The translations under genes and the position numbers were made by a program. 64,000 nucleotides of DNA, taken from contig JADLEX010000045.1 in the NCBI GenBank assembly GCA_020845895.1, positions 1 through 64,000 on the forward strand. Reading direction: 5' to 3'. The notes under the pieces are model-generated. The model saw nothing but the letters and a program-made list of their open reading frames with translations, searched no databases and was not told the origin of the DNA. The DNA is from Deltaproteobacteria bacterium. GTDB lineage: Bacteria > Lernaellota > Lernaellaia > JACKCT01. This document shows, one piece after another, positions 1 to 64,000 of the stretch (position 1 is the stretch's first letter; every line of letters starts with the position of its first letter).

Positions 1-162
1 ACGCCCTGATGTCGCGGCGGCTGCTCTCAGGGCGGGTATGGAAACTTTTCGTTCTCGGGTCGGACCACACGTTGTTACGTCGCGGCGGCTGCTCTCAGGG
101 CGGGTATGGAAACTCGACCGGCTCCACCATGGCCGGCCCCATGCAGTCGCGGCGGCGGCTCT

Positions 163-194
163 CCCGCCTCCTCCAAGGCTTCGGCGAGGCAGGC
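163..194. repeat. Hairpin-like insert inside CRISPR repeat 3
   Basis: In the third repeat the first 17 nt (146-162) and last 17 nt (195-211) match the consensus, but the single C between them is replaced by 32 nt. These start CCCGCCT and contain AAGGCTTCGGCGAGGCAGG. With the flanking AGGGCGGG it can pair into an extended hairpin. A near-identical insert sits at the same position in repeat 5. Confidence 0.7.
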
Positions 195-332
195 AGGGCG
201 GGTATGGAAAGTTTTTGCGACCAGAATGACCGCTTCCTCCGAACGGTGTCGCGGCGCTTGCTCTCGGGGCGGGTATGGAGAGGGTTTTACGGAAAAAGCC
301 GTGGCAGTATGTTTCGTCGCGGCGCTTGCTCT

Positions 333-363
333 CCCGCCTTCGCAAGGCTTCGGCGAGGCACGC
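333..363. repeat. Hairpin-like insert inside CRISPR repeat 5
   Basis: Second copy of the insert, 31 nt, between the 17-nt left half (316-332) and the right half beginning AGGGCGGG at 364. It shares AAGGCTTCGGCGAGGCA with the insert at 163-194 and differs at a few bases in its left part. Repeat 7 (from 491) is broken at the same point by an unrelated palindromic stretch, GGCACAGCC paired with GGCTGTGCC. Confidence 0.7.
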
Positions 364-598
364 AGGGCGGGTATGACCGCGACTGCGTCGCAGGGTCGTT
401 GGTTGGTGGTTGGTGGTTGTTGGTCGCGCTGGCGCGAGGGGCGGGTATGGAATCTTTCTTCCCGATAGCCGACGAGAGATGGTACTCGAAGTCGCGGCGG
501 CCGCTCTCCCACCCGGCACAGCCGGGGGCGGCTGTGCCACATGACCCGACGAGGGTTCGCTGGGCGGCGGGTGCGTCGCGTTCCGGAATTGCCGATCT

Positions 599-624
599 CC
601 CTCTCCCGTCATGACGGGAGAGGG
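599..624. repeat. 26-bp perfect palindrome with G-rich direct repeats
   Basis: CCCTCTCCCGTCA is followed directly by its exact reverse complement, so the whole 26 bp is self-complementary. Immediately right of it (625-700) the motif GGGGTGAGG recurs several times. It looks like a dispersed intergenic repeat unit rather than a terminator of a specific gene, since no recognised gene ends here. Confidence 0.75.
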
Positions 625-755
625 CTGGGGTGAGGGCTCTTGGATGGGGTGAGGACCCTTGGCCGTGGTGGGGGCCCCTGCCTGGGGTGAGGGCCCTCGG
701 CCGGGTGGGCGGCAACGTCGCGGGCGGGGGCGCCCGCGCCACACAATGAGAACTG

Positions 756-794
756 CTTCGCGTTCTTCGCGTCTTCGCGTCTTCGCGGTGAAAA
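756..794. repeat. CTTCGCG tandem motif
   Basis: Four near-perfect iterations of a TTCTTCGCG/GTCTTCGCG motif run into GGTGAAAA. This is an intergenic low-complexity repeat of the type seen many times per genome in some high-GC Gram-negatives. The remainder of 625-990 shows no convincing gene, only G-rich repeats and the leader of the following sigma-like gene. Confidence 0.5.
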
Positions 795-990
795 TTCGGT
801 GCTGCTCGACGCGGCGCTGGACATGTCCGACGCGTTGTATTAATCGATATCCGTTCCCTTGAAATTCGAACCGGCTTCAACGCGTCGCTTTTGACATCAT
901 ATCGATGAATCCGAGCAGCCCGTGATTCCCTGCGGCGTTGCGCGGTGCGCATCGAGGTGTCGAGGCGCGGCGGGCACGGCGGGAGAATTC

Positions 991-1752
991 ATGGCGCGCG
1001 ATATCGCCGAGCAATTCGATGCCCTCACCGACGAGGAACTCTGGATTGCCGTTTATCGCGACCTGCGTGTGGAGCTGTTCTGGACGCTGGCCGCGAGATA
1101 CCGCGGCGACATCGTGTTTTATGCGATCAAGATGGCGGCCCGCTCGAGCAGCTCCGAGGATCCCGAGAGCGTAGCCGAGGAGTTTTATCGCTGGTGTCTG
1201 GCGGACGAGCTGGCGCGGAAGTGGCGATCCTTTGATCCCGAGCGCGGCTATCGTCTGAAAACCTACACCAAAACCATCGTCCCTTCCCTGTGGGCGGCAT
1301 ATTACGAACGCGAGCTGTCGTGGGCGGCGAACTTTTTTGTTCGCGGCGCCCGCGTGGATGGTTACGGCATCCCCGTGATGCCCAAAACGGGGACGTTCGC
1401 CGTTTCCGCGGATACCATCGTCGATGTTTATCGGCGGATTCTGGCCGCGCGGGAACTTGTCAATCAGCTCAAGGGCCGCGAGGCATATATTCTTCAATCC
1501 CTTTGGATGCCGGTGTGGCGGGAATATGGAGAACGCGCGGCGAAATATCTGCGGGAGCGCCTCGGGCTCGATCCCGCGCGCGAAGCCCGGACCATGCTGC
1601 GTCTGGCCCGGACCGGAGGCGAACTCGCGGTACGCAACCGTCTGTGCAAAAAGTTGGGCATGACCAAGGGGGCGCTTTTCACCGCCACACACCGCGCCAA
1701 GGCCGCATGGACGGCCCTGTGCGTCGCCCACGGCCAACTGCCCGAGAACTGA
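991..1752 (+). CDS. Sigma-70/ECF-like sigma factor in CRISPR locus
   Basis: 253 aa, soluble. The ATG at 991 is chosen over an upstream start because GGGAG precedes it. Residues about 30-110 resemble sigma region 2: a helical segment with acidic residues and EEFYRWCL, then ELARKWRSFDPERGYRLKTY, where the FDPxRG turn is typical of ECF-like factors. The C-terminal 60 residues resemble region 4, with a helix-turn-helix-like stretch around NRLCKKLGMTKGALFTATHR. Inferred role: redirecting RNA polymerase to target promoters. It sits between the CRISPR array and the cmr operon and is followed 190 bp later by two translationally coupled genes, one Lon-protease-like. A regulated sigma released by proteolysis is therefore an attractive idea. 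The family assignment is by eye; it could be another HTH regulator. Confidence 0.55.
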   Translation: MARDIAEQFDALTDEELWIAVYRDLRVELFWTLAARYRGDIVFYAIKMAARSSSSEDPESVAEEFYRWCLADELARKWRSFDPERGYRLKTYTKTIVPSLWAAYYERELSWAANFFVRGARVDGYGIPVMPKTGTFAVSADTIVDVYRRILAARELVNQLKGREAYILQSLWMPVWREYGERAAKYLRERLGLDPAREARTMLRLARTGGELAVRNRLCKKLGMTKGALFTATHRAKAAWTALCVAHGQLPEN

Positions 1753-1941
1753 GGCCGGCGGCCAGAACGGGACCCGACAAAAAATTTCGCGATTTCCGTA
1801 AGATCCGCGCCGATACACGGGTATGAAGTAGACGGATTGGCTTGCCCTTTTCGACCGGCGCCTTTAACGAGGACCTGGGTCGAGTTGCGGCGCATCGACC
1901 GAGTTTGATTGCGCCTGTTTGCGGCGCAAGAGGTGCGGCGA

Positions 1942-3117
1942 GTGGCCGGAAATTCGGGCCCCAAGGGGCCATCCGATAAACCGTTGGATCTCGCCCGTTC
2001 GTTGGCGGAGCTGGCCGGCAAGGGCGCGCATGGATCCGACGACGCCGTCTGGAATCTGGCGGTGCGTGTCGGACTCTATCTGCGCCGCGGTGGACGCATC
2101 GAGCTGTCCGCCACCCTGCCCCATGCGGCGCGGATTGTGCTCTCGCAAATCGCCCGGTTGAACTTTCCGGCTTCGTACGACCGCTTGGCGCGGCGACTGC
2201 GCCGACGTTCGAATCCGCTCGACCAGAACGCCGCGCTGGAATTCCTGCGTCGCCGCGACGACGCGCAGGCGGCGTGGCACGCGGTCATGGCCGTCATCGA
2301 CCCCGCGAGGTCGTGCGGAGACGCGGAGGCGACCCGGCGGATGGCCGAAATGCACCGGTTGTGGACCGCGGACGAGGCGTTCTTCACCGAATTCGCGTGG
2401 GCGTTTTTTGAAGCCGAAGACTGGACGATGTGCGAGCGTCGGATGTTGTTCGATCCGGTGATCGCAGCGGAATACCCGTGGTTCACCCTCTTGCCGCGTG
2501 CCTGGGACGAGGTCTGGCTCGCGCCGCCGATCGGGCCCGCGGCGGATGTGTCGGCGCGGCAATCAAGACCTGGACTCGGCTCGCGCACGCATTCGGCCGC
2601 CATCGATCGTGCGTTTCGGCGGGTGCTCGACCTGTCGCCGCGGGTCGGAAAGGCGGCCATTCTCCAAGCTCTCGCCCCAGGGGCGGCGGCCGCCGACGAC
2701 GAATCACAGGCACGTCGTTTCGCGTTCACTTCGTTGGCGGATCGACTTGCCGGCGAAATCGGCGTGCTGCGCGTACGCGTGCGTGCGCCGGGGGAGTGTC
2801 CCGAGATCACCGGGGGCAAGGACGCGATCGTCGAGGTGGATGTGGCGGTTGACCGCGCGGGCGCACTGCGCTTTGTCTTCGGCGATGGAAACGGGACGGC
2901 ACGCACGGACGCCGACGGCGCGGTCGTCCATCTGGGCAAGCGCTGGGCCAACGTGAAGGACGGCGTTGCGGTGATCCGTTGTGACGATCCGGCGGAGTTC
3001 TATCGCCGCCTCCGCGCGCTCCCCGATTCGCTCGCGGTGGTCTGGATCGACGGTAGAATTCTCTATGGAGAGTCTGTTTCCGCCGAGAACGCCGCGGGCG
3101 ACACCGCGCCGCCATGA
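1942..3117 (+). CDS. Hypothetical protein coupled to Lon-like protease
   Basis: Unrecognised, 391 aa from the GTG at 1942, which has AGAGG about 8 nt upstream; a TTG at 1909 would add 11 residues. No signal peptide or membrane helix. The N-terminal 200 residues are rich in Arg, Ala and Leu and look helical, possibly repeat-like. The C-terminal 120 residues look like alternating strand and helix, ending in AVVWIDGRILYG. Its TGA overlaps the ATG of the Lon-like gene (ATGA), so the two products are probably made in fixed proportion and may form a complex. By position it could be the sigma inhibitor or protease substrate (the CalpT role) or the signal sensor. That is inference from context only. 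Confidence 0.6.
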   Translation: MAGNSGPKGPSDKPLDLARSLAELAGKGAHGSDDAVWNLAVRVGLYLRRGGRIELSATLPHAARIVLSQIARLNFPASYDRLARRLRRRSNPLDQNAALEFLRRRDDAQAAWHAVMAVIDPARSCGDAEATRRMAEMHRLWTADEAFFTEFAWAFFEAEDWTMCERRMLFDPVIAAEYPWFTLLPRAWDEVWLAPPIGPAADVSARQSRPGLGSRTHSAAIDRAFRRVLDLSPRVGKAAILQALAPGAAAADDESQARRFAFTSLADRLAGEIGVLRVRVRAPGECPEITGGKDAIVEVDVAVDRAGALRFVFGDGNGTARTDADGAVVHLGKRWANVKDGVAVIRCDDPAEFYRRLRALPDSLAVVWIDGRILYGESVSAENAAGDTAPP

Positions 3118-4370
3118 CGGCCGCGCTATTGTGGAGACGACTTCGCGCGGCGGGCCACGATCCGATCCGCCTCGCCCGTCTCTGCCAAACGCTTCCCGAT
3201 CTCCTGGCGCCGATTCTGACCGACGAAGCGCTGAACCGAGTGCTCGAGTCCGGCCGGGCTTGGCTCGACGAGTCCGCGACGGCGACATTGACGCGCGTGC
3301 GGGATATCGCCCAGGCGGGCGAGCGCGAATTCGGAGAAACCGACGAACGATTTCACGACGTCGCGCCCTGCCCGATCGTTTTCGCATGGCGAGCGTCGCC
3401 GGGATCGTCATACGCACCCGCCGCCGTGGTGGAGGGTGTCATTCGGATCGGCGCCCAGCAGGGACGCGTGGGTCGGATGTCTTTTCAGCATGCCGTCGAA
3501 GAAGCGCTCACACTGGCCGACGCGATGGTTCCGGGGCCCGAGCGGCCGATCCTGCGCTTGCGCCGCGAAGAATGGGCGACGCTGCTCGACGACGGCAGCG
3601 CGGGTTTTGCCGTGTTCTTTCACGCGGTGAGCCTGCTGCTGGCCGTGCCGGTGATGGGGAATCTCGCGATTTCGGCGGGGCTGGAGAACGGCCGGCTCGC
3701 GCCCGCCGCGCGCATCGCCGACAAGGCCCGGGCGGTGCGCCGGTCGGGGCGTGGCATTTTCGTGGTGTGCGGCGACGACGCGGCGCGCGCCGCGGTGGAC
3801 GCGGAGCCGTCGCTCTCGGTGATCGCACTGCCGCAGGGAGCGTCGGCGGTGACGGCGTTCGGTATCGCGATCGGCGAGCTCATTCTGAAGTGCCTTTGGC
3901 AACCGCTGCACATCGCACCAACCGCGCGGTTTCTGCTCGAGCGCGCGCGGATCTCGGGTCGCCGCGGATTTGACGTGCTCGACGACCTCGGACGCATTGT
4001 GATGATGCTCGCAATGTCCCCGCCGCCGCCGTGCGAGGACGAGGATCTGGACGCGCTGCGCCTCGACGCCCTGCGGCTCGATTGCGCCCTGCTGGCCGAG
4101 CGCGGGCGATGGGACGCGCTGGCACGCGCGCTCACCGATCTCGACCGGCTCCTGCGCGACCTCGAGGCGGATCGGGCGTGCCCGTCGAATTTCGAGGATG
4201 CCTACTGCGACTGGCCGCTGTTCATGGCGGCGTTCTGCCGAGGCATCGGGCGCGGAACCGATATCCGCGAGCACCTGGCCGAGGCGCGGCACCGTGCGTC
4301 GAAATTCTGGCCGCCGAACCGGCGGCGCGTGGAGAGGATTGCGGAACTCGAGCGGGTCTTTCTGGCTTGA
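3114..4370 (+). CDS. Lon-like (S16 fold) protease domain protein
   Basis: 418 aa, soluble, no AAA module. Residues about 100-260 follow the order of the Lon proteolytic domain: GVIRIG, a helix, DDGSAGFAVFFHAVSLL (compare DGPSAG in Lon), LAISAGLENGRLAPAARIADKARAVRRSG (compare the strand-turn and GG-KEKLLAAHR segment), IFVV, then LSVIALPQGASAVTAF. Ser162 and Lys204 are 42 residues apart, against 43 in E. coli Lon (S679/K722), so a Ser-Lys dyad is plausible. The N-terminal 90 and C-terminal 150 residues are helical and unassigned; no SAVED or CARF domain was recognised. ATGA overlap with the preceding gene. It lies inside a type III-B CRISPR locus and resembles, in logic, the signal-activated protease CalpL. 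Protease activity is inferred. Confidence 0.6.
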   Translation: MTAALLWRRLRAAGHDPIRLARLCQTLPDLLAPILTDEALNRVLESGRAWLDESATATLTRVRDIAQAGEREFGETDERFHDVAPCPIVFAWRASPGSSYAPAAVVEGVIRIGAQQGRVGRMSFQHAVEEALTLADAMVPGPERPILRLRREEWATLLDDGSAGFAVFFHAVSLLLAVPVMGNLAISAGLENGRLAPAARIADKARAVRRSGRGIFVVCGDDAARAAVDAEPSLSVIALPQGASAVTAFGIAIGELILKCLWQPLHIAPTARFLLERARISGRRGFDVLDDLGRIVMMLAMSPPPPCEDEDLDALRLDALRLDCALLAERGRWDALARALTDLDRLLRDLEADRACPSNFEDAYCDWPLFMAAFCRGIGRGTDIREHLAEARHRASKFWPPNRRRVERIAELERVFLA

Positions 4371-4376
4371 CCGGGT

Positions 4377-6182
4377 TCAGGATTGCGGGCGATTGTCCGC
4401 AACGAAATCCACGCACTTCTTCTTTTTTACGTCTAGCCAATTCAGGATGCGTGTTCCGCACAGGAATCCGAAATAGGCAAAAACGGACGCGGCAACTCCC
4501 GAGCCGATTCCCCATACCAAGAGTCGTTTGTCGCCATCGGGATAAAGCGAAAGGCTGAGCCCGGCGAGAATCGCGGCGACAACCGCGACCGCCACCGCGC
4601 TAATGTTGAGGTAAGCGATCTGGCCGAGGCGGGTATTGATCTTGGACAGCGAGAACTCGTGCAGGGCTTTGATCTCCGCGTCGACCTCCTCGAAGAGGCG
4701 GACGTTGCTCATGTTCCGGTTCCACAGGTCGAACATCTCGATGCCCTGCTCCTGCGAAGTGATCTCGCAAAACCAGTACTTGTTGTGGAAGAGCAGGAAG
4801 TCCTGACGCAGATCCTCGATCTCCCTGGCCAGCTCGGGGTGGTCAACGCCCCGGTCGTGGATCTTCTGTGTGATCTCGGCGCTGCGTTCCGAGAAACGCA
4901 GGAGCCCCGCGCGCAGCGTGACGAGCAGATTCGCCATCTGGAAGTACATGGTTTCGAAGTCGCGGCGCAGTTTGGTTCGCGCAAACCAGTTTTCGTCGCT
5001 CGTGCCTTGGACCAGCATAACGCCGCCGTAGCGGCAGAATCCGTAGACCGTGCCCAAGTCCCGATAGCGCAGGTAGAGCGAAGATTCGAGCAGATGGTCG
5101 CGGATGAGCGAATTCTCGTGGTAAGTGTTCTTCGCCGGGTCCGCGAAGACCAGCCGATAAAGGAATTCGCGGTATGCCTGAGACTCGCCCGTCAGTTCTC
5201 CGAACGGGTTCTGGGGTTCACGTGGGTTCGAGGACATCGTCGCCCCAAGCGGCGTGAATCCCGTGATGCTTTCGTGGAGATACGTATAAGACCAGTAAAA
5301 TCCCCGCTCGTCGAAAATCGGTCCCTCGACTTTCAGGTCCGGGCAGCGGATGTCGGCTACGAATCGGTCTATCCAGAACTGGAAGTGGCGACCGATATAC
5401 CCATCTTGTGGGCTGTCGGACTGGTTTCCCATGACGAAACAGTCGAATCGAGCTCCGAAGTCTTCCGAGGCTCCCTGGCCGTCCGCACTTGGAACGTTGG
5501 TGAAGTTCCCTTTCTCATCCAGGAAGCCGAAACGCACGAAATTTGGAAGCTCGCCGATACCCTTCTGCGAGGCACCCCATCCTTCGTCGGGCCGATGGTC
5601 GGCGTTTCCCCGAAACATCTCCGCTTCGCCGATATCCACGAACGACGGCCCCCGACGGCGAAGCAGATTCGTCACGTCGAAGGCGTCGGCCATCGTCAGG
5701 AGCGTCTGATTTCCCTGCTGAGCGACCTTGCGGCTGTCCCAGACGACTTCGATCGAAAGGATCGCCACGTCCACGTCGTAGAGCATCACCGCGACGTCTT
5801 CGACGCGAAGCCGCACGAATCGTTCCGATTCCTCCCGATCCATCCGTCTCGGCAAACCGATCTCGACGTAGAGGTTTTTCTTGCAATCGTCCTTCAGATT
5901 GTAGACATAAAGCGCATCGAGCGACCCGGATCGATCAGCCGCCTTTTGGTTTTGCGGCACGAACAGCAGCTTTCGCGCGTGCGGGTGGAAGTAGACGTAT
6001 TCGGCGTAGGTATCGGGACGGCCGATCTGGATCTCGGGCGAAGCGGTTTGAAACCACGCTCCCGAGAGGGATGCCCGTTTGCTCGCGGGAATGGACTTGA
6101 ACGAGCCCGCGGCGAGCCGCAGCGGCAGGAAGAAGAAGGACTTGTACAGCCACACGCGCTCGGCGTCCGGGGTCTGCGTCAT
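4377..6182 (-). CDS. CorA-like two-TM membrane protein, candidate type III effector
   Basis: 601 aa. Last gene of the cmr operon: it starts 24 nt after the cmr6 stop on the same strand, with GGAG upstream. Residues 1 to about 400 are a soluble domain I do not recognise. Residues about 400-520 are long amphipathic helices (QMANLLVTLRAGLLRFSE, EIEDLRQDFLLFHNKYWF). Two hydrophobic helices follow at about 525-550 and 557-582, then a basic cytoplasmic tail. A long helix followed by a C-terminal TM pair is the CorA topology, but the GMN signature of Mg2+ channels is absent. CorA-family proteins are known ancillary effectors of type III-B systems, where membrane activity follows a Cas10-made nucleotide signal. 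Here that role is inferred from operon position and topology. Confidence 0.55.
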   Translation of the reverse strand: MTQTPDAERVWLYKSFFFLPLRLAAGSFKSIPASKRASLSGAWFQTASPEIQIGRPDTYAEYVYFHPHARKLLFVPQNQKAADRSGSLDALYVYNLKDDCKKNLYVEIGLPRRMDREESERFVRLRVEDVAVMLYDVDVAILSIEVVWDSRKVAQQGNQTLLTMADAFDVTNLLRRRGPSFVDIGEAEMFRGNADHRPDEGWGASQKGIGELPNFVRFGFLDEKGNFTNVPSADGQGASEDFGARFDCFVMGNQSDSPQDGYIGRHFQFWIDRFVADIRCPDLKVEGPIFDERGFYWSYTYLHESITGFTPLGATMSSNPREPQNPFGELTGESQAYREFLYRLVFADPAKNTYHENSLIRDHLLESSLYLRYRDLGTVYGFCRYGGVMLVQGTSDENWFARTKLRRDFETMYFQMANLLVTLRAGLLRFSERSAEITQKIHDRGVDHPELAREIEDLRQDFLLFHNKYWFCEITSQEQGIEMFDLWNRNMSNVRLFEEVDAEIKALHEFSLSKINTRLGQIAYLNISAVAVAVVAAILAGLSLSLYPDGDKRLLVWGIGSGVAASVFAYFGFLCGTRILNWLDVKKKKCVDFVADNRPQS

Positions 6183-6206
6183 CGTGCGTTCGCTCCGTTA
6201 CTCGTT

Positions 6207-7061
6207 CTAGACCAGTCGACCGTAACCGCTCGACGTTTTCGCGCCGATTCCGTCGTTCTTCAAGGCTTCCAGGAGAATCCGCATGGCGAGTGCGGTCCAG
6301 TCCCGTTCTCCCTCGAGCGCGATCAGGAACTTCGTGCCCGGCGCGACGTTGATGTACGCTACAGGGGTCGGGCTGTCCCAGTCCGCGGGAGGCGAATCGT
6401 CGCCCCGATAATAGTTCGGGTGATGCACGGTCATCACGTCCGGAAGGAACGGCTTGCCTCCCGGACCGCTGCCCGGGATGTACCACGCGTCGTGGAAGAT
6501 CACGCCGCCCGCGCCCGCCACGTGGCCGAACAGCAGGTCGTGCGTGGTGAAGTCCCAACCGTGTTGCTCCTCGTTTTCACGTCGCTGCTCCGGCGTCCAT
6601 GCAGGCGAGGGCATGTACTGCTTGCGGACCGGATCGGTCACGTCGTCGGACGTCGCATGTTCTTTCGCGAGCCCGCCGTACACGCGGCGGCAGGTGTGCG
6701 ACGCGAGGCCCTTGAGCGCCGAGCCGGGCAGGATCGGCACGCCGTAGGTGCGATGCAGCCGCAGCGAGGTTTCGAGCACGCTGTCCGCTCCGAGACCCAC
6801 CGCGATGCGGGAGGAGGCGGAGACGGGACTCTGAGAAAATCGATCGGCATCCGCGAATCGACTGTTCCAGCGCTCGAACGCCCCTGAGTAGGCTGGTCCG
6901 AACGAATTCAGTCCGGCCAGCTTGACGTACAGCTGCTTTTCGGAATCGTGAGCCGGCTCCCCCAAGCTCGCCACATAACGTTCGAGCGCGAGTCCAGCAT
7001 GGCTGAATGCGATGAGGTTGGGGTCCGGAAAGTGGTTTCTGCGCGCCTGGACTTCCGGCAT
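6207..7061 (-). CDS. cmr6: Type III-B CRISPR RAMP protein Cmr6
   Basis: 284 aa, usual size for Cmr6, the subunit capping the 3' end of the crRNA backbone in the Cmr effector. Recognisable RAMP features: an N-terminal helix rich in basic residues, the glycine-rich loop GSALKGLASHTCRR, then LLFGHVAGAGGVIFHDAWY and DVMTVHHPNYYRG, all characteristic of Cmr6. The start codon shares one base with the cmr5 stop (TGATG), so translation is coupled. The next gene downstream is the CorA-like protein. Confidence 0.9.
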   Translation of the reverse strand: MPEVQARRNHFPDPNLIAFSHAGLALERYVASLGEPAHDSEKQLYVKLAGLNSFGPAYSGAFERWNSRFADADRFSQSPVSASSRIAVGLGADSVLETSLRLHRTYGVPILPGSALKGLASHTCRRVYGGLAKEHATSDDVTDPVRKQYMPSPAWTPEQRRENEEQHGWDFTTHDLLFGHVAGAGGVIFHDAWYIPGSGPGGKPFLPDVMTVHHPNYYRGDDSPPADWDSPTPVAYINVAPGTKFLIALEGERDWTALAMRILLEALKNDGIGAKTSSGYGRLV

Positions 7062-7462
7062 CAGCGATCTCCTCGTGCGGCGTCGTTAGTGGGATCGAGG
7101 CCATAGATCCCCTCGGCGTAGCGCTTGTACCAAATGGACGCGTCGAGAACCTGGCGCGTCGCGAGCGCATACTTCCGAGTGTCGGGGAAGGATTGGATTT
7201 CCGTCTGCACCGTGTTCTGCGTGTATCCAAGAATCGCAGCCAGGTCAGAGAGCACCCAGCCGAACTCGGGCTTTTTCTGCTCGTCGTACTTACTGGCGAT
7301 AAACGCCACGGCCTGCGAGAGGCCGTTCGTCAGAACGAGATACGGCAGACGCATCCAGAGTCCGCCGTACTTTTCCATCTTGTCCTTTTTCGCGACACGA
7401 GCCGGCGTCTGCATGTGGACATACGCGAGACGGGCCCATTTCTGCGATTGAATCTCCGCCAT
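7061..7462 (-). CDS. cmr5: Type III-B CRISPR small subunit Cmr5
   Basis: 133 aa, all-helical, matching the small Cmr5 subunit that lines the target RNA in the Cmr complex. The pattern of an N-terminal basic helix (SQKWARLAYVHM), a middle TNGLSQAVAFIASK segment and a C-terminal YALATRQVLDASIWYKRYAEGI helix is typical. ATG at 7462 with GGGAGG upstream. It sits between cmr4 (12-nt gap) and cmr6 (1-nt overlap), the standard position. Confidence 0.9.
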   Translation of the reverse strand: MAEIQSQKWARLAYVHMQTPARVAKKDKMEKYGGLWMRLPYLVLTNGLSQAVAFIASKYDEQKKPEFGWVLSDLAAILGYTQNTVQTEIQSFPDTRKYALATRQVLDASIWYKRYAEGIYGLDPTNDAARGDR

Positions 7463-7474
7463 CGTCGTCCTCCC

Positions 7475-8392
7475 TCAAGCGCCCGCGATGAAGCGGGCGA
7501 CGCCGCGGCCCACGGTGGCCTTGCCGCCGAACTGCGTTGTGCGGTCGGCTCCGGCGGCGCCGACGGCGTGATCCAGAACCTGTGCGTCCGTCAGGTTGAC
7601 GTCGCTCTTACGGGATTTCTCGCCCATCGCGACGCCCCACAGCAGGCTCTCCGCAGGGAGGGCTTCCTCGTACCAAAGCTGGCCGTTGGCGACCGTCTTG
7701 GTGTCTTCCGCGATCCGAATCCGCGCGCAGATCTCGGTCGCGGTTTCATAGAGGAAGGCGAAGTCGTCATCCGAAACGATGACAAAACGCGCTTTGAAAA
7801 GTGCTCTCCACGTCGCGGCGGCGGAATTTGGCGTTGCTTGGATGGGCCAGAGCAATGATGAGAAATGCGTCGCCCACAAGTCGGCTGTCTCATTGCCGGG
7901 ACTCGTGCCGTTAGGCGGATTCACAGCGACCTTCAACTTCAGATCTTCCAGATAGACTGACCCCGCCGCGACAACCCCGCCATTGGCGGGAGACTTCGTG
8001 AAAACGTCGGCGTCCGCGAAGTCGAACTCAAATTGAGCCGGAGTGCCCATCGCGTCCCGCCGATACCGCTCCAGCACCATCGGCGACGTCACCCACGCGA
8101 AAGTGCCGTACAGCGAACGCACGGGCAGGCACAGCAGCCGCGCGTCGCCGAACACGATCGCCCCCGCATAATCGCTCGCATTTCCGGTCTCGGGGCCGAA
8201 GACCGCCGTCTTTTGATCGTCCGCCAGACTCGATTCCGCGCGTAAAACGCCCTTGACGGTGCTGCCGGGCACGATGGGCAATTTCGTCGCCTTTTCGCGC
8301 GCGATGGGCAGGTCGACGAGGCCGATGCCCTGTCCCGTTCCGGCGTGCAGCGGCGAGAGCGCGTGGATGAAGTACATACGTTTCGCGGTCAT
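7475..8392 (-). CDS. cmr4: Type III-B CRISPR RAMP nuclease subunit Cmr4
   Basis: 305 aa. Cmr4 forms the repeated backbone of the effector and cuts target RNA at 6-nt intervals. The N-terminal signature HALSPLHAGTGQGIGLVDLP contains Asp27, which aligns with the catalytic Asp of Pyrococcus Cmr4 (D26), so RNA cleavage is probably retained. The RAMP glycine-rich loop follows as VPGSTVKGVLR. ATG at 8392 with GGAGGG upstream; an internal ATG six codons in is an alternative start. Downstream of cmr3 by 19 nt. Confidence 0.92.
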   Translation of the reverse strand: MTAKRMYFIHALSPLHAGTGQGIGLVDLPIAREKATKLPIVPGSTVKGVLRAESSLADDQKTAVFGPETGNASDYAGAIVFGDARLLCLPVRSLYGTFAWVTSPMVLERYRRDAMGTPAQFEFDFADADVFTKSPANGGVVAAGSVYLEDLKLKVAVNPPNGTSPGNETADLWATHFSSLLWPIQATPNSAAATWRALFKARFVIVSDDDFAFLYETATEICARIRIAEDTKTVANGQLWYEEALPAESLLWGVAMGEKSRKSDVNLTDAQVLDHAVGAAGADRTTQFGGKATVGRGVARFIAGA

Positions 8393-8411
8393 GATTTCCC
8401 TCCTCGCGCGT

Positions 8412-9563
8412 TCACCACGCGCCCCAGACGGCGAGTCCGAAGCCGTCGTGTTTAAGATTCGCCAAACCGTTCGACTCGGGCGCGTCGCCGTCGCTCATCG
8501 AAGACGCGAGCCACAACGCATCCGGGTTCACTTCCGTGTTGTCCACCTTCTCGAAGAAATAGACCGACCCCGCCGGCGTCATCCGACGCAGCGGCTTCGG
8601 CCCGCCTTCGATCCACTTTCCGTTTTCCAGGCGACGCTTGATCTCCCAACCTGCCAGCGGCTTCCATCGCGGAATGCGTGCGCCGACGAGCTCAACCTCC
8701 GTTTGGGTCCCCGGGATTTTGCCCTTGAATGTTTGTGGGTCGATCCAGTGGGGTCGCCAGCCACCGGCGTAGATGGCTGGCGTCACGAGCACCATGCACA
8801 GTTGGGTCGCCGATTCGACGGTCGTTTTCCACGTCGGGGGCACAGTTGGCCAAGCGTCAACGACCGAGAAGTCCGCAAACCGCCCCTCGCCACCGATGCG
8901 GTGCGTGTAGCCGTTCAGACCGTCCGCGCTCGTGTTTCCCGTGTCGACGATCTTGACGACGAGCCCGGTCGTGACTTCCTTGCCCTGAAAATCGATCGCC
9001 TCCGTCGAGAACAACATGCCGGGTACTCCGGCGTAGTTGCCGCCTATCGCCACGTGCGTGCGCCGGTCGCGCTCGAGGGAAATGCCGCCGATGGACGACT
9101 GGTCGATCGACTCGCCCCCAGGGATGAGCCACTGACTTGCGAGATCTGTGACCTTCCAGAAGTCGCACGCCTTCCCGTATTCGGGTTTGCCGGCCTTGCT
9201 ATTGAGCGGAAGTCCGACCGGTTTGAGACCGCCGGGCAGATTGCATCCGGCTCCCGGCAACTCGACGGGCCGCAACCGATGAAACGCACCACCTTCCGGA
9301 TACGCATCCGCGGGCGCGGGGACGTAGACCTCGCTTCCGACGCGCAGCAGCGGCCCCTGGAATTTCCAGTTCACGACCGTGTCGGCCATGGCCTGGGGGA
9401 AGTCGTCGTTGTTTGCCTTTCGAACGATGGCTGTGCGCAGAGTCCCGGCCACGGCGCTCGGCGTGGGAAAGGGCAGCGACACCGCGCCACCCGCGCCCGT
9501 GTCGAAGGGTTTGGGATCGCGAAAGATCAGCGGACTGTTGGGAGTGATGACCACGCACGTCAT
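8412..9563 (-). CDS. cmr3: Type III-B CRISPR RAMP protein Cmr3
   Basis: 383 aa from the ATG at 9563, which overlaps the cmr2 stop (ATGA) and has a strong AAGGAGG upstream; the open frame extends further but those residues are antisense to cmr2. The start VVITPNSPLIFRDPKPFDTG and the following PFPTPSAVAGTLRTA are the conserved Cmr3 N-terminus, which binds the crRNA 5' handle and contacts Cmr2. The rest is typical in size and order. Confidence 0.92.
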   Translation of the reverse strand: MTCVVITPNSPLIFRDPKPFDTGAGGAVSLPFPTPSAVAGTLRTAIVRKANNDDFPQAMADTVVNWKFQGPLLRVGSEVYVPAPADAYPEGGAFHRLRPVELPGAGCNLPGGLKPVGLPLNSKAGKPEYGKACDFWKVTDLASQWLIPGGESIDQSSIGGISLERDRRTHVAIGGNYAGVPGMLFSTEAIDFQGKEVTTGLVVKIVDTGNTSADGLNGYTHRIGGEGRFADFSVVDAWPTVPPTWKTTVESATQLCMVLVTPAIYAGGWRPHWIDPQTFKGKIPGTQTEVELVGARIPRWKPLAGWEIKRRLENGKWIEGGPKPLRRMTPAGSVYFFEKVDNTEVNPDALWLASSMSDGDAPESNGLANLKHDGFGLAVWGAW

Positions 9564-11527
9564 AACGCGCCTCCTTGCTGCGCCGCCGGGGCGTTCGGAA
9601 CATCGACCGCCTCGCCGGAGTCGAGATAGGCCGGCAGCAGGGCGCGCGCCACAATGATCTCCTCCGCCATCTGCCGGAGAGACAGCCAAGCCTGATGTGC
9701 GAACGCCTCTTTCACAGTGTCGTTCGCCTCAGTCGGTGGCTCGGGAATCCGGTCGAGAATCATCTCGCGGACACGCTTCGTCAGTTGGTCTTGTTCGCCT
9801 TTCTGTTTTTTACCCAGCAGGCGTTTCAACTCGACGTGGAGCAGCTCCGCCGTGACCCAAGTTTCGCCGTTCTGATCCGTGATCGGCCCGGTCTGGCTAG
9901 CGTTCCCATAGTGGCGTGCGAGCGTGCGCATCTCGTATGCGAGGCGGTCTGGAATCAGATCCTCTCGCAGCAGGTGGACCCATCCCTTCATCCGCGTGAC
10001 GGGGCTGGTGTGTTCGTGATAGGCGTCGCCATGCGTCGCGTCGGGCCACGCCATGCGCAGTTTGATCGGCGCGCCGGAGCGTTTATAGAGGTGAAACGCC
10101 ACGGCGTTACCGCGTTTGCCATCGGCCTCCGCGAGTCGTTTATCCTCGGGGATCAAATTCGCGTTCGCAAACTCCCAACGCCCGCTCTTGGCGTCCTTCT
10201 CGGCGTCATGGGCGTTCTTGATCATTTCGCCCGCCATGGGCGTGAGCATGTGGACGATCGCCACGCCGACCGAGATAGTGCATCCCGTCACGTTCGTTCG
10301 AAAGCTCTGCTGAAGCGCTTCCACGCAATCGAGCATCCGGTCGAGCGGCACGAAGGCCAGCACGTCATCGCCGCCGGCGAAGATCGCGCTGCCGTTGGCG
10401 GCGGTTTCGACAATTTCATTCACACTATTTGCAAACGTCTGCATCCTCTGTGAGATTTCGCGATTCTCCTGAGGTGTCTTCGCGTCGCGGATCATCTTCC
10501 CCATCCCGTCGCCATCGCAGGCGATGACGGCGAGATATGGGCAAGGGGAAATTTTCGCACCGGTGACGATGTCTTTCAGGTCCTTCAGGTCTTCGACGTA
10601 GCTCGGGTAATCGCCCTTCAGACTGTCCAAGCGATCCGCAAAGAGTTGGTGGCCGTCGAAACAAAAGTCGCCATAACGGGTTTCATTCGTGTAGGAGAAG
10701 AATCCCGAGCGATTTTGTCCCTTCAGGTCCTCCAATTTTTGCCGGACCCCCAATACGGCTTGCTTCTGTCGATCGCCGTCGTCTCGGCGCATGACCCCGC
10801 GAATGAACGGATCGACCGCGATGCGCGAGCCTGGCGGAAAGTGCTCGTCGCCGGCGAGGCGTTTCACAAGGCCGGGCAGGTCGAGCATTTCGCCAGGTTT
10901 AATGCCCAGCTCGGCGCGGTGGTTGCGCCGATTGTCCGCCTCGAGCAGGCGTTGCAGCACGGACTCGCGACGCCCGTCCAGCGACGATTTGGAGACGCGA
11001 TGCGCCTGAAGGCTCGGAACGAAATCGCTGAATTCCTCCCGGGCGTCTAACAGGCGTTCTACCTGAGATCGACCTGCCCGAAAATCGTTTTCATCGAGAG
11101 GAACCCACGCCGAATAGAACTCCACGCGCTGCTCGACTTTTTGCTCGTTCCAGACGTTGTCGTGAAAACCCAAATCGGGACCGTTGTTCAGCTTGTCTTG
11201 AACATCGTCGATCGCGTCATTCCACGGAGCGTACGCACCGACTCCGGCTTTCCCGCTCGCGTCACGTGGATCGACGCCATCGGGCAGGATCGCGAGGACT
11301 CGATCCGAGGTGGGCACGGGATTCACCGAGCCGTCTTCGCGAAAATGATCGTTCAGCGGCGGCGCGATAAAATCGACTCCGTGGACCGCTCTCTTGAGGG
11401 CCGCCGCTGCGGCCAGCGCCGTCTTCTCGACGAAGTTCGACGACCAATGCAGATCGCGCGACCGGCGCGACGCTTCAATGAATTCCTGCACCGGCCCCAC
11501 CGAAAACATGAACAGGTGTTTTGCCAT
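9560..11527 (-). CDS. cmr2: Type III-B Cas10 subunit Cmr2, cyclase motif intact, no HD
   Basis: 655 aa. Large signature subunit of the Cmr complex. It begins at once with the ferredoxin-like/palm segment (LFMFSVGPVQEFIEASRRSRDL); the N-terminal HD nuclease domain of many Cas10 proteins is missing and no HD pair is visible elsewhere. The second palm domain carries ACDGDGMGKM and, at residues 385-388, GGDD within FAGGDDVLAF, so conversion of ATP to cyclic oligonucleotides or a related nucleotide signal is expected on target RNA binding. Length fits an HD-less Cmr2 (HD-containing ones are about 850-1000 aa). ATG directly follows the TAG of the upstream cmr1 copy, with GGAGG as ribosome site. Confidence 0.93.
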   Translation of the reverse strand: MAKHLFMFSVGPVQEFIEASRRSRDLHWSSNFVEKTALAAAAALKRAVHGVDFIAPPLNDHFREDGSVNPVPTSDRVLAILPDGVDPRDASGKAGVGAYAPWNDAIDDVQDKLNNGPDLGFHDNVWNEQKVEQRVEFYSAWVPLDENDFRAGRSQVERLLDAREEFSDFVPSLQAHRVSKSSLDGRRESVLQRLLEADNRRNHRAELGIKPGEMLDLPGLVKRLAGDEHFPPGSRIAVDPFIRGVMRRDDGDRQKQAVLGVRQKLEDLKGQNRSGFFSYTNETRYGDFCFDGHQLFADRLDSLKGDYPSYVEDLKDLKDIVTGAKISPCPYLAVIACDGDGMGKMIRDAKTPQENREISQRMQTFANSVNEIVETAANGSAIFAGGDDVLAFVPLDRMLDCVEALQQSFRTNVTGCTISVGVAIVHMLTPMAGEMIKNAHDAEKDAKSGRWEFANANLIPEDKRLAEADGKRGNAVAFHLYKRSGAPIKLRMAWPDATHGDAYHEHTSPVTRMKGWVHLLREDLIPDRLAYEMRTLARHYGNASQTGPITDQNGETWVTAELLHVELKRLLGKKQKGEQDQLTKRVREMILDRIPEPPTEANDTVKEAFAHQAWLSLRQMAEEIIVARALLPAYLDSGEAVDVPNAPAAQQGGAL

Positions 11528-13063
11528 CTAGTAAATCCTCCTGCCGCCGTTGTTCTTCACCCACTCGCGAAACGCCGTGAGCACCTTCTGGCCGGCGGGG
11601 GCGGTCGTGACGGCGGGCGATCGCAACGGCTGATAACGCACCCCCGTGTCCCCCGCGCCCGAAATCGTGTCGAACGGCGCGGCGCTGCCTTTGACGTAGC
11701 GGTCCTTATCCTCGGCGTTCGGTGCCGCGTGCGGGTCCATCAACACGACCTGCCCATCGGGCGGATCGGTCTCGAACCCCACGATGACGGGGAGAAACTG
11801 GTCCTCACCAACCTGAATCGCCTTCGTGATGACCGGACTCGCCAGACGGTCTTGAATTTTTCCGGCGGAATCGATCCACGCGAGAGTGAAGTTGTGCTGT
11901 TCCCTGTTGTCCCAGCCTATCGGTTTCCCAGTGATTTTGTCCCTGCGAAGCACAAAGCCCGGGTCTGGATTCGCGTAGGGCTGGTCCTTCCAATCTTTGT
12001 TTTGAAAACGGGTGATGATCGGAAGACCAAGTGAAGAACGCGGCCAAGCGGGGTCACCGAGGTGCTCGGTGTGCGGGGTGTGTTCCCACTTCGTAAATGG
12101 CTTTGGAATCGCGGCCAGTTTGCGAATCTTGTCCGGCTCCGGCCAGTCGGTGCGACGCAGGCGATGCTTCTTTTTTGGCTTCCCCGGTCGTGACTCGTCC
12201 TGCCGGAATCGCTTGACGAATCCCACCGCGGATGCCCAAGCGTCCTTCACGTTGGTGGAATCGTCGCTGCCAATCTGCATCCACGACCATCGCAGATTGG
12301 GAATGTGCCGCGCCCATTTCGGCGGCTTACCTTCCGGTCGAACCCAACCCAAGGGGTGTTCAATCGCCGGATTGGATTTCGAGTCCAAAAACTTCGGACA
12401 CACGTCCTCTGGACTCAAATATCCGGCGACACCGGACAGCACTTGGATCGTCCCAGCGCCGCGTCGTGTCCGACTACCGTAACCGCCGAAACAGATCCAA
12501 GCCCGAACCGCGGTCATGACGTCGTCGCTCAATGCTTTGGGGAAACCGAGTTCGAGCGTGAACTGCTGGTGGACGAAGAGCGGATCGGGATTCTTTCCCG
12601 GCGCCGGTCGCGACGAAAACATCGCATAAGCGCTCGCACCGCCGATATCGTCCGGCCAAACGATCGGCAAACCGTCCGGATCCTCCCCGGATGTCTCGTC
12701 CGGCTCGACCGATACAGCCACCGCCGACGGCTTCGACTCATACTCCGGCTCCGTCCGTCCGGGCTTCGGTGGGACCTGAAAGTGAACGCCCCCCCAGATC
12801 TCCTGCTCATTCTGAAACAGTTCATCGATCGATTTGAATTTCGCGAAGTCCTGCGTCGCCCGCCACCAGAAACGAAGGTGCCCGCGCACCGACGCCGCGC
12901 GGATCGGCTCGATCTCGTGGAACTTGCGCGGCTCGACGCCGCCGCCGAAGACGGGCGTCGCCACCCGCAGACGCACGCTGAACGATGTTCCGGCGTGAAC
13001 CTCGATCGGAAGAGCTTCCGTTGCCGGTGCAGTGTGATGTGCCAGATTTCGTCGCGGGGACAC
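11528..13063 (-). CDS. cmr1: Type III-B RAMP protein Cmr1, copy A
   Basis: 511 aa. N-terminal RAMP signature VRLRVATPVFGGGVEPRKFH followed by AASVRGHLRFWWRATQ, diagnostic of Cmr1, which sits at the head of the complex near the crRNA 3' region. A second Gly-rich stretch (WICFGGYGSRTRRGAGTIQ) is the conserved Cmr1 motif at about residue 195. It is longer than textbook Cmr1 (about 340-450 aa), with insertions in the C-terminal half. It opens with the same MSPRR as the gene just upstream, 14 nt away, so the two are tandem paralogues that have diverged. The stop abuts the cmr2 start. Confidence 0.88.
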   Translation of the reverse strand: MSPRRNLAHHTAPATEALPIEVHAGTSFSVRLRVATPVFGGGVEPRKFHEIEPIRAASVRGHLRFWWRATQDFAKFKSIDELFQNEQEIWGGVHFQVPPKPGRTEPEYESKPSAVAVSVEPDETSGEDPDGLPIVWPDDIGGASAYAMFSSRPAPGKNPDPLFVHQQFTLELGFPKALSDDVMTAVRAWICFGGYGSRTRRGAGTIQVLSGVAGYLSPEDVCPKFLDSKSNPAIEHPLGWVRPEGKPPKWARHIPNLRWSWMQIGSDDSTNVKDAWASAVGFVKRFRQDESRPGKPKKKHRLRRTDWPEPDKIRKLAAIPKPFTKWEHTPHTEHLGDPAWPRSSLGLPIITRFQNKDWKDQPYANPDPGFVLRRDKITGKPIGWDNREQHNFTLAWIDSAGKIQDRLASPVITKAIQVGEDQFLPVIVGFETDPPDGQVVLMDPHAAPNAEDKDRYVKGSAAPFDTISGAGDTGVRYQPLRSPAVTTAPAGQKVLTAFREWVKNNGGRRIY

Positions 13064-13077
13064 GGTCGCGTTTCTCC

Positions 13078-14562
13078 TCAGAACACCAGCCGGTAGGCCC
13101 GTTGCTGCGCGGTAAAATAGGTCAGGAACGAATCCAGCGCGTTGTCCGCCGCCGTGCCCGTGTGATGTGCATTCATCGGCGCAACGCGAGCAGCCTTGGT
13201 GCGGTCGTGAAGCTCCGCCGCCGTCGGGCGATACGGCAAGCCCGGGTGCGCGCCGGGCTGAGTTTTCACCACGAGATCGCCGACGAGTTGCCGCGGCTTC
13301 ACGCCGTTCAGCACGAGCGCCATGGCGCAGTAACGCACCTGATCCTGCGCATTGCGGAACGCGAAGGGCCGGATGATGAGCGGAGAGCCGAAGCGATCGG
13401 TATCTTCGTGCGTGAGCATGGCGTTCGCCGGCTCGTCTTTTCTGGGATCGTTTCGATCATCCTTGAACTTGAAGATGATCGGCAACCCGAAATCCGCTCG
13501 TGGGAAGAAGATGTCGTCATTCTGATGAGGCGGATGCGCCCAATTCGCGGGTTTGTGACCGCGCCCATCCGCCAACCGGCGCAGCGCATTCGGTTCCGGC
13601 CACTTGCTGCGTCCGGGATGGTTGGCTCCCGCAGGCGCAGCGTCGCGGCCATCGGGCGCTTGCCGGAACTTCTGAAATTCCGTGACGGCGGCCTTCCACG
13701 CCTGATAGGGGTCGGGGAACGACTGCGTGCCGACACGCAGCCGCGCGCCTTCGAGCGTCGGCCAGTCGTGAGCGGTCTCTTCGACCGCGGGGAGGCCGAT
13801 GCCGATGCGACCGGTAAATTCCGAAAATGCGGTGGCGGTGCCGAGTTCCGCGCTCGCGGGGACGCGGTCGATATCCATCAGTGCGCCGAGCCCCCGCCGC
13901 GTGCGCGCCCCGATGCCGCCGAACAGCACCCAGCAACGAAACGCGGCTTCGACATCGGCCTTGGCCGGCGCGCCGAGCCGTGAATGATCGAGATGCAGCG
14001 TGAATTCCACGAACCGCGTGGCAAACTGTTGATTGTGACCGACGCGGACCTTGGCCGTGGGGACGGGCGCGTTTCCCTGAAGCTCGGCACTCGGACGCTG
14101 GAGAGGAAAGAGAGCGTATCCCGCGCCCGCGCCAAATGCCCAATTCGGCAGGGGTTTTGGCTTGTGCGTGTTGGGATTCACCTCGTGCACGCCGGCCGGA
14201 ATCGTCACACCCTTCTTCGGCGCGTTTCCCCACTCCACCCACAGCTTGACTTTGGACTCTTTCGACTCTTCATCGCCGCCCAGCGCGGTTCCGCCGAAGA
14301 TCTCCGCCTCGTCGGCCCGCAATTTGGCTAGGCCGTCCGTCCCACAGTAACGCTGCCGGTGGCCGACCAGCGCGCGCCACCAAAAACGCAGGTGTCCGCG
14401 GATCTCGGGCACGCGGATGGGATCGGCATCGTCGGACTGCTGCGCCTGCGCCCCGCCGCCCATGATGGGGGTGATGACACGCAGGTTGTACGACTTCACA
14501 TCCGTGGTTTTCGCACCCGGAGTCGGCTTCGGATCTGTCGCCAGGGCTCTACGAGGGGACAT
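13078..14562 (-). CDS. cmr1: Type III-B RAMP protein Cmr1, copy B, first gene of the operon
   Basis: 494 aa. Same architecture as copy A: MSPRR start, NLRVITPIMGGGAQAQ, RVPEIRGHLRFWWRALVGHRQ, and WVLFGGIGARTRRGLGAL at about residue 220. Both copies have intact frames and conserved motifs, so neither looks like a pseudogene; sequences between the motifs have diverged well beyond a recent duplication. ATG at 14562 has GGAGG 6 nt upstream. It is the promoter-proximal gene; the AT-rich region at about 14600-14720 is the likely promoter. Confidence 0.88.
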   Translation of the reverse strand: MSPRRALATDPKPTPGAKTTDVKSYNLRVITPIMGGGAQAQQSDDADPIRVPEIRGHLRFWWRALVGHRQRYCGTDGLAKLRADEAEIFGGTALGGDEESKESKVKLWVEWGNAPKKGVTIPAGVHEVNPNTHKPKPLPNWAFGAGAGYALFPLQRPSAELQGNAPVPTAKVRVGHNQQFATRFVEFTLHLDHSRLGAPAKADVEAAFRCWVLFGGIGARTRRGLGALMDIDRVPASAELGTATAFSEFTGRIGIGLPAVEETAHDWPTLEGARLRVGTQSFPDPYQAWKAAVTEFQKFRQAPDGRDAAPAGANHPGRSKWPEPNALRRLADGRGHKPANWAHPPHQNDDIFFPRADFGLPIIFKFKDDRNDPRKDEPANAMLTHEDTDRFGSPLIIRPFAFRNAQDQVRYCAMALVLNGVKPRQLVGDLVVKTQPGAHPGLPYRPTAAELHDRTKAARVAPMNAHHTGTAADNALDSFLTYFTAQQRAYRLVF

Positions 14563-14599
14563 GCAGCCTCCGTCTCTTCGTCTCCCCTTTCATACGGAC

Positions 14600-14720
14600 A
14601 GCACTTGGAGGTTCTTACAAAATATTTTCCTCAGTCGAAATTTTTCGTTTTTCGCAGGCCGTCGTGAGTTGTAAACACCGGTTGAAAAATGAAGCGGTTC
14701 GCCGGGTGGTCCGGCGATGG
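14600..14720 (-). promoter_or_regulatory. Probable promoter region of the cmr operon
   Basis: The only clearly AT-rich stretch upstream of the operon. On the minus strand it contains TTCGAC, then 16 nt, then TAAGAA, a poor match to -35/-10 elements, and an alternative TATTTT. Exact boxes are uncertain. Confidence 0.3.
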
Positions 14721-15070
14721 TTGGAAGGCGTGTCGCTCCTGGTTATTTCCTGTTCGGGCAGGTCAGCGTCCAACTCGATCCGAGACTGCATGTACTGACG
14801 TCGCGATCGCGAGTTCAAATGGTTTGCTCTGTTGTGTTTGATTTGGAGTTACAAGCGGGTGCCGAGTCCTCCTGCCCGGCAGGAGACCGCGACGGCCGAG
14901 CACGACATCTCCAAATTGTCTGCTCTCGCAACCAATCTCCAAGGACGGCAATCGGGATCCCGATCTTCCTACGCGCGATCGGCCGTATTCCAACTCATCG
15001 CACGCAGTCTGCCGCCATCATACGACATCGCGGGTCATACGGCAGTTGGCACGAGCGGATTCTTCCCGCG
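14721..15070. other. Gene-free spacer between helicase remnant and cmr operon
   Basis: No open frame here has coding character. The only structure noted is a GC-rich inverted repeat, CTCCTGCC/GGCAGGAG, at 14869-14885. The stretch lies upstream of the cmr promoter and downstream of the helicase stop. Confidence 0.4.
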
Positions 15071-16150
15071 TCAATTCCGCGTACGTCCCTCCTCGCCCGC
15101 AATCCAATCGTTTCGAGCGAAGACGTGCGGGAGTTGCCGCGCCCGCGACGCCGCGACCATCCGCGCGCCGCGAGCGCACCGAACGTCGGCATTGTAAACG
15201 TCGAGCAGGATCACGACGTCCGACTCTAAGCCCTTGAACGCGCCGAAGGTCGTGTGCAGGAGCATTCCATCGCGGTCGAGGGGATCGGTGGAGAGCGCGA
15301 GACCGGCGAGCGACTCCGCGGTCGCGAGCACCGAATTGCGCCGCGTGTGCGGCGTGAGAAGCACGATCTGGTCGGGGGTGATCTTCTCTCGCGCGGTCAA
15401 CGTCTCGATCAGCTCCGCGAGGTCTCTCAGCGTCTCCCGCGGATCCCTCCGGAGATGCACCACGACGTCTTCGCCCCACGGCGCGTCGAGCGGGCACTCG
15501 ACCGCGTCCCCCGTGAGGGTCGCGAGCGTCTCGGCGATGCGTCGCGCGTTGCGGAAGTTGTGCCGCAGGTGAAAGACGGTCTCGAACGCGGGCACGGTCG
15601 AGGGACGCCCGAAGATGGCCTGGCGCGGATCGAGGAACGCGAAGATCTTTCCCGCCGATTTATCGGCGAGGAGGTCTTCGAGGATCGCCCACCAGTCGGG
15701 CAAAAAGTCCTGCGCCTCGTCGACGACGATCGCGTCGAACCGTGGCATCGCGCCGAGCGTCGGGACGAGTTGGAGTATGGGCTGGAGCGCGTTGCGCCGG
15801 AAGTTTTTGAACTCCGATTCCGAGAGCGGAGTGACGGTGCGTTCGCCGCGCCAGAAACGCAGGGATTCGTCCGCGGCGGAGGCGATGCGCGGGAGCGTCG
15901 ACGCGGTCCAGAGCGTCTCGCGCGGGGCGTCGAGCGGCCGCATTTCGGAGGGCGCGCACTCGCTGAGCGGAAACGCGACGACATCGCCGAAGACAAACGG
16001 GAGTTCGACGAATCGCCCGGCGAAGAGGCGATTGAGTCGGCGCAGGAACTCGGCGCGCAACTCGTGGAGCGACGCCCGGGCCTGCTCCCACGGGCTTTTC
16101 TTTATGATCTCGTCGCGGCCGTCGACTCGGCGAACCCACGTGCCGTCGCG
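15071..16150 (-). pseudogene. 5'-truncated UvrD/NERD-type helicase remnant
   Basis: The frame encodes the C-terminal half of a UvrD-like superfamily 1 helicase: motif II VVDEAQDFLPDWW, motif III LDPRQAIFGR, motif IV LRHNFRNARRIAETL, motif V GLESDVVILLDVYN and motif VI VAASRARQLPHVF. Walker A and the N-terminal NERD nuclease-like domain are absent. The frame continues upstream of the TTG at 16060 without any usual start codon, through WEQARASLHELRAEF back to RDGTWVRRVDG, which looks like the end of a NERD domain, and then loses similarity at about 16140-16150. There it meets the truncated ArsR gene. The gene was therefore probably cut by a rearrangement (or an assembly join) and is unlikely to be functional. 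The surviving helicase motifs are uninterrupted, so the cut is recent. Confidence 0.7.
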
Positions 16151-16416
16151 CCATCCTGGCTCGCCTGGCGCAAGGCGAGGCCTCGGTGAAGGAGCTCGCC
16201 ACGCCCTTCGCCATGAGTCAGCCGGCCATCTCCAAGCACCTCAAGCTGCTGGAGCGGGCCGGGCTGGTCAGCGTCGGACACGACGGTCAGCGTCGGCCGC
16301 GGCGGCTGGTGGTGGCGCCGCTCAGCGAGGCGCGCGCCTGCATCGAGCGCTTCCGTGAAGCCTTCGAGCAGAACTTCGCGCGGCTCGATGTCCTCCTCGG
16401 GGAGTTGCAGCAATAG
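16145..16416 (+). pseudogene. 5'-truncated ArsR-family transcriptional regulator
   Basis: Encodes the winged-helix core of an ArsR repressor: RRAILARLAQGEASVKELA, then the recognition helix region SQPAISKHLKLLERAGLV and the wing QRRPRRLV, ending in a 30-residue helix. The N-terminal 20-25 residues are missing: the in-frame sequence upstream degenerates and meets a TGA near 16106. A GTG at 16186 could still produce a 76-aa product lacking helix 1. The adjacent SRPBCC gene is the usual partner of this ArsR subfamily. Truncation coincides with the helicase breakpoint. Confidence 0.65.
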
Positions 16417-16463
16417 CCGCACGACCCCAAGCGCGGCAAACCCAAACTCAAGTGAGGTCAGCG

Positions 16464-16982
16464 ATGGAAAAGGCCGAGGTCAGCTTGCCGAGTGACCGCG
16501 AAGTGAAGGTGGTCCGTCCATTCAAGGCACCGCGCGCGCTCGTGTATCGCGCCTATACCGAAGCCGCGCTGCTGCGCCGCTGGTGCGTCGCGGAGCCGGG
16601 CTGGTCGATGCCGGTCTGCGAGATGGACGCGCGGGTCGGTGGCAGCTACCGCTGGCGCTGGCGTAACGAAGCCGATGGCAGCGAGTTCGGCTTCAGCGGC
16701 GTCTTCAAGGAGCTCGAGCCGGGCGCCAAGATCGTCCACACCCAGTTTTACGACGCCGGCGACACCGGCATCGGCATGGGCGACGGCGACGCCACCGTCA
16801 CCGTGACCATGTCCGAAAGCGGGGACGTCACCACCGTCACCACTCTCATTGACTTCGGCAACAAGCAATCGTGCGACGACTCGATGGCCACCGGCATGAC
16901 CGACGGCATGGAGCAGAGCTACCAGTTGCTGGACGAGGTGCTGGCCGGCCTGCCCAGCAGCGGCGACGGGGCGCGCTCCTAG
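16464..16982 (+). CDS. SRPBCC/AHSA1-domain protein
   Basis: 172 aa. Activator-of-Hsp90-homology-1-like SRPBCC fold: REVKVVRPFKAPRALVYRAYTEAALLRRWC, WSMPVCEMDARVGGSYRWRW and SGVFKELEPGAKIVHTQ are the conserved segments that line a hydrophobic cavity. The C-terminal helix is MTDGMEQSYQLLDEVL. ATG at 16464 with GAGG upstream. It follows the ArsR gene by 47 bp, a pairing common in actinobacteria and proteobacteria where the SRPBCC protein is under ArsR control. Ligand unknown. Confidence 0.85.
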   Translation: MEKAEVSLPSDREVKVVRPFKAPRALVYRAYTEAALLRRWCVAEPGWSMPVCEMDARVGGSYRWRWRNEADGSEFGFSGVFKELEPGAKIVHTQFYDAGDTGIGMGDGDATVTVTMSESGDVTTVTTLIDFGNKQSCDDSMATGMTDGMEQSYQLLDEVLAGLPSSGDGARS

Positions 16983-17129
16983 ATCGGACGCTCCGCTGCG
17001 TTTGTACGTCGCCGCGATGGGCCCGGGCTCGAGATAGGCTGCGCCCGCCGCGTCAGCACCACGTGCGCGGCTTGACAATCGCTGAGAAGGGCCGTTCCAT
17101 GCGCAAGGATATTGCAATGGGGCTTACAT

Positions 17130-17519
17130 ATGAAACGCTTCCTTTTTTGGTCGACCATCCCTCTCCTCCTCACCGTGATGGCCCTCGGGATTTCCTGCGA
17201 TTCCGGCGATGACGACGACGATTCGGGCGTGGGAGCCGCGAACGACGACACGGATGATGACGATACCGGCGATGACGACGTGAGCGACAACGGGCTCTAT
17301 GAGCGCTGCATGGCTTTTTACGTCGATTGCATGGGTTACTCCGAGGACGATGCCGTCGGGTACTGCGACATTCTTCCCGATGTGACCGACGCGTGCCAGA
17401 TCGAGGCCCATGGCCTTTATTTGGATTGCATGGAAGCCAATATCGATTGCGAAGACTTTTCCGCGGAAGAGTCTTTGGCCTGTAGCGAGGCACTCCAGAC
17501 GGTTCTGGAAGCCTGCTGA
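17130..17519 (+). CDS. Small Asp-rich lipoprotein with Cys-rich domain
   Basis: 129 aa. N-terminal signal (MKRF, then a hydrophobic stretch) ends at a lipobox-like GISC, so the mature protein should be a lipoprotein. Residues about 26-60 are an Asp-rich linker, then a 70-residue domain with six regularly spaced Cys (ERCMAFYVDCMG, GYCDILPD, CQIEAHGLYLDCMEANIDCED, ACSEAL, EAC). Function unknown. The Asp-rich linker recurs in three other exported proteins in this window, at 36.2, 59.0 and 62.5 kb. Confidence 0.75.
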   Translation: MKRFLFWSTIPLLLTVMALGISCDSGDDDDDSGVGAANDDTDDDDTGDDDVSDNGLYERCMAFYVDCMGYSEDDAVGYCDILPDVTDACQIEAHGLYLDCMEANIDCEDFSAEESLACSEALQTVLEAC

Positions 17520-17622
17520 AAATCTCCGCCGACCGCGGCCTACGACATGACTTGACGCGTCTCGCGTTCCGAACGGACGACGCGATCGCCATGCGGCGTC
17601 GCATCGTCTGCCTCGCGCAGGG

Positions 17623-18288
17623 CTATTTCGTCAGCACGACATGCGTGGCACGCTCCGACGCCACGTGCTCGGCGCATTGGTAACCGAGGCTCGCCGTGTC
17701 GATTCCGACGAAGAGGTGCTCACCCCGGCCCAGCAACGCGGGACCGATGACGAGGTGCATCTCGTCGATGAGCCCGGCCGAGAGGTATTCGCGGACCGTG
17801 GCGACACCTCCGCCGAGGCGGATGTCTTTGCCGGCGGCCGCTTCGCGCGCGCGGTCCAGCGCGGCGTGGATGCCGTCCGTGACGAAGTGGAACGTAGTTC
17901 CGCCCTTCATCGTGATGGGCGCGCGGGCATGGTGCGTTAGCACGAAAACCGGCACGTGGTACGGCGGATTCTCGCCCCACCAGCCCTTCCAACTGTCGTC
18001 GTTCCAAGGGCCGCGTATCGGTCCGAACATATTGCGTCCCAGGATCCAAGCGCCGAGGTTTTCAAAACCGCGCGCGGCGAATTGATCGTCGATGTCCTCG
18101 CGGCCCGGTGCGTCGCCGATCAACGATCCGGCGAAATCGGCGTGGATCTTCTGAAAGGTCTTCGTGCCGAGAACCCACTGGTGCAGCGCCATCCCCCCGA
18201 CGCCCATGGGGTTGTCCAGCGACTGATCGGGTCCAGCACCGTAGCCATCGAGAGAGATTCCAAACGCGTTCACGCGCAGCTTCGACAT
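17623..18288 (-). CDS. RibD C-terminal/dihydrofolate reductase-like protein
   Basis: 221 aa from the ATG at 18288 (AAAGGAG upstream). Matches the RibD_C/DHFR-like reductase family: start LRVNAFGISLDGYGAG, QWVLGTKTFQKIH, FGPIRGPW, VPVFVLTHHARAPITMKGGTTFHFVTDGIHAALDRAREAAAGKDIRLGGGVATVREYLSAGLIDEMHLVIGPALLGRGEHLF in sequence order. An NADPH-binding GGG turn is present. Substrate unknown; such stand-alone proteins often occur near SRPBCC and ArsR genes, as here. Reaction inferred from family. Confidence 0.85.
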   Translation of the reverse strand: MSKLRVNAFGISLDGYGAGPDQSLDNPMGVGGMALHQWVLGTKTFQKIHADFAGSLIGDAPGREDIDDQFAARGFENLGAWILGRNMFGPIRGPWNDDSWKGWWGENPPYHVPVFVLTHHARAPITMKGGTTFHFVTDGIHAALDRAREAAAGKDIRLGGGVATVREYLSAGLIDEMHLVIGPALLGRGEHLFVGIDTASLGYQCAEHVASERATHVVLTK

Positions 18289-18308
18289 GCGTGTGTCTCC
18301 TTTCGGGT

Positions 18309-18701
18309 TCAGGCCATTCGCGTCGGGATCCGCAGGATGCGGATGGTGACGCCCACGCCGATCGCGGCGAGCGCGAGCCGAACCCACCAGAGCCCGGCCG
18401 GCACGACCGCGAAGATGGAAACCGCGAGCGTTATCCAGAGCAGAACGATCGTGGTGATCTTCGACGAGCGCGGAATTCCCTCGCCGCTGACGTACCGCCG
18501 CAAATATTCGCCGAAGACGCGGTTGCCGAGGAGCCATGCGTGCAAGCGCTCTGAACTGCGTAAAAAGCACGCCGCGGCGAGCAGCAGAAACGGCGTGGTC
18601 GGGAGCACCGGAACCACGATGCCGATCGCTCCCAGAACGACGCAGACGACGCCCGCCGAAACGAGCAACGAGCTGCGCAGTCGGTCGGGCGCTCGGTCCA
18701 T
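18309..18701 (-). CDS. DUF454 (YbaN-like) inner membrane protein
   Basis: About 130 aa. Three to four membrane helices with the family hallmark PVLPTTPFLLLAAACFLRSSERLHAWLL, then a RYVSGEGIPRSSK loop and two C-terminal helices. ATG at 18701 gives the usual DUF454 length. It lacks a clear ribosome site, so a start at 18797 or 18809, adding about 32-36 hydrophilic residues, is possible. Function of the family is unknown. Confidence 0.8.
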   Translation of the reverse strand: MDRAPDRLRSSLLVSAGVVCVVLGAIGIVVPVLPTTPFLLLAAACFLRSSERLHAWLLGNRVFGEYLRRYVSGEGIPRSSKITTIVLLWITLAVSIFAVVPAGLWWVRLALAAIGVGVTIRILRIPTRMA

Positions 18702-18987
18702 GGTCGTTTCATTCGCGTCGAGATCGAATGTCGCTTCGCGCGCGTTCTCGAACTCGCGCGACGCGGCTGGGTGACCTGTCACGTATTCCGCTCCCATGGC
18801 GTCGGTCATCGCCCGCGGCACTGACGTTACATACGGTCGGCCCGCGTTCGTCTCACGAATGCGACGATCGTTCAAGCTGTGAAGGCTCGATACGGCATGA
18901 CGCAAGTGCGATGACGTATGCTTGATCACATTGGCATAGCCGGCCGGAGTTTTTAAGTTGCGTGCAGCATTCGCTTCTGGAGATCGT

Positions 18988-19902
18988 ATGTCCACGAACC
19001 CATCGCGTTCGAGAACGTTGCGCAAATCCACGGGCAAGTCCGTACTCAGGTCCCGGGCGCGATTGGGCGTGAATACGGCCGCTGCGGACGAGTCCGCCTC
19101 ACGGCTCATCGACGGACGCATCGGCGAACTCGGCGATTGGCGGGGTGAGACGCTCGCGCGCATGCGCGCGCTGATCCACGAGGCCGAACCGGGGATCGTC
19201 GAGGAATGGAAGTGGATGGGCACGCCCGTTTGGTCGAGCAACGGGATCGTCTGCACGGGAGAGACGTACAAGCAGGTCGTCAAGCTCACATTCGCGCGCG
19301 GCGCGAGCATCCCGGACCTTGCGCGGCTTTTCAATTCGAGCCTGGACGGCAACGTTCGGCGGGCGATCGACATCCGCGAAGGGGAAACGGTGGACGCGGA
19401 TGCTTTCCGCACGCTGGTGAAGGCGGCTGTGGAGAGGAACGAGCAGGCGAACGTGAAGCCCGCCGCGAGAAAGCCCGCCCCGGACGCGAGCGCATCTGCT
19501 CCCGTGAAGCTCCTATCCGGCGGCAATCCGCAAATCCCGAAGGGCGACGGCGACGCCCCGGTGCAGGCATACATCGCCGCGATGCCGGGTTGGAAGCGCG
19601 ACGTCGGCCGCCGGCTCGACGCGCTCATCGTTCGGAACGTGCCCGGCGTACGCAAGGCCGTGAAGTGGAACTCGCCGTTCTACGGCATCGAAGGGCGGGG
19701 ATGGTTTGCGTCGGTCCACGTCTTCACGCGGTACGTCCGCGTGACCTTTTTCAACGGAATCGCGCTTCGCCCCATGCCCGATGGCGGCACGCCGAAGAGC
19801 GGGGAGTCGCGCTGGACCGACATTCACGAAGACAATTTCGACGAGGCTCGAATGGCCGAGTGGGTCAAGCAGGCGGCGGCGTTGCCCGGATGGGTTCCTT
19901 AG
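18988..19902 (+). CDS. Tandem DUF1801 domain protein
   Basis: 304 aa from the ATG at 18988. Two copies of the DUF1801 (YdhG-like) fold: the first at about residues 45-145 (MRALIHEAEPGIVEEWKWMGTPVWSSNGIVCT), the second at about 185-300 (YIAAMPGWKRDVGRRLDALI, AVKWNSPFYGIEGRGWFAS). They are joined by an Ala/Pro/Lys-rich linker. Soluble, function unknown. Ends 17 bp before the end of the convergent kinase gene. Confidence 0.8.
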   Translation: MSTNPSRSRTLRKSTGKSVLRSRARLGVNTAAADESASRLIDGRIGELGDWRGETLARMRALIHEAEPGIVEEWKWMGTPVWSSNGIVCTGETYKQVVKLTFARGASIPDLARLFNSSLDGNVRRAIDIREGETVDADAFRTLVKAAVERNEQANVKPAARKPAPDASASAPVKLLSGGNPQIPKGDGDAPVQAYIAAMPGWKRDVGRRLDALIVRNVPGVRKAVKWNSPFYGIEGRGWFASVHVFTRYVRVTFFNGIALRPMPDGGTPKSGESRWTDIHEDNFDEARMAEWVKQAAALPGWVP

Positions 19903-19918
19903 CCGACCGTTCCGGCGC

Positions 19919-22288
19919 TCACTCGTCCCCCTCCTCCATCACCTGACGCACGCGACGCAGAAGCTGCGACGGTTCAAAGGGCTTGTGCAGAAACAGGTTC
20001 TCCGAGATCGTCTCGCCGACATACTGATTGACCCATGCGGCGTCATTGCCGGAGATGTAGATCACGCGCATGTCCGGTCGCTGCGGCCTGAGCGTCTTGA
20101 CGAATTCCACCCCGTTCATGAGCGGCAACACCACGTCCACGATCGCCATATCGATCGAGCCCGGGTACGAGGTGCCGATCGCAATCGCCTCGGAAACCTG
20201 CGAGGCCGCGAGGACATTGTAACCGCCGCGCTCCAGCATCCGCTGAATGATCTGCAAGACTTCCCGCGAGCCCTCGACCAGCAGAATCGTCTCGCTGCCG
20301 CGAACGAAATCCGTGGCCGTCGGTGTCTTCTCCAACTCCGGGGACTCGCCCGCCGCCGGAAAATAGATGTGAAATGTCGCGCCGCGCAGCGGCTCGCTCT
20401 CGACGAAGATCTCCGCGGCGTGATGGCGCACGATTCCGTAGACCGTCGCGAGTCCGAGTCCGGTTCCCTCCTTGCGGGCCTTGGTCGTGAAGAACGGCTC
20501 GAAGATCCTCGCCCGGGTTTCCCCGTCCATTCCGACGCCGTCGTCACTGACGGTGAGCCGCACGTACCGCCCCTCGGTGAAGGGGCCGTGCGGGACGTCC
20601 CGCGCCTCGAAGCGCGCGGTGCGGATCGTGAGACGCCCGCCGCGCGGCATCGCGTCGCGCGCATTGATCGCGAGATTCAGGATCACCTGATCGAGTTGCG
20701 TGCGGTCGGCGAGGATCGCCTCGACATTGGGATCGAGCATGGTGTCGAGCACGATGTGCTCGCCGATCAAGCGCTCGAGCATCTTGCGCATTTCGGTGAC
20801 GACCGCATTGAGATTCAGCCGCGTCATGCGCGCGCTTCCGCTGCGGCCGAATGCGAGGAGCTGATTGGTGAGCGTCGATCCGTGTTTGGCCGATCGCTTG
20901 ATGCCTTCCACATCCTCGCGGGCCTGATCGCCGAGGCCCGCGTCACGGAGCAGGAAGTCGGCGTAACTGAGAATCGCCATCAGGACGCTGTTGAAATCGT
21001 GCGCGACCCCGCCCGCGAGCAACCCGAGCGATTCCAGACGGCGTGACTGGCGCAGGCGGTCCTCGATCTCGCGCAGGGACTGCTCCACGCGTTTCTGATC
21101 CGTGATGTCCTGCAGGATCGCGATCACGTGCGAGACGTCCCCGTGCGTCGCGCGGACGGGCGCGAACGACGCCAGCGCCACGCCGATATGCACCAGTCCC
21201 CGTCGATAGAGCACCTCGCCGCGATAGGTGCCGCCATCCCGAACCTTGGCCCAGATGCCGTCGAACTTGTCGCCGAGGCGATCTCCCGTCAGAAGACTCC
21301 GCAGGGAGACGCCGGGCAGCGTCGAGGCGGCCTGCGCGAAGAGTCTCCCCATGGCCGGATTCGCCCACTCGATCACACCATCGGCGTCGGCGATGACGAC
21401 CGCGTTGACCGCGGCGTCGAGCGCCGCATGCATCAGTTTCCGCTGCTGTTCGGTGAGTCTCGCCGTCGTCTGGTCGTCGGCGATCACGACGTAGTGCCCG
21501 ACGTGGCCGTTCGTGGACACGGCGAACGCGTGAATGCCGAGGCAAAATCGTTTTGACCGGCCGTCCTCGCCGGGCCGGTGAATCCAGCATTCGGACACGC
21601 TCACGGTGTTGCCGTCGCGCAGCGGGGAAAGGCAGAGCTGCGGAGTCGAGTCCTCGAACAGGGCGTCGTCGAAAAGGTTGACGTTGCCGGCGGCGAGTCC
21701 CGGCGACAGCTTCAAAAACGCGTCGTTTCCGCGAAGGAATTCCCCTTCGGGACTGAAGATCGCGACAGGACCCGGGCTGAACTGGATCAGGTCGTTCAGC
21801 GTCGTGTCGACGCTTTGCAACACCTGCTCGGCACGGCGATGCGCGGTCCGGTCGCGCACGACGATGAACTCGGCCGGCTTGCCGCCGTACTCGATGACGC
21901 TGGAATTGATGTTGAGCGTCAGAACCTCGCCCGCCTTGTGGCGGATGCGAAACTCGAGGATGCCGAGTTCGCGCTCGCCGCCGATGTGCCGGCCGTACGC
22001 GTTCACGAGCAGCGGAATGTCTTCTTCGACGATGAAGTCCGTGAAGTGCATGCCGAGCATTTCCTCGGCGCTGTACCCCATGATCTCCTGCAGCCGGCGA
22101 TTGGCGGACTGAATGCGGAAGTCCTGAACGATCAGGATGCCGTCATAGCCAAGGTCGTCCAGATGCGATAAGCGCTCTTTCTCTTTCTGAAGATCGCGGA
22201 TGACTTCGCGCAGGCGCTTGTTCTCGGCTTCGAGGCGCTCCACCTGCTCCGACTTCAGATCTTCGAAGACTTCGACCGAGGGCGACAT
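19919..22288 (-). CDS. Soluble multi-PAS hybrid sensor histidine kinase
   Basis: 789 aa, no membrane segments. Order: coiled coil (1-40, leucine/glutamate rich), PAS (about 45-155), second PAS (about 165-285), third PAS (about 290-410), HisKA with GGVAHDFN where His430 is the phospho-acceptor, HATPase_c (about 520-660, with [17 protein letters not shown] and GTGLGLATV boxes), and a receiver domain (about 670-785). In the receiver the phospho-acceptor is in [13 protein letters not shown] and the Lys in LFLHKPF, but the usual Asp-Asp pair after the first strand is replaced by Glu-Gly (LLVEGSREV). That may weaken Mg2+ binding. Cytoplasmic sensing is expected; ligand unknown. Divergent from the L,D-transpeptidase gene. 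Confidence 0.9.
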
Positions 22289-22521
22289 GCAACCACCGCT
22301 CAGAAATCGACACCCGCCCGGAAGCCGGTACGGACCATGTTGGAGGAGACGACCATGTTTTATATATCACAGGTTTCGACACGGGCAATCGTCGACCTCA
22401 GCCTGCCGCGGGGTTTTTCGGGTTCGTCGGCCGACCCGCCGCACCCGGAAAGACGGGAAAGCGGATTCCCCAGGGCGTTTTTTCCTCATCATTCCCAAAA
22501 ATCTGCCGATTCGTAGAATTG

Positions 22522-23901
22522 ATGGAAATGTCATCGGGGTGTTGCGTGCGCATTCGGGTATGGGTGTCGTTTTGTCTTTTCGCCGTCGTGCCCGTTTCGA
22601 CGTCGTTCGCCTCCCCGGAGGTCTGGAAGGATCTGGACGGTCTCGTCCATTGCCAGAACGTCGGTGTGGCGCCCGAGCAGATCTATCCCCAGCTGGCCGG
22701 CGAAGAAGTCCAGGAAACCGGCGTCATGCCGATCCCGCTCGAGACGCTGCGCAAGGCGTTTTGGGTGGAGCACCCCGATTCGACGCAGGCCACCGTGCAC
22801 GAACTGCTCGCCGACTTCGGCGTGACCTGGACGCCGGTGTATTTGCGTCCGCCGAGGTGGAGCGTGGAAGAGGAGACCGTCATCGCGACGGGCATCCTCT
22901 CCGAGACGCAACTCGCCATGGTCGCCGACCGCGTGAATCAGCACAGCCAGACGAAGGCGTCCTCGGAATCGCTGGGCGTCGTCCTGCTATTTCGCGATCT
23001 GGTCCCGGAGCACCTTCGTACGCGCGAGGTGCTGATCCGACTGACCGACGGCGAGGTGTTGGGTTGGCCGCATCTGGCCGTTTCGGGCGATCTCAACATC
23101 CCGGCCTTCACGTGGCGACTGACGCTCGAAGCCGGAAAGGACCGCCCGTTCCTGGCGGAGTGGCCGGTCGTGGTGGGCAAGACCACGACCAAGACCCCGC
23201 GCACGCCGCAGACGGTCTACTGCACGATGCTGCACCACTATCCGCCATGGACCGACCCGGAGACGAAGAAGTACGTCGGCCCCGGCCGGCACAATCCGCT
23301 GGGCATCTGGAAGCTGATGCCCACGGAGCCGAAAAAGGTCATCTGGTACTACCACGGCACAAATCAGCCGAAGCTGCTGAATCGGACCTACCGGGCGTTT
23401 TCGCACGGGTGCATCCGCAACCGGAACGAGAACATCGCCCACCTCGCGCTTTTCATGCTCACGCGCAATTCGGGCGTGCAACTGCCGACGGGGCAACTGG
23501 CCGGGAATCTCGACGTGTACGGCGAAACGAGGACGCGTCTCGTGCCCCTGTTCACCTCGGTTCCGGCCGTGAATCGATACCATTGCCTCGACATCGTCGC
23601 CAATCCCGTGACCGGCGAAGCGGAACTGGCCGCCTACCCCGACGTCTATTGGTTCCGTTCGGACGACGGCAAGACGCACCGCACCGTCAACGCGGACTAC
23701 CTGTCCGAAAAACTCACCGCGCTCGGATTCGACACAAGCAAACTCGCGCCGACGGACGTCGCCGTCTTCGCGAAGCAGTTGTCGGCGATCAAGCAGTCGG
23801 TTCGATACGGCGTTTCGCAGCTCAAGCTGATTCTCTCGGCGGGAAAGGACTCCGACGGCGTTCCCGTGGCCGAGAATCCGAAGGCCAAGACCGTGAATTA
23901 G
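22522..23901 (+). CDS. L,D-transpeptidase (YkuD) family protein
   Basis: 459 aa. N-terminal signal peptide (RIRVWVSFCLFAVVPVSTSFA), so periplasmic. The YkuD catalytic region is seen as NPLGIWKL, YYHGTN and, after a short gap, AFSHGCIRNRNENI, giving the catalytic Cys with its His and Arg. The N-terminal 180 residues resemble the peptidoglycan-binding part of bacterial LDTs. Predicted to form 3-3 cross-links or to attach proteins to peptidoglycan. The start is uncertain by two codons (ATG at 22522 or 22528); no strong ribosome site is visible. Confidence 0.88.
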   Translation: MEMSSGCCVRIRVWVSFCLFAVVPVSTSFASPEVWKDLDGLVHCQNVGVAPEQIYPQLAGEEVQETGVMPIPLETLRKAFWVEHPDSTQATVHELLADFGVTWTPVYLRPPRWSVEEETVIATGILSETQLAMVADRVNQHSQTKASSESLGVVLLFRDLVPEHLRTREVLIRLTDGEVLGWPHLAVSGDLNIPAFTWRLTLEAGKDRPFLAEWPVVVGKTTTKTPRTPQTVYCTMLHHYPPWTDPETKKYVGPGRHNPLGIWKLMPTEPKKVIWYYHGTNQPKLLNRTYRAFSHGCIRNRNENIAHLALFMLTRNSGVQLPTGQLAGNLDVYGETRTRLVPLFTSVPAVNRYHCLDIVANPVTGEAELAAYPDVYWFRSDDGKTHRTVNADYLSEKLTALGFDTSKLAPTDVAVFAKQLSAIKQSVRYGVSQLKLILSAGKDSDGVPVAENPKAKTVN

Positions 23902-23938
23902 ACGACGCGCGGGCAGCCCGCGCCATGAACGGTACGCC

Positions 23939-25828
23939 ATGAACGCGCGCGGCCCAACGGACCAGGTTGGTCGACGCATCGTGGAAGCGATGGCGACGCC
24001 GGTCTTCGCCTGCGACGCGAATGGTCGGGTCATCGAATTCAGCCCCGCGTTCGGCGAACTGTTCGAAGATGCGAAAATGCCTGAGCCGGGCGTCGCGATC
24101 GACGAATTGTTCGGAAGCCGAATCGCGGAGTTCGTTCGCGACCGCATCCGCGAGTCCATCGCCGACCCCGACGGCGCTCCCCGCACCGTCCGCGTGCCCG
24201 AGTATGCGGCGACCTCCGACGCCGAAAGCCCGCTGGCCCCCCTGACGGAGCTCACGTTCATTGCCGCACACGACGCGTGCGTTGTTCTCGTGCAGTCGTC
24301 CGCTCTGCCCCTACTGGTGGACGGGCCGTTTCGCAGGCGGATTCCGCTTTTCGCGCTCGCCGAAAACACGCGCGACATCGTCTTCATGACCGATGCCGAC
24401 GGAGTCGTGAATTATGCCGGCGCCCCGCTGCGCGAGGTGACGGGGGCTTCGCCCGAACGCATCGCCGGCCAGGACATGGCGTCGTTCTTTCACCGGGATG
24501 ACCGCGACGCGATCCGGACGCTGTTCGAGGAGGTCCGTGAAGGACAAACCGGGTTCCGCGACGGCGTGCGGATCTTTCACGAAGACGGTCACATCCTCCG
24601 TTTGACCATCAGCCTCTCGCCGCTGTGGTCGCGGACGAGCGAGTTCGCCGGGACCATCGGCATCGCAAGGGACACGACGCGCGAGCACAAGTTGGAGCGA
24701 CGTCTCGAACGGACGCGCAATCTGGAAATGATGCGCAACCTCGCCGAGGGCATCGCCGGCGATTTCAACAACATCCTCACCGGCATCATGGGAAACTTGA
24801 GCCTTCTGCGGGCGATGGTGCCCCGGGGGGATCTGCTGTGGGGGCCGCTGGGACGCATCGAGCAATCTGCCGAACGCGCGGTGCGTCTTACGCAGCAGCT
24901 CATCGCCTGCTCGCGCGGCGGGCGCGGTACGCCTCAGGCGCTCAACGTCAACGATGCGATCCGCCGATGCGTCGAACAGCACGAGATCCGCCGGGACGCG
25001 GAAATCGTGATTCGAATGAATCTCGCCGAACCGGCGACGGTGATCTACGCCGATCCCGCCTACATCCGCCAAGCCATCGACAATTTGCTCCAAAACGCGT
25101 GGGAAGCCACCCCGGGCGGCGGAACGGTGACGATCCGTACGGATCGAATCCTGATCTCGCCCGGAATGGAGTCGGAACTCGGTCCCGGCGAATACGCGCG
25201 GATTGTCGTCAAGGACACGGGGGTCGGCATCGAGGAAGAACACCTCGGCCGGATCTTCGAACCGTTTTTCACGACCAAGTCGATGCGCCGTGGGCTCGGT
25301 CTCACGGCGGTCCACGGGATCGTCTCGACCCTCGACGGCTCGGTCGATGCCGCCAACACGCCCGAGGGCGGCGCGATCCTCACCGTCTGCATCCCGATGG
25401 TGGGCGGCCGGAGCTATCCCCACGAAGAGGATCGACCGCGTCCCCTCGACCTGTCCGTACTCGTGATCGACGATGAACGCGTGGTGCGGGAATTTTGCGA
25501 GGTCGCGCTCGCGGGCAGCGGCGCACGCGTCACGGTCGCCGAGACCGGCGAAGAAGGGATCCAAACCTTCGCCGAGGACCCCGATGCCTTCGACGCGGTG
25601 CTCCTCGATCTGGTGCTCGGCGACATGCCCGGCGAACTCGTCTTCGCCCGGCTGCGTCGAATTCGACCCGACGTCCGCGTGATCCTTTCCTCCGGCTTTC
25701 CGCAGGCGATCGACGACGCGCGCGAACCGGGCCGCTTCGACGGCGCGGCGGGCCTGCTCGTCAAACCTTTCGACATCAACCGGCTCGTCGAAATCCTGCT
25801 CGGCATCACCGGCGCCAACGCGGACTGA
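23939..25828 (+). CDS. Hybrid histidine kinase lacking its phospho-acceptor His
   Basis: 629 aa, soluble. Two PAS-like domains (about 10-125 and 140-255), a HisKA-like helix pair, HATPase_c (about 360-480: [38 protein letters not shown]) and a receiver domain (about 505-625: VLVIDDERVV, phospho-acceptor Asp557 in VLLDLVLG, Lys in LLVKPF). The H-box reads AEGIAGDFNNIL, where other members have AHDFNN; the His is Gly274 (codon GGC). It therefore cannot autophosphorylate in the normal way and may be a pseudokinase partner or regulator, perhaps of the neighbouring kinase at 19.9-22.3 kb. ATPase and receiver residues look intact. ATG at 23939 directly follows the transpeptidase gene. Confidence 0.88.
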   Translation: MNARGPTDQVGRRIVEAMATPVFACDANGRVIEFSPAFGELFEDAKMPEPGVAIDELFGSRIAEFVRDRIRESIADPDGAPRTVRVPEYAATSDAESPLAPLTELTFIAAHDACVVLVQSSALPLLVDGPFRRRIPLFALAENTRDIVFMTDADGVVNYAGAPLREVTGASPERIAGQDMASFFHRDDRDAIRTLFEEVREGQTGFRDGVRIFHEDGHILRLTISLSPLWSRTSEFAGTIGIARDTTREHKLERRLERTRNLEMMRNLAEGIAGDFNNILTGIMGNLSLLRAMVPRGDLLWGPLGRIEQSAERAVRLTQQLIACSRGGRGTPQALNVNDAIRRCVEQHEIRRDAEIVIRMNLAEPATVIYADPAYIRQAIDNLLQNAWEATPGGGTVTIRTDRILISPGMESELGPGEYARIVVKDTGVGIEEEHLGRIFEPFFTTKSMRRGLGLTAVHGIVSTLDGSVDAANTPEGGAILTVCIPMVGGRSYPHEEDRPRPLDLSVLVIDDERVVREFCEVALAGSGARVTVAETGEEGIQTFAEDPDAFDAVLLDLVLGDMPGELVFARLRRIRPDVRVILSSGFPQAIDDAREPGRFDGAAGLLVKPFDINRLVEILLGITGANAD

Positions 25829-25976
25829 CCCCACCAGAGATTGACCCCGACGAAGACTTGCCGTTGTCATTGACAGCCCCGCCCGACGCTTCTGTAATAC
25901 CGCCCTTGTCGGGCCGTTTTATTCGAGCGCGGCGCGCCTTCGTCCAAGGACTGCGAGGCCACGGGAGGTCGGATTT

Positions 25977-27842
25977 TTGCGTTACGTGAAACATGCGCTG
26001 GTGTTGCTCACCACGGGACTGATCGCCTTGCTGACGCTCTTCGTGCTGTTCGGCAAAGTCGGTCCCGAACGCTTCTGCCCGCAGGACAGTGGAGCGGTGC
26101 TCTATCTGCCGGACATCCTCGGCACGGCGGACAAGGCGCTCTCGTCGCAGGGATTCCGGACGCTGGCCGACGCCGGCATGGGCGGTGGATCCTTCGCCGG
26201 AATGTTTCGCAACATGGAAAAACTGCGTCAGGAGTCGTTCCTCTACACGCTGATCCGCAGCCTGTCGCCGAAAATCGTCGTGGCCGTCCCCGCCGACCTC
26301 GACTGGTACGGCACGCACCAGGTACCGATCCTGTCCATCGTCGATCTCGGTCGTCCGATGCTGTTGCTCTCGGCGATCGGCCTCGCCGACAACATCAAGC
26401 GCGGCCAGAGCCTCGGCTCCTACATGGGCCATCCGCTCTCGGTGGACGGCGAGACCGCCACGTCGGTGATCCGCAATATCGTCGTGATGGGCACCGACGC
26501 CGACGTGAAGAAGGCGATCGAAGCCTATGAAGGAGCGAAGCCCTCGCTCGCCGACCGTAAGTCCGACGTCCGCAAGGCGCTGCGCATGATCGACGACGAC
26601 GCCGAGATCTACGGCGTGCTGCTTTCCAGCAAGATTCTCGCGCCCACCGTGTCATTCGGCGACGAGAAATCGAAAACGGAAATTCCCGAAGCGAGCTTCG
26701 AACGCGGCGCGTTCGACATCGCGCTGAACACCGACGGAGTCCATATCCGCGCGGTGCTGGAGGCGGCGTCCGGCAAATCGGTGTTCTCGTTTCTGCAAAG
26801 CGGCGAGAAACCCTTCGAACTGGCGAAATACCTGTCCGAAAGACCGCTCCTCGCATTCGGCCTGCGTGCGGAGAACCTCGCCGCGCTGACGCCGACGTTC
26901 CTGCAGATGACACGCTTTGTGGAGGGCGAGGATGCTTCGAAGTCCGGCCAACGCAAGCGCTTCATCGAAATGCTCTACAGCGAACTTCTCTCGTCGGTCG
27001 GCCCCGACGTCATGTACTTCACGACGGAGAACAACGACTGGTGCGCGGTGCTTCGCCTGCGCAATCCCGAGTCGATGGCGAAGATCCTTTCCGGCTACGC
27101 GGGAAAGGACAAGCCGCAGGATCCGGAAGATTTTCAGGGGCTCATCAAGGCGGGGCTCGAAACACCCGGCGCGCTCAAGAGCCTGATCGAGAACGGCACG
27201 TTGACGGTTCAGGATCTGCGTCAGGCGGTGGGGGTGTTGCCGCCCGAGCTCGCCACGCTGCTGGCCAAAGCCCTGCCCGACCTCGAGACGGTGGTCGCGC
27301 CGGGCATGCCGTCCATCCACTTCCTCGGAAAGACCATCTACTACTCGATGACCGGCGATCTCGCGATCTTCTCGACCTCGATCGACGAGATGCGACGCAT
27401 GACCGACGCCACGCCCGACGGCATGTCCACGGTTCGCGTGTTCTTCAACGGCGATCCGAAGGGCAGCGCGTTTTTCGCCGCGGACGTGAAACAGACGATC
27501 GTGCGCAAACTCGGCGGATCGGAGGACCCGATCCAGTTCGGGGATAAGCTCCGGGGACCGTGGACCTTCGTCGCGCAGGTAAAGGACGAGACCACGCGCG
27601 TGGAGATCGAGGCCGGCTTGCAGGCGGATCTGGAGATCGTGCAGAGCCGCCCGGGCCGCGTTTGGTTCTATTCCGCGTTGCTGTGGATCCTCAAACTGCT
27701 CGTCGTCGCGGGCGGCATGTACTGCGCGTACGTGTTCGGTCGGCGCGTTGTGCGGATCGCCAACGAACTGCGCGGCGTGCCGTCTCCCGCTCCGAAGCGC
27801 AGCGCGGCCTCGAAAAACACGACCGCCGCTCGGCGCAGGTAG
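25977..27842 (+). CDS. Large membrane-anchored protein of unknown function
   Basis: 621 aa from a TTG at 25977, preferred because GGGAGG lies 8 nt upstream. One N-terminal membrane helix (VLLTTGLIALLTLFVLFG), a roughly 530-residue extracytoplasmic region, and one C-terminal helix (ALLWILKLLVVAGGMYCAYVFG) followed by a basic tail. The large domain has repeated strand-helix units and resembles DUF3352-type surface proteins in tone only; I do not recognise a family. No catalytic motif seen. Confidence 0.75.
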   Translation: MRYVKHALVLLTTGLIALLTLFVLFGKVGPERFCPQDSGAVLYLPDILGTADKALSSQGFRTLADAGMGGGSFAGMFRNMEKLRQESFLYTLIRSLSPKIVVAVPADLDWYGTHQVPILSIVDLGRPMLLLSAIGLADNIKRGQSLGSYMGHPLSVDGETATSVIRNIVVMGTDADVKKAIEAYEGAKPSLADRKSDVRKALRMIDDDAEIYGVLLSSKILAPTVSFGDEKSKTEIPEASFERGAFDIALNTDGVHIRAVLEAASGKSVFSFLQSGEKPFELAKYLSERPLLAFGLRAENLAALTPTFLQMTRFVEGEDASKSGQRKRFIEMLYSELLSSVGPDVMYFTTENNDWCAVLRLRNPESMAKILSGYAGKDKPQDPEDFQGLIKAGLETPGALKSLIENGTLTVQDLRQAVGVLPPELATLLAKALPDLETVVAPGMPSIHFLGKTIYYSMTGDLAIFSTSIDEMRRMTDATPDGMSTVRVFFNGDPKGSAFFAADVKQTIVRKLGGSEDPIQFGDKLRGPWTFVAQVKDETTRVEIEAGLQADLEIVQSRPGRVWFYSALLWILKLLVVAGGMYCAYVFGRRVVRIANELRGVPSPAPKRSAASKNTTAARRR

Positions 27843-27893
27843 CGCGCCGCGCGGCGGTGTTTGCGAACGCCCGTCCGTCCGATTCGACGCGGC

Positions 27894-28043
27894 TTAGAAG
27901 CCCGCGTAAATGAACGGCAATACGGCGCTGCCTTCCGTCACGAAGATGAAGATCGCGAGCAGAAGGAGGATGATGACGATGGGCGAAAGCCACATCAGCT
28001 TCTCCTCCTTCAGAAAGACCAGAAATTCCTTGAGAATCCGCAT
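27894..28043 (-). CDS. DUF5989-type small membrane protein
   Basis: 49 aa. MRILKEFLVFLKEEKLMW, then a single hydrophobic helix and a GSAVLPFIY end, the pattern of the DUF5989 family. ATG at 28043 with GGGG upstream. It lies 59 bp after the acyltransferase on the same strand, so probably co-transcribed. Family members often sit beside carbamoyltransferase or envelope genes. Function unknown. Confidence 0.7.
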   Translation of the reverse strand: MRILKEFLVFLKEEKLMWLSPIVIILLLLAIFIFVTEGSAVLPFIYAGF

Positions 28044-28101
28044 GTCGTCCCCGTCTCTCCGCCGAATGGATCCGGCCGCCTGAACCCGTTGGACGATGAT
28101 T

Positions 28102-28872
28102 TCAAATCGCCGGGGGTTTGGCAATATCCGCGCCGAACTCCGCGTCGGGATTTTCGGGGAGATCGAGCCCCGGTCGGCCGACCGGCTCGCCGCCCCACCA
28201 ACGATCGCAACGGTCCGCCATCGCGTTGAGGCGCCCCTCCACATGACGGCGGATGCGTTCGCACTCGGCTTCGTCCGCGTCGGGCGGAACGAGAACCGGG
28301 TCGCCGTGCAGCACCACGACCGGCGTAAACGGCACCGGAAGGAAGTAACGGTCCCACGAGCGAAAGACGATGCGCCGCTTCGCGCCGTACATCATCGGCA
28401 CGATCGGCATGCCGGTGTCGCGGGCGATCTTCACCGTGCCCATTTTCAGCACGCGCGGCGGACCCTTGGGGCCGTCGGCCATCATCCCCGCCGTGTGGCC
28501 GGCGCGCTCGCACAGCCTCTCGATCAACGCGTGCATCGCCGTGCGTCCCTCGCGCGAGGCGCTGCCGCGCACCGAATAGAAGCCGAGCTTGAGGGCCAGC
28601 CGGTTCGCGTACTCGCCGTCCTTGCTTTGGCTGATCATCATCGTCACGTGACGCGATCCAAAATCGTGGAAGAAGTAGAACATCCGTTGATGCCACGTGG
28701 GGTACACGCACCCGCCGTATCGCGCGATCGCGTCTTTTTCGACGGCCGCGTTCTCGCGGTGCACGACGCGGCAGCTCGCGCACCACGCGCGCAGCAGCCA
28801 CGCGACAAGCGTCGGCCCTGCAGCGAGCAGGCATCGCTCCCAAAAGCTGAAACGGCGGCGCGAAGATTCCAT
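28102..28872 (-). CDS. DUF374 lysophospholipid-acyltransferase-like protein
   Basis: 256 aa. DUF374 members are acyltransferases of the LPLAT superfamily acting on lipid A or related lipids. Seen here: YPTWHQRMFYFF (histidine motif region), ISQSKDGEYANRLALKLGFYSVRGSASREG, and MMADGPKGPPRVLKMGTVKIARDTGMPIVPM, in that order. One N-terminal hydrophobic segment anchors it to the inner membrane. It lies between a DUF5989 peptide and a UbiA-like prenyl phosphoribosyltransferase on the same strand, consistent with envelope lipid assembly. Confidence 0.88.
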   Translation of the reverse strand: MESSRRRFSFWERCLLAAGPTLVAWLLRAWCASCRVVHRENAAVEKDAIARYGGCVYPTWHQRMFYFFHDFGSRHVTMMISQSKDGEYANRLALKLGFYSVRGSASREGRTAMHALIERLCERAGHTAGMMADGPKGPPRVLKMGTVKIARDTGMPIVPMMYGAKRRIVFRSWDRYFLPVPFTPVVVLHGDPVLVPPDADEAECERIRRHVEGRLNAMADRCDRWWGGEPVGRPGLDLPENPDAEFGADIAKPPAI

Positions 28873-28881
28873 CGACGGCGA

Positions 28882-29778
28882 CTAGAGATAAATGATTGCG
28901 AACGCGACGAGGGCGTACGCGGCGGCGTTGATGCGAAGCGGCCGGTCGGAGATGAGCGCGCGCTCGAGCGAGGTCGGCGCTTCTTCCTGCCGGTGAATGA
29001 GGTAGAGGTAGCGAAAGATGCCGTACAGAACGAAGAGCACCGTGAGCGGCAGCGATGCGGTCCCGAACCGTCGCGCGGTGTCCGGCGAGATCGTGTAGAG
29101 CGTGTATGTGACGAGGATCGCGCTGGTGATGACCGCGATCATCTGGTCGAGCAGGTAGGGGTTGTACTCGGCGAGCGCCTTGCGGTGTCGCACGGCGTCG
29201 TCCTTGAGCAGCTTGAAGTCGAGCGAGCGCGCCGACAGGCCGAGAAACAGCGACAGCAGCATCGTGCAGATGACAAGCCACGGGCTCATCGGAACGCCGA
29301 CGGCATACGCGCCGGCCGCCACGCGCAGCACATGGTTGGCCGCGAGGGCGAAGACGTCGAGGATCACCACGTGCTGCAGGAAGGCGGTGTACAGCACGTG
29401 TGTGAGAACGAACGCGCCGGCCACCATCAGGAACTCGCGTCCCAAAAACCACGCGCCGACCAACCCGGCGACGGTAAGCCCCGCCGCAGCCAGCGCCGCC
29501 GTGCGCGTGTCGAGCCGACCGTCGGCGATCGGCCGGGTGCGCTTCATGGGATGCGCGCGGTCGCCGTGGACGTCCGCCATATCGTTGTAGAGGTAGCTGC
29601 CCGATGCGAGCGCGCAAAACACGGCGAACGCCCAGATCGACTTCCCGAAGGCGAGTCCGTGCGTGAGTTCGTGGGCGAACGCCGGCGCGGCGAACACGAG
29701 CACGTTCTTGATCCAGTGCTTCGGACGCACGCTGACCAGCAGCTCCCGCTTCCACGAATTTCGCGCGTCGCCGTTCAT
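28882..29778 (-). CDS. UbiA-family decaprenyl-phosphate phosphoribosyltransferase-like enzyme
   Basis: 298 aa from the ATG at 29778. Polytopic (eight or so helices). The N-terminal RPKHWIKNVLVFAAPAFA and the Asp-rich motif YNDMADVHGDRAHPMKRTRPIADGRL match the phosphoribosyl-transferring UbiA branch (as in mycobacterial Rv3806c), which transfers ribose-5-phosphate to polyprenyl phosphate for later use in glycan synthesis. The second Asp motif region is around LDFKLLKDDAVRHR. The open frame extends upstream without family similarity. Gap of 9 bp to the acyltransferase suggests an operon. Confidence 0.87.
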   Translation of the reverse strand: MNGDARNSWKRELLVSVRPKHWIKNVLVFAAPAFAHELTHGLAFGKSIWAFAVFCALASGSYLYNDMADVHGDRAHPMKRTRPIADGRLDTRTAALAAAGLTVAGLVGAWFLGREFLMVAGAFVLTHVLYTAFLQHVVILDVFALAANHVLRVAAGAYAVGVPMSPWLVICTMLLSLFLGLSARSLDFKLLKDDAVRHRKALAEYNPYLLDQMIAVITSAILVTYTLYTISPDTARRFGTASLPLTVLFVLYGIFRYLYLIHRQEEAPTSLERALISDRPLRINAAAYALVAFAIIYL

Positions 29779-29879
29779 GACGGCCCGGATTGTAGGAGCC
29801 GCCCCGGCGCGTGACAAGTTCGCGCTCGCTCGCGCGTCGCCCCCTTTTTCACGATGCGTTTCGCCGCTAATGTGCGCCG

Positions 29880-31610
29880 ATGATTCCCGCATGGAAGCAG
29901 TGGTTCGCCCTGACGGCGCTGACCGCGTTTTTCCTGTGCACGCACTCCGGTTGGGTGGACGTGCGGGACGAGGCCCAATACGCGCTCGCCCGCGATTGGA
30001 CCGGTGTCGATCGCGCCCCGGAAATTCCGCCGACCGTTGCCGACACGCCTCCGGACGCGATTCCGGTCGCGCCTGTGGTGGAGCGACCCGGCGCCGCAAT
30101 CCTGGCGCTGCCGTGGGTGATTGGGAGTACGCTCGTCGAAAAGAGCCTCGTGCCCGCGCCCGATCAGATCCCGGTCAGCGTCGCGCGCCAGCTCTACGCG
30201 GGCGCGGCGTGCGTGGCGATGGCCTTCGCGGCATGGCTGATCTACTGGATCTGCATCGAATTCGGATGCCGTCCCCGCGCGTCGCAATACGCGGCGATGG
30301 TCTTCGCGCTCTCGACGCTCGCCCTGCCCGCCTCGGCGCGCGTGAACCCTTCCACCTTCGCCACGCCCGTGCTGCTCGCGATCGTTTATGGTTATCAGCG
30401 CCTGCGCAGCGGCTACGACCGGCCCGGTCAGAGCTTGATGCTTGGCGTTGCGGTCGGGCTCGCGCTGCTCGTCCACGACCTGACGCTGCTGCTCGTTCCG
30501 CTGTTCTTCGCGCTGCTCGCGTTTCAGATCCGGCAGGTCATCACTCCGCGAACGAAGGTGCTTCTGATCTTCGCGCCGTTCGCGGCCTGCGCCCTCGTTC
30601 TCGCGCTCTATAACTCCTCGACATTCGGTGGCGCGCTGAGCGGTCCCGGCGGGCGGGACATCGTCGCCGGGCTGATTGCGCGATACACGGGGTCGAATGT
30701 GGGGGCGCGAGCGGCACAGATGCTCGTCGTCCCCGGGGGATGGCGCACGGCCGTGAAAGCGCTCGTCTTGCCGCAGGAGCCCATCCTCACCGCGCGCGCG
30801 CCGGGGCTGTTCGCCGCGATGCCGCAGCTCGTCCTCGCGTTTTTCGGAATCCTGAATCTGCGTTACGACCCGAACACGCGCCGACCCATGTACGTCGCCG
30901 TCGCGCTCATCGCGGCGTGGACGGTGCTGCTGCTCGGCCGCGCGGCGGATGCGCCGATCGACATGGGCGATTTCCTGCCGGTCATCGCGCTGCTGTGCGT
31001 GCTCATCGGGAGTTTCATCGAATACCACCTGATGACGCTCTCGGGCATCGTCCTCAAGCCCGCGTTCTGGCTCTTTTTTCTCTACCTCTCGCTGATTTCC
31101 GCGTTCGGGATGGCGGCCGCCATCATGAACCGCACAGCCTCGGGGCCCGAACCGCAGCGCATCGTGGACGTGTTCGGCAAGACGCCGAAGGCGGTCCCCC
31201 GCATGCTCGACCCCAAGTCGGTCGGCGCGCTGTTCCTGCCCGGCCTGCCGAATCTGCCGATCACGCTGCCGCTGTGCGCGCTCGCGCTGGCGCTGCCGTT
31301 CGCCATCGGGCGCATTCTCGGCGGCGATGCGATGGTTCGCCTCGGTCCCAGCACGAGCGCACTCAAACGCGGCGCCACGCCCGGCGCGCCGAAGCCGCCC
31401 GCACGCAGATCTGACCGAGAGAAGTACGAAGACACCCTGAAGGCCGTGCGCCCCGAGGAGGCGGAGAAGAAGCCCGTGGACTGGGAGAACATCTACGGGG
31501 ATGACGAGCCGCCGCCCTCCGCGCCGCCCGCTTCCAAATCCGCGGCCAAATCCGAGCCCGATCCGTCCGACGACGGTGACGAGCCGCCGCCTTCGGCCAA
31601 TCTCGCGTGA
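29880..31610 (+). CDS. Polytopic membrane protein, GT-C glycosyltransferase-like
   Basis: 576 aa. Ten or more membrane helices in the first 470 residues; the first periplasmic loop carries GWVDVRDEAQYALARDW, the Asp-Glu placement typical of GT-C enzymes using polyprenyl-linked sugars. The C-terminal 90 residues are hydrophilic, rich in Pro, Ser, Asp and Glu, and probably disordered. Divergent from the UbiA-like gene (102 bp apart), a context of polyprenyl-phosphate sugar metabolism. Exact activity unknown. Confidence 0.65.
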   Translation: MIPAWKQWFALTALTAFFLCTHSGWVDVRDEAQYALARDWTGVDRAPEIPPTVADTPPDAIPVAPVVERPGAAILALPWVIGSTLVEKSLVPAPDQIPVSVARQLYAGAACVAMAFAAWLIYWICIEFGCRPRASQYAAMVFALSTLALPASARVNPSTFATPVLLAIVYGYQRLRSGYDRPGQSLMLGVAVGLALLVHDLTLLLVPLFFALLAFQIRQVITPRTKVLLIFAPFAACALVLALYNSSTFGGALSGPGGRDIVAGLIARYTGSNVGARAAQMLVVPGGWRTAVKALVLPQEPILTARAPGLFAAMPQLVLAFFGILNLRYDPNTRRPMYVAVALIAAWTVLLLGRAADAPIDMGDFLPVIALLCVLIGSFIEYHLMTLSGIVLKPAFWLFFLYLSLISAFGMAAAIMNRTASGPEPQRIVDVFGKTPKAVPRMLDPKSVGALFLPGLPNLPITLPLCALALALPFAIGRILGGDAMVRLGPSTSALKRGATPGAPKPPARRSDREKYEDTLKAVRPEEAEKKPVDWENIYGDDEPPPSAPPASKSAAKSEPDPSDDGDEPPPSANLA

Positions 31611-31629
31611 TGCACGTCTCGCCGCAGGG

Positions 31630-31956
31630 TCAGGGATAATCCTCGCCGCGCGTCGTGGTGAACGGCGAGCACCGCGCAATGCGCCACGCGGCCTTGAGCG
31701 AACCGCGAATCGACCCGTATTTCAGAATCGCCATGCGCGCGTACTGGCTGCAGGTCGGCGTGAAACGGCAGTGCGACGGGACGCTCGGCGCGAGGTGCGT
31801 CTTGTAGCCGTCGATGGCCGCGACCAGCGCGCGCCCGGTGAACTGGCGCGGCGGCTCGCGCAGGTTGTCCACGCCGATCAGCGCGAAAACGATCGCGGCG
31901 CCGACGAACCATCGCCGACGCCGCGCGAAAAACCCTCGGATCGCCTCGCCGGTCAG
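31630..31956 (-). CDS. yidD: YidD-type membrane protein insertion factor
   Basis: Up to 108 aa. The core LVAAIDGYKTHLAPSVPSHCRFTPTCSQYARMAILKYGSIRGSLKAAWRIARCSPF carries the two Cys-containing motifs of YidD (CRFTPTCSQYA and RCSPF), in that order, with an added N-terminal hydrophobic helix. There is no ATG in frame. A CTG at 31956 sits 7 nt after GGAGG and overlaps the trxB stop (CTGA), which would give translational coupling; a GTG at 31872 is a shorter alternative that loses the helix. YidD assists YidC-dependent membrane protein insertion in known cases. Confidence 0.75.
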   Translation of the reverse strand: MTGEAIRGFFARRRRWFVGAAIVFALIGVDNLREPPRQFTGRALVAAIDGYKTHLAPSVPSHCRFTPTCSQYARMAILKYGSIRGSLKAAWRIARCSPFTTTRGEDYP

Positions 31957-32879
31957 TGCGACGCCTCCAGATGCTCGAGATATCGCTGCGCCTGAATCGC
32001 CGCCTGGCACCCCATTCCCGCCGCCGTAATCGCCTGACGGAAATTGGGATCGGAGATATCGCCCGCCGCGAAGACGCCCTCGACGTTGGTCTTTGTGAAC
32101 TCGCGCACGCGCACATATCCCTGCTCGTCGGTCTCGATCCAGGGTTTGAAGACCTCGGAGTTCGGCGTGTGGCCGATCGCCATGAACAGGCCATCCACCT
32201 CGATCTCCTCGATCGCGCCCGTGTCGCGATGACGAAGCTTGAGCCCCGCCACCACTTCGTCCTTGACGACGGGTTCTTCGATCACATATGGGATCATCAT
32301 CTTGATCTTGGGGTCCTTCTGGGCGCGCTCGACCATGATGGGCGAGGCGCGAAACTGCTCGCGCCGGTGAATCAGGTAGACCTCGGTCGCAAGATTCGCG
32401 AGATACATCGCCTCTTCCATCGCCGAGTCGCCGCCGCCCGTCACGGCCACCTTGCGCCCGCGATAAAAGAACCCGTCGCAGGTGGCGCACGTCGAAAGCC
32501 CGCGACCCATGAGCGTCGACTCGCCGGGCAGATTCAGGGTTTTCGCCGTCGCGCCGGTGGCAATGATGAGGGTCTGCGTCTCAACGATGTCTTTGCCGAC
32601 CCACAGCTTGAACGGCGGCTTCGACAGATCGGTCTTCGTCACCATGTCGTAGACGATCTTCGTGCCGAACCGCTCGGCCTGCGCCGTCATGTCGGTCATC
32701 AGTTGCGGACCCATGATCCCGTGCGCGAAACCGGGGAAGTTCTCGACCTCGGTGGTGGTCGTGAGTTGTCCGCCGTGCTGCAAGCCCGCGTAGACGACGG
32801 GTTGCAGTTGGGCGCGCGCGGCGTAGATGGCGGCCGTGAGCCCGGCGGGGCCCGTACCGACGATGGTCACCTTGTTCAT
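31953..32879 (-). CDS. trxB: Thioredoxin reductase
   Basis: 308 aa from the ATG at 32879 (GAGG upstream). FAD-binding GTGPAGLTAAIYAARA at the N-terminus, redox-active CATC at residues 131-134, NADPH-binding VTGGGDSAMEEA, and the terminal FAD motif GVFAAGDISDPNFRQAITAAGMG. Reduces thioredoxin with NADPH. Length and motif order are typical of low-molecular-weight TrxR. Confidence 0.96.
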   Translation of the reverse strand: MNKVTIVGTGPAGLTAAIYAARAQLQPVVYAGLQHGGQLTTTTEVENFPGFAHGIMGPQLMTDMTAQAERFGTKIVYDMVTKTDLSKPPFKLWVGKDIVETQTLIIATGATAKTLNLPGESTLMGRGLSTCATCDGFFYRGRKVAVTGGGDSAMEEAMYLANLATEVYLIHRREQFRASPIMVERAQKDPKIKMMIPYVIEEPVVKDEVVAGLKLRHRDTGAIEEIEVDGLFMAIGHTPNSEVFKPWIETDEQGYVRVREFTKTNVEGVFAAGDISDPNFRQAITAAGMGCQAAIQAQRYLEHLEASH

Positions 32880-33006
32880 GATGTCCTCATTTCTATCTGA
32901 AGGCGGCGTCGCGAGAATGTGTCGCGATCCGATGGTATCCGCGCGCACAATTTAGGAATCGCGCGCCGCCCGGTCAATCGAAATCGCCGCGCGCGCGCGA
33001 CATCCG

Positions 33007-33447
33007 TCACTTCCGGGGCGTTTTTTCCGTCAGACGCCGAACATGGAACCGGATCGTGCGAAGGGTTTTTTGCGTCTCGCCGGTCGTTCGCACTTCGATG
33101 GTCCCCGCGGCGTTCGTCCCGTCCTCCGTCACGATCTGGCCGGTCGCCCGCGCCCCGCCGGGAGCGCCGCCGACGTCTTCGTCCACGACCAACCGCGACG
33201 GCCCGTCGGCCTTCACCGAGGCGAACTTCGCCACCGCGTCGCGAAAGTAGCCCATCTCCACGTTGTATGTTCCGTCGTCCCTCGGACGCACGTCCATACG
33301 CAGGTCGGTTTTCGCAAGCTCGCCCTTCTCGTTGTAAACGTAGCCCGTCCCCACGTACCGGCCCTCGAACTCGCGCGCATCCTGCGCGTGGGCCGCGAAC
33401 GCGACGCAAAACGAGAGAACCACCAGTATCGGGATCCGCCAAGTCAT
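33007..33447 (-). CDS. Exported protein of unknown function
   Basis: 146 aa. Clear signal peptide (IPILVVLSFCVAFAAHAQ) with cleavage after AHA, then a roughly 120-residue beta-rich domain (YVGTGYVYNEKGELAKTDL, GTIEVRTTGETQKTLRTIRF). I do not recognise the family. Probably periplasmic. Confidence 0.65.
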   Translation of the reverse strand: MTWRIPILVVLSFCVAFAAHAQDAREFEGRYVGTGYVYNEKGELAKTDLRMDVRPRDDGTYNVEMGYFRDAVAKFASVKADGPSRLVVDEDVGGAPGGARATGQIVTEDGTNAAGTIEVRTTGETQKTLRTIRFHVRRLTEKTPRK

Positions 33448-33572
33448 GCGGCCATATTAGGGAACGCATCGATGCGGCTCAATGCGGTCAAGTCGTAGCA
33501 CTCGGCATTGCTCTCGCGCACCCTTCGTGTCAAAAAACGTTGCCCGCTTCGGGCGTTTCGGGGGACATCTCC

Positions 33573-34496
33573 ATGACGATGGAATCGCGATACACGCGCG
33601 GCGATGCGTTCTGCGCCGAGGCGAAGGGCTTTGCCCGTCCGCTCTTTATCATCGCCCATCAGGACGACGAACTGGGTTACGCGGGGCTGATCCAGCGCCT
33701 CGGACCCAAAACTCGCTTCACGTGGCTGACGAACGGCGACGGCCTGTATTTTCAGATGGGCGTCCCGCCCGCGGAATACGCCGAGATCCGCAAGAAAGAG
33801 GCCGTGAACGCGGTGGGCGCGATCGGCGTGCCCGAGCATCAAACCGAGTGCCTGGATTTTTCGGAGGTCGAGATCTACCGCCGCATGGCGTGGCTGTATT
33901 CGGGCGAAAAAACGATGAACGACCTTCACGGATTTTTCGACGAGATCCGCGCGCGCGTTCGACGTGTGATCGACGAACACCAGCCCGACGCGGTTTTCAC
34001 GTGCGCGTACCAGGGCGGACAGCCCGAGCACGACCTCACGCACTTTTTCACCGCTCTCGCTCTGCGCGACGTGGCGCGCGAGCACGGCGCACGCATTCCG
34101 TTTTTTCATCTGCCCGAGTACGAATACACGATCCTGATCGCGATGCGTTTTCACCCGCTGTATCGCGGCACGCGCATGCGCATCCGGCTGACGCCGGAGG
34201 AGCTGGCGGGCAAGCAGCGCGTGGTGGAGGCGTATCCTTCGCAGAAGCAACTATTCGAACAGTTCCGCAAGGTCTTCCGCAACTTCGGCGTGATCGGCAT
34301 GCTCACTGGCGGGCCGACGAGCGTCGAGGAGTATATGTCGATCGAGGAGTTCGGCCCCGTGCCGCTTGGTTTCGATTACGCGCGGCCGCCGCACGTATTC
34401 GACTACTTCAGCTACATGTTCGACGATTTCGAGGGCACCAAGGTCACCTTCGCGAGGTCGGTGCTGCCGATCGTGCGTCACTACCTGAACGCCTGA
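33573..34496 (+). CDS. PIG-L/LmbE-family deacetylase
   Basis: 307 aa. Zn-binding motif IIAHQDDELGYAG near residue 30 (canonical AHPDDE with Gln for Pro) and a second metal region YQGGQPEHDLTHFF near residue 150. These are the signature of N-acetylglucosaminyl deacetylases such as PIG-L and MshB. Substrate unknown. ATG at 33573 after GGGGG. Ends next to a strong bidirectional terminator. Confidence 0.85.
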   Translation: MTMESRYTRGDAFCAEAKGFARPLFIIAHQDDELGYAGLIQRLGPKTRFTWLTNGDGLYFQMGVPPAEYAEIRKKEAVNAVGAIGVPEHQTECLDFSEVEIYRRMAWLYSGEKTMNDLHGFFDEIRARVRRVIDEHQPDAVFTCAYQGGQPEHDLTHFFTALALRDVAREHGARIPFFHLPEYEYTILIAMRFHPLYRGTRMRIRLTPEELAGKQRVVEAYPSQKQLFEQFRKVFRNFGVIGMLTGGPTSVEEYMSIEEFGPVPLGFDYARPPHVFDYFSYMFDDFEGTKVTFARSVLPIVRHYLNA

Positions 34497-34512
34497 GGCT
34501 CGCGCAAACGAG

Positions 34513-34548
34513 AAAACGCCCGCGAACCGAAATGGTCGCGGGCGTTCG
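34513..34548. terminator. Bidirectional stem-loop terminator
   Basis: An 11-bp perfect stem (AACGCCCGCGA pairing with TCGCGGGCGTT) lies between the convergent deacetylase and Gly/Ala-Pro-rich protein genes. GTTCGTTT follows on the + strand; on the minus strand it is TTTTCT. Confidence 0.8.
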
Positions 34549-34568
34549 TTTGCCGTTTGGATCGGTGA

Positions 34569-35000
34569 CTAGTTCGCCGTCGGAGCTTCGGCGGGCGGAG
34601 CGGGCGCCGTCGGAGCGGCGGGGGCCGCGGGAGCCGGCGCCTCGACCTTCTTGCCCTCCATATCGGCGACGAGCATGTCGATCTGCGCCGCGATGGCCTT
34701 TACCTTCTCCGAATAGCCGTTAGCCTGGCTCGAAACGACCCAGTCCTGAAGCTGCGCCTGGAAGGTCTTGAGCTCGCGGATCGCGGCGTTTTCCTCGGCC
34801 TTGGCGAGCTGCTGCAGCCGCGCCTCGATCATCAGGTTCACGCGGCTTTCCATGTCCGAGAAGCGCTTGTCCACGACCTCTTCCATCGTCTCGTCATAGG
34901 GCGACGGATTGATCTGGCTGATGCCGATCAGAAGCAGGGCGAGCGCGGAGAGAATCAGCGCGAGGCCCGACACGAAGGGCACGTTTTTCCGGTCTTCCAT
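34569..35000 (-). CDS. Single-TM protein with coiled coil and Pro/Ala tail
   Basis: 143 aa from the ATG at 35000 (GGAGG upstream). One N-terminal membrane helix (FVSGLALILSALALLLIGIS), then about 80 residues of predicted coiled coil (RFSDMESRVNLMIEARLQQLAKAEENAAIREL) and a Pro/Ala-rich tail. Likely an inner-membrane anchored periplasmic protein. Family not recognised. Confidence 0.65.
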   Translation of the reverse strand: MEDRKNVPFVSGLALILSALALLLIGISQINPSPYDETMEEVVDKRFSDMESRVNLMIEARLQQLAKAEENAAIRELKTFQAQLQDWVVSSQANGYSEKVKAIAAQIDMLVADMEGKKVEAPAPAAPAAPTAPAPPAEAPTAN

Positions 35001-35330
35001 CGACGACACCTCCTGCGTTGGCACGGCGCGAAGCACCGGCCCGGTTCGGGATAAGGGATTCGATCGGGCCGGATCGGACTTGCCGCCGGCCGAATTGCCG
35101 TTCGCCTTCATCGATGCCGCCCCGACCCGGCACGCGAGCCGTCGTCACGCGCGCGCGCGGTCGATCCGAATTCGAAACCGCTCGAATGAACCGAATGAAA
35201 CCCGCGAAGTCGGGGAAAAGTGACGCTATCGCCTCGCCCATGGCGTGTCAATACGAAGCCCGACCAATCGATCGGAACCAGCACGCGGGAGATTTGTCGA
35301 CCGGCTTAACGGTGCGGCACGATGCGTCGT
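35001..35330. other. Gene-free intergenic region
   Basis: No convincing gene. Mixed-frame open stretches here are antisense or lack a ribosome site. It holds the upstream region of the gene starting at 35000 and the 3' flank of the lipoprotein gene ending at 35331. Confidence 0.5.
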
Positions 35331-36200
35331 TCAATTTTCCGCGAAATACAGATCGTCGAACCAGACTTCGCCCCCTTCGGCAGCCCAGGTTGCGTCCCCG
35401 AACAACACTCGGCCGATGGCCACTGCCGTTTGCTCGAAACGCAACGACAGATCCACGCAATCGGTTTCCGAACCGTCCATCGAAAGGGAAAAAAGACCCG
35501 CCGAGTAGTCGAGTGCCAATTCGAGCTCAACCCACGTATCCGAAAGCACGGTCGCGGCACAGTCCTTCAGGTCCTCGAAATCGGTCGCCATCGTTCCTCC
35601 ATGGGAGTCGACGGTAACCGTCGTGGCGATATCGATATTCTCGTCGTCGAGCGTGATGAAAAACGTCGCGCCCCATTTTCGATAGACGAAGAACCGGAAG
35701 AGGGTATCGGAGTCAGGCGGCGTAACGGAGTGAAGGGCATAGGCGTAGTCGCCCGAATCGGTGCCGCCGACAAATTTGACGGCGTGGTCCCCAACCCTCG
35801 TCCGGTCGCTGAAATCCGCGATCTCCACCGTGCTTGCGCCGCCCACGTTATCGCTCCACAAACCATTGAGGTCGCCCAGCGGAGCATCATCGAAATCGAA
35901 GGACTCGGACCAACCGGTGTCGTCGTCGGCATCATCGTCGCTGTCATCGTCGCTGTCATCGTCGCTGTCATCGTCGGCGTCATCGTCGGCGTCATCGTCG
36001 GCGTCATCGTCGCTGTCATCGTCGTCGTCGGCGGCGTCATCGTCGGCATCGTCATCGGTGTCGTCGTCGGATTCATCGTCATCTCCAGCGGAGCCGCCGG
36101 AGTCGTCGTCGTCATCGCCACACCCGCAGCCGCTCGGGAAGATCCCGAGTGCGATGAATGCGAAGCTCGTCAGGACAACCCGAAAGGCCAAAGTCTTCAT
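35331..36200 (-). CDS. Asp-rich linker lipoprotein
   Basis: 289 aa from the ATG at 36200. Signal peptide ending in the lipobox GIFPSGC, then a linker of about 80 residues built from DDDS, DDDA and DDDT units, then a 170-residue C-terminal beta-sandwich-like domain (SFDFDDAPLGDLNGLWSD, LFRFFVYRKW, VELELALDYSAGLFSLS, VWFDDLYFAEN), plausibly a concanavalin-like/LamG fold. Surface-exposed, possibly Ca2+-binding. The DNA of the linker is a 12-bp tandem repeat. Confidence 0.75.
   Translation of the reverse strand: MKTLAFRVVLTSFAFIALGIFPSGCGCGDDDDDSGGSAGDDDESDDDTDDDADDDAADDDDDSDDDADDDADDDADDDSDDDSDDDSDDDADDDTGWSESFDFDDAPLGDLNGLWSDNVGGASTVEIADFSDRTRVGDHAVKFVGGTDSGDYAYALHSVTPPDSDTLFRFFVYRKWGATFFITLDDENIDIATTVTVDSHGGTMATDFEDLKDCAATVLSDTWVELELALDYSAGLFSLSMDGSETDCVDLSLRFEQTAVAIGRVLFGDATWAAEGGEVWFDDLYFAEN
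35920..36070. repeat. 12-bp tandem repeat encoding Asp-rich linker
   Basis: On the + strand TCATCGTCGCTG and TCATCGTCGGCG alternate in about ten copies, encoding DDDS and DDDA on the minus strand. Such arrays are prone to slippage, so linker length may vary between strains. Confidence 0.75.
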
Positions 36201-36500
36201 CACAGCCCCCTTCAACTCCGGTTTCGCTTCAAAACGTCGCCAGCGCGCCTCGAACACACTCTTTCACGCTTTCGAGCCATCTCCTTCGCCGGCATCGCAT
36301 GGCGCGCCCAATCGTCGATTGCGCGGCGCGGCGCAACGCAATAACCGGGCGTTTCCGATCGCTCCGGAACATTCGAATCCCAATCGAACAAACTCCAATT
36401 TACGATTTATTTGTGTACAATATGTCCACGTCCACTATTTTGTCAATTCACGGTCGTTGGAGCCCTCGACGCGCGGCGACGCCGTTGATTACCATGGCGC
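36201..36500. other. Divergent intergenic region
   Basis: 300 bp between the lipoprotein (minus) and the GT-C-like gene (plus). The stretch 36390-36450 is markedly AT-rich and contains TACAAT, a possible -10 for the rightward gene, without a good -35. Confidence 0.35.
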
Positions 36501-38036
36501 ATGTCGCGAATACGTGGAATCCCGATGCAGCTCGCCGGAATCGCCGTACTGTTCGCCGCGACGACCGGCACCTTTTTCGTCACGCGCGACGGGGGTCTCT
36601 TTCCGTTCGACGACAGCTACATCACGCAGGCGGCGGCGCGCAACGTGATCGAGCACGGCGTGCTCGCCGTCGATCCGGCGAAGCCCTGGCGCGGCGTCAC
36701 GAGTCCGTTGCACGTGGGACTCGTCGCGTCGGCGGGACGGTTCATCGGAATCCCCACGGCGGCTCGCGCCGTGGGGATCGCGTCGCACGCGCTCCTGGTC
36801 GTCCTCGCGGCATTTCTTGCGTTCGCCTGGGCAGGGGAATCCGCTTCGATGACGGATCGACGCCGAGCCGCGTGGTGGGCGGCGATTCTCGCCGCCGCGT
36901 CCGGGTATCTGACTTTGCATTCGCTCTCCGGAATGGAAACGACGCTATTCGTCGCGCTCGTGCTCGCCGCGATCGCCGCGCACGCGTTCGTCGTCCGCGA
37001 GAATTCCACCGCGTGGAATCGTGTACTACGCGGGATGCTCGTCGCCGGCGCGATCGCCACACGGCCTGAAGGATTCGCCCTGGCCGCCGCGCTGTGGGGC
37101 GATGACCTATGGCGCGCGTTCGGCGCCCGGGCGCCGAGATGCGCCGGCAGCCTCGTTGCCGAGGCGCTGTTGGTCGCCGCGCTGATCGCACCGTTCGCAT
37201 TTGCATATCAAGCGCATACGGGGACATGGTGGAGTGACACCGGCGCGATCAAGGCCGCGTTTTTCCGACTCGACACCGACGACCGCGCGCTGCGTTCGAT
37301 GGGCGCTTATCTCGGCGGCATCACGCGCTTCGCCGCGCGGCACGCGCCGTTCGTCGCCTTCGCCGTATTCGCATGGCGTCGCGGCGGAGTCTCGCGCGTC
37401 GCGATGCGTGCGCCGCTCGCCTTCGCGGCGTTGTTCTACACGGGCGCGGCGGTGTTTCCCGCCGGGTTGCAGATGTACTGGCTGCGCTACCAGATGCCCG
37501 TGCTCGCGCTGTTGCTGCCGGTCGCGGCGATCGGGGTCGCGGCTTGGTCGGCGAAGACCGACCCGCGCCAGCGGCGGCGCATTCTTGCCGCGCTCGTGAT
37601 CTTTCTCGTGCTCGACGCGCTCGCGGCCCGGCGCAACTACGTCGGCGACCTGCGTCAGACGCGCGTCTCGGTGGTCGCCACGGCGGATTGGCTGCGCGAG
37701 CACACCGCGCCGGGCGATCTCGTCGCGGCGCACGACCTCGGCGCGAGTGTCGATCTCGCGCATCGACCGGTGCTGGACATGGTGGGGCTGATCGATCCCG
37801 AGTCGGCGGCGGCGAATCGGGCCGACGTCTCAAAGAAGGCGCTGTGGCAGGTGATCGAATCGCGCCGCCCTGCTTGGCTCGTCATGTTCGACGCGGCGAA
37901 TACGGCGTTCTTCCGCTTCGAGGGCGAGATCGAACGCGGGCGACTGGAGAAGTTCTGGCAGAGCGAGGCGGGCCGCGTACCCGAAAAGCGTTACACGATC
38001 TATCGCTGCCGGTGGGACGCGCCGAAGTCGCCGTGA
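36501..38036 (+). CDS. Polytopic GT-C-like glycosyltransferase
   Basis: 511 aa. About ten membrane helices. The first loop contains FPFDDSYITQAAARNV, with the acidic pair in the place where PMT/ArnT-like enzymes hold catalytic Asp, followed by HGVLAVDPAKPWRGVTSPLH. The C-terminal 110 residues are soluble (WLREHTAPGDLVAAHDLGA, VLDMVGLIDPES), as in many bacterial GT-C proteins. Probably transfers a sugar from a polyprenyl carrier; acceptor unknown. Confidence 0.75.
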   Translation: MSRIRGIPMQLAGIAVLFAATTGTFFVTRDGGLFPFDDSYITQAAARNVIEHGVLAVDPAKPWRGVTSPLHVGLVASAGRFIGIPTAARAVGIASHALLVVLAAFLAFAWAGESASMTDRRRAAWWAAILAAASGYLTLHSLSGMETTLFVALVLAAIAAHAFVVRENSTAWNRVLRGMLVAGAIATRPEGFALAAALWGDDLWRAFGARAPRCAGSLVAEALLVAALIAPFAFAYQAHTGTWWSDTGAIKAAFFRLDTDDRALRSMGAYLGGITRFAARHAPFVAFAVFAWRRGGVSRVAMRAPLAFAALFYTGAAVFPAGLQMYWLRYQMPVLALLLPVAAIGVAAWSAKTDPRQRRRILAALVIFLVLDALAARRNYVGDLRQTRVSVVATADWLREHTAPGDLVAAHDLGASVDLAHRPVLDMVGLIDPESAAANRADVSKKALWQVIESRRPAWLVMFDAANTAFFRFEGEIERGRLEKFWQSEAGRVPEKRYTIYRCRWDAPKSP

Positions 38037-38112
38037 GCACGCGGCATGGCGCCGACGCAAGACCGCCCCGCCGATATCCGGCGAGGCGGGAGAAAAACGG
38101 CGAACCGTTCCG

Positions 38113-38469
38113 CTACGCGTTGGCGTCCTTGGCGGGCGGCATCCAAGGGATGGGGTCGCGCGAGCGCGTGAGAACGCGCCGCCGGCCGAGGCCCCGGGAG
38201 AGCGCATGGCGCGCGCGGTCGGAGGCGAGGTCGATCGCCGTTTCCCATTCGGAGTGGCGCTCGGTCACCAGCACGCGTCCGCCGTCCACGAGCGAGATCT
38301 GAACACTGGCGCTAAACGCCGGTGACTCGCCGGAACTGCGCTCGATGCGGACGACCGCGCCGCGAATGTCGCGCGTGAATCGGTCCAGCGCGAGCGAGAG
38401 GCGCTTGTCCACGTGTTCGATCATGCGGGGCTTGATAGCGACGCGGCGGGCTTTGAGCTCGATGTTCAT
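38113..38469 (-). CDS. HPF/RaiA-like ribosome hibernation factor
   Basis: 118 aa from the ATG at 38469 (GGAGG upstream). N-terminal MNIELKARRVAIKPRMIEHVDKRLSLALDRF and VRIERSSGE follow the S30AE/HPF fold. The C-terminal part (ETAIDLASDRARHALSRGLGRRR) is the expected second helix plus a basic tail. It lacks the long C-terminal domain of long-form HPF. Binds the ribosome 30S in known cases. Confidence 0.7.
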   Translation of the reverse strand: MNIELKARRVAIKPRMIEHVDKRLSLALDRFTRDIRGAVVRIERSSGESPAFSASVQISLVDGGRVLVTERHSEWETAIDLASDRARHALSRGLGRRRVLTRSRDPIPWMPPAKDANA

Positions 38470-38610
38470 TCCGAACCTCCTGCACAAATCGCATGGGTTT
38501 TTTCGGCGGCCGCGCGCTACCGGCAGGACAGGTTCCCCTCCAACGTGTTGGCCTCCGAGACTCGCGGCTCACCCTCCCCTTTTTGGTACGCCTTGCGGAT
38601 TGAAAGATCC

Positions 38611-38631
38611 AATAGATAAATTGTATCTATT
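38611..38631. promoter_or_regulatory. AT-rich inverted repeat upstream of nhaR
   Basis: AATAGATA and TATCTATT form perfect 8-bp arms separated by 5 bp, 75 bp before the nhaR start and within the divergent hpf-nhaR spacer. LysR-type regulators bind such imperfect T-N11-A-like dyads near their own promoters, so autoregulation is plausible. Confidence 0.5.
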
Positions 38632-38705
38632 CGTTCGGATTATTCGATGCCCGGCGTAAGCGCCCTTACCCTCGCCGCTTAAGGACTCGCGATGCGGAGG
38701 ACCCC

Positions 38706-39605
38706 ATGGAGTGGCTGAACTACCACCACCTGTTTTACTTCTACACCGTGGCGCGCGAGGGCGGCGTCACCGCGGCGGCGAATCGCCTTCTGCTCGCGCA
38801 GTCCACGCTGTCCGCGCAGATCGGCGAGCTCGAGGACCGGCTCGGCGCGCGGCTCTTCGAAAAGGTCGGTCGGCGGCTCGTGCTCACGCCGACGGGTCGC
38901 ACGGTGATGCAGTACGCCGACGAGATCTTCGGCCTTGGCCGCGAGATGCTCGACGTGGTGCGGGGCGGCGCGTCGAACAAGCCCCTGCCCTTCCTGGTCG
39001 GCGTCTCGGACGCGCTGCCCAAGCTGGTGGTCTATCAGCTCCTCGAGCCGGCGCTGCGCCTGCCGACGCCGGTGAGCCTCATTGTCACCGAGGGCAAGGT
39101 CGAGCCGCTGCTCGCCGACCTTGCGATCCACGCATTCGACATGGTGCTGTCCGACGCGCCCGCCGCCCCATACCTGAAGGTGCGTACGCACAACCGCCTT
39201 GTCGGTGATTGCCCCGTCAGCGTGCTCGGCACAGCATCACTCGCCGCGAAATACCGCCCGGGGTTTCCGCGTTCGCTGGACGGCGCGCCGTTCGTGATGC
39301 CGATGCCCGGCACCGCGCTACGCCGGTCGCTCGACCAGTGGTTCGACCAGATGGCGATCGCGCCGGCCGTCGCGGCTCAAGTGGAGGACAGCGCGCTCGC
39401 GAAGGTCATGGGGGCCGCGGGAGTGGGATTGTTTTTCGCGCCATCGACCATCGAAACCGTCGTGCGCCGACAATTTCGCGCGCAGGTCGTGGGGCATATC
39501 GACGACGTGCGCGAGCGCTTTTACGTCATCACCGCCGACCGCAAGATCCGCCACGTCGCGACGCAGGCCGTGGTGGAACGGGCGAAAGAGCGGAGCGAGG
39601 CATGA
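38706..39605 (+). CDS. nhaR: LysR-family regulator NhaR
   Basis: 299 aa. The N-terminal WLNYHHLFYFYTVAREGGVTAAA, then QSTLSAQIGELEDRLGARLFEK is the NhaR subtype of LysR helix-turn-helix. The C-terminal substrate-binding domain is complete. In enteric bacteria NhaR activates the Na+/H+ antiporter gene nhaA under Na+ stress; no nhaA is in this window, so the target here is unknown. Confidence 0.88.
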   Translation: MEWLNYHHLFYFYTVAREGGVTAAANRLLLAQSTLSAQIGELEDRLGARLFEKVGRRLVLTPTGRTVMQYADEIFGLGREMLDVVRGGASNKPLPFLVGVSDALPKLVVYQLLEPALRLPTPVSLIVTEGKVEPLLADLAIHAFDMVLSDAPAAPYLKVRTHNRLVGDCPVSVLGTASLAAKYRPGFPRSLDGAPFVMPMPGTALRRSLDQWFDQMAIAPAVAAQVEDSALAKVMGAAGVGLFFAPSTIETVVRRQFRAQVVGHIDDVRERFYVITADRKIRHVATQAVVERAKERSEA

Positions 39606-39661
39606 CGAACGGTTCGAGGCTCGCAAATTCGGAGTCGAAATCAGCGACGGATTCACCAACT

Positions 39662-40234
39662 TCAAATTCGAGCGCGGAATTGGGCCAGGCTCGGCGAATG
39701 TTTCTCGGCCTGGGCGGGTCTCCATTTGGATCGAACGAATTCGGCCATCAAGGTGTTGTAAAGGGGACCTTCCACGAGTTCCCCCCGTTCCATCGCGACC
39801 AATCCCTCCCGAATGTTACGCCTTCCGGATCCCTTGGCGAGACGAAGTACCGTGGATTTGGGGACTGCCGCGCGTTCCGGCGCCCGGGGAAGCCGTCGAG
39901 ATTGAACACCGAGAAAACTCGCGAACCGACTTCGATCCGCCAACAACCACGCTTCGACAGCCCGGACGGGTATCCGAAGAAGATGCGGCGGAGCAATCCG
40001 ATGAACGCCGAGCAGGTTCTTCCGCAAGCGCGGAGCGCACTTAGCATCGTGATCCAGATCCCTCAAGGCAATCCGGCGAACGGATGATGGCGTGCAACAG
40101 AAATCGACCAAGCGAGCGTCAACGAACGACTTTCCACCACCCAGCAACACTAAGCCGACACGAATGCTGAAGTCCTCCAGCACGCGTCGGAGGACTTCTT
40201 CGTCAAGCGTCCCTTCGACGAGGAGATTCACCAT
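39662..40234 (-). CDS. TOPRIM-like protein paired with AAA ATPase
   Basis: 190 aa from the ATG at 40234. The start VNLLVEGTLDEEVLRRVLE has the acidic residue of a TOPRIM first strand; IALRDLDHD has the D-x-D of the second; a third element, RIPVRAVEAWLLADRSRF, is the segment typical of DUF4276/OLD-like TOPRIM proteins. It begins 5 bp after the ATPase stop, so the two are one operon. This is the architecture of two-gene ATPase plus TOPRIM nuclease defence modules (OLD, PARIS-like). Nuclease activity is inferred. Confidence 0.65.
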   Translation of the reverse strand: MVNLLVEGTLDEEVLRRVLEDFSIRVGLVLLGGGKSFVDARLVDFCCTPSSVRRIALRDLDHDAKCAPRLRKNLLGVHRIAPPHLLRIPVRAVEAWLLADRSRFASFLGVQSRRLPRAPERAAVPKSTVLRLAKGSGRRNIREGLVAMERGELVEGPLYNTLMAEFVRSKWRPAQAEKHSPSLAQFRARI

Positions 40235-40239
40235 GGCCG

Positions 40240-41400
40240 TCACTGCGCCGGTGTGAAATTCGCCAGGTCGGCCACGTCTTTCGGCCTCGTCGCGCCGATC
40301 AGGACATCTCCGGTCGACGTGCCGCCGCGAATGAGTTCCGTCAGATGCGGGGCATCCAACAGACATCGCACAGTCGTGCCCTCGCGCGACGGCTCCAGAA
40401 AAAAGATTTCGCTGTGTGGGATGCCCGTATCGCCCAGGAGTTCTCGAGAGTGCGTACTCACGATCACCTGGCGTTTGCGTTTAGCCTGGGCGAGCTGAAT
40501 GCGGGCGATCATCTGGGGGATGTGACGCACGACTTCTGAGTGAAGCGACAGCTCCGGCTCTTCCAGAAGAAGCGGGCCAGTTCCTTCGTACAGCGCCCAA
40601 AGGAATCCGATCAGTCGAAGCGTTCCGTCAGAAAACTGGTCCTCGTGCTGCCATGCCCCGTGCTTTCTCCAATGCTCATATCTCGCTTTCAGATGAGGAA
40701 CGCCCCAATTATCGCGTTCGAGATCCATCTCCTCAAACAGCGGGACGGCCCGCCGCAGCGCCTCGTTGATGGCACGCAATCGCGAACTTCGCGTTTTGTC
40801 CGGCACACCGGCCAGACTTTCGAGGAAGTCAGATCCATATGGATCACCCTTCACCGGCTTCGCCCCGCGGTTCGGATCGCGAATCAGTTGGGGAACCACA
40901 TGAAGATAACGGATGGTCCTCAGAAACTCCGGAATCTCCCGAAATTCCTTATTCGCACTGACCTGCTCCAGAAACGTCTGCGTCAGTCGGGCCGGATCAC
41001 TTTTGTCGTCCCGATTGGGCCTTTCTAGTACGGGTTCGCGACGATATCCGGCACGAACGATTTCCCGTTTGACGATGGGCCGCTGGTTGTTGTCCTGACT
41101 GAAAGCGAGTTCGTATTTCCACTCTGGACTTTCGGCTTCCTCACCGAACTCGGCCATCAATTCGATGTCCGAATGTCGTCTCGCCGCGAGACAACGAATC
41201 TTTCCAGCGTCACCCCTCGACCCCACGGCCGCCTCAAGACCACCACCCGATCGCGTGAGATCTTGAAGAAAACGGAAGGCATCGAGGATATTCGACTTTC
41301 CCGAGGCATTGGGACCGACAAGAAAGGCTCGATTGCGGAGAACGAGGTCCGCTTCCCGAAAGTTCTTCCAGTTTTTCAGTCGAAGACGTGTGATTCTCAT
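40240..41400 (-). CDS. RecF/OLD-like AAA ATPase (AAA_21)
   Basis: 386 aa from the ATG at 41400. N-terminal RITRLRLKNWKNFREADL and Walker A LVGPNASGKSNILDAFRF, signature-like QFSDGTLRLIGFL, Walker B LLLEEPELSLHSEV, then ISTHSRELL-like segment (VIVSTHSRELL), in that order. This is the SMC-like ABC ATPase of the COG4637/OLD kind. The long frame upstream of 41400 is antisense to glmS. Coupled to the TOPRIM-like gene; possible sensor ATPase of an anti-phage or plasmid system. Confidence 0.85.
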   Translation of the reverse strand: MRITRLRLKNWKNFREADLVLRNRAFLVGPNASGKSNILDAFRFLQDLTRSGGGLEAAVGSRGDAGKIRCLAARRHSDIELMAEFGEEAESPEWKYELAFSQDNNQRPIVKREIVRAGYRREPVLERPNRDDKSDPARLTQTFLEQVSANKEFREIPEFLRTIRYLHVVPQLIRDPNRGAKPVKGDPYGSDFLESLAGVPDKTRSSRLRAINEALRRAVPLFEEMDLERDNWGVPHLKARYEHWRKHGAWQHEDQFSDGTLRLIGFLWALYEGTGPLLLEEPELSLHSEVVRHIPQMIARIQLAQAKRKRQVIVSTHSRELLGDTGIPHSEIFFLEPSREGTTVRCLLDAPHLTELIRGGTSTGDVLIGATRPKDVADLANFTPAQ

Positions 41401-41423
41401 GCCCCACCTCGTACCGAAGAACC

Positions 41424-43253
41424 TTACTCCACGGTCACGCTCTTGGCCAGATTGCGCGGCTGATCGACGTCGGTGCCTTGCAGATCGGCGATGTGGTACG
41501 CGAGCAATTGCAGCGGCAGCACCGTGAGAATCGGCGAGAGCAGCTCGTCGCACGGCGGGATCTCGATCAGCCGGTCCACGCGTCCGTGCAGCGAGTGCCG
41601 CCCGCGCGTGACGATGGCGAAGAGCTTGCCGCCGCGCGCCCGGGCTTCTTCCAGATTCGAGAGCATTTTTTCGTACACGCGCGACGCCGGCGCGATGGCG
41701 ACGATAAGCATCTCCTCGTCGATCAGCGCGATCGGCCCGTGCTTCATCTCGCCCGCCGCGTAACCTTCTGCATGGAGGTAGCTGATCTCCTTGAGCTTGA
41801 GCGCACCTTCCATCGCAATCCAGTGATTGGCGTGGCGGCCGATGAACAGATAGCCCCGCATGTTGCGCGACCACCGCGCGATCTCCCGCACCTGCGGCTC
41901 CGACGCCAGCACTTCCTGCAGCCGGATCGGCATGTGCGACATTTCTTCCAGCAGTTCCTTGGCGCGCTTTTGTGACAGGTTGCCGTTGCGTCGGCCGAGC
42001 CAGATCGAGATGAGCAGCAGCACGGCGACCTGCGTGATGAACGCCTTGGTCGAGGCGACGCCGATCTCGGGGCCGGCGTGCGTGTAACAGACGCCGTCGG
42101 CGGTGCGGGCGATGGTCGACTCCGGTACGTTGCACACGGCGATCGACTGGGCACCCCGACGCTTCACCTCGCGCAGCGCGGCGAGGGTGTCCGCCGTCTC
42201 GCCGCTTTGCGAAACGGCGATCGCCAGCGTCCCCGGTTCAACGATGGGGTCGCGGTAGCGGTACTCACTCGCGAGATCGACCTCGCAGGGAATTCCCGCG
42301 ATGGATTCGATGTAGTAGCGCCCGATCTGCGCGGCGTGCCCCGCGGTGCCGCATGCGAGCAGCACGATGCGCTGCACCTCCGTCGCATTGATCGCTTCCA
42401 GCCCGCCTCCGTCAAAGACCACGTCACCTTCGGGCACCTGGAAACGATCCTCCATCGCCGAGATGAACGCGCGGGGCTGCTCGTGGATCTCCTTGTGCAT
42501 GAAGTGCTTGTGGCCTTCTTTCTCCGCGGCCACGGGATTCATGTCGATCGTCTTCACAACATGCTGCTGGGGAGTGCCGTCGAGCTTCCAGACCTGGACG
42601 CCCTCGCGGCGCACGAGGGCGATGTCGTCGTCCTCCAGATAGATCACGCGGTTCGTGTAACGCAGCAGCGCGGGCACGTCCGACGCGATAAAGTTTTCGC
42701 CTTCGCCGATGCCGAGGATGAGCGGGCTCGATTTGCGCGCGGCAATGATCTGATCGGGCTCGGTGGGGCTGACGACGAGCAGCGCATAGACGCCCTCGAC
42801 GCGCGAGAGCGCCTCGCGCACGGCGTCGAGCAAGCCGAGGCCGCGCGAGCGCGCGATGTCGATCAGGTGCGCCACGAGTTCAGTGTCCGTCTCGCTCTTG
42901 ATGTCACGACCGGCGGCGACGAACTCCTCGCGGAGCTCGGTGTGGTTCTCGATGATGCCGTTATGGACGATGGCGACGCCGTTGACGACGTGCGGGTGTG
43001 CATTGTGTTCGGTCGGCGCGCCGTGAGTTGCCCAACGGGTGTGGCCGACGCCCACCTGGCTCGTCATCGGGTCGTCGCGCAGGCTCATTTCGAGGTTGAC
43101 CAGCTTACCGACGCTGCGGCGCAGCAGGATCTCGCCGTCGCCCAGCAACGCCACGCCCGCCGAGTCGTACCCCCGGTACTCGAGCTTGCGCAGCCCTTCC
43201 ATCAGAACGTCCACCGAGTTGCGGTGGCCGATATATCCCACAATTCCGCACAT
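41424..43253 (-). CDS. glmS: Glucosamine-6-phosphate synthase
   Basis: 609 aa from the ATG at 43253; removal of Met1 leaves the catalytic Cys as N-terminus (CGIVGYIGHR). Glutaminase domain to about residue 240 (RWATHG, HNGIIENH), two SIS domains (about 285-430 and 460-600), and a C-terminal RNLAKSVTVE end, which is canonical. Makes glucosamine-6-phosphate from fructose-6-phosphate and glutamine, first step to UDP-GlcNAc. Confidence 0.97.
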   Translation of the reverse strand: MCGIVGYIGHRNSVDVLMEGLRKLEYRGYDSAGVALLGDGEILLRRSVGKLVNLEMSLRDDPMTSQVGVGHTRWATHGAPTEHNAHPHVVNGVAIVHNGIIENHTELREEFVAAGRDIKSETDTELVAHLIDIARSRGLGLLDAVREALSRVEGVYALLVVSPTEPDQIIAARKSSPLILGIGEGENFIASDVPALLRYTNRVIYLEDDDIALVRREGVQVWKLDGTPQQHVVKTIDMNPVAAEKEGHKHFMHKEIHEQPRAFISAMEDRFQVPEGDVVFDGGGLEAINATEVQRIVLLACGTAGHAAQIGRYYIESIAGIPCEVDLASEYRYRDPIVEPGTLAIAVSQSGETADTLAALREVKRRGAQSIAVCNVPESTIARTADGVCYTHAGPEIGVASTKAFITQVAVLLLISIWLGRRNGNLSQKRAKELLEEMSHMPIRLQEVLASEPQVREIARWSRNMRGYLFIGRHANHWIAMEGALKLKEISYLHAEGYAAGEMKHGPIALIDEEMLIVAIAPASRVYEKMLSNLEEARARGGKLFAIVTRGRHSLHGRVDRLIEIPPCDELLSPILTVLPLQLLAYHIADLQGTDVDQPRNLAKSVTVE

Positions 43254-43596
43254 CTTCGGCTCCCTTCGCCGTAACCGTTTCGCACTGGCCGGATTTGGCG
43301 ACAATCTACCACGCCGGTCGCCGACCCGATAGAACCTGCGTGAGATGACTCCATGAAATCGGCTCTTTTCCGGGTGGACTTGACGCGGGCGCGGCCAATT
43401 TTCTCCGTCCTAGCCTCTACGACCCGGATCTGTGGATTGGGTTACAAATTCAGACCCCGTGAACGATCGGTTTCCGCGCACGCGGATTCCGCGGACTTCG
43501 CCCGGAAGCGCGAACGCAATTTACGGAACGGCGGAATTTCCCTAAGATGCCGCATTCCATCGAGATCCCCAGAATATCGAGGCTTCCTGACCGGCG
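43254..43596. other. Divergent intergenic region between glmS and mlaE
   Basis: 343 bp without a gene. TTGACG at 43380 is a possible -35 for the Mla operon, but no matching -10 is evident. No glmS-ribozyme-like structure was recognised by eye. Confidence 0.35.
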
Positions 43597-44757
43597 ATGG
43601 CAAAGCGCAAGTCCATCATCCCCGATGAGTCCGCCACCTACGAATTCGCCGTGGACGACGCGACGGGGTCCGAGAAACGCATCCGGATCGGCGGGCGGCT
43701 CTCGATCACCAACGCCCATCGCGTGCATCTGGATCTCGTCCACGCCCTGGAGCGGTCGCCGTACCGGCGGCTCGTCATCGATCTGACGAACCTCGTCTAC
43801 ATCGACGGGGCGGGCGCGGCGGTGCTGGTCGAATCGCAGCGTTCGTGCCGTCAGGCCGGCGCGGAATTCGACCTGATCGGACTACGCGGCGATGTCGAGG
43901 GGCTGCTGTCGCTGGTCGACCGCGCCAAGCTGTCGGAACTCAAAAAGATCGCCGCGCCCAAACAGACCAGCGTTCCCGTCGAGATCGGCGAAAAAACGCT
44001 CGACCTGCTGACCGACATCCGAAAGATGTTCGTGTTTGTCGGCGACGCGACGCTGGCGCTCACGCACTCCGCGTTGCACCCCGGCAGCGTGCGCTGGCGG
44101 GAAACGCTCTACTACATGGAGCGTGCCGGAGCCGACGCCCTTCCCATCGTCGGGCTCATCTCGCTCCTGATGGGCATGATTCTCGGGTTTCAGGCGGTGC
44201 TTCAACTGTCGCAGTTCGGCGCGAACATTTTTTGCGCGGACCTCGTCGGCCTGTCCGTGCTGCGTGAACTCGGTCCGCTCATGACGTGCATTCTCGTCGC
44301 GGGCCGGTCGGGTTCGGCCTTCGCCGCGGAGATCGGCACGATGAAGGTGAGCGAGGAGGTTGACGCGCTCGCCACGATGGGATTCGACCCGGTGCGTTTT
44401 CTCGTCGTGCCGAAGGTGGTCGCCCTCGTGCTCATGGTTCCGTTGCTCACCCTCTACGCCGATTTTCTCGGCCTCATCGGCGGCATGATCGTCGGCACCA
44501 CGCAAGGCGGAGTCACGCTCAGCGCGTACGTCGCGCAAAGCTACGAGGCGATCGGGCTGTGGGATATCGCCCAGGGATTGATCAAGTGCACGGTGTTCGC
44601 GATGATTATTGCCCTCGTGGGGTGCATGCGCGGTTTTCAGGTGCGCGGCGGCGCGGCCAGCGTGGGGCAGTACACCACCAGCGCGGTCGTGACGGGAATA
44701 TTCCTCATCATCGTGGCCGACGCGGTCTTTACCGTGCTGTTCACGTATTTCGGATGA
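43597..44757 (+). CDS. mlaE: MlaE-family ABC permease with N-terminal STAS domain
   Basis: 386 aa. Residues 1 to about 115 form a STAS domain (RRLVIDLTNLVYIDGAGAAVLVES), the domain normally supplied separately as MlaB. Residues about 145-386 are the permease with five or six helices: MGMILGFQAVLQLSQFGA, GPLMTCILVAGRSGSAFAAEIGTM, VPLLTLYADFLGLIGG. First gene of a four-gene phospholipid transport operon. Confidence 0.93.
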   Translation: MAKRKSIIPDESATYEFAVDDATGSEKRIRIGGRLSITNAHRVHLDLVHALERSPYRRLVIDLTNLVYIDGAGAAVLVESQRSCRQAGAEFDLIGLRGDVEGLLSLVDRAKLSELKKIAAPKQTSVPVEIGEKTLDLLTDIRKMFVFVGDATLALTHSALHPGSVRWRETLYYMERAGADALPIVGLISLLMGMILGFQAVLQLSQFGANIFCADLVGLSVLRELGPLMTCILVAGRSGSAFAAEIGTMKVSEEVDALATMGFDPVRFLVVPKVVALVLMVPLLTLYADFLGLIGGMIVGTTQGGVTLSAYVAQSYEAIGLWDIAQGLIKCTVFAMIIALVGCMRGFQVRGGAASVGQYTTSAVVTGIFLIIVADAVFTVLFTYFG

Positions 44758-44761
44758 CTCG

Positions 44762-45589
44762 ATGACCGCGGCGGTCGAAACGACAAAAACCAACGGAATC
44801 GTCACGGGCGTGCTCGACCCTCCGCCGGGCAAGGCCGTCATTCAGGTCCGCGATCTGGTGGTGCGTTACGGGTCCGCGACGATTCTGAACGGCGTGACGT
44901 TTGACGTGTACGAAGGCGAAATCTTCGTCATTCTCGGCGGATCTGGCTGCGGGAAATCGACGCTGCTGCGGCAGATCATCGGGCTCGAACGGCCGTATTC
45001 GGGGCAGATCCTGATCGACGGCGAGGATCTTGCCCAGGCCGAAGGCGACGACCGCGAACGGATCCTGCGAAAGGTCGGCATCCTGTTTCAATCCGGCGCC
45101 TTGTTCGGCTCCATGACGCTCGCCCAGAACATCGCCCTGCCGCTGCGCGAATACACCGACCTATCGCCCGACGTGATCGATATCCTCGTGCGCATGAAGC
45201 TCGACATGGTGAATCTGCACGGCTTCGAGAACCATTTGCCCAACGAAATTTCGGGCGGCATGAAAAAACGCGCGGGACTCGCGCGCGCGATGGCACTCGA
45301 TCCGAGGCTTCTGTTTTGCGACGAGCCGTCGGCGGGGCTCGATCCGATTTCGTCGGTCGAACTCGACAACATGCTCATGCAGCTTTCCAAGTCCCTGGGC
45401 ATCACGATCGTGGTGGTCACGCACGAACTGGCGTCGATTTTCACCATCGCGCAACGCGTCATCATGCTCGACAAATCGGTCCGCAACATCATCGCGACGG
45501 GGACGCCGGAAGCCCTGCGCGACCATCACACGCACCCCTTCGTCCGCGACTTTTTCAATCGGCAGTCGCTGCACACCAAGGGTGCCTAG
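44762..45589 (+). CDS. mlaF: MlaF-type ABC transporter ATPase
   Basis: 275 aa. Walker A GGSGCGKSTLLRQIIG, Q-loop ILFQSGALFGSMT, signature ISGGMKKRAGLARA, Walker B LLFCDEPSAGLDP, switch VVTHE. 4 bp after mlaE. Drives outer-membrane phospholipid trafficking with MlaE and MlaD. Confidence 0.95.
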   Translation: MTAAVETTKTNGIVTGVLDPPPGKAVIQVRDLVVRYGSATILNGVTFDVYEGEIFVILGGSGCGKSTLLRQIIGLERPYSGQILIDGEDLAQAEGDDRERILRKVGILFQSGALFGSMTLAQNIALPLREYTDLSPDVIDILVRMKLDMVNLHGFENHLPNEISGGMKKRAGLARAMALDPRLLFCDEPSAGLDPISSVELDNMLMQLSKSLGITIVVVTHELASIFTIAQRVIMLDKSVRNIIATGTPEALRDHHTHPFVRDFFNRQSLHTKGA

Positions 45590-45609
45590 CACCGGGAGAA
45601 GCCGACGGC

Positions 45610-46542
45610 ATGTCGACGGAAGCGCACAAATTCAAGGTGGGACTGTTCGTCATCGGCGGGACGCTGATCCTCGTCGGCGCGCTGATCTGGCTGGGAGCGT
45701 CGAAGTTCCTGTCCGAGACGCGGCTCTACGTCACGTATTTCGACGAGACGGTGCAGGGGCTCGAGGTCGGATCGCCGGTCAAGTTCATGGGCGTGGTCGT
45801 CGGCGCGGTGAAGGACATCAAGGTCGCACCCGACGGCCGCATGATCGAGGTCGTCATGGAGACCGACAAGACCATGCAGGCCGAGCCTGACATGCGCGCG
45901 CAGCTCGCCATGGCGGGTATTACGGGCATGAAATTCGTCGAGATCACCCGGGCGCCCGAGTCCGCACCCATCGCCATCGACTTCAAGCCGACGCACGAAT
46001 ACCTGCCGGCACGCGCGTCGTCGACCGCCGAGCTCTTCGCCGCGGTACAGAACGTCTACGAGAAAGTCATGGGCGTCGATTTCGAGGGGATCAGCGACGA
46101 GGTGAAGGGCAGCTTCATGTCCATTTCGGGCCGCATGAACGATCCCAAGATCGATCGGCTGCTCGAAGCCCTGGCGGGGACGGCCGAGCGGGTGCGGTAT
46201 CTGGCCGAAAAGAAGGAAACCGAAAACTCGATCGACGAAATGGAGCAGGCGCTCGGACAGCTCCGGCTATTGGTCCAGAGCCTGACCAAGCAGATCGAAG
46301 CCGTGAATCTCGCGCAAACCTTCGAGGGCGTCGATCTGGCCGTATCGAATCTGAACAACATTATCGACCGCATGGACAACGAGATGGCCGCGGTGCTCAT
46401 CAACCTGCGCCGCACCACCGACAACCTCGCGCGCATTACCGAAAAGATCAGCGAGGACCCGGCGCAGACTCTGCTTTCGGAGCCGCCGCCCGAACGCGTG
46501 GTGTCGCCCCGAGGACTCGCCGACGAGGAGAAACCCCAATGA
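45610..46542 (+). CDS. mlaD: MlaD-type MCE domain protein
   Basis: 310 aa. N-terminal membrane helix (VGLFVIGGTLILVGALIWLG) and MCE domain (ETVQGLEVGSPVKFMGVVVGAVKDIKV). The C-terminal 180 residues are long amphipathic helices, longer than E. coli MlaD (183 aa). Periplasmic lipid-binding ring of the transporter. ATG at 45610 after GGGAG at a 12-nt spacing. Confidence 0.92.
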   Translation: MSTEAHKFKVGLFVIGGTLILVGALIWLGASKFLSETRLYVTYFDETVQGLEVGSPVKFMGVVVGAVKDIKVAPDGRMIEVVMETDKTMQAEPDMRAQLAMAGITGMKFVEITRAPESAPIAIDFKPTHEYLPARASSTAELFAAVQNVYEKVMGVDFEGISDEVKGSFMSISGRMNDPKIDRLLEALAGTAERVRYLAEKKETENSIDEMEQALGQLRLLVQSLTKQIEAVNLAQTFEGVDLAVSNLNNIIDRMDNEMAAVLINLRRTTDNLARITEKISEDPAQTLLSEPPPERVVSPRGLADEEKPQ

Positions 46543-47201
46543 CCAGGCGCCCCGCGATCATTCCCGCCGTCGTTGCCGCGACCATCTTCGCGTTCGCGGC
46601 CGGCTGCTTCAACGTGACGCGCGACTACCAGGAAAAATTCTACTACCAGCTCGAATACAACCCGCCCGCCGTGTCGGGCCCGGCGTTCGACACTGTCGTG
46701 GTGCGTGTCGGATCGTTTCAGGTCGCGCCGTCGTACCAGTCCCAGAAAATCCTGTATTCGACGAGCAAGCGCAAACGCAAGCCGTACGAATACCACCTGT
46801 GGATCGTGAACCCGGGCGACATGATCGCCGATCTGCTCGTGCGGGACATGATCGAAGCGAAACAATACCGCGCCGTGGTCGACGTGCGCAGCTCGATCAA
46901 TCCCGATTACGAGATCGAGGGCATCATCGACGAGATCTACGAGAAGGACGACAACGACACGTGGTTTTCGGTGCTCCAGATGCGCGTGATTCTCATGTCG
47001 CATCAGGGCGGGAAAAAGTCCGTGCTCTTCCAGCGCAACTACCGCGAATCGCATCAGGCCGAAACACACACGCCGGAGTCGGTGGTTACCGCGATGAGCG
47101 CGGCGACGAAGATTCTCTCGTCGAAGATTCAGGCGGACGTGAGTGCGGCTGTCGCCGACCACGAGGCGAAGAAAGCGTCCGAAGTCGCGGCGACGCCGTG
47201 A
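46539..47201 (+). CDS. ABC-transport auxiliary lipoprotein of the Mla operon
   Basis: 220 aa. Signal peptide ending in lipobox AAGC, then the YYQLEYN-PP start and VVRVGSFQVAPSYQSQKILYSTSK segment of the PqiC-like ABC auxiliary family. ATGA overlap with mlaD. Outer-membrane partner that probably receives the MCE tunnel. Confidence 0.85.
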   Translation: MTRRPAIIPAVVAATIFAFAAGCFNVTRDYQEKFYYQLEYNPPAVSGPAFDTVVVRVGSFQVAPSYQSQKILYSTSKRKRKPYEYHLWIVNPGDMIADLLVRDMIEAKQYRAVVDVRSSINPDYEIEGIIDEIYEKDDNDTWFSVLQMRVILMSHQGGKKSVLFQRNYRESHQAETHTPESVVTAMSAATKILSSKIQADVSAAVADHEAKKASEVAATP

Positions 47202-47211
47202 CGGGCGCGCC

Positions 47212-49599
47212 TTAGTCGCGAGCCGACACGACGAACGCGATCGAGGCGTAACACGCGGCCCCCACGATCATCGTCGTGGTGATACCGAACGCGATGGAGA
47301 TCATCACGGCGGCCGCGCTCGCGACCACGCCCGCCGCCCCGTTGACCGCCCACAGCCACGGTGTCGGGTCGTTCGCGGCGTCGAGCCCGCGACGCGCCCA
47401 GCGCATTCCCGCCGGAAACGCCTGACCCATCATCAGACCCGCCGGGGCGAGCACGGCGACGCACAGCGCGATCCGCCCGGGCAGTTCGAGCGCGCCGAAG
47501 TGCGCGGTGAGCCGGGGTAGCGCAAACGCCATCGCGATAAGATACGAAGCGATGACAAGCGCGAACGCGCGAATCCGCGCGGGCGTGCCGAGCACGAGCC
47601 GTTCGCTCGCGAAACTCCCGAGCCCCGTAAATAGAATGATCGAGAATAGCACCACCGCGAGCGAATAGACCGGGTGGCCGAGATAGACGGAGAGCTGCTG
47701 CAGGAACGCGATCTCGCTGAGCATGAAGGCGAGGCCGATGAGCGCGAAGTACGCGAGCGCCCGCGCGCCGGGCCGCGGCGAATCCGCGGGGGCGAAACGC
47801 GCGGGCAGGATGATCGTCGCCGCGGCAAGCGCCGCCGTGACGAAGAGGATGACAATGAGCGTGAGCGTGGCAATCAGATTTCCCGCGACCACGCCCGATG
47901 GGCGGCCCAAGTACGACACGATTTCCCACGGGCGCGACAAGCGCAGCAGGTTGAAGAAGAACGGGCGCGCGTCGGTGGGCGGCGTCAGGTCAAGCGGCGT
48001 GCCGCGTCCGTACGCCACGAGGTCGTCGTACGTCGGTTTCGACAGGATCGCGGCGAGCGTTTCGCTCGTCGTCTCCATTCCCGGGGCGAGCACGACCTCG
48101 AACCCCATGTCGGCGCAGGCCGCCGTGAAGCGTGCGATGTCGCGCGGCGCGAAGGGCTCGTTCGCAACCAGAATCGTGGCGACCTGCCCGTGCGCCGCGA
48201 GCAGAATGTTTTTTTCGGGATCGGCGACGCCGCGCGAAAGCAACGTCCCCGCCGCGAGCGACACGAGCCGCGCGGTTTCATCGAGCCGGTCCGGCGCGTA
48301 CCAGCGCGACACGGTGAAGATGCCGCCGGGCGCGAGACGGTCGAGGAAGACGCGCCACGCCTCGATCGTGTAGATCGAATTCTCCGACAGGCTGTACGCG
48401 CCAGCGCCCGTAGCCGCCCACGTGTCGATCAGGCTCGCCTGAAGCACGTCGTATTGGCCGTCGTCGCGGGTGAAAAAGCTGCGCGCTTCGTCGGTCACGA
48501 GACGTACACCGGCGTGATCGGCTAGCCCGGCGAACTCGCGATACGGTCCGGTGAGCGCCTCGGTGAACGCGGGATTGAGTTCGACGCCCAGCACCTCGCG
48601 ATGCCCGAGCGCCAGCGCCGCCATCACGTCGCGCCCGCCGCCCACGCCGATAATCGCGGCGCGCCCCTGCCGGACGTGGTGCGCGAGCGTCGTCACGTCA
48701 TAGCGCAGGAAATCGACGATTTGCGGATCGCCGGCCATCTTGAAAATCGCCGTGCCCGCGAGGCCGTCGATGTTCATCATGACGAACTCGACCGGCGTCG
48801 TCGGCGTCTTCTCCGACGCCGCCCACATCACCATCTTCGGCGATTCGTTCCACGGCTTGTACGCGATGATGCGCGAGAAGCTGTTCCAGCGCTCGTAGGC
48901 GACCCAGTGGCGTTTTTCGGCCTGCCCCTTGACCATGATGGGATCGAGGCCGAACCGTGTCTGCGAGTTCACGACCGCGAGCGCCGTTAGAAAAATCGCG
49001 AGAGCCACGGCGCGCCGCCTTTTGCCGACCGCCGCGAAAAGCGCCGAGGACACAGCGAAGAGCGCCGCGGCGATAAAGATCGTGCTCGGGCCGTCGAGAA
49101 TCCCCAGCAGCGGAATCACCGCAACGCACCCCACCGCGGCGCCGGCGAGATCCGCGCCGTAGGTGCGTCCGATCGGATATGGAGATCGCGTGAGGGCGAG
49201 CGTGACGACGATGCCCGAGAAGAAAAATGGAATGGACACGGTGATCGCGAGCCGCGCGAAGACGACCACCGCACTCGCCGAGAGCACCATTTCGGGTGCG
49301 AGACAGAGCTGGTCGAGCCACGCCACGGCGGTGGCGATCGCCGCGAAATACGCGCTTCGCGACAGATGCTCGTCGAGGCGCTGGGCGTCGAACCTCTCGG
49401 GGCGCAAAAAGACGTACAGCGCGCCGAGCGTCATGCCGAACATCGCGAGGCTGATGACGAAGAACGCAAGGTGGTACCAGGAGACGACGGAGAGCATGCG
49501 CGTCTGGACGATCTCCAGCGCGAGCGTCGCCCCGGTGGCGACGGCGAGGGCGATGTAAAAACGTCCGGATGATTCGGCGCGGGGCACGACGGCAATCAT
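47212..49599 (-). CDS. Membrane spermidine-synthase-like protein
   Basis: 795 aa from the ATG at 49599. N-terminal seven or so helices (about 10-240), a soluble spermine/spermidine synthase-like Rossmann domain (about 300-560: IGVGGGRDVMAALALGHREVLGVELNP, GQYDVLQASLIDTWAATGAGAYSLSE, LAPGGIFTVSRWY), then a second helical bundle (about 580-790). Aminopropyl transfer is not certain: membrane-fused members of this family are common in deltaproteobacteria and have unknown roles. Confidence 0.82.
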   Translation of the reverse strand: MIAVVPRAESSGRFYIALAVATGATLALEIVQTRMLSVVSWYHLAFFVISLAMFGMTLGALYVFLRPERFDAQRLDEHLSRSAYFAAIATAVAWLDQLCLAPEMVLSASAVVVFARLAITVSIPFFFSGIVVTLALTRSPYPIGRTYGADLAGAAVGCVAVIPLLGILDGPSTIFIAAALFAVSSALFAAVGKRRRAVALAIFLTALAVVNSQTRFGLDPIMVKGQAEKRHWVAYERWNSFSRIIAYKPWNESPKMVMWAASEKTPTTPVEFVMMNIDGLAGTAIFKMAGDPQIVDFLRYDVTTLAHHVRQGRAAIIGVGGGRDVMAALALGHREVLGVELNPAFTEALTGPYREFAGLADHAGVRLVTDEARSFFTRDDGQYDVLQASLIDTWAATGAGAYSLSENSIYTIEAWRVFLDRLAPGGIFTVSRWYAPDRLDETARLVSLAAGTLLSRGVADPEKNILLAAHGQVATILVANEPFAPRDIARFTAACADMGFEVVLAPGMETTSETLAAILSKPTYDDLVAYGRGTPLDLTPPTDARPFFFNLLRLSRPWEIVSYLGRPSGVVAGNLIATLTLIVILFVTAALAAATIILPARFAPADSPRPGARALAYFALIGLAFMLSEIAFLQQLSVYLGHPVYSLAVVLFSIILFTGLGSFASERLVLGTPARIRAFALVIASYLIAMAFALPRLTAHFGALELPGRIALCVAVLAPAGLMMGQAFPAGMRWARRGLDAANDPTPWLWAVNGAAGVVASAAAVMISIAFGITTTMIVGAACYASIAFVVSARD

Positions 49600-49672
49600 T
49601 CCCTGAAAAAGTCGCGGTATGATCGCCGCGCGCGCGCCCAAGTCAAGCCGCGTCGAGTCGATTCGGGCGCGA

Positions 49673-50317
49673 TCACGATGCGGACGCGATCCGGACCACA
49701 ACGCGTTCCAACCGATCGCCGGGCAGGCGATACACGATGCGGCGCTCTTCGTCGATCGCGTGCACGTCGGGGCGCGTCCAGATGGCGATCGGTGCGGTCG
49801 CTCGCGCGCGGACGAGGCGAACGAGCGCCGATGGATCGGTGACCGCGCGGGCCGTGAAAAGGGAAACCTCGGTCAGATCCGCGTCCTCAAAGCGATCGGC
49901 AAAGACGGTGACGTTGCCGAGTTCAAGCGCGCGGCGCGCCTGGGAGAGAAATGCCGCTTTTTTCCCGATCGATTCAACAAGTGTGAAGGCGAGGTCGGGC
50001 CGCGCGACGGCGAGGACGAGCCCAGGGATTCCCGCGCCCGATCCGATGTCCATCACGTGTCCACGGGCGGGCAGCAGCGACAAGCCCGCAAGGGCATCGA
50101 GCAGGTGGCGCGCCGCAAATTCGTGATCCGACTTCACACGAATCAGATTGATGCGTTCGTTGAATCGGCGCAGCTCGTCGCGATAGCGCGCAAATCTTTC
50201 GCCGAGGTCGTCCGGAACGTCGAACGGCGCGGCGCGCGCGACCTCGTCCCACAGCCCCGCGAAATTCGCCTCTGTCGACCAGGGGGGCTTGCCGGGCGCG
50301 CTTCGATGGAGCTTCAT
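49673..50317 (-). CDS. rsmG: 16S rRNA m7G527 methyltransferase RsmG
   Basis: 214 aa from the ATG at 50317, which overlaps the stop of the upstream zinc-ribbon gene (ATGA). RYRDELRRFNERINLIRV, HLLDALAGLSLLPARGHVMDIGSGAGIPGLVLAVARPDL (SAM site) and VESIGKKAAFLSQARRAL in order. Methylates G527 of 16S rRNA. Confidence 0.94.
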   Translation of the reverse strand: MKLHRSAPGKPPWSTEANFAGLWDEVARAAPFDVPDDLGERFARYRDELRRFNERINLIRVKSDHEFAARHLLDALAGLSLLPARGHVMDIGSGAGIPGLVLAVARPDLAFTLVESIGKKAAFLSQARRALELGNVTVFADRFEDADLTEVSLFTARAVTDPSALVRLVRARATAPIAIWTRPDVHAIDEERRIVYRLPGDRLERVVVRIASAS

Positions 50318-50463
50318 CGTTCGTCTGGCGCGGGTTTCTTTCGGTCGGGTTTTTCCACCATCTGCATGCGCGCGCGACCGCACGCCGGGCAGATCCACTT
50401 GCGTTTCCCGTGAAACACCCGGCGCTCTTCCTTCATCTTGATGCGGCATTTGCGGCAGTGCAC
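50314..50463 (-). CDS. 49-aa zinc-ribbon protein overlapping rsmG
   Basis: Too short for routine calls. From a GTG at 50463 the frame reads HCRKCRIKMKEERRVF, then WICPACGRARMQM and a basic tail. Two Cys-X2-Cys pairs about 20 residues apart make a zinc ribbon. TGA overlaps the rsmG ATG, suggesting coupled translation. Function unknown; possibly RNA-related by association. Confidence 0.6.
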   Translation of the reverse strand: MHCRKCRIKMKEERRVFHGKRKWICPACGRARMQMVEKPDRKKPAPDER

Positions 50464-50514
50464 GGCCGAAATCTACACCAGCGCCGACCTTCGCGCACCG
50501 GTTCGCCGCGCCCC

Positions 50515-50549
50515 AAAAAAGACACCGGCGAACCCGAAGGCTCGCCGAT
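50515..50549 (-). terminator. Terminator after the Ccr-CBS gene
   Basis: On the minus strand the stem CGGCGAGC/GTTCGCCG with a CCTTCGG loop precedes TGTCTTTTTTGG, a Rho-independent pattern, just past the stop at 50573. Confidence 0.8.
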
Positions 50550-50572
50550 GCATGTTCGGTGTCGAAATTCGA

Positions 50573-52330
50573 TCAGAGCGGGCGTTTTCCGAGCTTGAAC
50601 ATGTGGCGGATGATGTCGGTCATCGCGCACACGCCGACGGGAATCGCCTTGCCGTCTTTTTCCTCGACGACAATCAGGCGGTGGATGCGCCGCGTGGTCA
50701 TCATCGTGATCGCGTGCTGCACCGTGTCGGTCTTCGTGATCGTCAGGGGATTCGGCGTCATGAAATCGCGCACGCCGAGCAGCGCGACCTCCTCGGGCTT
50801 GCCCTGCTGGCGCGCAAGCACGAGGTCGGTCTGGCTGACGACACCGGCGATGGTGCCGTCGTCCTCGGTGATGACGACCGCGTGAACCGTCTCGTCCACC
50901 ATCTTGTGCGCCACGTCGGCGAGGGTGCCGTCGACGGGCACGGTCGGCAGGGACGGATGAAAGACCTCGGCGACGGGCGTCGGGTCTTCGGGAATCGCGA
51001 AACCGGCCAGATCGTCGACGTTGTAGAGGTCGATGACCGGCGCCGGGGCCTTGCGCGTGGTGCGGTGATGGTCGCCCAGGGGAACCTCCGACGTGGCGCC
51101 CTTGCCCAGTTCGCTTGCCCCCACGAGAATCGCCATGTTCCCGTGCGGATGCTTGTTTTCATACATCAACTGATGGCACTCGGCGAGCTGATCCCAGGTG
51201 AACGTGCGCGACAGGCAGGGATCGACCTTGCCCTGGATCACGAGATCGTTGACGGAGTACGCCTGGTCGTCGTTGGCGAAGTGGCTGCCCTGCAGGCGCT
51301 TCTGACGCATCCACAGGTAACGCAGATCGACCGTGGCGTTGTAGCCCGTGGTGCCCGCGCAGATGACGACCATGCCGCCGGTTTCGGCGACGAAGATCGA
51401 GGTCGGCACGGTGGTTTCGCCGGGGTGTTCGAAGACGATGTTCACGCCGCGTTTGTCGCCCAGGATGTCCCAGATCGCCTTGCCGAATTTGCGCACGCCC
51501 GAGAGCCAGGTTGCGTAGCCCGCGTTGTCCTTCCAGTGCGGCAGCATGCCCCAGTGGTCGAAGTCGTTGCGGTTGATGACGCCCTTCGCGCCGAGACTCT
51601 TGCAGAACTCAACCTTGTCCGCGGCGGAAACGACCGCGATGGGGATCGCGCCCGCGGCCCGGGCGATCTGGATCGCCATGGAGCCGAGACCGCCCGCACC
51701 GCCCCAGATGAGAGCCACGTCGTCTTTTTTCACCGCGTTGTCGCCCCAGTTGTGGAGCATGCGGTATGCGGTCGCGGCGACGAGCATGTACGCGCCGGCC
51801 TGCTCCCACGAAAGATGACGGGGCTTGGGCGCGCATTGGTGCGCCTGCACCTTGGTGAACTGAGCGAACGAACCCCAGTTCGTCTCGTAGCCCCAGATCT
51901 TGAACGTCGGACTGTACATCGGGTCGTTGCCGGCCTTGACCCACGGGCAGTTGCGATCCCACGTGCCGCAGTGGATGACGACCTCGTCGCCCACTTTGAC
52001 GTTTTTCACGTCCTTGCCGATCTTGTAGACGACACCCGACGCGTCGGAGCCGCCGATGTGGAACGGCTCCGGCTCGCCCGCCTTGTTGCGCGCACCGATG
52101 ACGTTGACGGGAATTCCCAGCGCCGCCCACACGTTGTTGTAGTTGACGCCCGCGGCCATGACGTAAACGAGCACTTCGTCGTCGGCGATGGACGGCACAT
52201 CCACCACTTCTTTCGCGAAGCCTTTCAGCGGTTCGCCAAAACGCTCGGGCCGGATCAGCCACGCGTTCATCTTGGCGGGCACGGTGCCGATCGGCGGCGC
52301 TTCCCCGACCTCGTACAATTCCTTGGACAT
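50573..52330 (-). CDS. ccr: Crotonyl-CoA carboxylase/reductase fused to a CBS-domain pair
   Basis: 585 aa from the ATG at 52330 (GGGGGGAG upstream). Residues 1 to about 430 are Ccr of the MDR family: [44 protein letters not shown]-binding [19 protein letters not shown], and [10 protein letters not shown], all Ccr-specific. It converts crotonyl-CoA, CO2 and NADPH to ethylmalonyl-CoA (ethylmalonyl-CoA pathway or extender-unit supply). Residues about 445-585 form two CBS motifs ([22 protein letters not shown] and [23 protein letters not shown]), absent from typical 410-450 aa Ccr. CBS pairs bind adenosyl nucleotides, so allosteric control by energy charge is inferred. Confidence 0.9.
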
Positions 52331-52723
52331 GCGTCTCCCCCCTTTGGCGACAAGCCCGATTGTGTCGCTCGATCCGATCATCCGGCTCCCGACACGCGCG
52401 CGCTACCGCAACGCGAATGGCGCCCGATCCACGGATTCACGTGAAATAACGGTTAAATCCCCAGCGCGACCGATGGAAGATTCTTAGCGGCCCACCGGCC
52501 AAAATGCAACGGGGATAACGCTGACGGCGATCAGGTTCGCGTCGCCGGTACGGCGTCGACCGGCGAGCCTCAGATCTCCCGTTTCAAACCGAATCCGGGC
52601 TCCCGGAAAAGCGATCATGCCTTCATAAAGCATTCCATGATTATTTGCATTGACAATCATTCTGTATTACGGAAAGATTTGTCATATCGTCGAATTTCTA
52701 AAGACGAACGAGAGGAGCGCAAC
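52331..52723. other. Divergent intergenic region
   Basis: 393 bp between ccr and the subtilisin gene. The last 90 bp are AT-rich, with TTGACA at 52650 as a possible -35; the -10 is unclear. No gene seen. An open frame start at 52637 is rejected for lack of a ribosome site. Confidence 0.4.
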
Positions 52724-54088
52724 ATGGGGAATTCATACGGCGATCTTCCGGAAAGCGAAACGTTTCATGACCGAAAAGGAAGGCGTCGCCCCGCCTTCAT
52801 CATTGTGTTCCGCAAGCCTTCGGAGCAGAACACCGCTCTGATGCAGAAGATCTTTTCGAAGAACACCACCGAGACGCCGCCGGTGAAAGCGGGAGTCTTG
52901 CAGTTTCGCAGTCGAGCGTCGGGAGTTCCCGCCGCTCGGATGTATGAACGGCTCGCCGTCGCCGCGGCAGACCTGAACGAGGACGATCGTCGGCGCGTAC
53001 TCGAATCCGATGTCGTTGAGAAAATCTTTCGCAATGAAATCCGACGCTTCCCTCCATGCCCGATTTCGACCGCGGAACCGCAAATCACGTCCATCGAAGA
53101 GGCGGCCGGCGATCCCCATGCCGCTTACCTGCTGGGGATGCGCGACGCCACGCAGGCGGCTCTTCGTCATTATAAATCGCGTACGGTAGAGTTGCCCCCG
53201 AATCGGCGCGCTCCGCGCGCGGGAACCTCGATCAACTGGAATATCTCCATGATCGGTGTTTCCGGTCCCCGCTACGGCTTCACCGGCAAAGGCGTCAAAG
53301 TCGCCGTGCTCGATACGGGGATCGACATGCGTCACCCGGACTTCCAGGATCGCTTTGTCGAGGGAGTCAACGCCGTCAGTTTCGTGCCGGGCGAAGGACC
53401 GCAAGATGCAAATGGACACGGAACGCATTGTTGCGGCATCGTCGCCGGGCCGGCGCAAAATCGCCTGGGGCGACGATATTCCGTCGCGCCGCGGGCCGAT
53501 TTGCTGGTCGGAAAGGTTCTCGGCGACGACGGATACGGAACCGACGACGGGATTCTCGATGGAATCGCCTGGGCCGAGGAACAGGGGGCGAGAATCATCT
53601 CCATGAGCCTGGGCTCGGAGCGCTCCGCGGGCGGTGCGTATTCCACTCCCTACGAACGTATCGCCGGCAACCTTCTGTTGGGAGATCCAGGCGTCCTGCT
53701 CGTGGCGGCGGCCGGCAACGGCAGCAACCGTCCCCATTGGACAAAGGCGGTGGAAAACCCGGCCGCTTGTCCGTCGATCATGGCGGTGGCCGCCATCGAC
53801 GACCGAAAAAACGTAGCCTTTTTCAGTAGCCGAAAAAAGGACCCGATCGGACTCGTCGACCTGTCCGCGCCGGGAGTCGCGATTGTGTCGGCGACGACGG
53901 GAGGAGGTTACGAGTCGCTGTCGGGGACGAGCATGGCCACACCGCACGTCGCGGGAGTCGCCGCATTGAACGTCGAGAAGAAACCCGAGATCGCCGCGCG
54001 CGATTTGTGGGCAAGACTGCTCCGGTCGGCCGCGTCGCTGGGCGATTCCTCGGATTACGGGGCCGGGTTGGCGGTGGCGCCCCGATGA
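52724..54088 (+). CDS. Subtilisin-like (S8) serine protease
   Basis: 454 aa from the ATG at 52724 (GAGAGGAG upstream). No signal peptide, so probably cytoplasmic or non-classically exported. Catalytic Asp197 in VAVLDTGIDMRHPDF, His232 in NGHGTHCCGIVAG, Ser403 in LSGTSMATPHVAG; oxyanion Asn in AAGNGSN. The first 170 residues are a non-catalytic region (RPAFIIVF, ARMYERLAVAAADL). It may need the small protein encoded 90 bp downstream as a propeptide or inhibitor. Confidence 0.92.
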   Translation: MGNSYGDLPESETFHDRKGRRRPAFIIVFRKPSEQNTALMQKIFSKNTTETPPVKAGVLQFRSRASGVPAARMYERLAVAAADLNEDDRRRVLESDVVEKIFRNEIRRFPPCPISTAEPQITSIEEAAGDPHAAYLLGMRDATQAALRHYKSRTVELPPNRRAPRAGTSINWNISMIGVSGPRYGFTGKGVKVAVLDTGIDMRHPDFQDRFVEGVNAVSFVPGEGPQDANGHGTHCCGIVAGPAQNRLGRRYSVAPRADLLVGKVLGDDGYGTDDGILDGIAWAEEQGARIISMSLGSERSAGGAYSTPYERIAGNLLLGDPGVLLVAAAGNGSNRPHWTKAVENPAACPSIMAVAAIDDRKNVAFFSSRKKDPIGLVDLSAPGVAIVSATTGGGYESLSGTSMATPHVAGVAALNVEKKPEIAARDLWARLLRSAASLGDSSDYGAGLAVAPR

Positions 54089-54178
54089 GCATCGAATCGA
54101 TGTCTCCTTGACGCCCTCGTCGCGCGGGATCACTATTCCCCGCAGGAACGCATTCCGGGTGCGGAAAGGCGGACAGAG

Positions 54179-54406
54179 ATGAAGGTGCACGTCGTCTTCA
54201 AGGAATCGGCAATCCGAAGCGCCGAGACTCGCGACGCCGCACTGCGAAAAGTGCGGAACCGGTTCGAGTTGCGGGAAGTCAACGAGAAACGATTCGCCCG
54301 CTTCGGAATTCTGACCGCCGACGTCGATCCCGACGCGCTCCCGTCCCTGCGCGGTCTCGCCGAGGTGGACTCGGTCGAAGTGGACGGTCGAAAGCGGGCA
54401 GTCTGA
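54179..54406 (+). CDS. Stand-alone I9-like propeptide/inhibitor protein
   Basis: 75 aa. KVHVVFKESA, a helix, and DVDPDALPSLRGLAEVDSVEVDGR match the inhibitor_I9 subtilisin propeptide fold (compare the strand ending VxxVExD). Encoded just downstream of the S8 protease, which itself lacks an obvious I9 domain. It probably acts in trans as a chaperone or inhibitor. Confidence 0.6.
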   Translation: MKVHVVFKESAIRSAETRDAALRKVRNRFELREVNEKRFARFGILTADVDPDALPSLRGLAEVDSVEVDGRKRAV

Positions 54407-54472
54407 CGGTTCGTTCGTTCGTTCGATCTCGTCGAAGCGACGCCGCCACGCCGCCGCTTCCTTCGCGGTGCC

Positions 54473-56374
54473 TCACCGATCGGGCTTGAGAATCAGCGTC
54501 GAGAGCGGCGGCAGCACCATTTCCGCGCAGTGGGGAAGCCCGTGGCATTCCTCTTGGCGCGACTCGATACGACCCGCGTTGCCGAGATTCGATCCGCCGT
54601 AGGCATGCGCATCGCTGTTGAGGACCTCGCGCCACGAACCGCCGACCGGCAGGCCGACGCGGTAGTTCATGCGCGGCACGGGCGTGAAATTGCACACGCA
54701 CACCATGACGTCTTCGGGATTCTTCGCTTTTCGATAGAAGCTGATGACGCTGTGCAGGTGATCGGTGCAGTCGATCCACTGGAAACCCGTCCAGTCGTAA
54801 TCGACCTCGTGCAGGGACGCATTCGTTTTCAAAAGCGCGTTCAGATCGCGAAGCCAGCGGTGCAGGCCGCGCTGAAATTCGAACTGCATCAGATGCCAGT
54901 CGAGTTGCCACGCGTCGTTCCATTCGCTGCCCTGGCCGAACTCGCAGCCCATGAAGAGCAACTTCTTGCCCGGATAGCACCACATGTATCCGTAGAGCGC
55001 GCGCAGGTTCGCGAATTTCCTCCAGCCGTCGCCGGGCATCTTGCCCAGCATCGAGCCTTTTCCGTGCACGACTTCGTCGTGGGAAAACGGCAGAACGAAG
55101 TTTTCGTGCGAGGCGTAAAGCATGCCGAAGGTCAGGTCGTTGTGGTGGTATTGTCGATACACGGGCTCCTTCGACATGTAGCGCAGCATGTCGTGCATCC
55201 AGCCCATGTTCCACTTGAAGCCGAATCCGAGTCCGCCCAGGTACGTCGGTCGCGACACGCCGGGCCACGCGGTCGATTCCTCCGCGCAGGTGAAGCAGTC
55301 GGGGAATTTTTCATAGATCATCTGATTCGCGCGACGCAGGAACTCGATCGCCTCGAGGTTCTCGCGCCCGCCGTGCGCGTTGGGCACCCACTCACCGGCT
55401 TTGCGGGAGTAGTCGAGATAGAGCATCGAGGCCACGGCGTCCACGCGCAGGCCATCGATGTGATACTTGTCGAGCCAGAACAGCGCCGACGCGAGCAGGA
55501 AGCTGCGCACCTCGTGACGACCGTAGTTGAAAATCAGCGTTCCCCAATCCTGATGCTCTCCCTTTCGCGGGTCCGCGTGTTCGTACAGGTGCGTGCCGTC
55601 GAAGTACGACAGCCCGTGGCCGTCCTTGGGGAAATGCGCGGGCACCCAATCGAGAAGAACGCCGACACCGGCCTGATGGAACCGGTCCACGCGGTACATG
55701 AAATCCTGCGGCGTCCCGAAACGACTCGTCGGCGCGAAGTAGCCGATCGTCTGATAGCCCCACGACGCATCGAAGGGGTGCTCGGTAACCGGCAGAAACT
55801 CGACGTGCGTGAATCCGAGATCGCGCACGTAATCGACGAGCTGGTCGGCGAGTTCGCGGTAGGTCAGCCAGCGGCCGTCCTCGGTACGTCGCCACGAACC
55901 CAGATGCACTTCGTAGATCGACATCGCCGCGTCGAGACGGTTGCGCGGCGCGCGCGACGCCATCCACTCGCCGTCGTCCCACGCGTAGTCCTCGATGTCC
56001 CAGACCACGGATGCGGTCTTGGGCCGAAGCTCGGCCGAGAAGCCGAAAGGATCGGACTTCTCGACCTCGTAACCATTCACGTTGGAGCGGATAAAAAACT
56101 TGTAGCAGTCGCCCTGCTTCACGCCCGGAACGAATCCCTGCCACACGCCGGAAGAGCCGACGCTTTCGAGCCGGTGCGTTTCGCGGTTCCAGCCGTTGAA
56201 GTCGCCGACGACGCTGACCTCGCGCGCGTTCGGCGCCCAGACGGCGAAGCGGGTTCCGGCCACGCCCTTTCGTATTTCGAGATGCGCCCCGAACTTGTCA
56301 TACGCGAAGCCGTGGTTGCCCTCGCAGAACAGATGCAGATCGTAGTCCGTCAGCGGTCCCTCACGGTCCGACAT
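54473..56374 (-). CDS. glgB: 1,4-alpha-glucan branching enzyme
   Basis: 633 aa. N-terminal CBM48 ([21 protein letters not shown]), GH13 catalytic domain ([50 protein letters not shown]) and C-terminal beta domain ([15 protein letters not shown]). Introduces alpha-1,6 branches in glycogen. ATG at 56374. Confidence 0.96.
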
Positions 56375-56522
56375 GGCATGGTCCCTGGGATGAAAAGGCC
56401 GTCGGCCGCGACCCCGGTCGGCACGACGCGCCCCAAAAACAGGGGCGATTTCGCGGCGATGCTTAACAGATCCACACCCGATTGGAAAGACGCGGCGCGC
56501 GCCGTGCACGCCGCGCTCCGTG

Positions 56523-59072
56523 TCAATCGCAGCGAATTTCGAGCACGTCGTTCGTGGTGTCCACGTCGTTCGGCACCGTCACGGTCACGGTGAACTTGGG
56601 CTCCTCGTAATACGAAAAATCCGCGCCCGTCGTGAACGTATACTGGTACGTCCCCCCGTATGCCAGGAATGGAACGTTCGCGGACTCCTCCACGAGAATG
56701 CCCGCGCCGACGCGATGCATGACGTCCACGACGCCCCCCGCGAAGATGCCGCCCGCGCTGGTGATCTCGACGGCCACCGGGGTCGCCGAGTTCGCGGCGC
56801 ACACATCCGCCGGCACGATCACGGCGGTGGGCGCGAGGTCGGTTTGCGGCGTCGAGATCGACACGTCGTCGAACGCGAACCCGTCGTACGTCACCGAACC
56901 TTCCGAACCGAAAACGACACGCATCTGCACGAGCGGATCGCGCAAATCTCCGAGGGTGTGCGTCGCGAGCGCCCACTCGCCGGCCGAGCCGGTCCAGCAG
57001 ACCTGCGGCCCCTGCGTGAGGCCGTTGCAGGTGTTGTCGGTGTACCAGTTCACGCCCGTGCCGACATCGCCGACGGTCACCCAATTGAGACCCTGATCGA
57101 CGGTGTAATCGACGCGCGCGCCATCGTAGCTGGTCTCGGCGTCCACGCGCCGCGCGAGGGAGAGGATGGGGTCCTCGTCGTCCACCGCTCCGAATGCGGA
57201 GAAGTCCAGGCACGGCGACACGACAAATCCGAACTCGTTGTTGCGATACGCGGCGTCGAGGTCGGTGGTCCACACCTTCGAACCGCTCCACGCGGTGTTG
57301 ATGACGCTGCCCGCCGGTGCACCCCATTCGAAGCTGGTGTTACCCATCGCAACCCAGCCGTTGAACGCGCCCTCGAAGTCCTCGAAGTACGGGAAGTCCG
57401 AAACGGTGCCCTGGTTGATGACGCGATCCGATCCCCGCGCGACAAACTCGTAGCCCGTGCCGGCGCCCGCCGCCTCGACGGCAATGATCTTGATGCCCTG
57501 GGACGTCAGGTCGGCGCCCACGGCGAAGTCGTGGACCAGCGTGTCGCCCGACTCGAGGGGATCGCCGCTCGCGTCCACCACCTCGGAAACCGCGGGCTCG
57601 CCGTTGACGCTGTAGGTCAGCGCGACCTCGGTGAGCGGCGCGGGCAGATGCGCGAACGAGATTTCGACCGTGATGACTTCCTCGTCGTCGTATGCGCACG
57701 AGAAGTCGTTGCCGCCGACATCCACGGTCTCAACGGCGACGCTCGCGGCCTCGACCGACGAAATGGAAACCGAGTCCACGCCGAAGCCCTCGTAGGTGAC
57801 CGACGAATCGCTCGCGAATCGCCAGAGAAGCTGAACGGATGGCTGCCCCGCCGCGCCCGTCAGCGTGTTCGACGCACGCACCCACCCGGGGCTGTTCCCG
57901 TCCCACCATTGATTGACGCCGTCGTTATACCAGTTCTGTCCGGTGCCCGACGCGCCGACGCGCGACCACGTGCCGCCCTGATCGAACGAGATGTCGACGT
58001 AGCCCTCGTCGCAACACGACTCGGTGTTGTAGATCAGATCGAAGGCGAGCGTGGGATCCTGCGAGATTCCCGAGAAATCGAACTCCGGCGGCACCAGCCA
58101 CGACGACTCGCTGTTGTTGTACGCGCCGTCGAGATTCGTCACCCAGGCGTTCGGCGACGTCGGCGCGGAAGAAATGAACGTCGCCGCCGGCGCTCCCCAC
58201 TCCCACGAATTCGGCGTGCCGACCCCATACCAACCCCCGTTGCCGGTATCGAAATTCTCGACGTAGAAGAACTCGCCGCCGCACGAGTAGCCGTCGGGGA
58301 AGACGGCATCGTCGGTGTCGTCGCAGTCGTTGCCGCCGTCGACCTCGCCGTCGTCGCCCTGCGCGTCGTCCCACCCCGCGCAGGCGGCGAAGCCGTCGCC
58401 ATCGCGGTCGGTTTCGGTGACGGGGACGTCGCCGAGGCAGGCGTTGTCGTTGCCGTCGCACCGCTCCGGCGCGCCGGGAAAACTCATCGGGTCGGTATCG
58501 TCGCAATCGCCGCCCGCGATGACGTCGGGGTCCGCGCGAAACCCGGTCCATCCGATACACTCCACGAACCCGTCGCCGTCGCTGTCGGTTTCATTCGCGG
58601 GAACGCCGCCGGAGCACGCGTCGTCCGCGCCGTTGCACATCTCGACATTGCCGGGGAATCGTCCGGCATCTTGGTCGTCGCAATCAGGGCCGGTGAGGGT
58701 TTCGTAGGCGTCGCATCCCGCATACGCGCCGTCTTCGTCGGCGTCGAGGCAGGAGTCGCAGGACACCCAGTTGTCGGGGTCTTCGTCGTTGCAGTCGGTG
58801 CCGGCCGGGCAGTTTTCCCCGCGAGTGTCGCCGTCCTCGTCCACGCACGGCGGCTGCGTGTCGTCGTCCGCCGTATCGTCGTCGGGCTGCGTGTCGTCGT
58901 CCGGACCGGTGTCGTCGTCGGTCAGATCATCGTCGTCCGCATCGTCGTTTCCGTCGTCGTCGGCCGGGGTATCGTCATCCGAACCGGAATCATCGTCGTC
59001 ACCCCCGCCGCCGCACGCGACAACGAGCACCATCAACATACCGATCCCCGCGAACGTCCACGCCTTGGCCAT
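56523..59072 (-). CDS. Giant Asp-rich, MopE-like surface lipoprotein
   Basis: 849 aa from the ATG at 59072. Signal peptide with lipobox LVVAC, Asp-rich linker (about 25-75), then three or four MopE-like Cys/Asp repeats ([42 protein letters not shown]) that bind metal or Ca2+ in related proteins. From about 245 there are two similar 200-residue beta domains ([22 protein letters not shown] and [19 protein letters not shown]) with immune-inhibitor-A-like and CARDB-like segments between. Likely surface adhesin or structural protein. Confidence 0.82.
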
Positions 59073-59144
59073 CACGCAACCCCCGGAAAATCCACATCGA
59101 GATCAATTGTCCCGATCACAACAGGAAATCGCGCGAAAGTCCAC

Positions 59145-59174
59145 AAAAAACGAAAGCCCGGCCGAAACCGGGCT
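59145..59174 (-). terminator. Terminator after dnaK
   Basis: On the minus strand AGCCCGG-TTTCGG-CCGGGCT is followed by TTCGTTTTTTG, a Rho-independent terminator just after the dnaK stop. Confidence 0.85.
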
Positions 59175-59202
59175 GCTCGCGAAATCGATTACAGGGTTGG
59201 GA

Positions 59203-61089
<1,887 letters not shown>

Positions 61090-61153
61090 GGAACCCCTCT
61101 CCTCAGCTGATCTCCAGAACCAGTTTCAAATCCGGCCCGGTGCGACCGGTGTT

Positions 61154-62077
61154 TCATGACCCCGCGCCTTCGGACGGCTGCTGGTCGTTCGCCGCACGCC
61201 GGGTCGCGGGCTTGACCGCCACCACCACGCGCGCCGGACGCAGCAATCGTCCGTGCAGCAAATACCCGCGCTCGTACTGACTGAGCACGCGCCCGGGCTC
61301 CATTTCATCCGTCTCGAACGTCGCCATGGCGTCGTGAAACGCCGGGTCGAAGACCTCACTCTCAGCCTCGAGCCTTCGCAACCCCTTGGCGGCCAGCGTA
61401 TCGAACAACTGCCGCAGAATCAGGTCGAGACCGTCGATCACGGCTTCGGTATCCTGCGTCGCCCGTGCGTGAGCCATCGCCCGCTCCACGTTGTCGATGA
61501 TCGGCAGCAACGCGAGCAGAAGATTCTCATTCGAGAATCGGACGATCTCCGCCTTGTCACGTTCGATGCGTTTCTTGAAATTATTGAATTCCGCCTGAAT
61601 CCGCAAGAGACGTTCGTGCAGCTCGTCGATCTTCGTCTGTTTTTCTTCGACTGCCTTGGGATCGACGGCCTCGCCCTTTTGCGCCTTGTCCATCAGGACC
61701 GTGCGCAGGAACTCCGCCTCTTTTTCCAGATCCTGTTCCTGGCGGAGCAATTCGGCCAGCGCGTCGAGGTCCTCGGTGGTCTTCGAAACGGGGCCCGCGG
61801 GGATCTCGGGATGCTCGCGACCACCCTTGGCCGGTTTGGCGCCGGGTTGCGCGCCCCCCGCGCCGCCCAGGTATTTCAACAGATCGTCCAGATCGCCCGC
61901 ACCCCGGGTTTCGATCTCGACCTCGGCTTCGACTTCGCGCTTCACCTTGGGTTTGGCTTTTTTCTCACGACTGGACTGCTGGATCGACTCGACGGCCTTC
62001 AACGCCTCCTCGAAGGCGGAGAGCGGCACGCCCGAGATCAGTCCCTCGTCGTCCTTTTTCTTCGTTTCGTCGGTCAC
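61154..62077 (-). CDS. grpE: Nucleotide exchange factor GrpE
   Basis: About 307 aa from a GTG at 62077 (TDETKKKDDEGL); an upstream GTG at 62194 would add 39 residues. The long N-terminal 140 residues are charged and disordered, unusual for GrpE (about 200 aa). The GrpE core follows: DELHERLLRIQAEFNNFKKRIERDKAEIVRFSNENLLLALLPIIDNVERAM and FDPAFHDAMATFETDEMEPGRVLSQYERGYLLHGRLLRPARVVV. Releases ADP from DnaK. Confidence 0.9.
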   Translation of the reverse strand: MTDETKKKDDEGLISGVPLSAFEEALKAVESIQQSSREKKAKPKVKREVEAEVEIETRGAGDLDDLLKYLGGAGGAQPGAKPAKGGREHPEIPAGPVSKTTEDLDALAELLRQEQDLEKEAEFLRTVLMDKAQKGEAVDPKAVEEKQTKIDELHERLLRIQAEFNNFKKRIERDKAEIVRFSNENLLLALLPIIDNVERAMAHARATQDTEAVIDGLDLILRQLFDTLAAKGLRRLEAESEVFDPAFHDAMATFETDEMEPGRVLSQYERGYLLHGRLLRPARVVVAVKPATRRAANDQQPSEGAGS

Positions 62078-62198
62078 CCGGGCAACCCGTCCGGATCCGC
62101 CGCCGCGTGTAACTTCGCGCGGGAGTTGTCTCTCCCACGAAAGACCTTGCGCGACGACATCATCCGCAAGAGGATTTTTCGACCCACCCTGCACATGT

Positions 62199-62226
62199 CC
62201 TTAACGGCCTCTCGGGAGGCCGTCAA
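62199..62226 (-). promoter_or_regulatory. Probable grpE-dnaK promoter with palindromic operator in the spacer
   Basis: On the minus strand TTGACG (62221-62226) and TTAAGG (62199-62204) are 16 bp apart. A perfect inverted repeat, ACGGCCTC-TCGG-GAGGCCGT (62204-62223), fills the space between them. A repressor bound there would block RNA polymerase. It is not a CIRCE element (no GCACTC/GAGTGC). Confidence 0.45.
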
Positions 62227-62365
62227 GTTAACTCGCCAGAACTCTTATGTTTTTATGTCACAACCGACCGGCGTTTCCAAGAGTCGTTTGAAAGCCCGTT
62301 CAATTTTTGCGGTTCCGATCACGATGGGAACCGGCGGCTCGCCTCACGCGCACGGCTCGCCTCGG

Positions 62366-63259
62366 TCATGCGCACATGCCGCCGCCGTCATCATCGTCAT
62401 CCCCCGACGAGCCCCCATTCGACTCTCCACCGCCGCCCGGCCAATTCGGTCCGGCGTCGTCATCGTCGTCGTCCCCCTCGTCGTCGTCCGGGAACCACCC
62501 GCCGTCGTCATCATCCGGGAACCAAGTGTCGTCGTCCGAATCGTCGTCGGTGTCGTCGTCGTCCGCATCGTCGTCTGAGTCGTCGTCGACATCGTCATCC
62601 GCGTCGTCGTCCATGTCATCGTCCGTGTCGTCATCCGACGGGATGGTCGTGGTCGTGGTGGCCGGCGTCGTGGTCGTGGTGGTGGTCGTGGTCGGGATGT
62701 CGTCCGTGATCTGGAGCGCCCACGACCCGAGCGTGCCCGTGTCGACCGATGCGTCGTCGCAGATGGTCATCGTCCACGTGCCGAGCGAAGAGTCGCCGAT
62801 GTAGTTGTCGAGACCCAGCGCGGAGGGATTGCCGTCGTCCCAAGTTTGAAAACGGCGGTTGGCGTAAGAAGCGTTGGAATCGTTGAGCCCGTTGTCGGGA
62901 AATCCCGCCGCGTCTTCGTCAAAGGTCCCGTAGATGTTGTTCGCTCCGTCCCCGGGGGTGCCGCCGAGCGTGTGATCGAGAAACAGCGTGATCGTCTCAC
63001 TCGCCGGCGACGTAAGCTGGATCCACAGGTCTCCGCGATACGAGTGCGTGAGGACGATGCCGAGTTCGAGTTCGGTGATCGTGTGGTCGACCGGCACGTT
63101 GATCTGGCTCGTCACGGACGACGAGCCGCAGGTGTCGTCGGGAATCGCCAGATTCGGTGTCGCTTGGTATTGGTAGAACCCGGCTTGGGCCGGAGCCATC
63201 GCGGCGAACACGATCGCCGTGATCATCACCGTCATGAAAACGAACTTGGACTGCGACAT
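62366..63259 (-). CDS. P-domain secreted protein with Asp-rich C-terminal region
   Basis: 297 aa from the ATG at 63259 (GAGGTGG upstream). Signal peptide ending AQA, then a proprotein-convertase P-domain (TITELELGIVLTHSYRGDLWIQLTSP, FDEDAAGFP, LGTWTMTICDDASVDTGTLGSWALQI), a Thr-rich linker and about 80 residues of DDDT/DDDA repeats broken by WFPDDD, ending GGGMCA. Probably surface-displayed or released. Confidence 0.8.
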   Translation of the reverse strand: MSQSKFVFMTVMITAIVFAAMAPAQAGFYQYQATPNLAIPDDTCGSSSVTSQINVPVDHTITELELGIVLTHSYRGDLWIQLTSPASETITLFLDHTLGGTPGDGANNIYGTFDEDAAGFPDNGLNDSNASYANRRFQTWDDGNPSALGLDNYIGDSSLGTWTMTICDDASVDTGTLGSWALQITDDIPTTTTTTTTTPATTTTTIPSDDDTDDDMDDDADDDVDDDSDDDADDDDTDDDSDDDTWFPDDDDGGWFPDDDEGDDDDDDAGPNWPGGGGESNGGSSGDDDDDGGGMCA

Positions 63260-63413
63260 CGCCAACCACCTCGTTCGAACAAGCCGCCGCGCCCGAAACC
63301 CGGACGCTAAAGCTGAAGTTTAGCGCTTCGGGCGCGGGACGTGCAATCGGCCCGCCGCGCTATTGTTCGCGCCGCACCTTTCACGCTACAAATACCCCAT
63401 ACGGGAGCCCGCA

Positions 63414-64000
63414 TTGGAAATTGCCGCGCTGACGGACGTACTCGCCGGAGTCGAGGGAGCACCGCCCGAGGGGGTTTCACTCACGCGACTTGCGGGCGAC
63501 GGGTCCGACCGCCGTTACTGGCGCGCCAATTATTTCGTCGGCGCGTCGCCTCGCCGCGTCGTCGTCATGGACCTGGTCGGCGTCAAGAACATCGTGAAGA
63601 GCGAGGAGGTCACGCTCTATCACCCCGAGGGCGGCGAACTCCCGTTTCTGAATATCCACCGATTCCTCACGTCCATCGGCGTCCCGATTCCGCGCGCGCT
63701 GGCCGAGGATGTTGACGCGGGATACGTGATCCTCGAGGACCTCGGCGACGAACTGCTGCTCGCCGCGTCGGTCGATGCCGCGCGGCGCGATGCGCTCTAC
63801 GAACGCGCGATCGATATTCTCGTCACGCTACACGTCGAGGGAACGCGCCGCCTCACGGATAATTGCCTCGCGTCGAAGCAGGCCTTCGAGCTGCCGCTGC
63901 TCATGTGGGAGATGCGTCATTTCACCGAATACGGCCTTGAGAAGACGCGCACGGGCGAGATCCGGCTGCCCGCCGAGGACCTGATCGTCCTGGAGTCGGT
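63414..64000 (+). CDS. AmgK-like sugar kinase, cut by window end
   Basis: 195 codons visible, open to the last base. TTG start at 63414 with GGGAG upstream. LTRLAGDGSDRRYWRA and VVVMDLVG (N-lobe), ELPFLNIHRFLTSIGVPIPRAL, and VILEDLGDELL match the COG3178 phosphotransferase family (anomeric MurNAc/GlcNAc kinase AmgK). The catalytic His-Gly-Asp loop lies past the window. Confidence 0.8.
   Translation, partial: MEIAALTDVLAGVEGAPPEGVSLTRLAGDGSDRRYWRANYFVGASPRRVVVMDLVGVKNIVKSEEVTLYHPEGGELPFLNIHRFLTSIGVPIPRALAEDVDAGYVILEDLGDELLLAASVDAARRDALYERAIDILVTLHVEGTRRLTDNCLASKQAFELPLLMWEMRHFTEYGLEKTRTGEIRLPAEDLIVLES

Follow-up and report, generated by a model that had tools for sequence, protein, structure and literature searches.

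The window analysed here, 64,000 nucleotides long, starts at one end of contig C45 within a CRISPR array; the left part of this array lies beyond the contig. The canonical repeat of this array is GTCGCGGCGGCTGCTCTCAGGGCGGGTATGGAAAC. Repeats 1 and 2 (positions 11-45 and 79-113; plus strand, like all array features below) are intact, perfect copies, whereas repeats 3 to 7 are all degenerate. Repeat 3 (146-211) and repeat 5 (316-375) are split by an insert, and the latter is also mutated at its 5'-tag end; repeat 4 (248-282) has no insert and shows a GCTT variant; repeat 6, which ends at 454 (3' half at 437-454), has no insert either, and only the 5' half of repeat 7 (491-507) is present. The orientation relative to the leaders of two sister arrays places the trailer end at positions 146-508, and the pattern of perfect and degenerate repeats fits the trailer decay suggested by the original prediction. 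No Rfam family was found in the window at the gathering threshold.

The type III-B effector genes cmr6, cmr5, cmr4, cmr3, cmr2 and two cmr1 genes lie on the minus strand at 6207-14562. The presence of cmr1-6 together with an array of the same repeat identifies a type III-B CRISPR-Cas system, with the Cmr3 match (100.0 bits) falling 0.4 bits below its curated cut-off. Two neighbouring genes that match Cmr1 (11528-14562) are unusual in a type III-B operon. ARAGORN also placed a plus-strand tRNA-Arg within a cmr1 gene (13772-13866); Rfam shows none there, and the call is probably a false positive. Two further arrays with the window's repeat were found in the same genome at the two ends of C111, a 17.4-kb contig (1-288 and 17040-17406), each behind a similar leader-like stretch. 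One of them has an RT-Cas1 fusion beside it, a protein of 987 aa with matches to group II reverse transcriptase and Cas1 models and a putative Cas6 part at its N-terminus. The insert is absent from all repeats of both C111 arrays, including both leader-first repeats. The GCTT variant is common to repeats 4 and 5 of the window and the first (leader-first) repeat of one C111 array, which hints at exchange between repeats.

The insert of repeat 3 is 31 nt long (CCCGCCTCCTCCAAGGCTTCGGCGAGGCAGG, 163-193) and that of repeat 5 is 30 nt long (CCCGCCTTCGCAAGGCTTCGGCGAGGCACG, 333-362). Both lie in the same orientation between GCTCT and CAGGGCGGG, at the site GCTCT^CAGGGC. The nearly identical inserts at one point described earlier were therefore confirmed, with lengths of 31 and 30 nt instead of 31-32 nt. 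The proposed replacement of a single central C was not: with the insert removed, repeats 3 and 5 read GCTCT|CAGGGC like intact repeats, and neither a loss of bases nor a target duplication is seen. There are exactly two occurrences of AAGGCTTCGGCGAGGC in the 4.98-Mb genome, both within the window array, and a 41-nt match to the repeat-5 version had no second place in the genome at up to 3 mismatches; the suggested search for other genomic copies thus returned none beyond the array, and no donor remnant was seen in this genome. The divergence between the inserts (about 4/31) is similar to that of the surrounding repeats (about 7/35, counted by eye). As RNA, the inserts are weak hairpins that fold no better than shuffled sequences (z -0.37 and -0.72). 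The spacers neighbouring the inserts are mutually unrelated, and duplication of a repeat-spacer unit was rejected on this ground.

The canonical repeat is predicted to form a 6-bp stem (pair probabilities 0.90-0.98) with a 3-nt apical loop, and the insertion point falls inside this loop. Folding of the whole repeat was not better than that of shuffles (z 0.48). Predicted folds that keep the stem and let the insert extend the hairpin exceed the free minimum by 5.3 kcal/mol in repeat 3 and by 1.4 kcal/mol in repeat 5; a substitution in repeat 3 breaks one of its six stem pairs. The apical-loop position and these stem-kept folds suggest that crRNA maturation, whose disruption the original prediction proposed, need not be destroyed, and we infer from such models that the insert may simply lengthen the predicted repeat hairpin. 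Type III crRNAs retain an 8-base 5' tag from the repeat end. In the tag region, repeat 3 keeps ATGGAAAG, and repeat 5 lost the tag sequence through other mutations. The insert is not thought to serve a CRISPR function.

Repeat 7 is associated with another palindrome. Its 5' half is followed by CCCACCCG (508-515); this is similar to the repeat-3/5 element at its left end (CCCGCC) and, by this resemblance, is possibly the remnant of a third copy. A REP element of a resident, RAYT-linked family starts 8 nt past the half repeat (516-543). A 3' half of repeat 7 could not be distinguished from chance, as an equal or better match was found in 284 of 2000 random 100-nt windows. Repeat 7, described earlier as split, is rather cut short, and the palindrome near it is indeed a different one. 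At up to 3 mismatches, this REP (GCACAGCCGGGGGCGGCTGTGCCAC) was located 56 times in the genome (control 0), nine divergent pairs 33-48 nt apart being among these copies, and the repeat-7 palindrome folds better than shuffles as RNA (z -4.58). The reverse strand reads GTGG-CACAGCCG-CCCC-CGGCTGTG, that is, a GT(A/G)G head, an 8-bp stem and a CCCC loop. The genome contains one Y1_Tnp match (30.4 bits, C124:13213-13455), and the gene is flanked by inverted REPs at 13085-13109 (minus) and 13630-13654 (plus); the suggested search for a RAYT transposase accordingly detected a single, REP-flanked RAYT-type gene. RAYT-linked REPs are described in PMC2817692 as a GT(A/G)G head followed by a GC-rich perfect palindrome with a middle of 2-4 nt. 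The repeat-7 REP shares with the elements described there the dispersed palindromes, the head, the inverted pairs and the flanked Y1 gene. For repeat 7, then, the mobile REP-like palindrome was borne out; it is an ordinary new REP family, different from the insert of repeats 3 and 5. The 28-nt form of this REP occurs at 53 places in this genome, 3 in G002 and 9 in G006, and at none in G001, G003, G004 or G005. One Glu/Pro-rich ORF of more than 900 aa (L156 434-3199; C23:36033-38798) also contains nine resident REP copies, which are in frame and lie in both orientations; they contribute peptides such as EHVAQPPPAV and AQPGAAVPHD.

The insert of repeats 3 and 5 belongs to a family that is distributed across phyla. 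A gapped pattern allowing both versions matched 14 loci, which are distributed over 12 genomes from at least six phyla, the host MAGs being Acidobacteriota, Patescibacteria, Bacteroidota, Omnitrophota, Opitutia, Cyanobacteria and one unclassified bacterium; three of the 14 loci share one contig-name prefix and come from one MAG. The same pattern had no match in viral contigs. Plasmids and phages were rejected as carriers, with weak matches only (best E 4e-3 and 0.2, respectively). The family consensus is CCCGCCTTCGCCAAGGCTTCGGCGAGGCAGG, about 31 nt long. The repeat-3 insert has two differences from it, and the repeat-5 insert has one deletion and one substitution. The 24-nt form, at up to 3 mismatches, was found at 74 places in those 12 genomes (reversed control 0), which entered the comparison through 12 of the 14 loci and were chosen for having a match. 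An unselected survey of 290 genomes yielded 22 places in 8 genomes (reversed control 0), of which 11 are in a genome of the same family (G001) and at least one (in G094) looks like chance. When 98 genomes were surveyed more strictly with the repeat-5 core, this genome alone matched. In a profile of 51 sites, the left edge is CCC (C in 47, 47 and 39 of the 51 sites at positions -1, -2 and -3) and the right edge is A, G/A, G (ARG). The consensus folds at -15.3 kcal/mol, more strongly than the two inserts, into a bulged stem with an 8-nt loop. The original prediction of a REP-like element thus stands for repeats 3 and 5 as regards a palindrome-like dispersed element; the insert as a further copy of the resident REP was rejected, as the sequences differ. 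The prediction had also named confinement to this array, together with an older longer form of the repeat, as evidence against it, and the first half of this holds within the genome: there is no further copy of the insert here, but copies exist in other genomes. Because the insert matches a family found elsewhere, two further readings were rejected, namely that it is the repeat duplicated in inverted form or a spacer in the wrong place. In G001, a 91-nt tandem repeat (C212, L148/L165 449-712; 2.9 copies) carries one copy of the element per unit; a candidate element-bearing CRISPR array in that genome was rejected, since the 91-nt periodic locus is this tandem repeat with near-identical units.

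The copies lie in diverse surroundings. Among the 14 loci, bacterial RNase P RNA is interrupted twice and an FMN riboswitch once, every time within a hairpin loop of the Rfam model. Pkinase ORFs contain three of the copies, placed between DFGLAK and GTAAYM, and a ClpB ORF and a serine hydroxymethyltransferase (SHMT) ORF contain one each, in frame. Alignment to the solved SHMT 2dkj showed an 11-residue gap that coincides with the element peptide, and the gap at the element in ClpB is less clean. The other six loci are in uncharacterised ORFs or between genes; an open frame at these six carries little weight, as all frames of the consensus are free of stop codons. In G001, 4 of the 13 element copies (224 kb) split the palindrome GAAGCAGGTGAGGA^CACCTGCGGTCCC, of which seven unsplit copies occur in the same stretches. 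However, general targeting of hairpin loops was rejected: virtual empty sites were no more hairpin-like than random positions (mean 4.18 at 50 sites vs 4.43 at 1927 control positions, p = 0.92), and the 34 sites outside the G001 loci gave the same result (p = 0.98). The original term "site-preferring" therefore does not hold as a general rule. The lack of hairpin enrichment over the 50 sites suggests that loops, in RNAs and in the CRISPR repeat, are places where an insertion survives, and that they are tolerated rather than preferred.

How two repeats came to carry the insert may be considered against this background. The same site, the same orientation, the lack of any other genomic copy and a divergence like that of the repeats favour one entry followed by copying, which is the better of the two options in the original prediction. 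We consider it probable that repeats 3 and 5 hold two copies of the cross-phylum element, that one insertion was copied between neighbouring repeats of the decaying trailer, and that the truncation of repeat 7 was a separate event. Against this reading stand the insert-free repeat 4, the missing donor remnant, the lack of general loop targeting, the weak hairpins of the two inserts and the incompleteness of the array at the contig edge. Alternatively, the element may have inserted independently twice, or three times if repeat 7 is included, with the repeat sequence or the hairpin extruded from it as a preferred target. This would also explain why repeats 3 and 5 carry it at one position, why repeat 7 has CCCACC there and why the surrounding spacers are unrelated, and several G001 copies do share one register in another palindrome. 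This reading is nevertheless unlikely, as it must accommodate an identical orientation both times, a 4.98-Mb genome with no other copy and the missing loop preference over 50 sites. An ancestral longer repeat is a still less probable source; all repeats would once have contained the element, and repeats 4 and 6 as well as the newer repeats would have lost it exactly. This reading would account for the alternation of insert-bearing and insert-free repeats, and slippage between the single C at either edge could restore the short form, but several exact losses are needed and the element is missing from all repeats of both C111 arrays, the leader-first ones included. The contig edge inside the array and the weak folding of the inserts could point to an assembly error or to chance similarity of a GC-rich hairpin; this we regard as very improbable, given two non-identical copies in unique spacer contexts, each two differences from a cross-phylum consensus, and reversed-pattern controls of 0 in 290 genomes and 0 in 12 genomes.

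If one insertion was indeed copied within the array, we infer the following copy history. One copy of the element, brought by a putative mover, would have entered one repeat long ago and been tolerated because it mainly lengthened the repeat hairpin. The second repeat would have been reached by recombination between repeats. Repeat 4, without insert, lies between repeats 3 and 5, which counts against plain copying at adaptation. Both insert-bearing repeats would then have decayed with the rest of the trailer. The last repeat may have been truncated at or near a copy of the resident RAYT-linked REP, a link suggested by position only.

Several known systems resemble the repeat-3/5 element in part. 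It differs from RAYT-linked REPs in having no GT(A/G)G head at either end of the 51-site profile. CGTC- and GTAG-tagged palindromic repeats, which include the Rickettsia palindromic elements RPE-4 and RPE-6, are likewise palindromes of 20-40 nt that occur in several phyla, some of them in frame inside protein genes, according to PMC3733652 and PMC10969869. The repeat-3/5 element has in-frame copies in unrelated proteins (Pkinase, ClpB and SHMT) and in this respect is like a Rickettsia palindromic element. However, set against the textual description of the tagged repeats, it lacks both tags over 51 sites, forms a bulged stem with an 8-nt loop instead of the 8-9-bp stem and 4-5-nt loop given there for the CGTC-tagged repeats, and has copies that are nearly identical between distant phyla, as well as copies located in RNase P RNA, a riboswitch and CRISPR repeats. 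The small mobile repeats SMR-A of Haloquadratum walsbyi, as portrayed in PMC3119063, have no transposase and no target duplication and are found inside the palindromes of other repeats, which is similar to the present case; they are, however, archaeal, about 110 bp long and strongly targeted to palindromes, whereas the element described here is about 31 nt long, resides in bacterial genomes and shows no palindrome preference over 50 sites. That paper also reports a MITE in H. walsbyi inside a CRISPR spacer, not a repeat, and insertion of IS elements and prophages into CRISPR loci is mentioned in PMC10359306. In the text of the open-access literature searched, no prior description was found of the repeat-3/5 element, nor any of CRISPR repeats that harbour a short palindrome.

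A broader reading is offered tentatively and is, on balance, doubtful: one palindromic element of about 31 nt, moved by a putative enzyme, spreads between phyla and settles where a short hairpin is tolerated (protein surface loops, RNase P RNA, riboswitches and CRISPR repeats); here it became part of the CRISPR repeat itself, and recombination or adaptation within the array then spread it to other repeats. More generally, if the interpretation given above is right, a very short, selfish-looking palindrome with nearly identical copies in several phyla can enter an immune-memory array as well as core enzymes and core RNAs without evidently destroying them. The mover between distant bacteria, and the extra hairpin that a CRISPR repeat can bear while still being processed, would then be testable. 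For annotators, peptides such as PASAKASARQ, RLRQGFGEAG or LPRRSLGEGG in metagenomic proteins can be footprints of the element.

Other repeats were also observed in the window. A perfect 26-nt palindrome, CCCTCTCCCGTCATGACGGGAGAGGG, precedes four 19-nt units of the GGGGTGAGG type (599-717). Similar stretches adjoin REP copies in two other loci (L053 and L061), and are thus probably a third dispersed family. Repeats of the 12-nt GTCATCGTCGGC type form long runs at 35901-36117 and 62522-62641, and perhaps encode Asp-rich low-complexity linkers.

What the first reader, a model, noticed from the sequence alone, without database searches (positions are those of the whole stretch)
991..4370. Candidate CRISPR protease-sigma factor signalling cassette (Calp-like) in a type III-B locus
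Between the CRISPR array and the cmr operon lies a tight + strand cassette: sigma-70-like protein, unrecognised 391-aa protein, Lon-fold protein with S162/K204 spaced 42 residues apart (43 in E. coli Lon). The last two overlap by ATGA. Established knowledge: in the Calp system a Cas10-made cA4 signal activates a Lon-SAVED protease that cleaves an inhibitor and frees a sigma factor. Here the parts list is the same but sequences look different and no SAVED or CARF domain was recognised, so the sensor may be new or hidden in the 391-aa protein or in the helical termini of the Lon-like protein. If correct, this is a divergent or new class of type III signalling to transcription.
Basis: partly seen in the sequence, partly recalled or inferred. 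Interest (0 to 1): 0.92.

Follow-up and report, generated by a model that had tools for sequence, protein, structure and literature searches.

The report
Lon protease–sigma cassette beside CRISPR
Next to a type III-B CRISPR immune system lie three genes for a transcription (sigma) factor, an unknown partner and a cut-down Lon-type protease; they look like a protease switch for gene expression, but no other genome was found to carry them, so the link to CRISPR rests on position alone.

Summary
Three coding + strand ORFs (991-1752, 1942-3117, 3114-4370) lie between a CRISPR array and a convergent corA-cmr operon. Gene 3 is a Lon-type proteolytic domain with the Ser162/Lys204 dyad, no AAA+ ATPase, and an all-helical C-terminus instead of a SAVED domain. 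Gene 1 is an ECF-like sigma factor (regions 2 and 4). Gene 2 has no recognisable fold.

The parts list matches Calp, but the defining SAVED sensor is absent. This locus probably does not signal with cA4: it encodes the CorA effector of the SAM-AMP pathway, and its Cas10 carries both acidic residues reported for SAM-AMP synthases. I found no homologue of any of the three genes: not in about 950 genomes, not in plasmids, phages or viral contigs, not in 80 CorA loci, and not in the nearest related locus (44% identical CorA). Co-occurrence with type III is therefore untested.

Best reading: a protease, inhibitor and sigma switch analogous to Calp and Craspase, with unknown trigger. It would be a new variant if CRISPR-controlled. 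An unrelated regulatory cassette is about as likely.

Side finding: the Cas10 groups with Thermus-type Cas10s, yet has the SAM-AMP signature.

The parts
1..513 (+). CRISPR array, distal (trailer) end; 36-nt repeat GTCGCGGCGGCTGCTCTCAGGGCGGGTATGGAAACT, degenerate toward the cassette; the contig begins inside the array
   Evidence: Two perfect repeats 68 nt apart, then degenerate or interrupted copies; exact repeat recurs only on contig C111
991..1752 (+). gene 1: ECF-like sigma-70 factor, 253 aa (P0001), with a long linker or insertion around region 4
   Evidence: Pfam Sigma70_r2 E=0.0021 on residues 74-100; region 4 matches an ECF sigma of the same genome, 4 of 1000 shuffles as good; coding pattern
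1942..3117 (+). gene 2: 391 aa (P0002, GTG start; TTG 1909 also possible), helical residues 13-272, beta-rich 278-369; candidate sigma inhibitor and protease substrate
   Evidence: No significant hit in Pfam, NCBIfam, PADLOC, PHROGs or PDB; AF2 without alignment, pLDDT 41, only secondary structure usable
3114..4370 (+). gene 3: 418 aa (P0003), AAA-less Lon-type Ser/Lys protease (about residues 85-240; S162, K204) with an all-helical C-terminal domain (245-418)
   Evidence: phmmer to Lon in PDB E=0.0081; alignment with 27 Lons; AF2 pLDDT 84-93 in most of the core; Foldseek to Lon proteolytic domain E=1.7e-6; shuffle test
4377..6182 (-). CorA-like type III effector, convergent with gene 3
   Evidence: PADLOC CorA E=4.8e-59; RR and D(D/E) motifs of SAM-AMP-binding CorA aligned
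6207..9566 (-). cmr6, cmr5, cmr4, cmr3
   Evidence: PADLOC and Pfam
9560..11527 (-). cas10/cmr2, GGDD cyclase site, D75 and E164 as in SAM-AMP synthases
11528..14562 (-). two cmr1-like RAMP genes (11528-13063, 13078-14562)
   Evidence: for the first; RAMPs E=3.6e-18 for the second

Best explanation
A protease-gated sigma-factor switch attached to a SAM-AMP-type III-B CRISPR locus. At rest the gene 2 protein holds the ECF-like sigma factor (gene 1). On target-RNA recognition, an unknown signal activates the AAA-less Lon-type protease (gene 3). The signal could be SAM-AMP, or direct contact with the Cmr complex through the helical domain of gene 3. The protease cuts gene 2, and the freed sigma factor redirects transcription. 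Shown by sequence: Lon-type domain with an intact dyad, sigma-like protein, gene order, coupling of genes 2 and 3, neighbouring type III-B locus. Inferred: protease activity, gene 2 as inhibitor and substrate, and any control by CRISPR.
For: Lon domain with S162/K204. Sigma regions 2 and 4. ATGA overlap of genes 2 and 3. Position between array and corA-cmr, 6 bp from corA. The same three functions in series are established for Calp (PMC11417357) and Craspase (PMC10028731). Absence of CARF and SAVED fits a locus whose Cas10 and CorA point to SAM-AMP (PMC10600005).
Against: Single genome. No homologue in about 950 other genomes, in plasmids, phages or viral contigs, in 80 CorA loci (no Lon or ECF sigma there either), or in the closest locus L018. 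No sensor domain found. Not in an operon with cas genes. No promoter motif shared by the cassette, the cmr operon and the array leader.
Confidence: 0.36

Rival explanations
1. An ordinary regulated-proteolysis cassette (sigma factor, inhibitor, protease) that answers some other stress and only happens to sit at the end of the CRISPR array.
For: Absent from the closest related CorA III-B locus and from 80 other CorA loci; convergent with corA, not in its operon; no CARF or SAVED; no shared promoter motif.
Against: Same parts as two known CRISPR protease-sigma systems; wedged between array and effector genes with only 6 bp to corA.
Confidence: 0.4
2. The Lon-like protein is a scaffold or adaptor rather than an active protease, and the cassette works by binding, for example as a partner-switch around the sigma factor.
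For: The usual GPSAG of Lon reads DGSAG here; about 20% identity to Lon; no ATPase to feed substrate.
Against: Both catalytic residues and the small residues around them are kept, and AF2 gives high confidence around both; the known CalpL also works without AAA+ (PMC11417357 for its activity; its domain make-up partly from background knowledge).
Confidence: 0.1
3. A true Calp system, with a cA4-binding SAVED domain too diverged to recognise.
For: Same parts list.
Against: The C-terminal domain of gene 3 is predicted all-helical, whereas SAVED is alpha/beta (background knowledge); no SAVED or CARF hit; no Calp chain among the PDB sequence hits; SAM-AMP-type locus.
Confidence: 0.04
4. A sub-version of the best explanation (its confidence is part of the 0.36): type III-linked, with the helical C-terminus of gene 3 docking on the Cmr complex, so no messenger is needed (Craspase-like logic).
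For: All-helical C-terminal domain; Craspase pairs a TPR protease directly with the effector complex (PMC10028731).
Against: No homology to TPR-CHAT; helix packing in the model is low to moderate confidence (pLDDT 43-80).
Confidence: 0.12

Closest known systems
Calp (CalpL/CalpT/CalpS, CRISPR-associated Lon protease)
   Same: Lon-type protease, a middle protein and an ECF sigma factor encoded together beside type III cas genes
   Different: No SAVED domain; helical C-terminus; sigma gene comes first here; middle protein has no sequence match; SAM-AMP-type rather than cA4-type locus
Craspase / CASP (Cas7-11, Csx29, Csx30, CASP-sigma), type III-E
   Same: Protease, inhibitor and ECF sigma logic in a CRISPR locus
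   Different: Protease there is caspase-like (CHAT) with TPRs; effector is single-protein Cas7-11; here a multi-subunit Cmr with cyclase-type Cas10
SAVED-CHAT / prokaryotic caspase cascade, type III-B
   Same: Type III-B locus with a proteolytic output
   Different: CHAT and caspase proteases, cA3-binding SAVED; none found here
CorA / SAM-AMP type III-B systems (Bacteroides fragilis type)
   Same: CorA effector and the two acidic Cas10 residues
   Different: No NrN, DEDD or SAM-AMP lyase gene seen; Cas10 groups with Thermus/Allochromatium, not with the Cas10s of other CorA loci; extra Lon-sigma cassette
Lon protease (family S16) proteolytic domain
   Same: Fold and Ser/Lys dyad
   Different: No AAA+ or substrate-binding N-domain; extra helical C-terminal domain

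Membership tests
Lon / S16 proteolytic domain | Ser/Lys dyad in Lon-type fold | tested here: met
   (the AF2 model used Lon sequences in its alignment, so one search is not independent)
Lon / S16 proteolytic domain | AAA+ ATPase module (canonical Lon) | tested here: not met
   418 aa, no AAA+ hit
Calp system | SAVED (cA4-binding) domain on the protease | tested here: not met
   no SAVED or CARF in Pfam or PADLOC; residues 245-418 all-helical
Calp system | ECF sigma factor encoded with the protease | tested here: met
   region 2 is below the curated Pfam cut-off, so distant
Calp system | CalpT-like anti-sigma substrate cut by the protease | tested here: inconclusive
   gene 2 has no sequence match and no usable model; cleavage not testable
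Calp system | cA4 produced by the locus Cas10 | tested here: inconclusive
   intact GGDD, but D75/E164 signature points to SAM-AMP
Craspase / CASP (type III-E) | Cas7-11 effector with TPR-CHAT protease | tested here: not met
   canonical cmr1-6 and Cas10; Lon-type protease
SAM-AMP (CorA) type III-B | CorA effector with the RR and DD motifs | tested here: met
   R175 R176 and D291 E292 aligned
SAM-AMP (CorA) type III-B | acidic residues at both SAM-site positions of Cas10 | tested here: met
   D75, E164 against N/K in Thermus and D/K in Allochromatium; columns taken to be B. fragilis D70/E151 by conservation and place
SAM-AMP (CorA) type III-B | SAM-AMP-degrading enzyme (NrN, DEDD or lyase) | tested here: inconclusive
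   none recognised among the genes of the window's CRISPR region or contig C111; rest of genome not searched
ECF sigma-70 factor | regions 2 and 4 | tested here: met
   region 2 Pfam E=0.0021, below curated cut-off; region 4 reached by 4 of 1000 shuffles

The most novel reading that the evidence does not exclude
A new class of CRISPR signalling to transcription: a SAM-AMP-type III-B system (or its Cmr complex directly) activates a SAVED-less, AAA-less Lon protease through a new helical sensor, releasing an ECF sigma factor.
Probability: 0.25. Interest if true: 0.88.

Novelty: new variant of a known kind. Interest (0 to 1): 0.58.

Why it matters
CRISPR systems that answer infection by cutting an anti-sigma factor are known with SAVED-Lon and with caspase-like proteases. 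A SAVED-less Lon version in a SAM-AMP-type locus would show that this output has been wired to a different signal, and to my knowledge would be the first transcriptional effector of the SAM-AMP pathway. It also suggests that SAM-AMP synthesis arose, or was transferred, outside the described CorA-1 group of Cas10s. That is testable by purifying one complex.

Tried and rejected
Homologue searches for genes 1-3: 386 genomes with gene 3 and 193 with gene 2; 60 with gene 1; whole phyla of two other genomes, 195 with genes 2+3 joined (long query, few candidates scored) and 359 with gene 3; phylum of G104; plasmids and phages; viral contigs; GTDB contigs with exact 8-residue words. All gave only canonical Lons, weak chance-level matches or nothing. 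A query with synthetic variation to loosen the words found nothing in viral contigs. Then 80 CorA loci from GTDB were screened for trio members and for any Lon or ECF sigma: none. A shared sigma promoter upstream of gene 1, gene 2, cmr and the array leaders was sought; the best matches, gene 1 upstream against the two leaders, had p=0.03 and 0.07 over nine comparisons, so rejected. AF2 of gene 2 without alignment failed (pLDDT 41). A Lon profile built from 18 Lons scored gene 3 best in the window but only E=0.56; pairwise and structure tests were stronger. Rfam gave no hits in the first 20 kb.

Full report
What is there. The window starts at the end of contig C45 of a 4.98-Mb, 171-contig genome. 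Bases 1-513 are the distal end of a CRISPR array: two perfect 36-nt repeats with a 32-nt spacer, then degenerate and interrupted copies. The same repeat is found nowhere else in the genome except in two arrays on contig C111. C111 also holds a Cas6-RT-Cas1 fusion, so C45's array very probably continues into C111 (inference). Downstream on the + strand are genes 1, 2 and 3. After a 6-bp gap, tail to tail, comes a - strand operon: corA, cmr6, cmr5, cmr4, cmr3, cas10, and two cmr1-like genes.

Are the three genes real? All have the codon-position G+C signature of the neighbouring cas genes. Genes 2 and 3 overlap by ATGA. Genes 1 and 2 are separated by 189 bp.

Gene 3 is Lon-like. phmmer against all PDB chains puts human and bacterial Lon first, E=0.0081 for the best, with S162 and K204 on the dyad. 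Pairwise alignment to the genome's own Lon scores 103; the best of 2000 shuffles scores 72. With 27 Lon proteolytic domains the alignment is colinear and A91, G97, G117, S123, A127, D159, S162, A163, G164, S173, G193 and K204 are invariant. AlphaFold2 with that alignment gives pLDDT 84-93 for most of residues 120-258, with a dip at 140-160, and Foldseek finds Lon proteolytic domains (E=1.7e-6, target TM about 0.70-0.78 for isolated Lon domains). The model was helped by Lon sequences, so the Foldseek result is not independent. A Lon profile scored it only E=0.56 among about 1000 sequences, so the relation is distant. There is no AAA+ module. Residues 245-418 are predicted as helices only, and no CARF or SAVED model hits anywhere in the trio.

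Gene 1 is sigma-like. Pfam Sigma70_r2 matches at E=0.0021, below the curated cut-off. The C-terminus aligns with region 4 of an ECF sigma of the same genome better than 996 of 1000 shuffles. Gene 2 has no significant match in any library and no usable model.

Which messenger? The neighbour is a CorA-type effector. In published work CorA of group CorA-1 answers SAM-AMP, and Cas10s of that group carry two acidic residues, D70 and E151 in B. fragilis, near the SAM site (PMC10600005). I aligned this Cas10 with 57 Cas10s from CorA loci plus Thermus and Allochromatium. The two conserved acidic columns read D75 and E164 here and D and E in G104; Thermus has N and K, Allochromatium D and K. I take these columns to be D70 and E151, by their conservation and place; the B. 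fragilis protein itself was not aligned. A tree groups this Cas10 and that of G104 with Thermus and Allochromatium, support 1.0, apart from the Cas10s of the other CorA loci. So the signature occurs in a second lineage. CorA keeps an RR pair and a D(D/E) pair that I take to be the ones tested in B. fragilis. SAM-AMP is therefore the more likely messenger; this is a prediction.

Is the trio tied to CRISPR? Only by position. The closest related locus, in genome G104 (44% identical CorA, same style of Cas6-RT-Cas1), has no trio member. Eighty CorA loci from GTDB have none, and no Lon or ECF sigma near CorA. Searches of about 950 genomes, plasmids, phages and viral contigs gave no homologue. No common promoter motif links the cassette to cmr or the array leaders.

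How it most likely works. Sigma factor, partner and protease in a row is the layout of regulated proteolysis. Calp (PMC11417357) and Craspase (PMC10028731) are CRISPR examples in which the middle protein is an anti-sigma factor cut by the protease. By analogy gene 2 is inhibitor and substrate. The trigger is unknown: SAM-AMP, contact with Cmr, or something unrelated to CRISPR. I put CRISPR control (all versions together) at somewhat under one in two.

Verdict. It works like a Calp-type switch on paper but is not a Calp member, since the SAVED domain is absent. If CRISPR control is shown, it is a new variant of the CRISPR protease-sigma kind.

Noticed in passing
window 9560-11527 and L018:1941-3695: Cas10 of the Thermus/Allochromatium lineage carrying the SAM-AMP-type acidic pair (D75, E164; K in the relatives at the second site), beside a divergent CorA: a possible second origin of SAM-AMP signalling.
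   Followed up: partly
L234 (contig C111) 881-13296, minus strand: Operon of HerA/TraG-like ATPase, vWA protein, Tubulin_2 protein, an 831-aa protein, transglutaminase-like protein and DUF1232, on the same contig as Cas6-RT-Cas1, between two arrays of the same repeat; vWA systems with tubulin-domain proteins near CRISPR were reported in PMC10910872.
   Followed up: partly
window 1-14562 and L234: No NrN, DEDD or SAM-AMP lyase gene recognised although corA is present; such enzymes are described as near-obligate partners (PMC10600005).
   Followed up: partly
window 146-212 and 316-375: Two degenerate CRISPR repeats are split by a similar insertion of about 25-30 bp (CTTCGGCGAGGCA[G/C]G).
   Followed up: no
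window 11528-14562: Two tandem cmr1-like genes of about 500 aa each.
   Followed up: no
L018:15087-17009: In G104 a Clp-type AAA ATPase gene lies between two stretches of CRISPR repeats of the related III-B locus (read from the translation, no family search).
   Followed up: no
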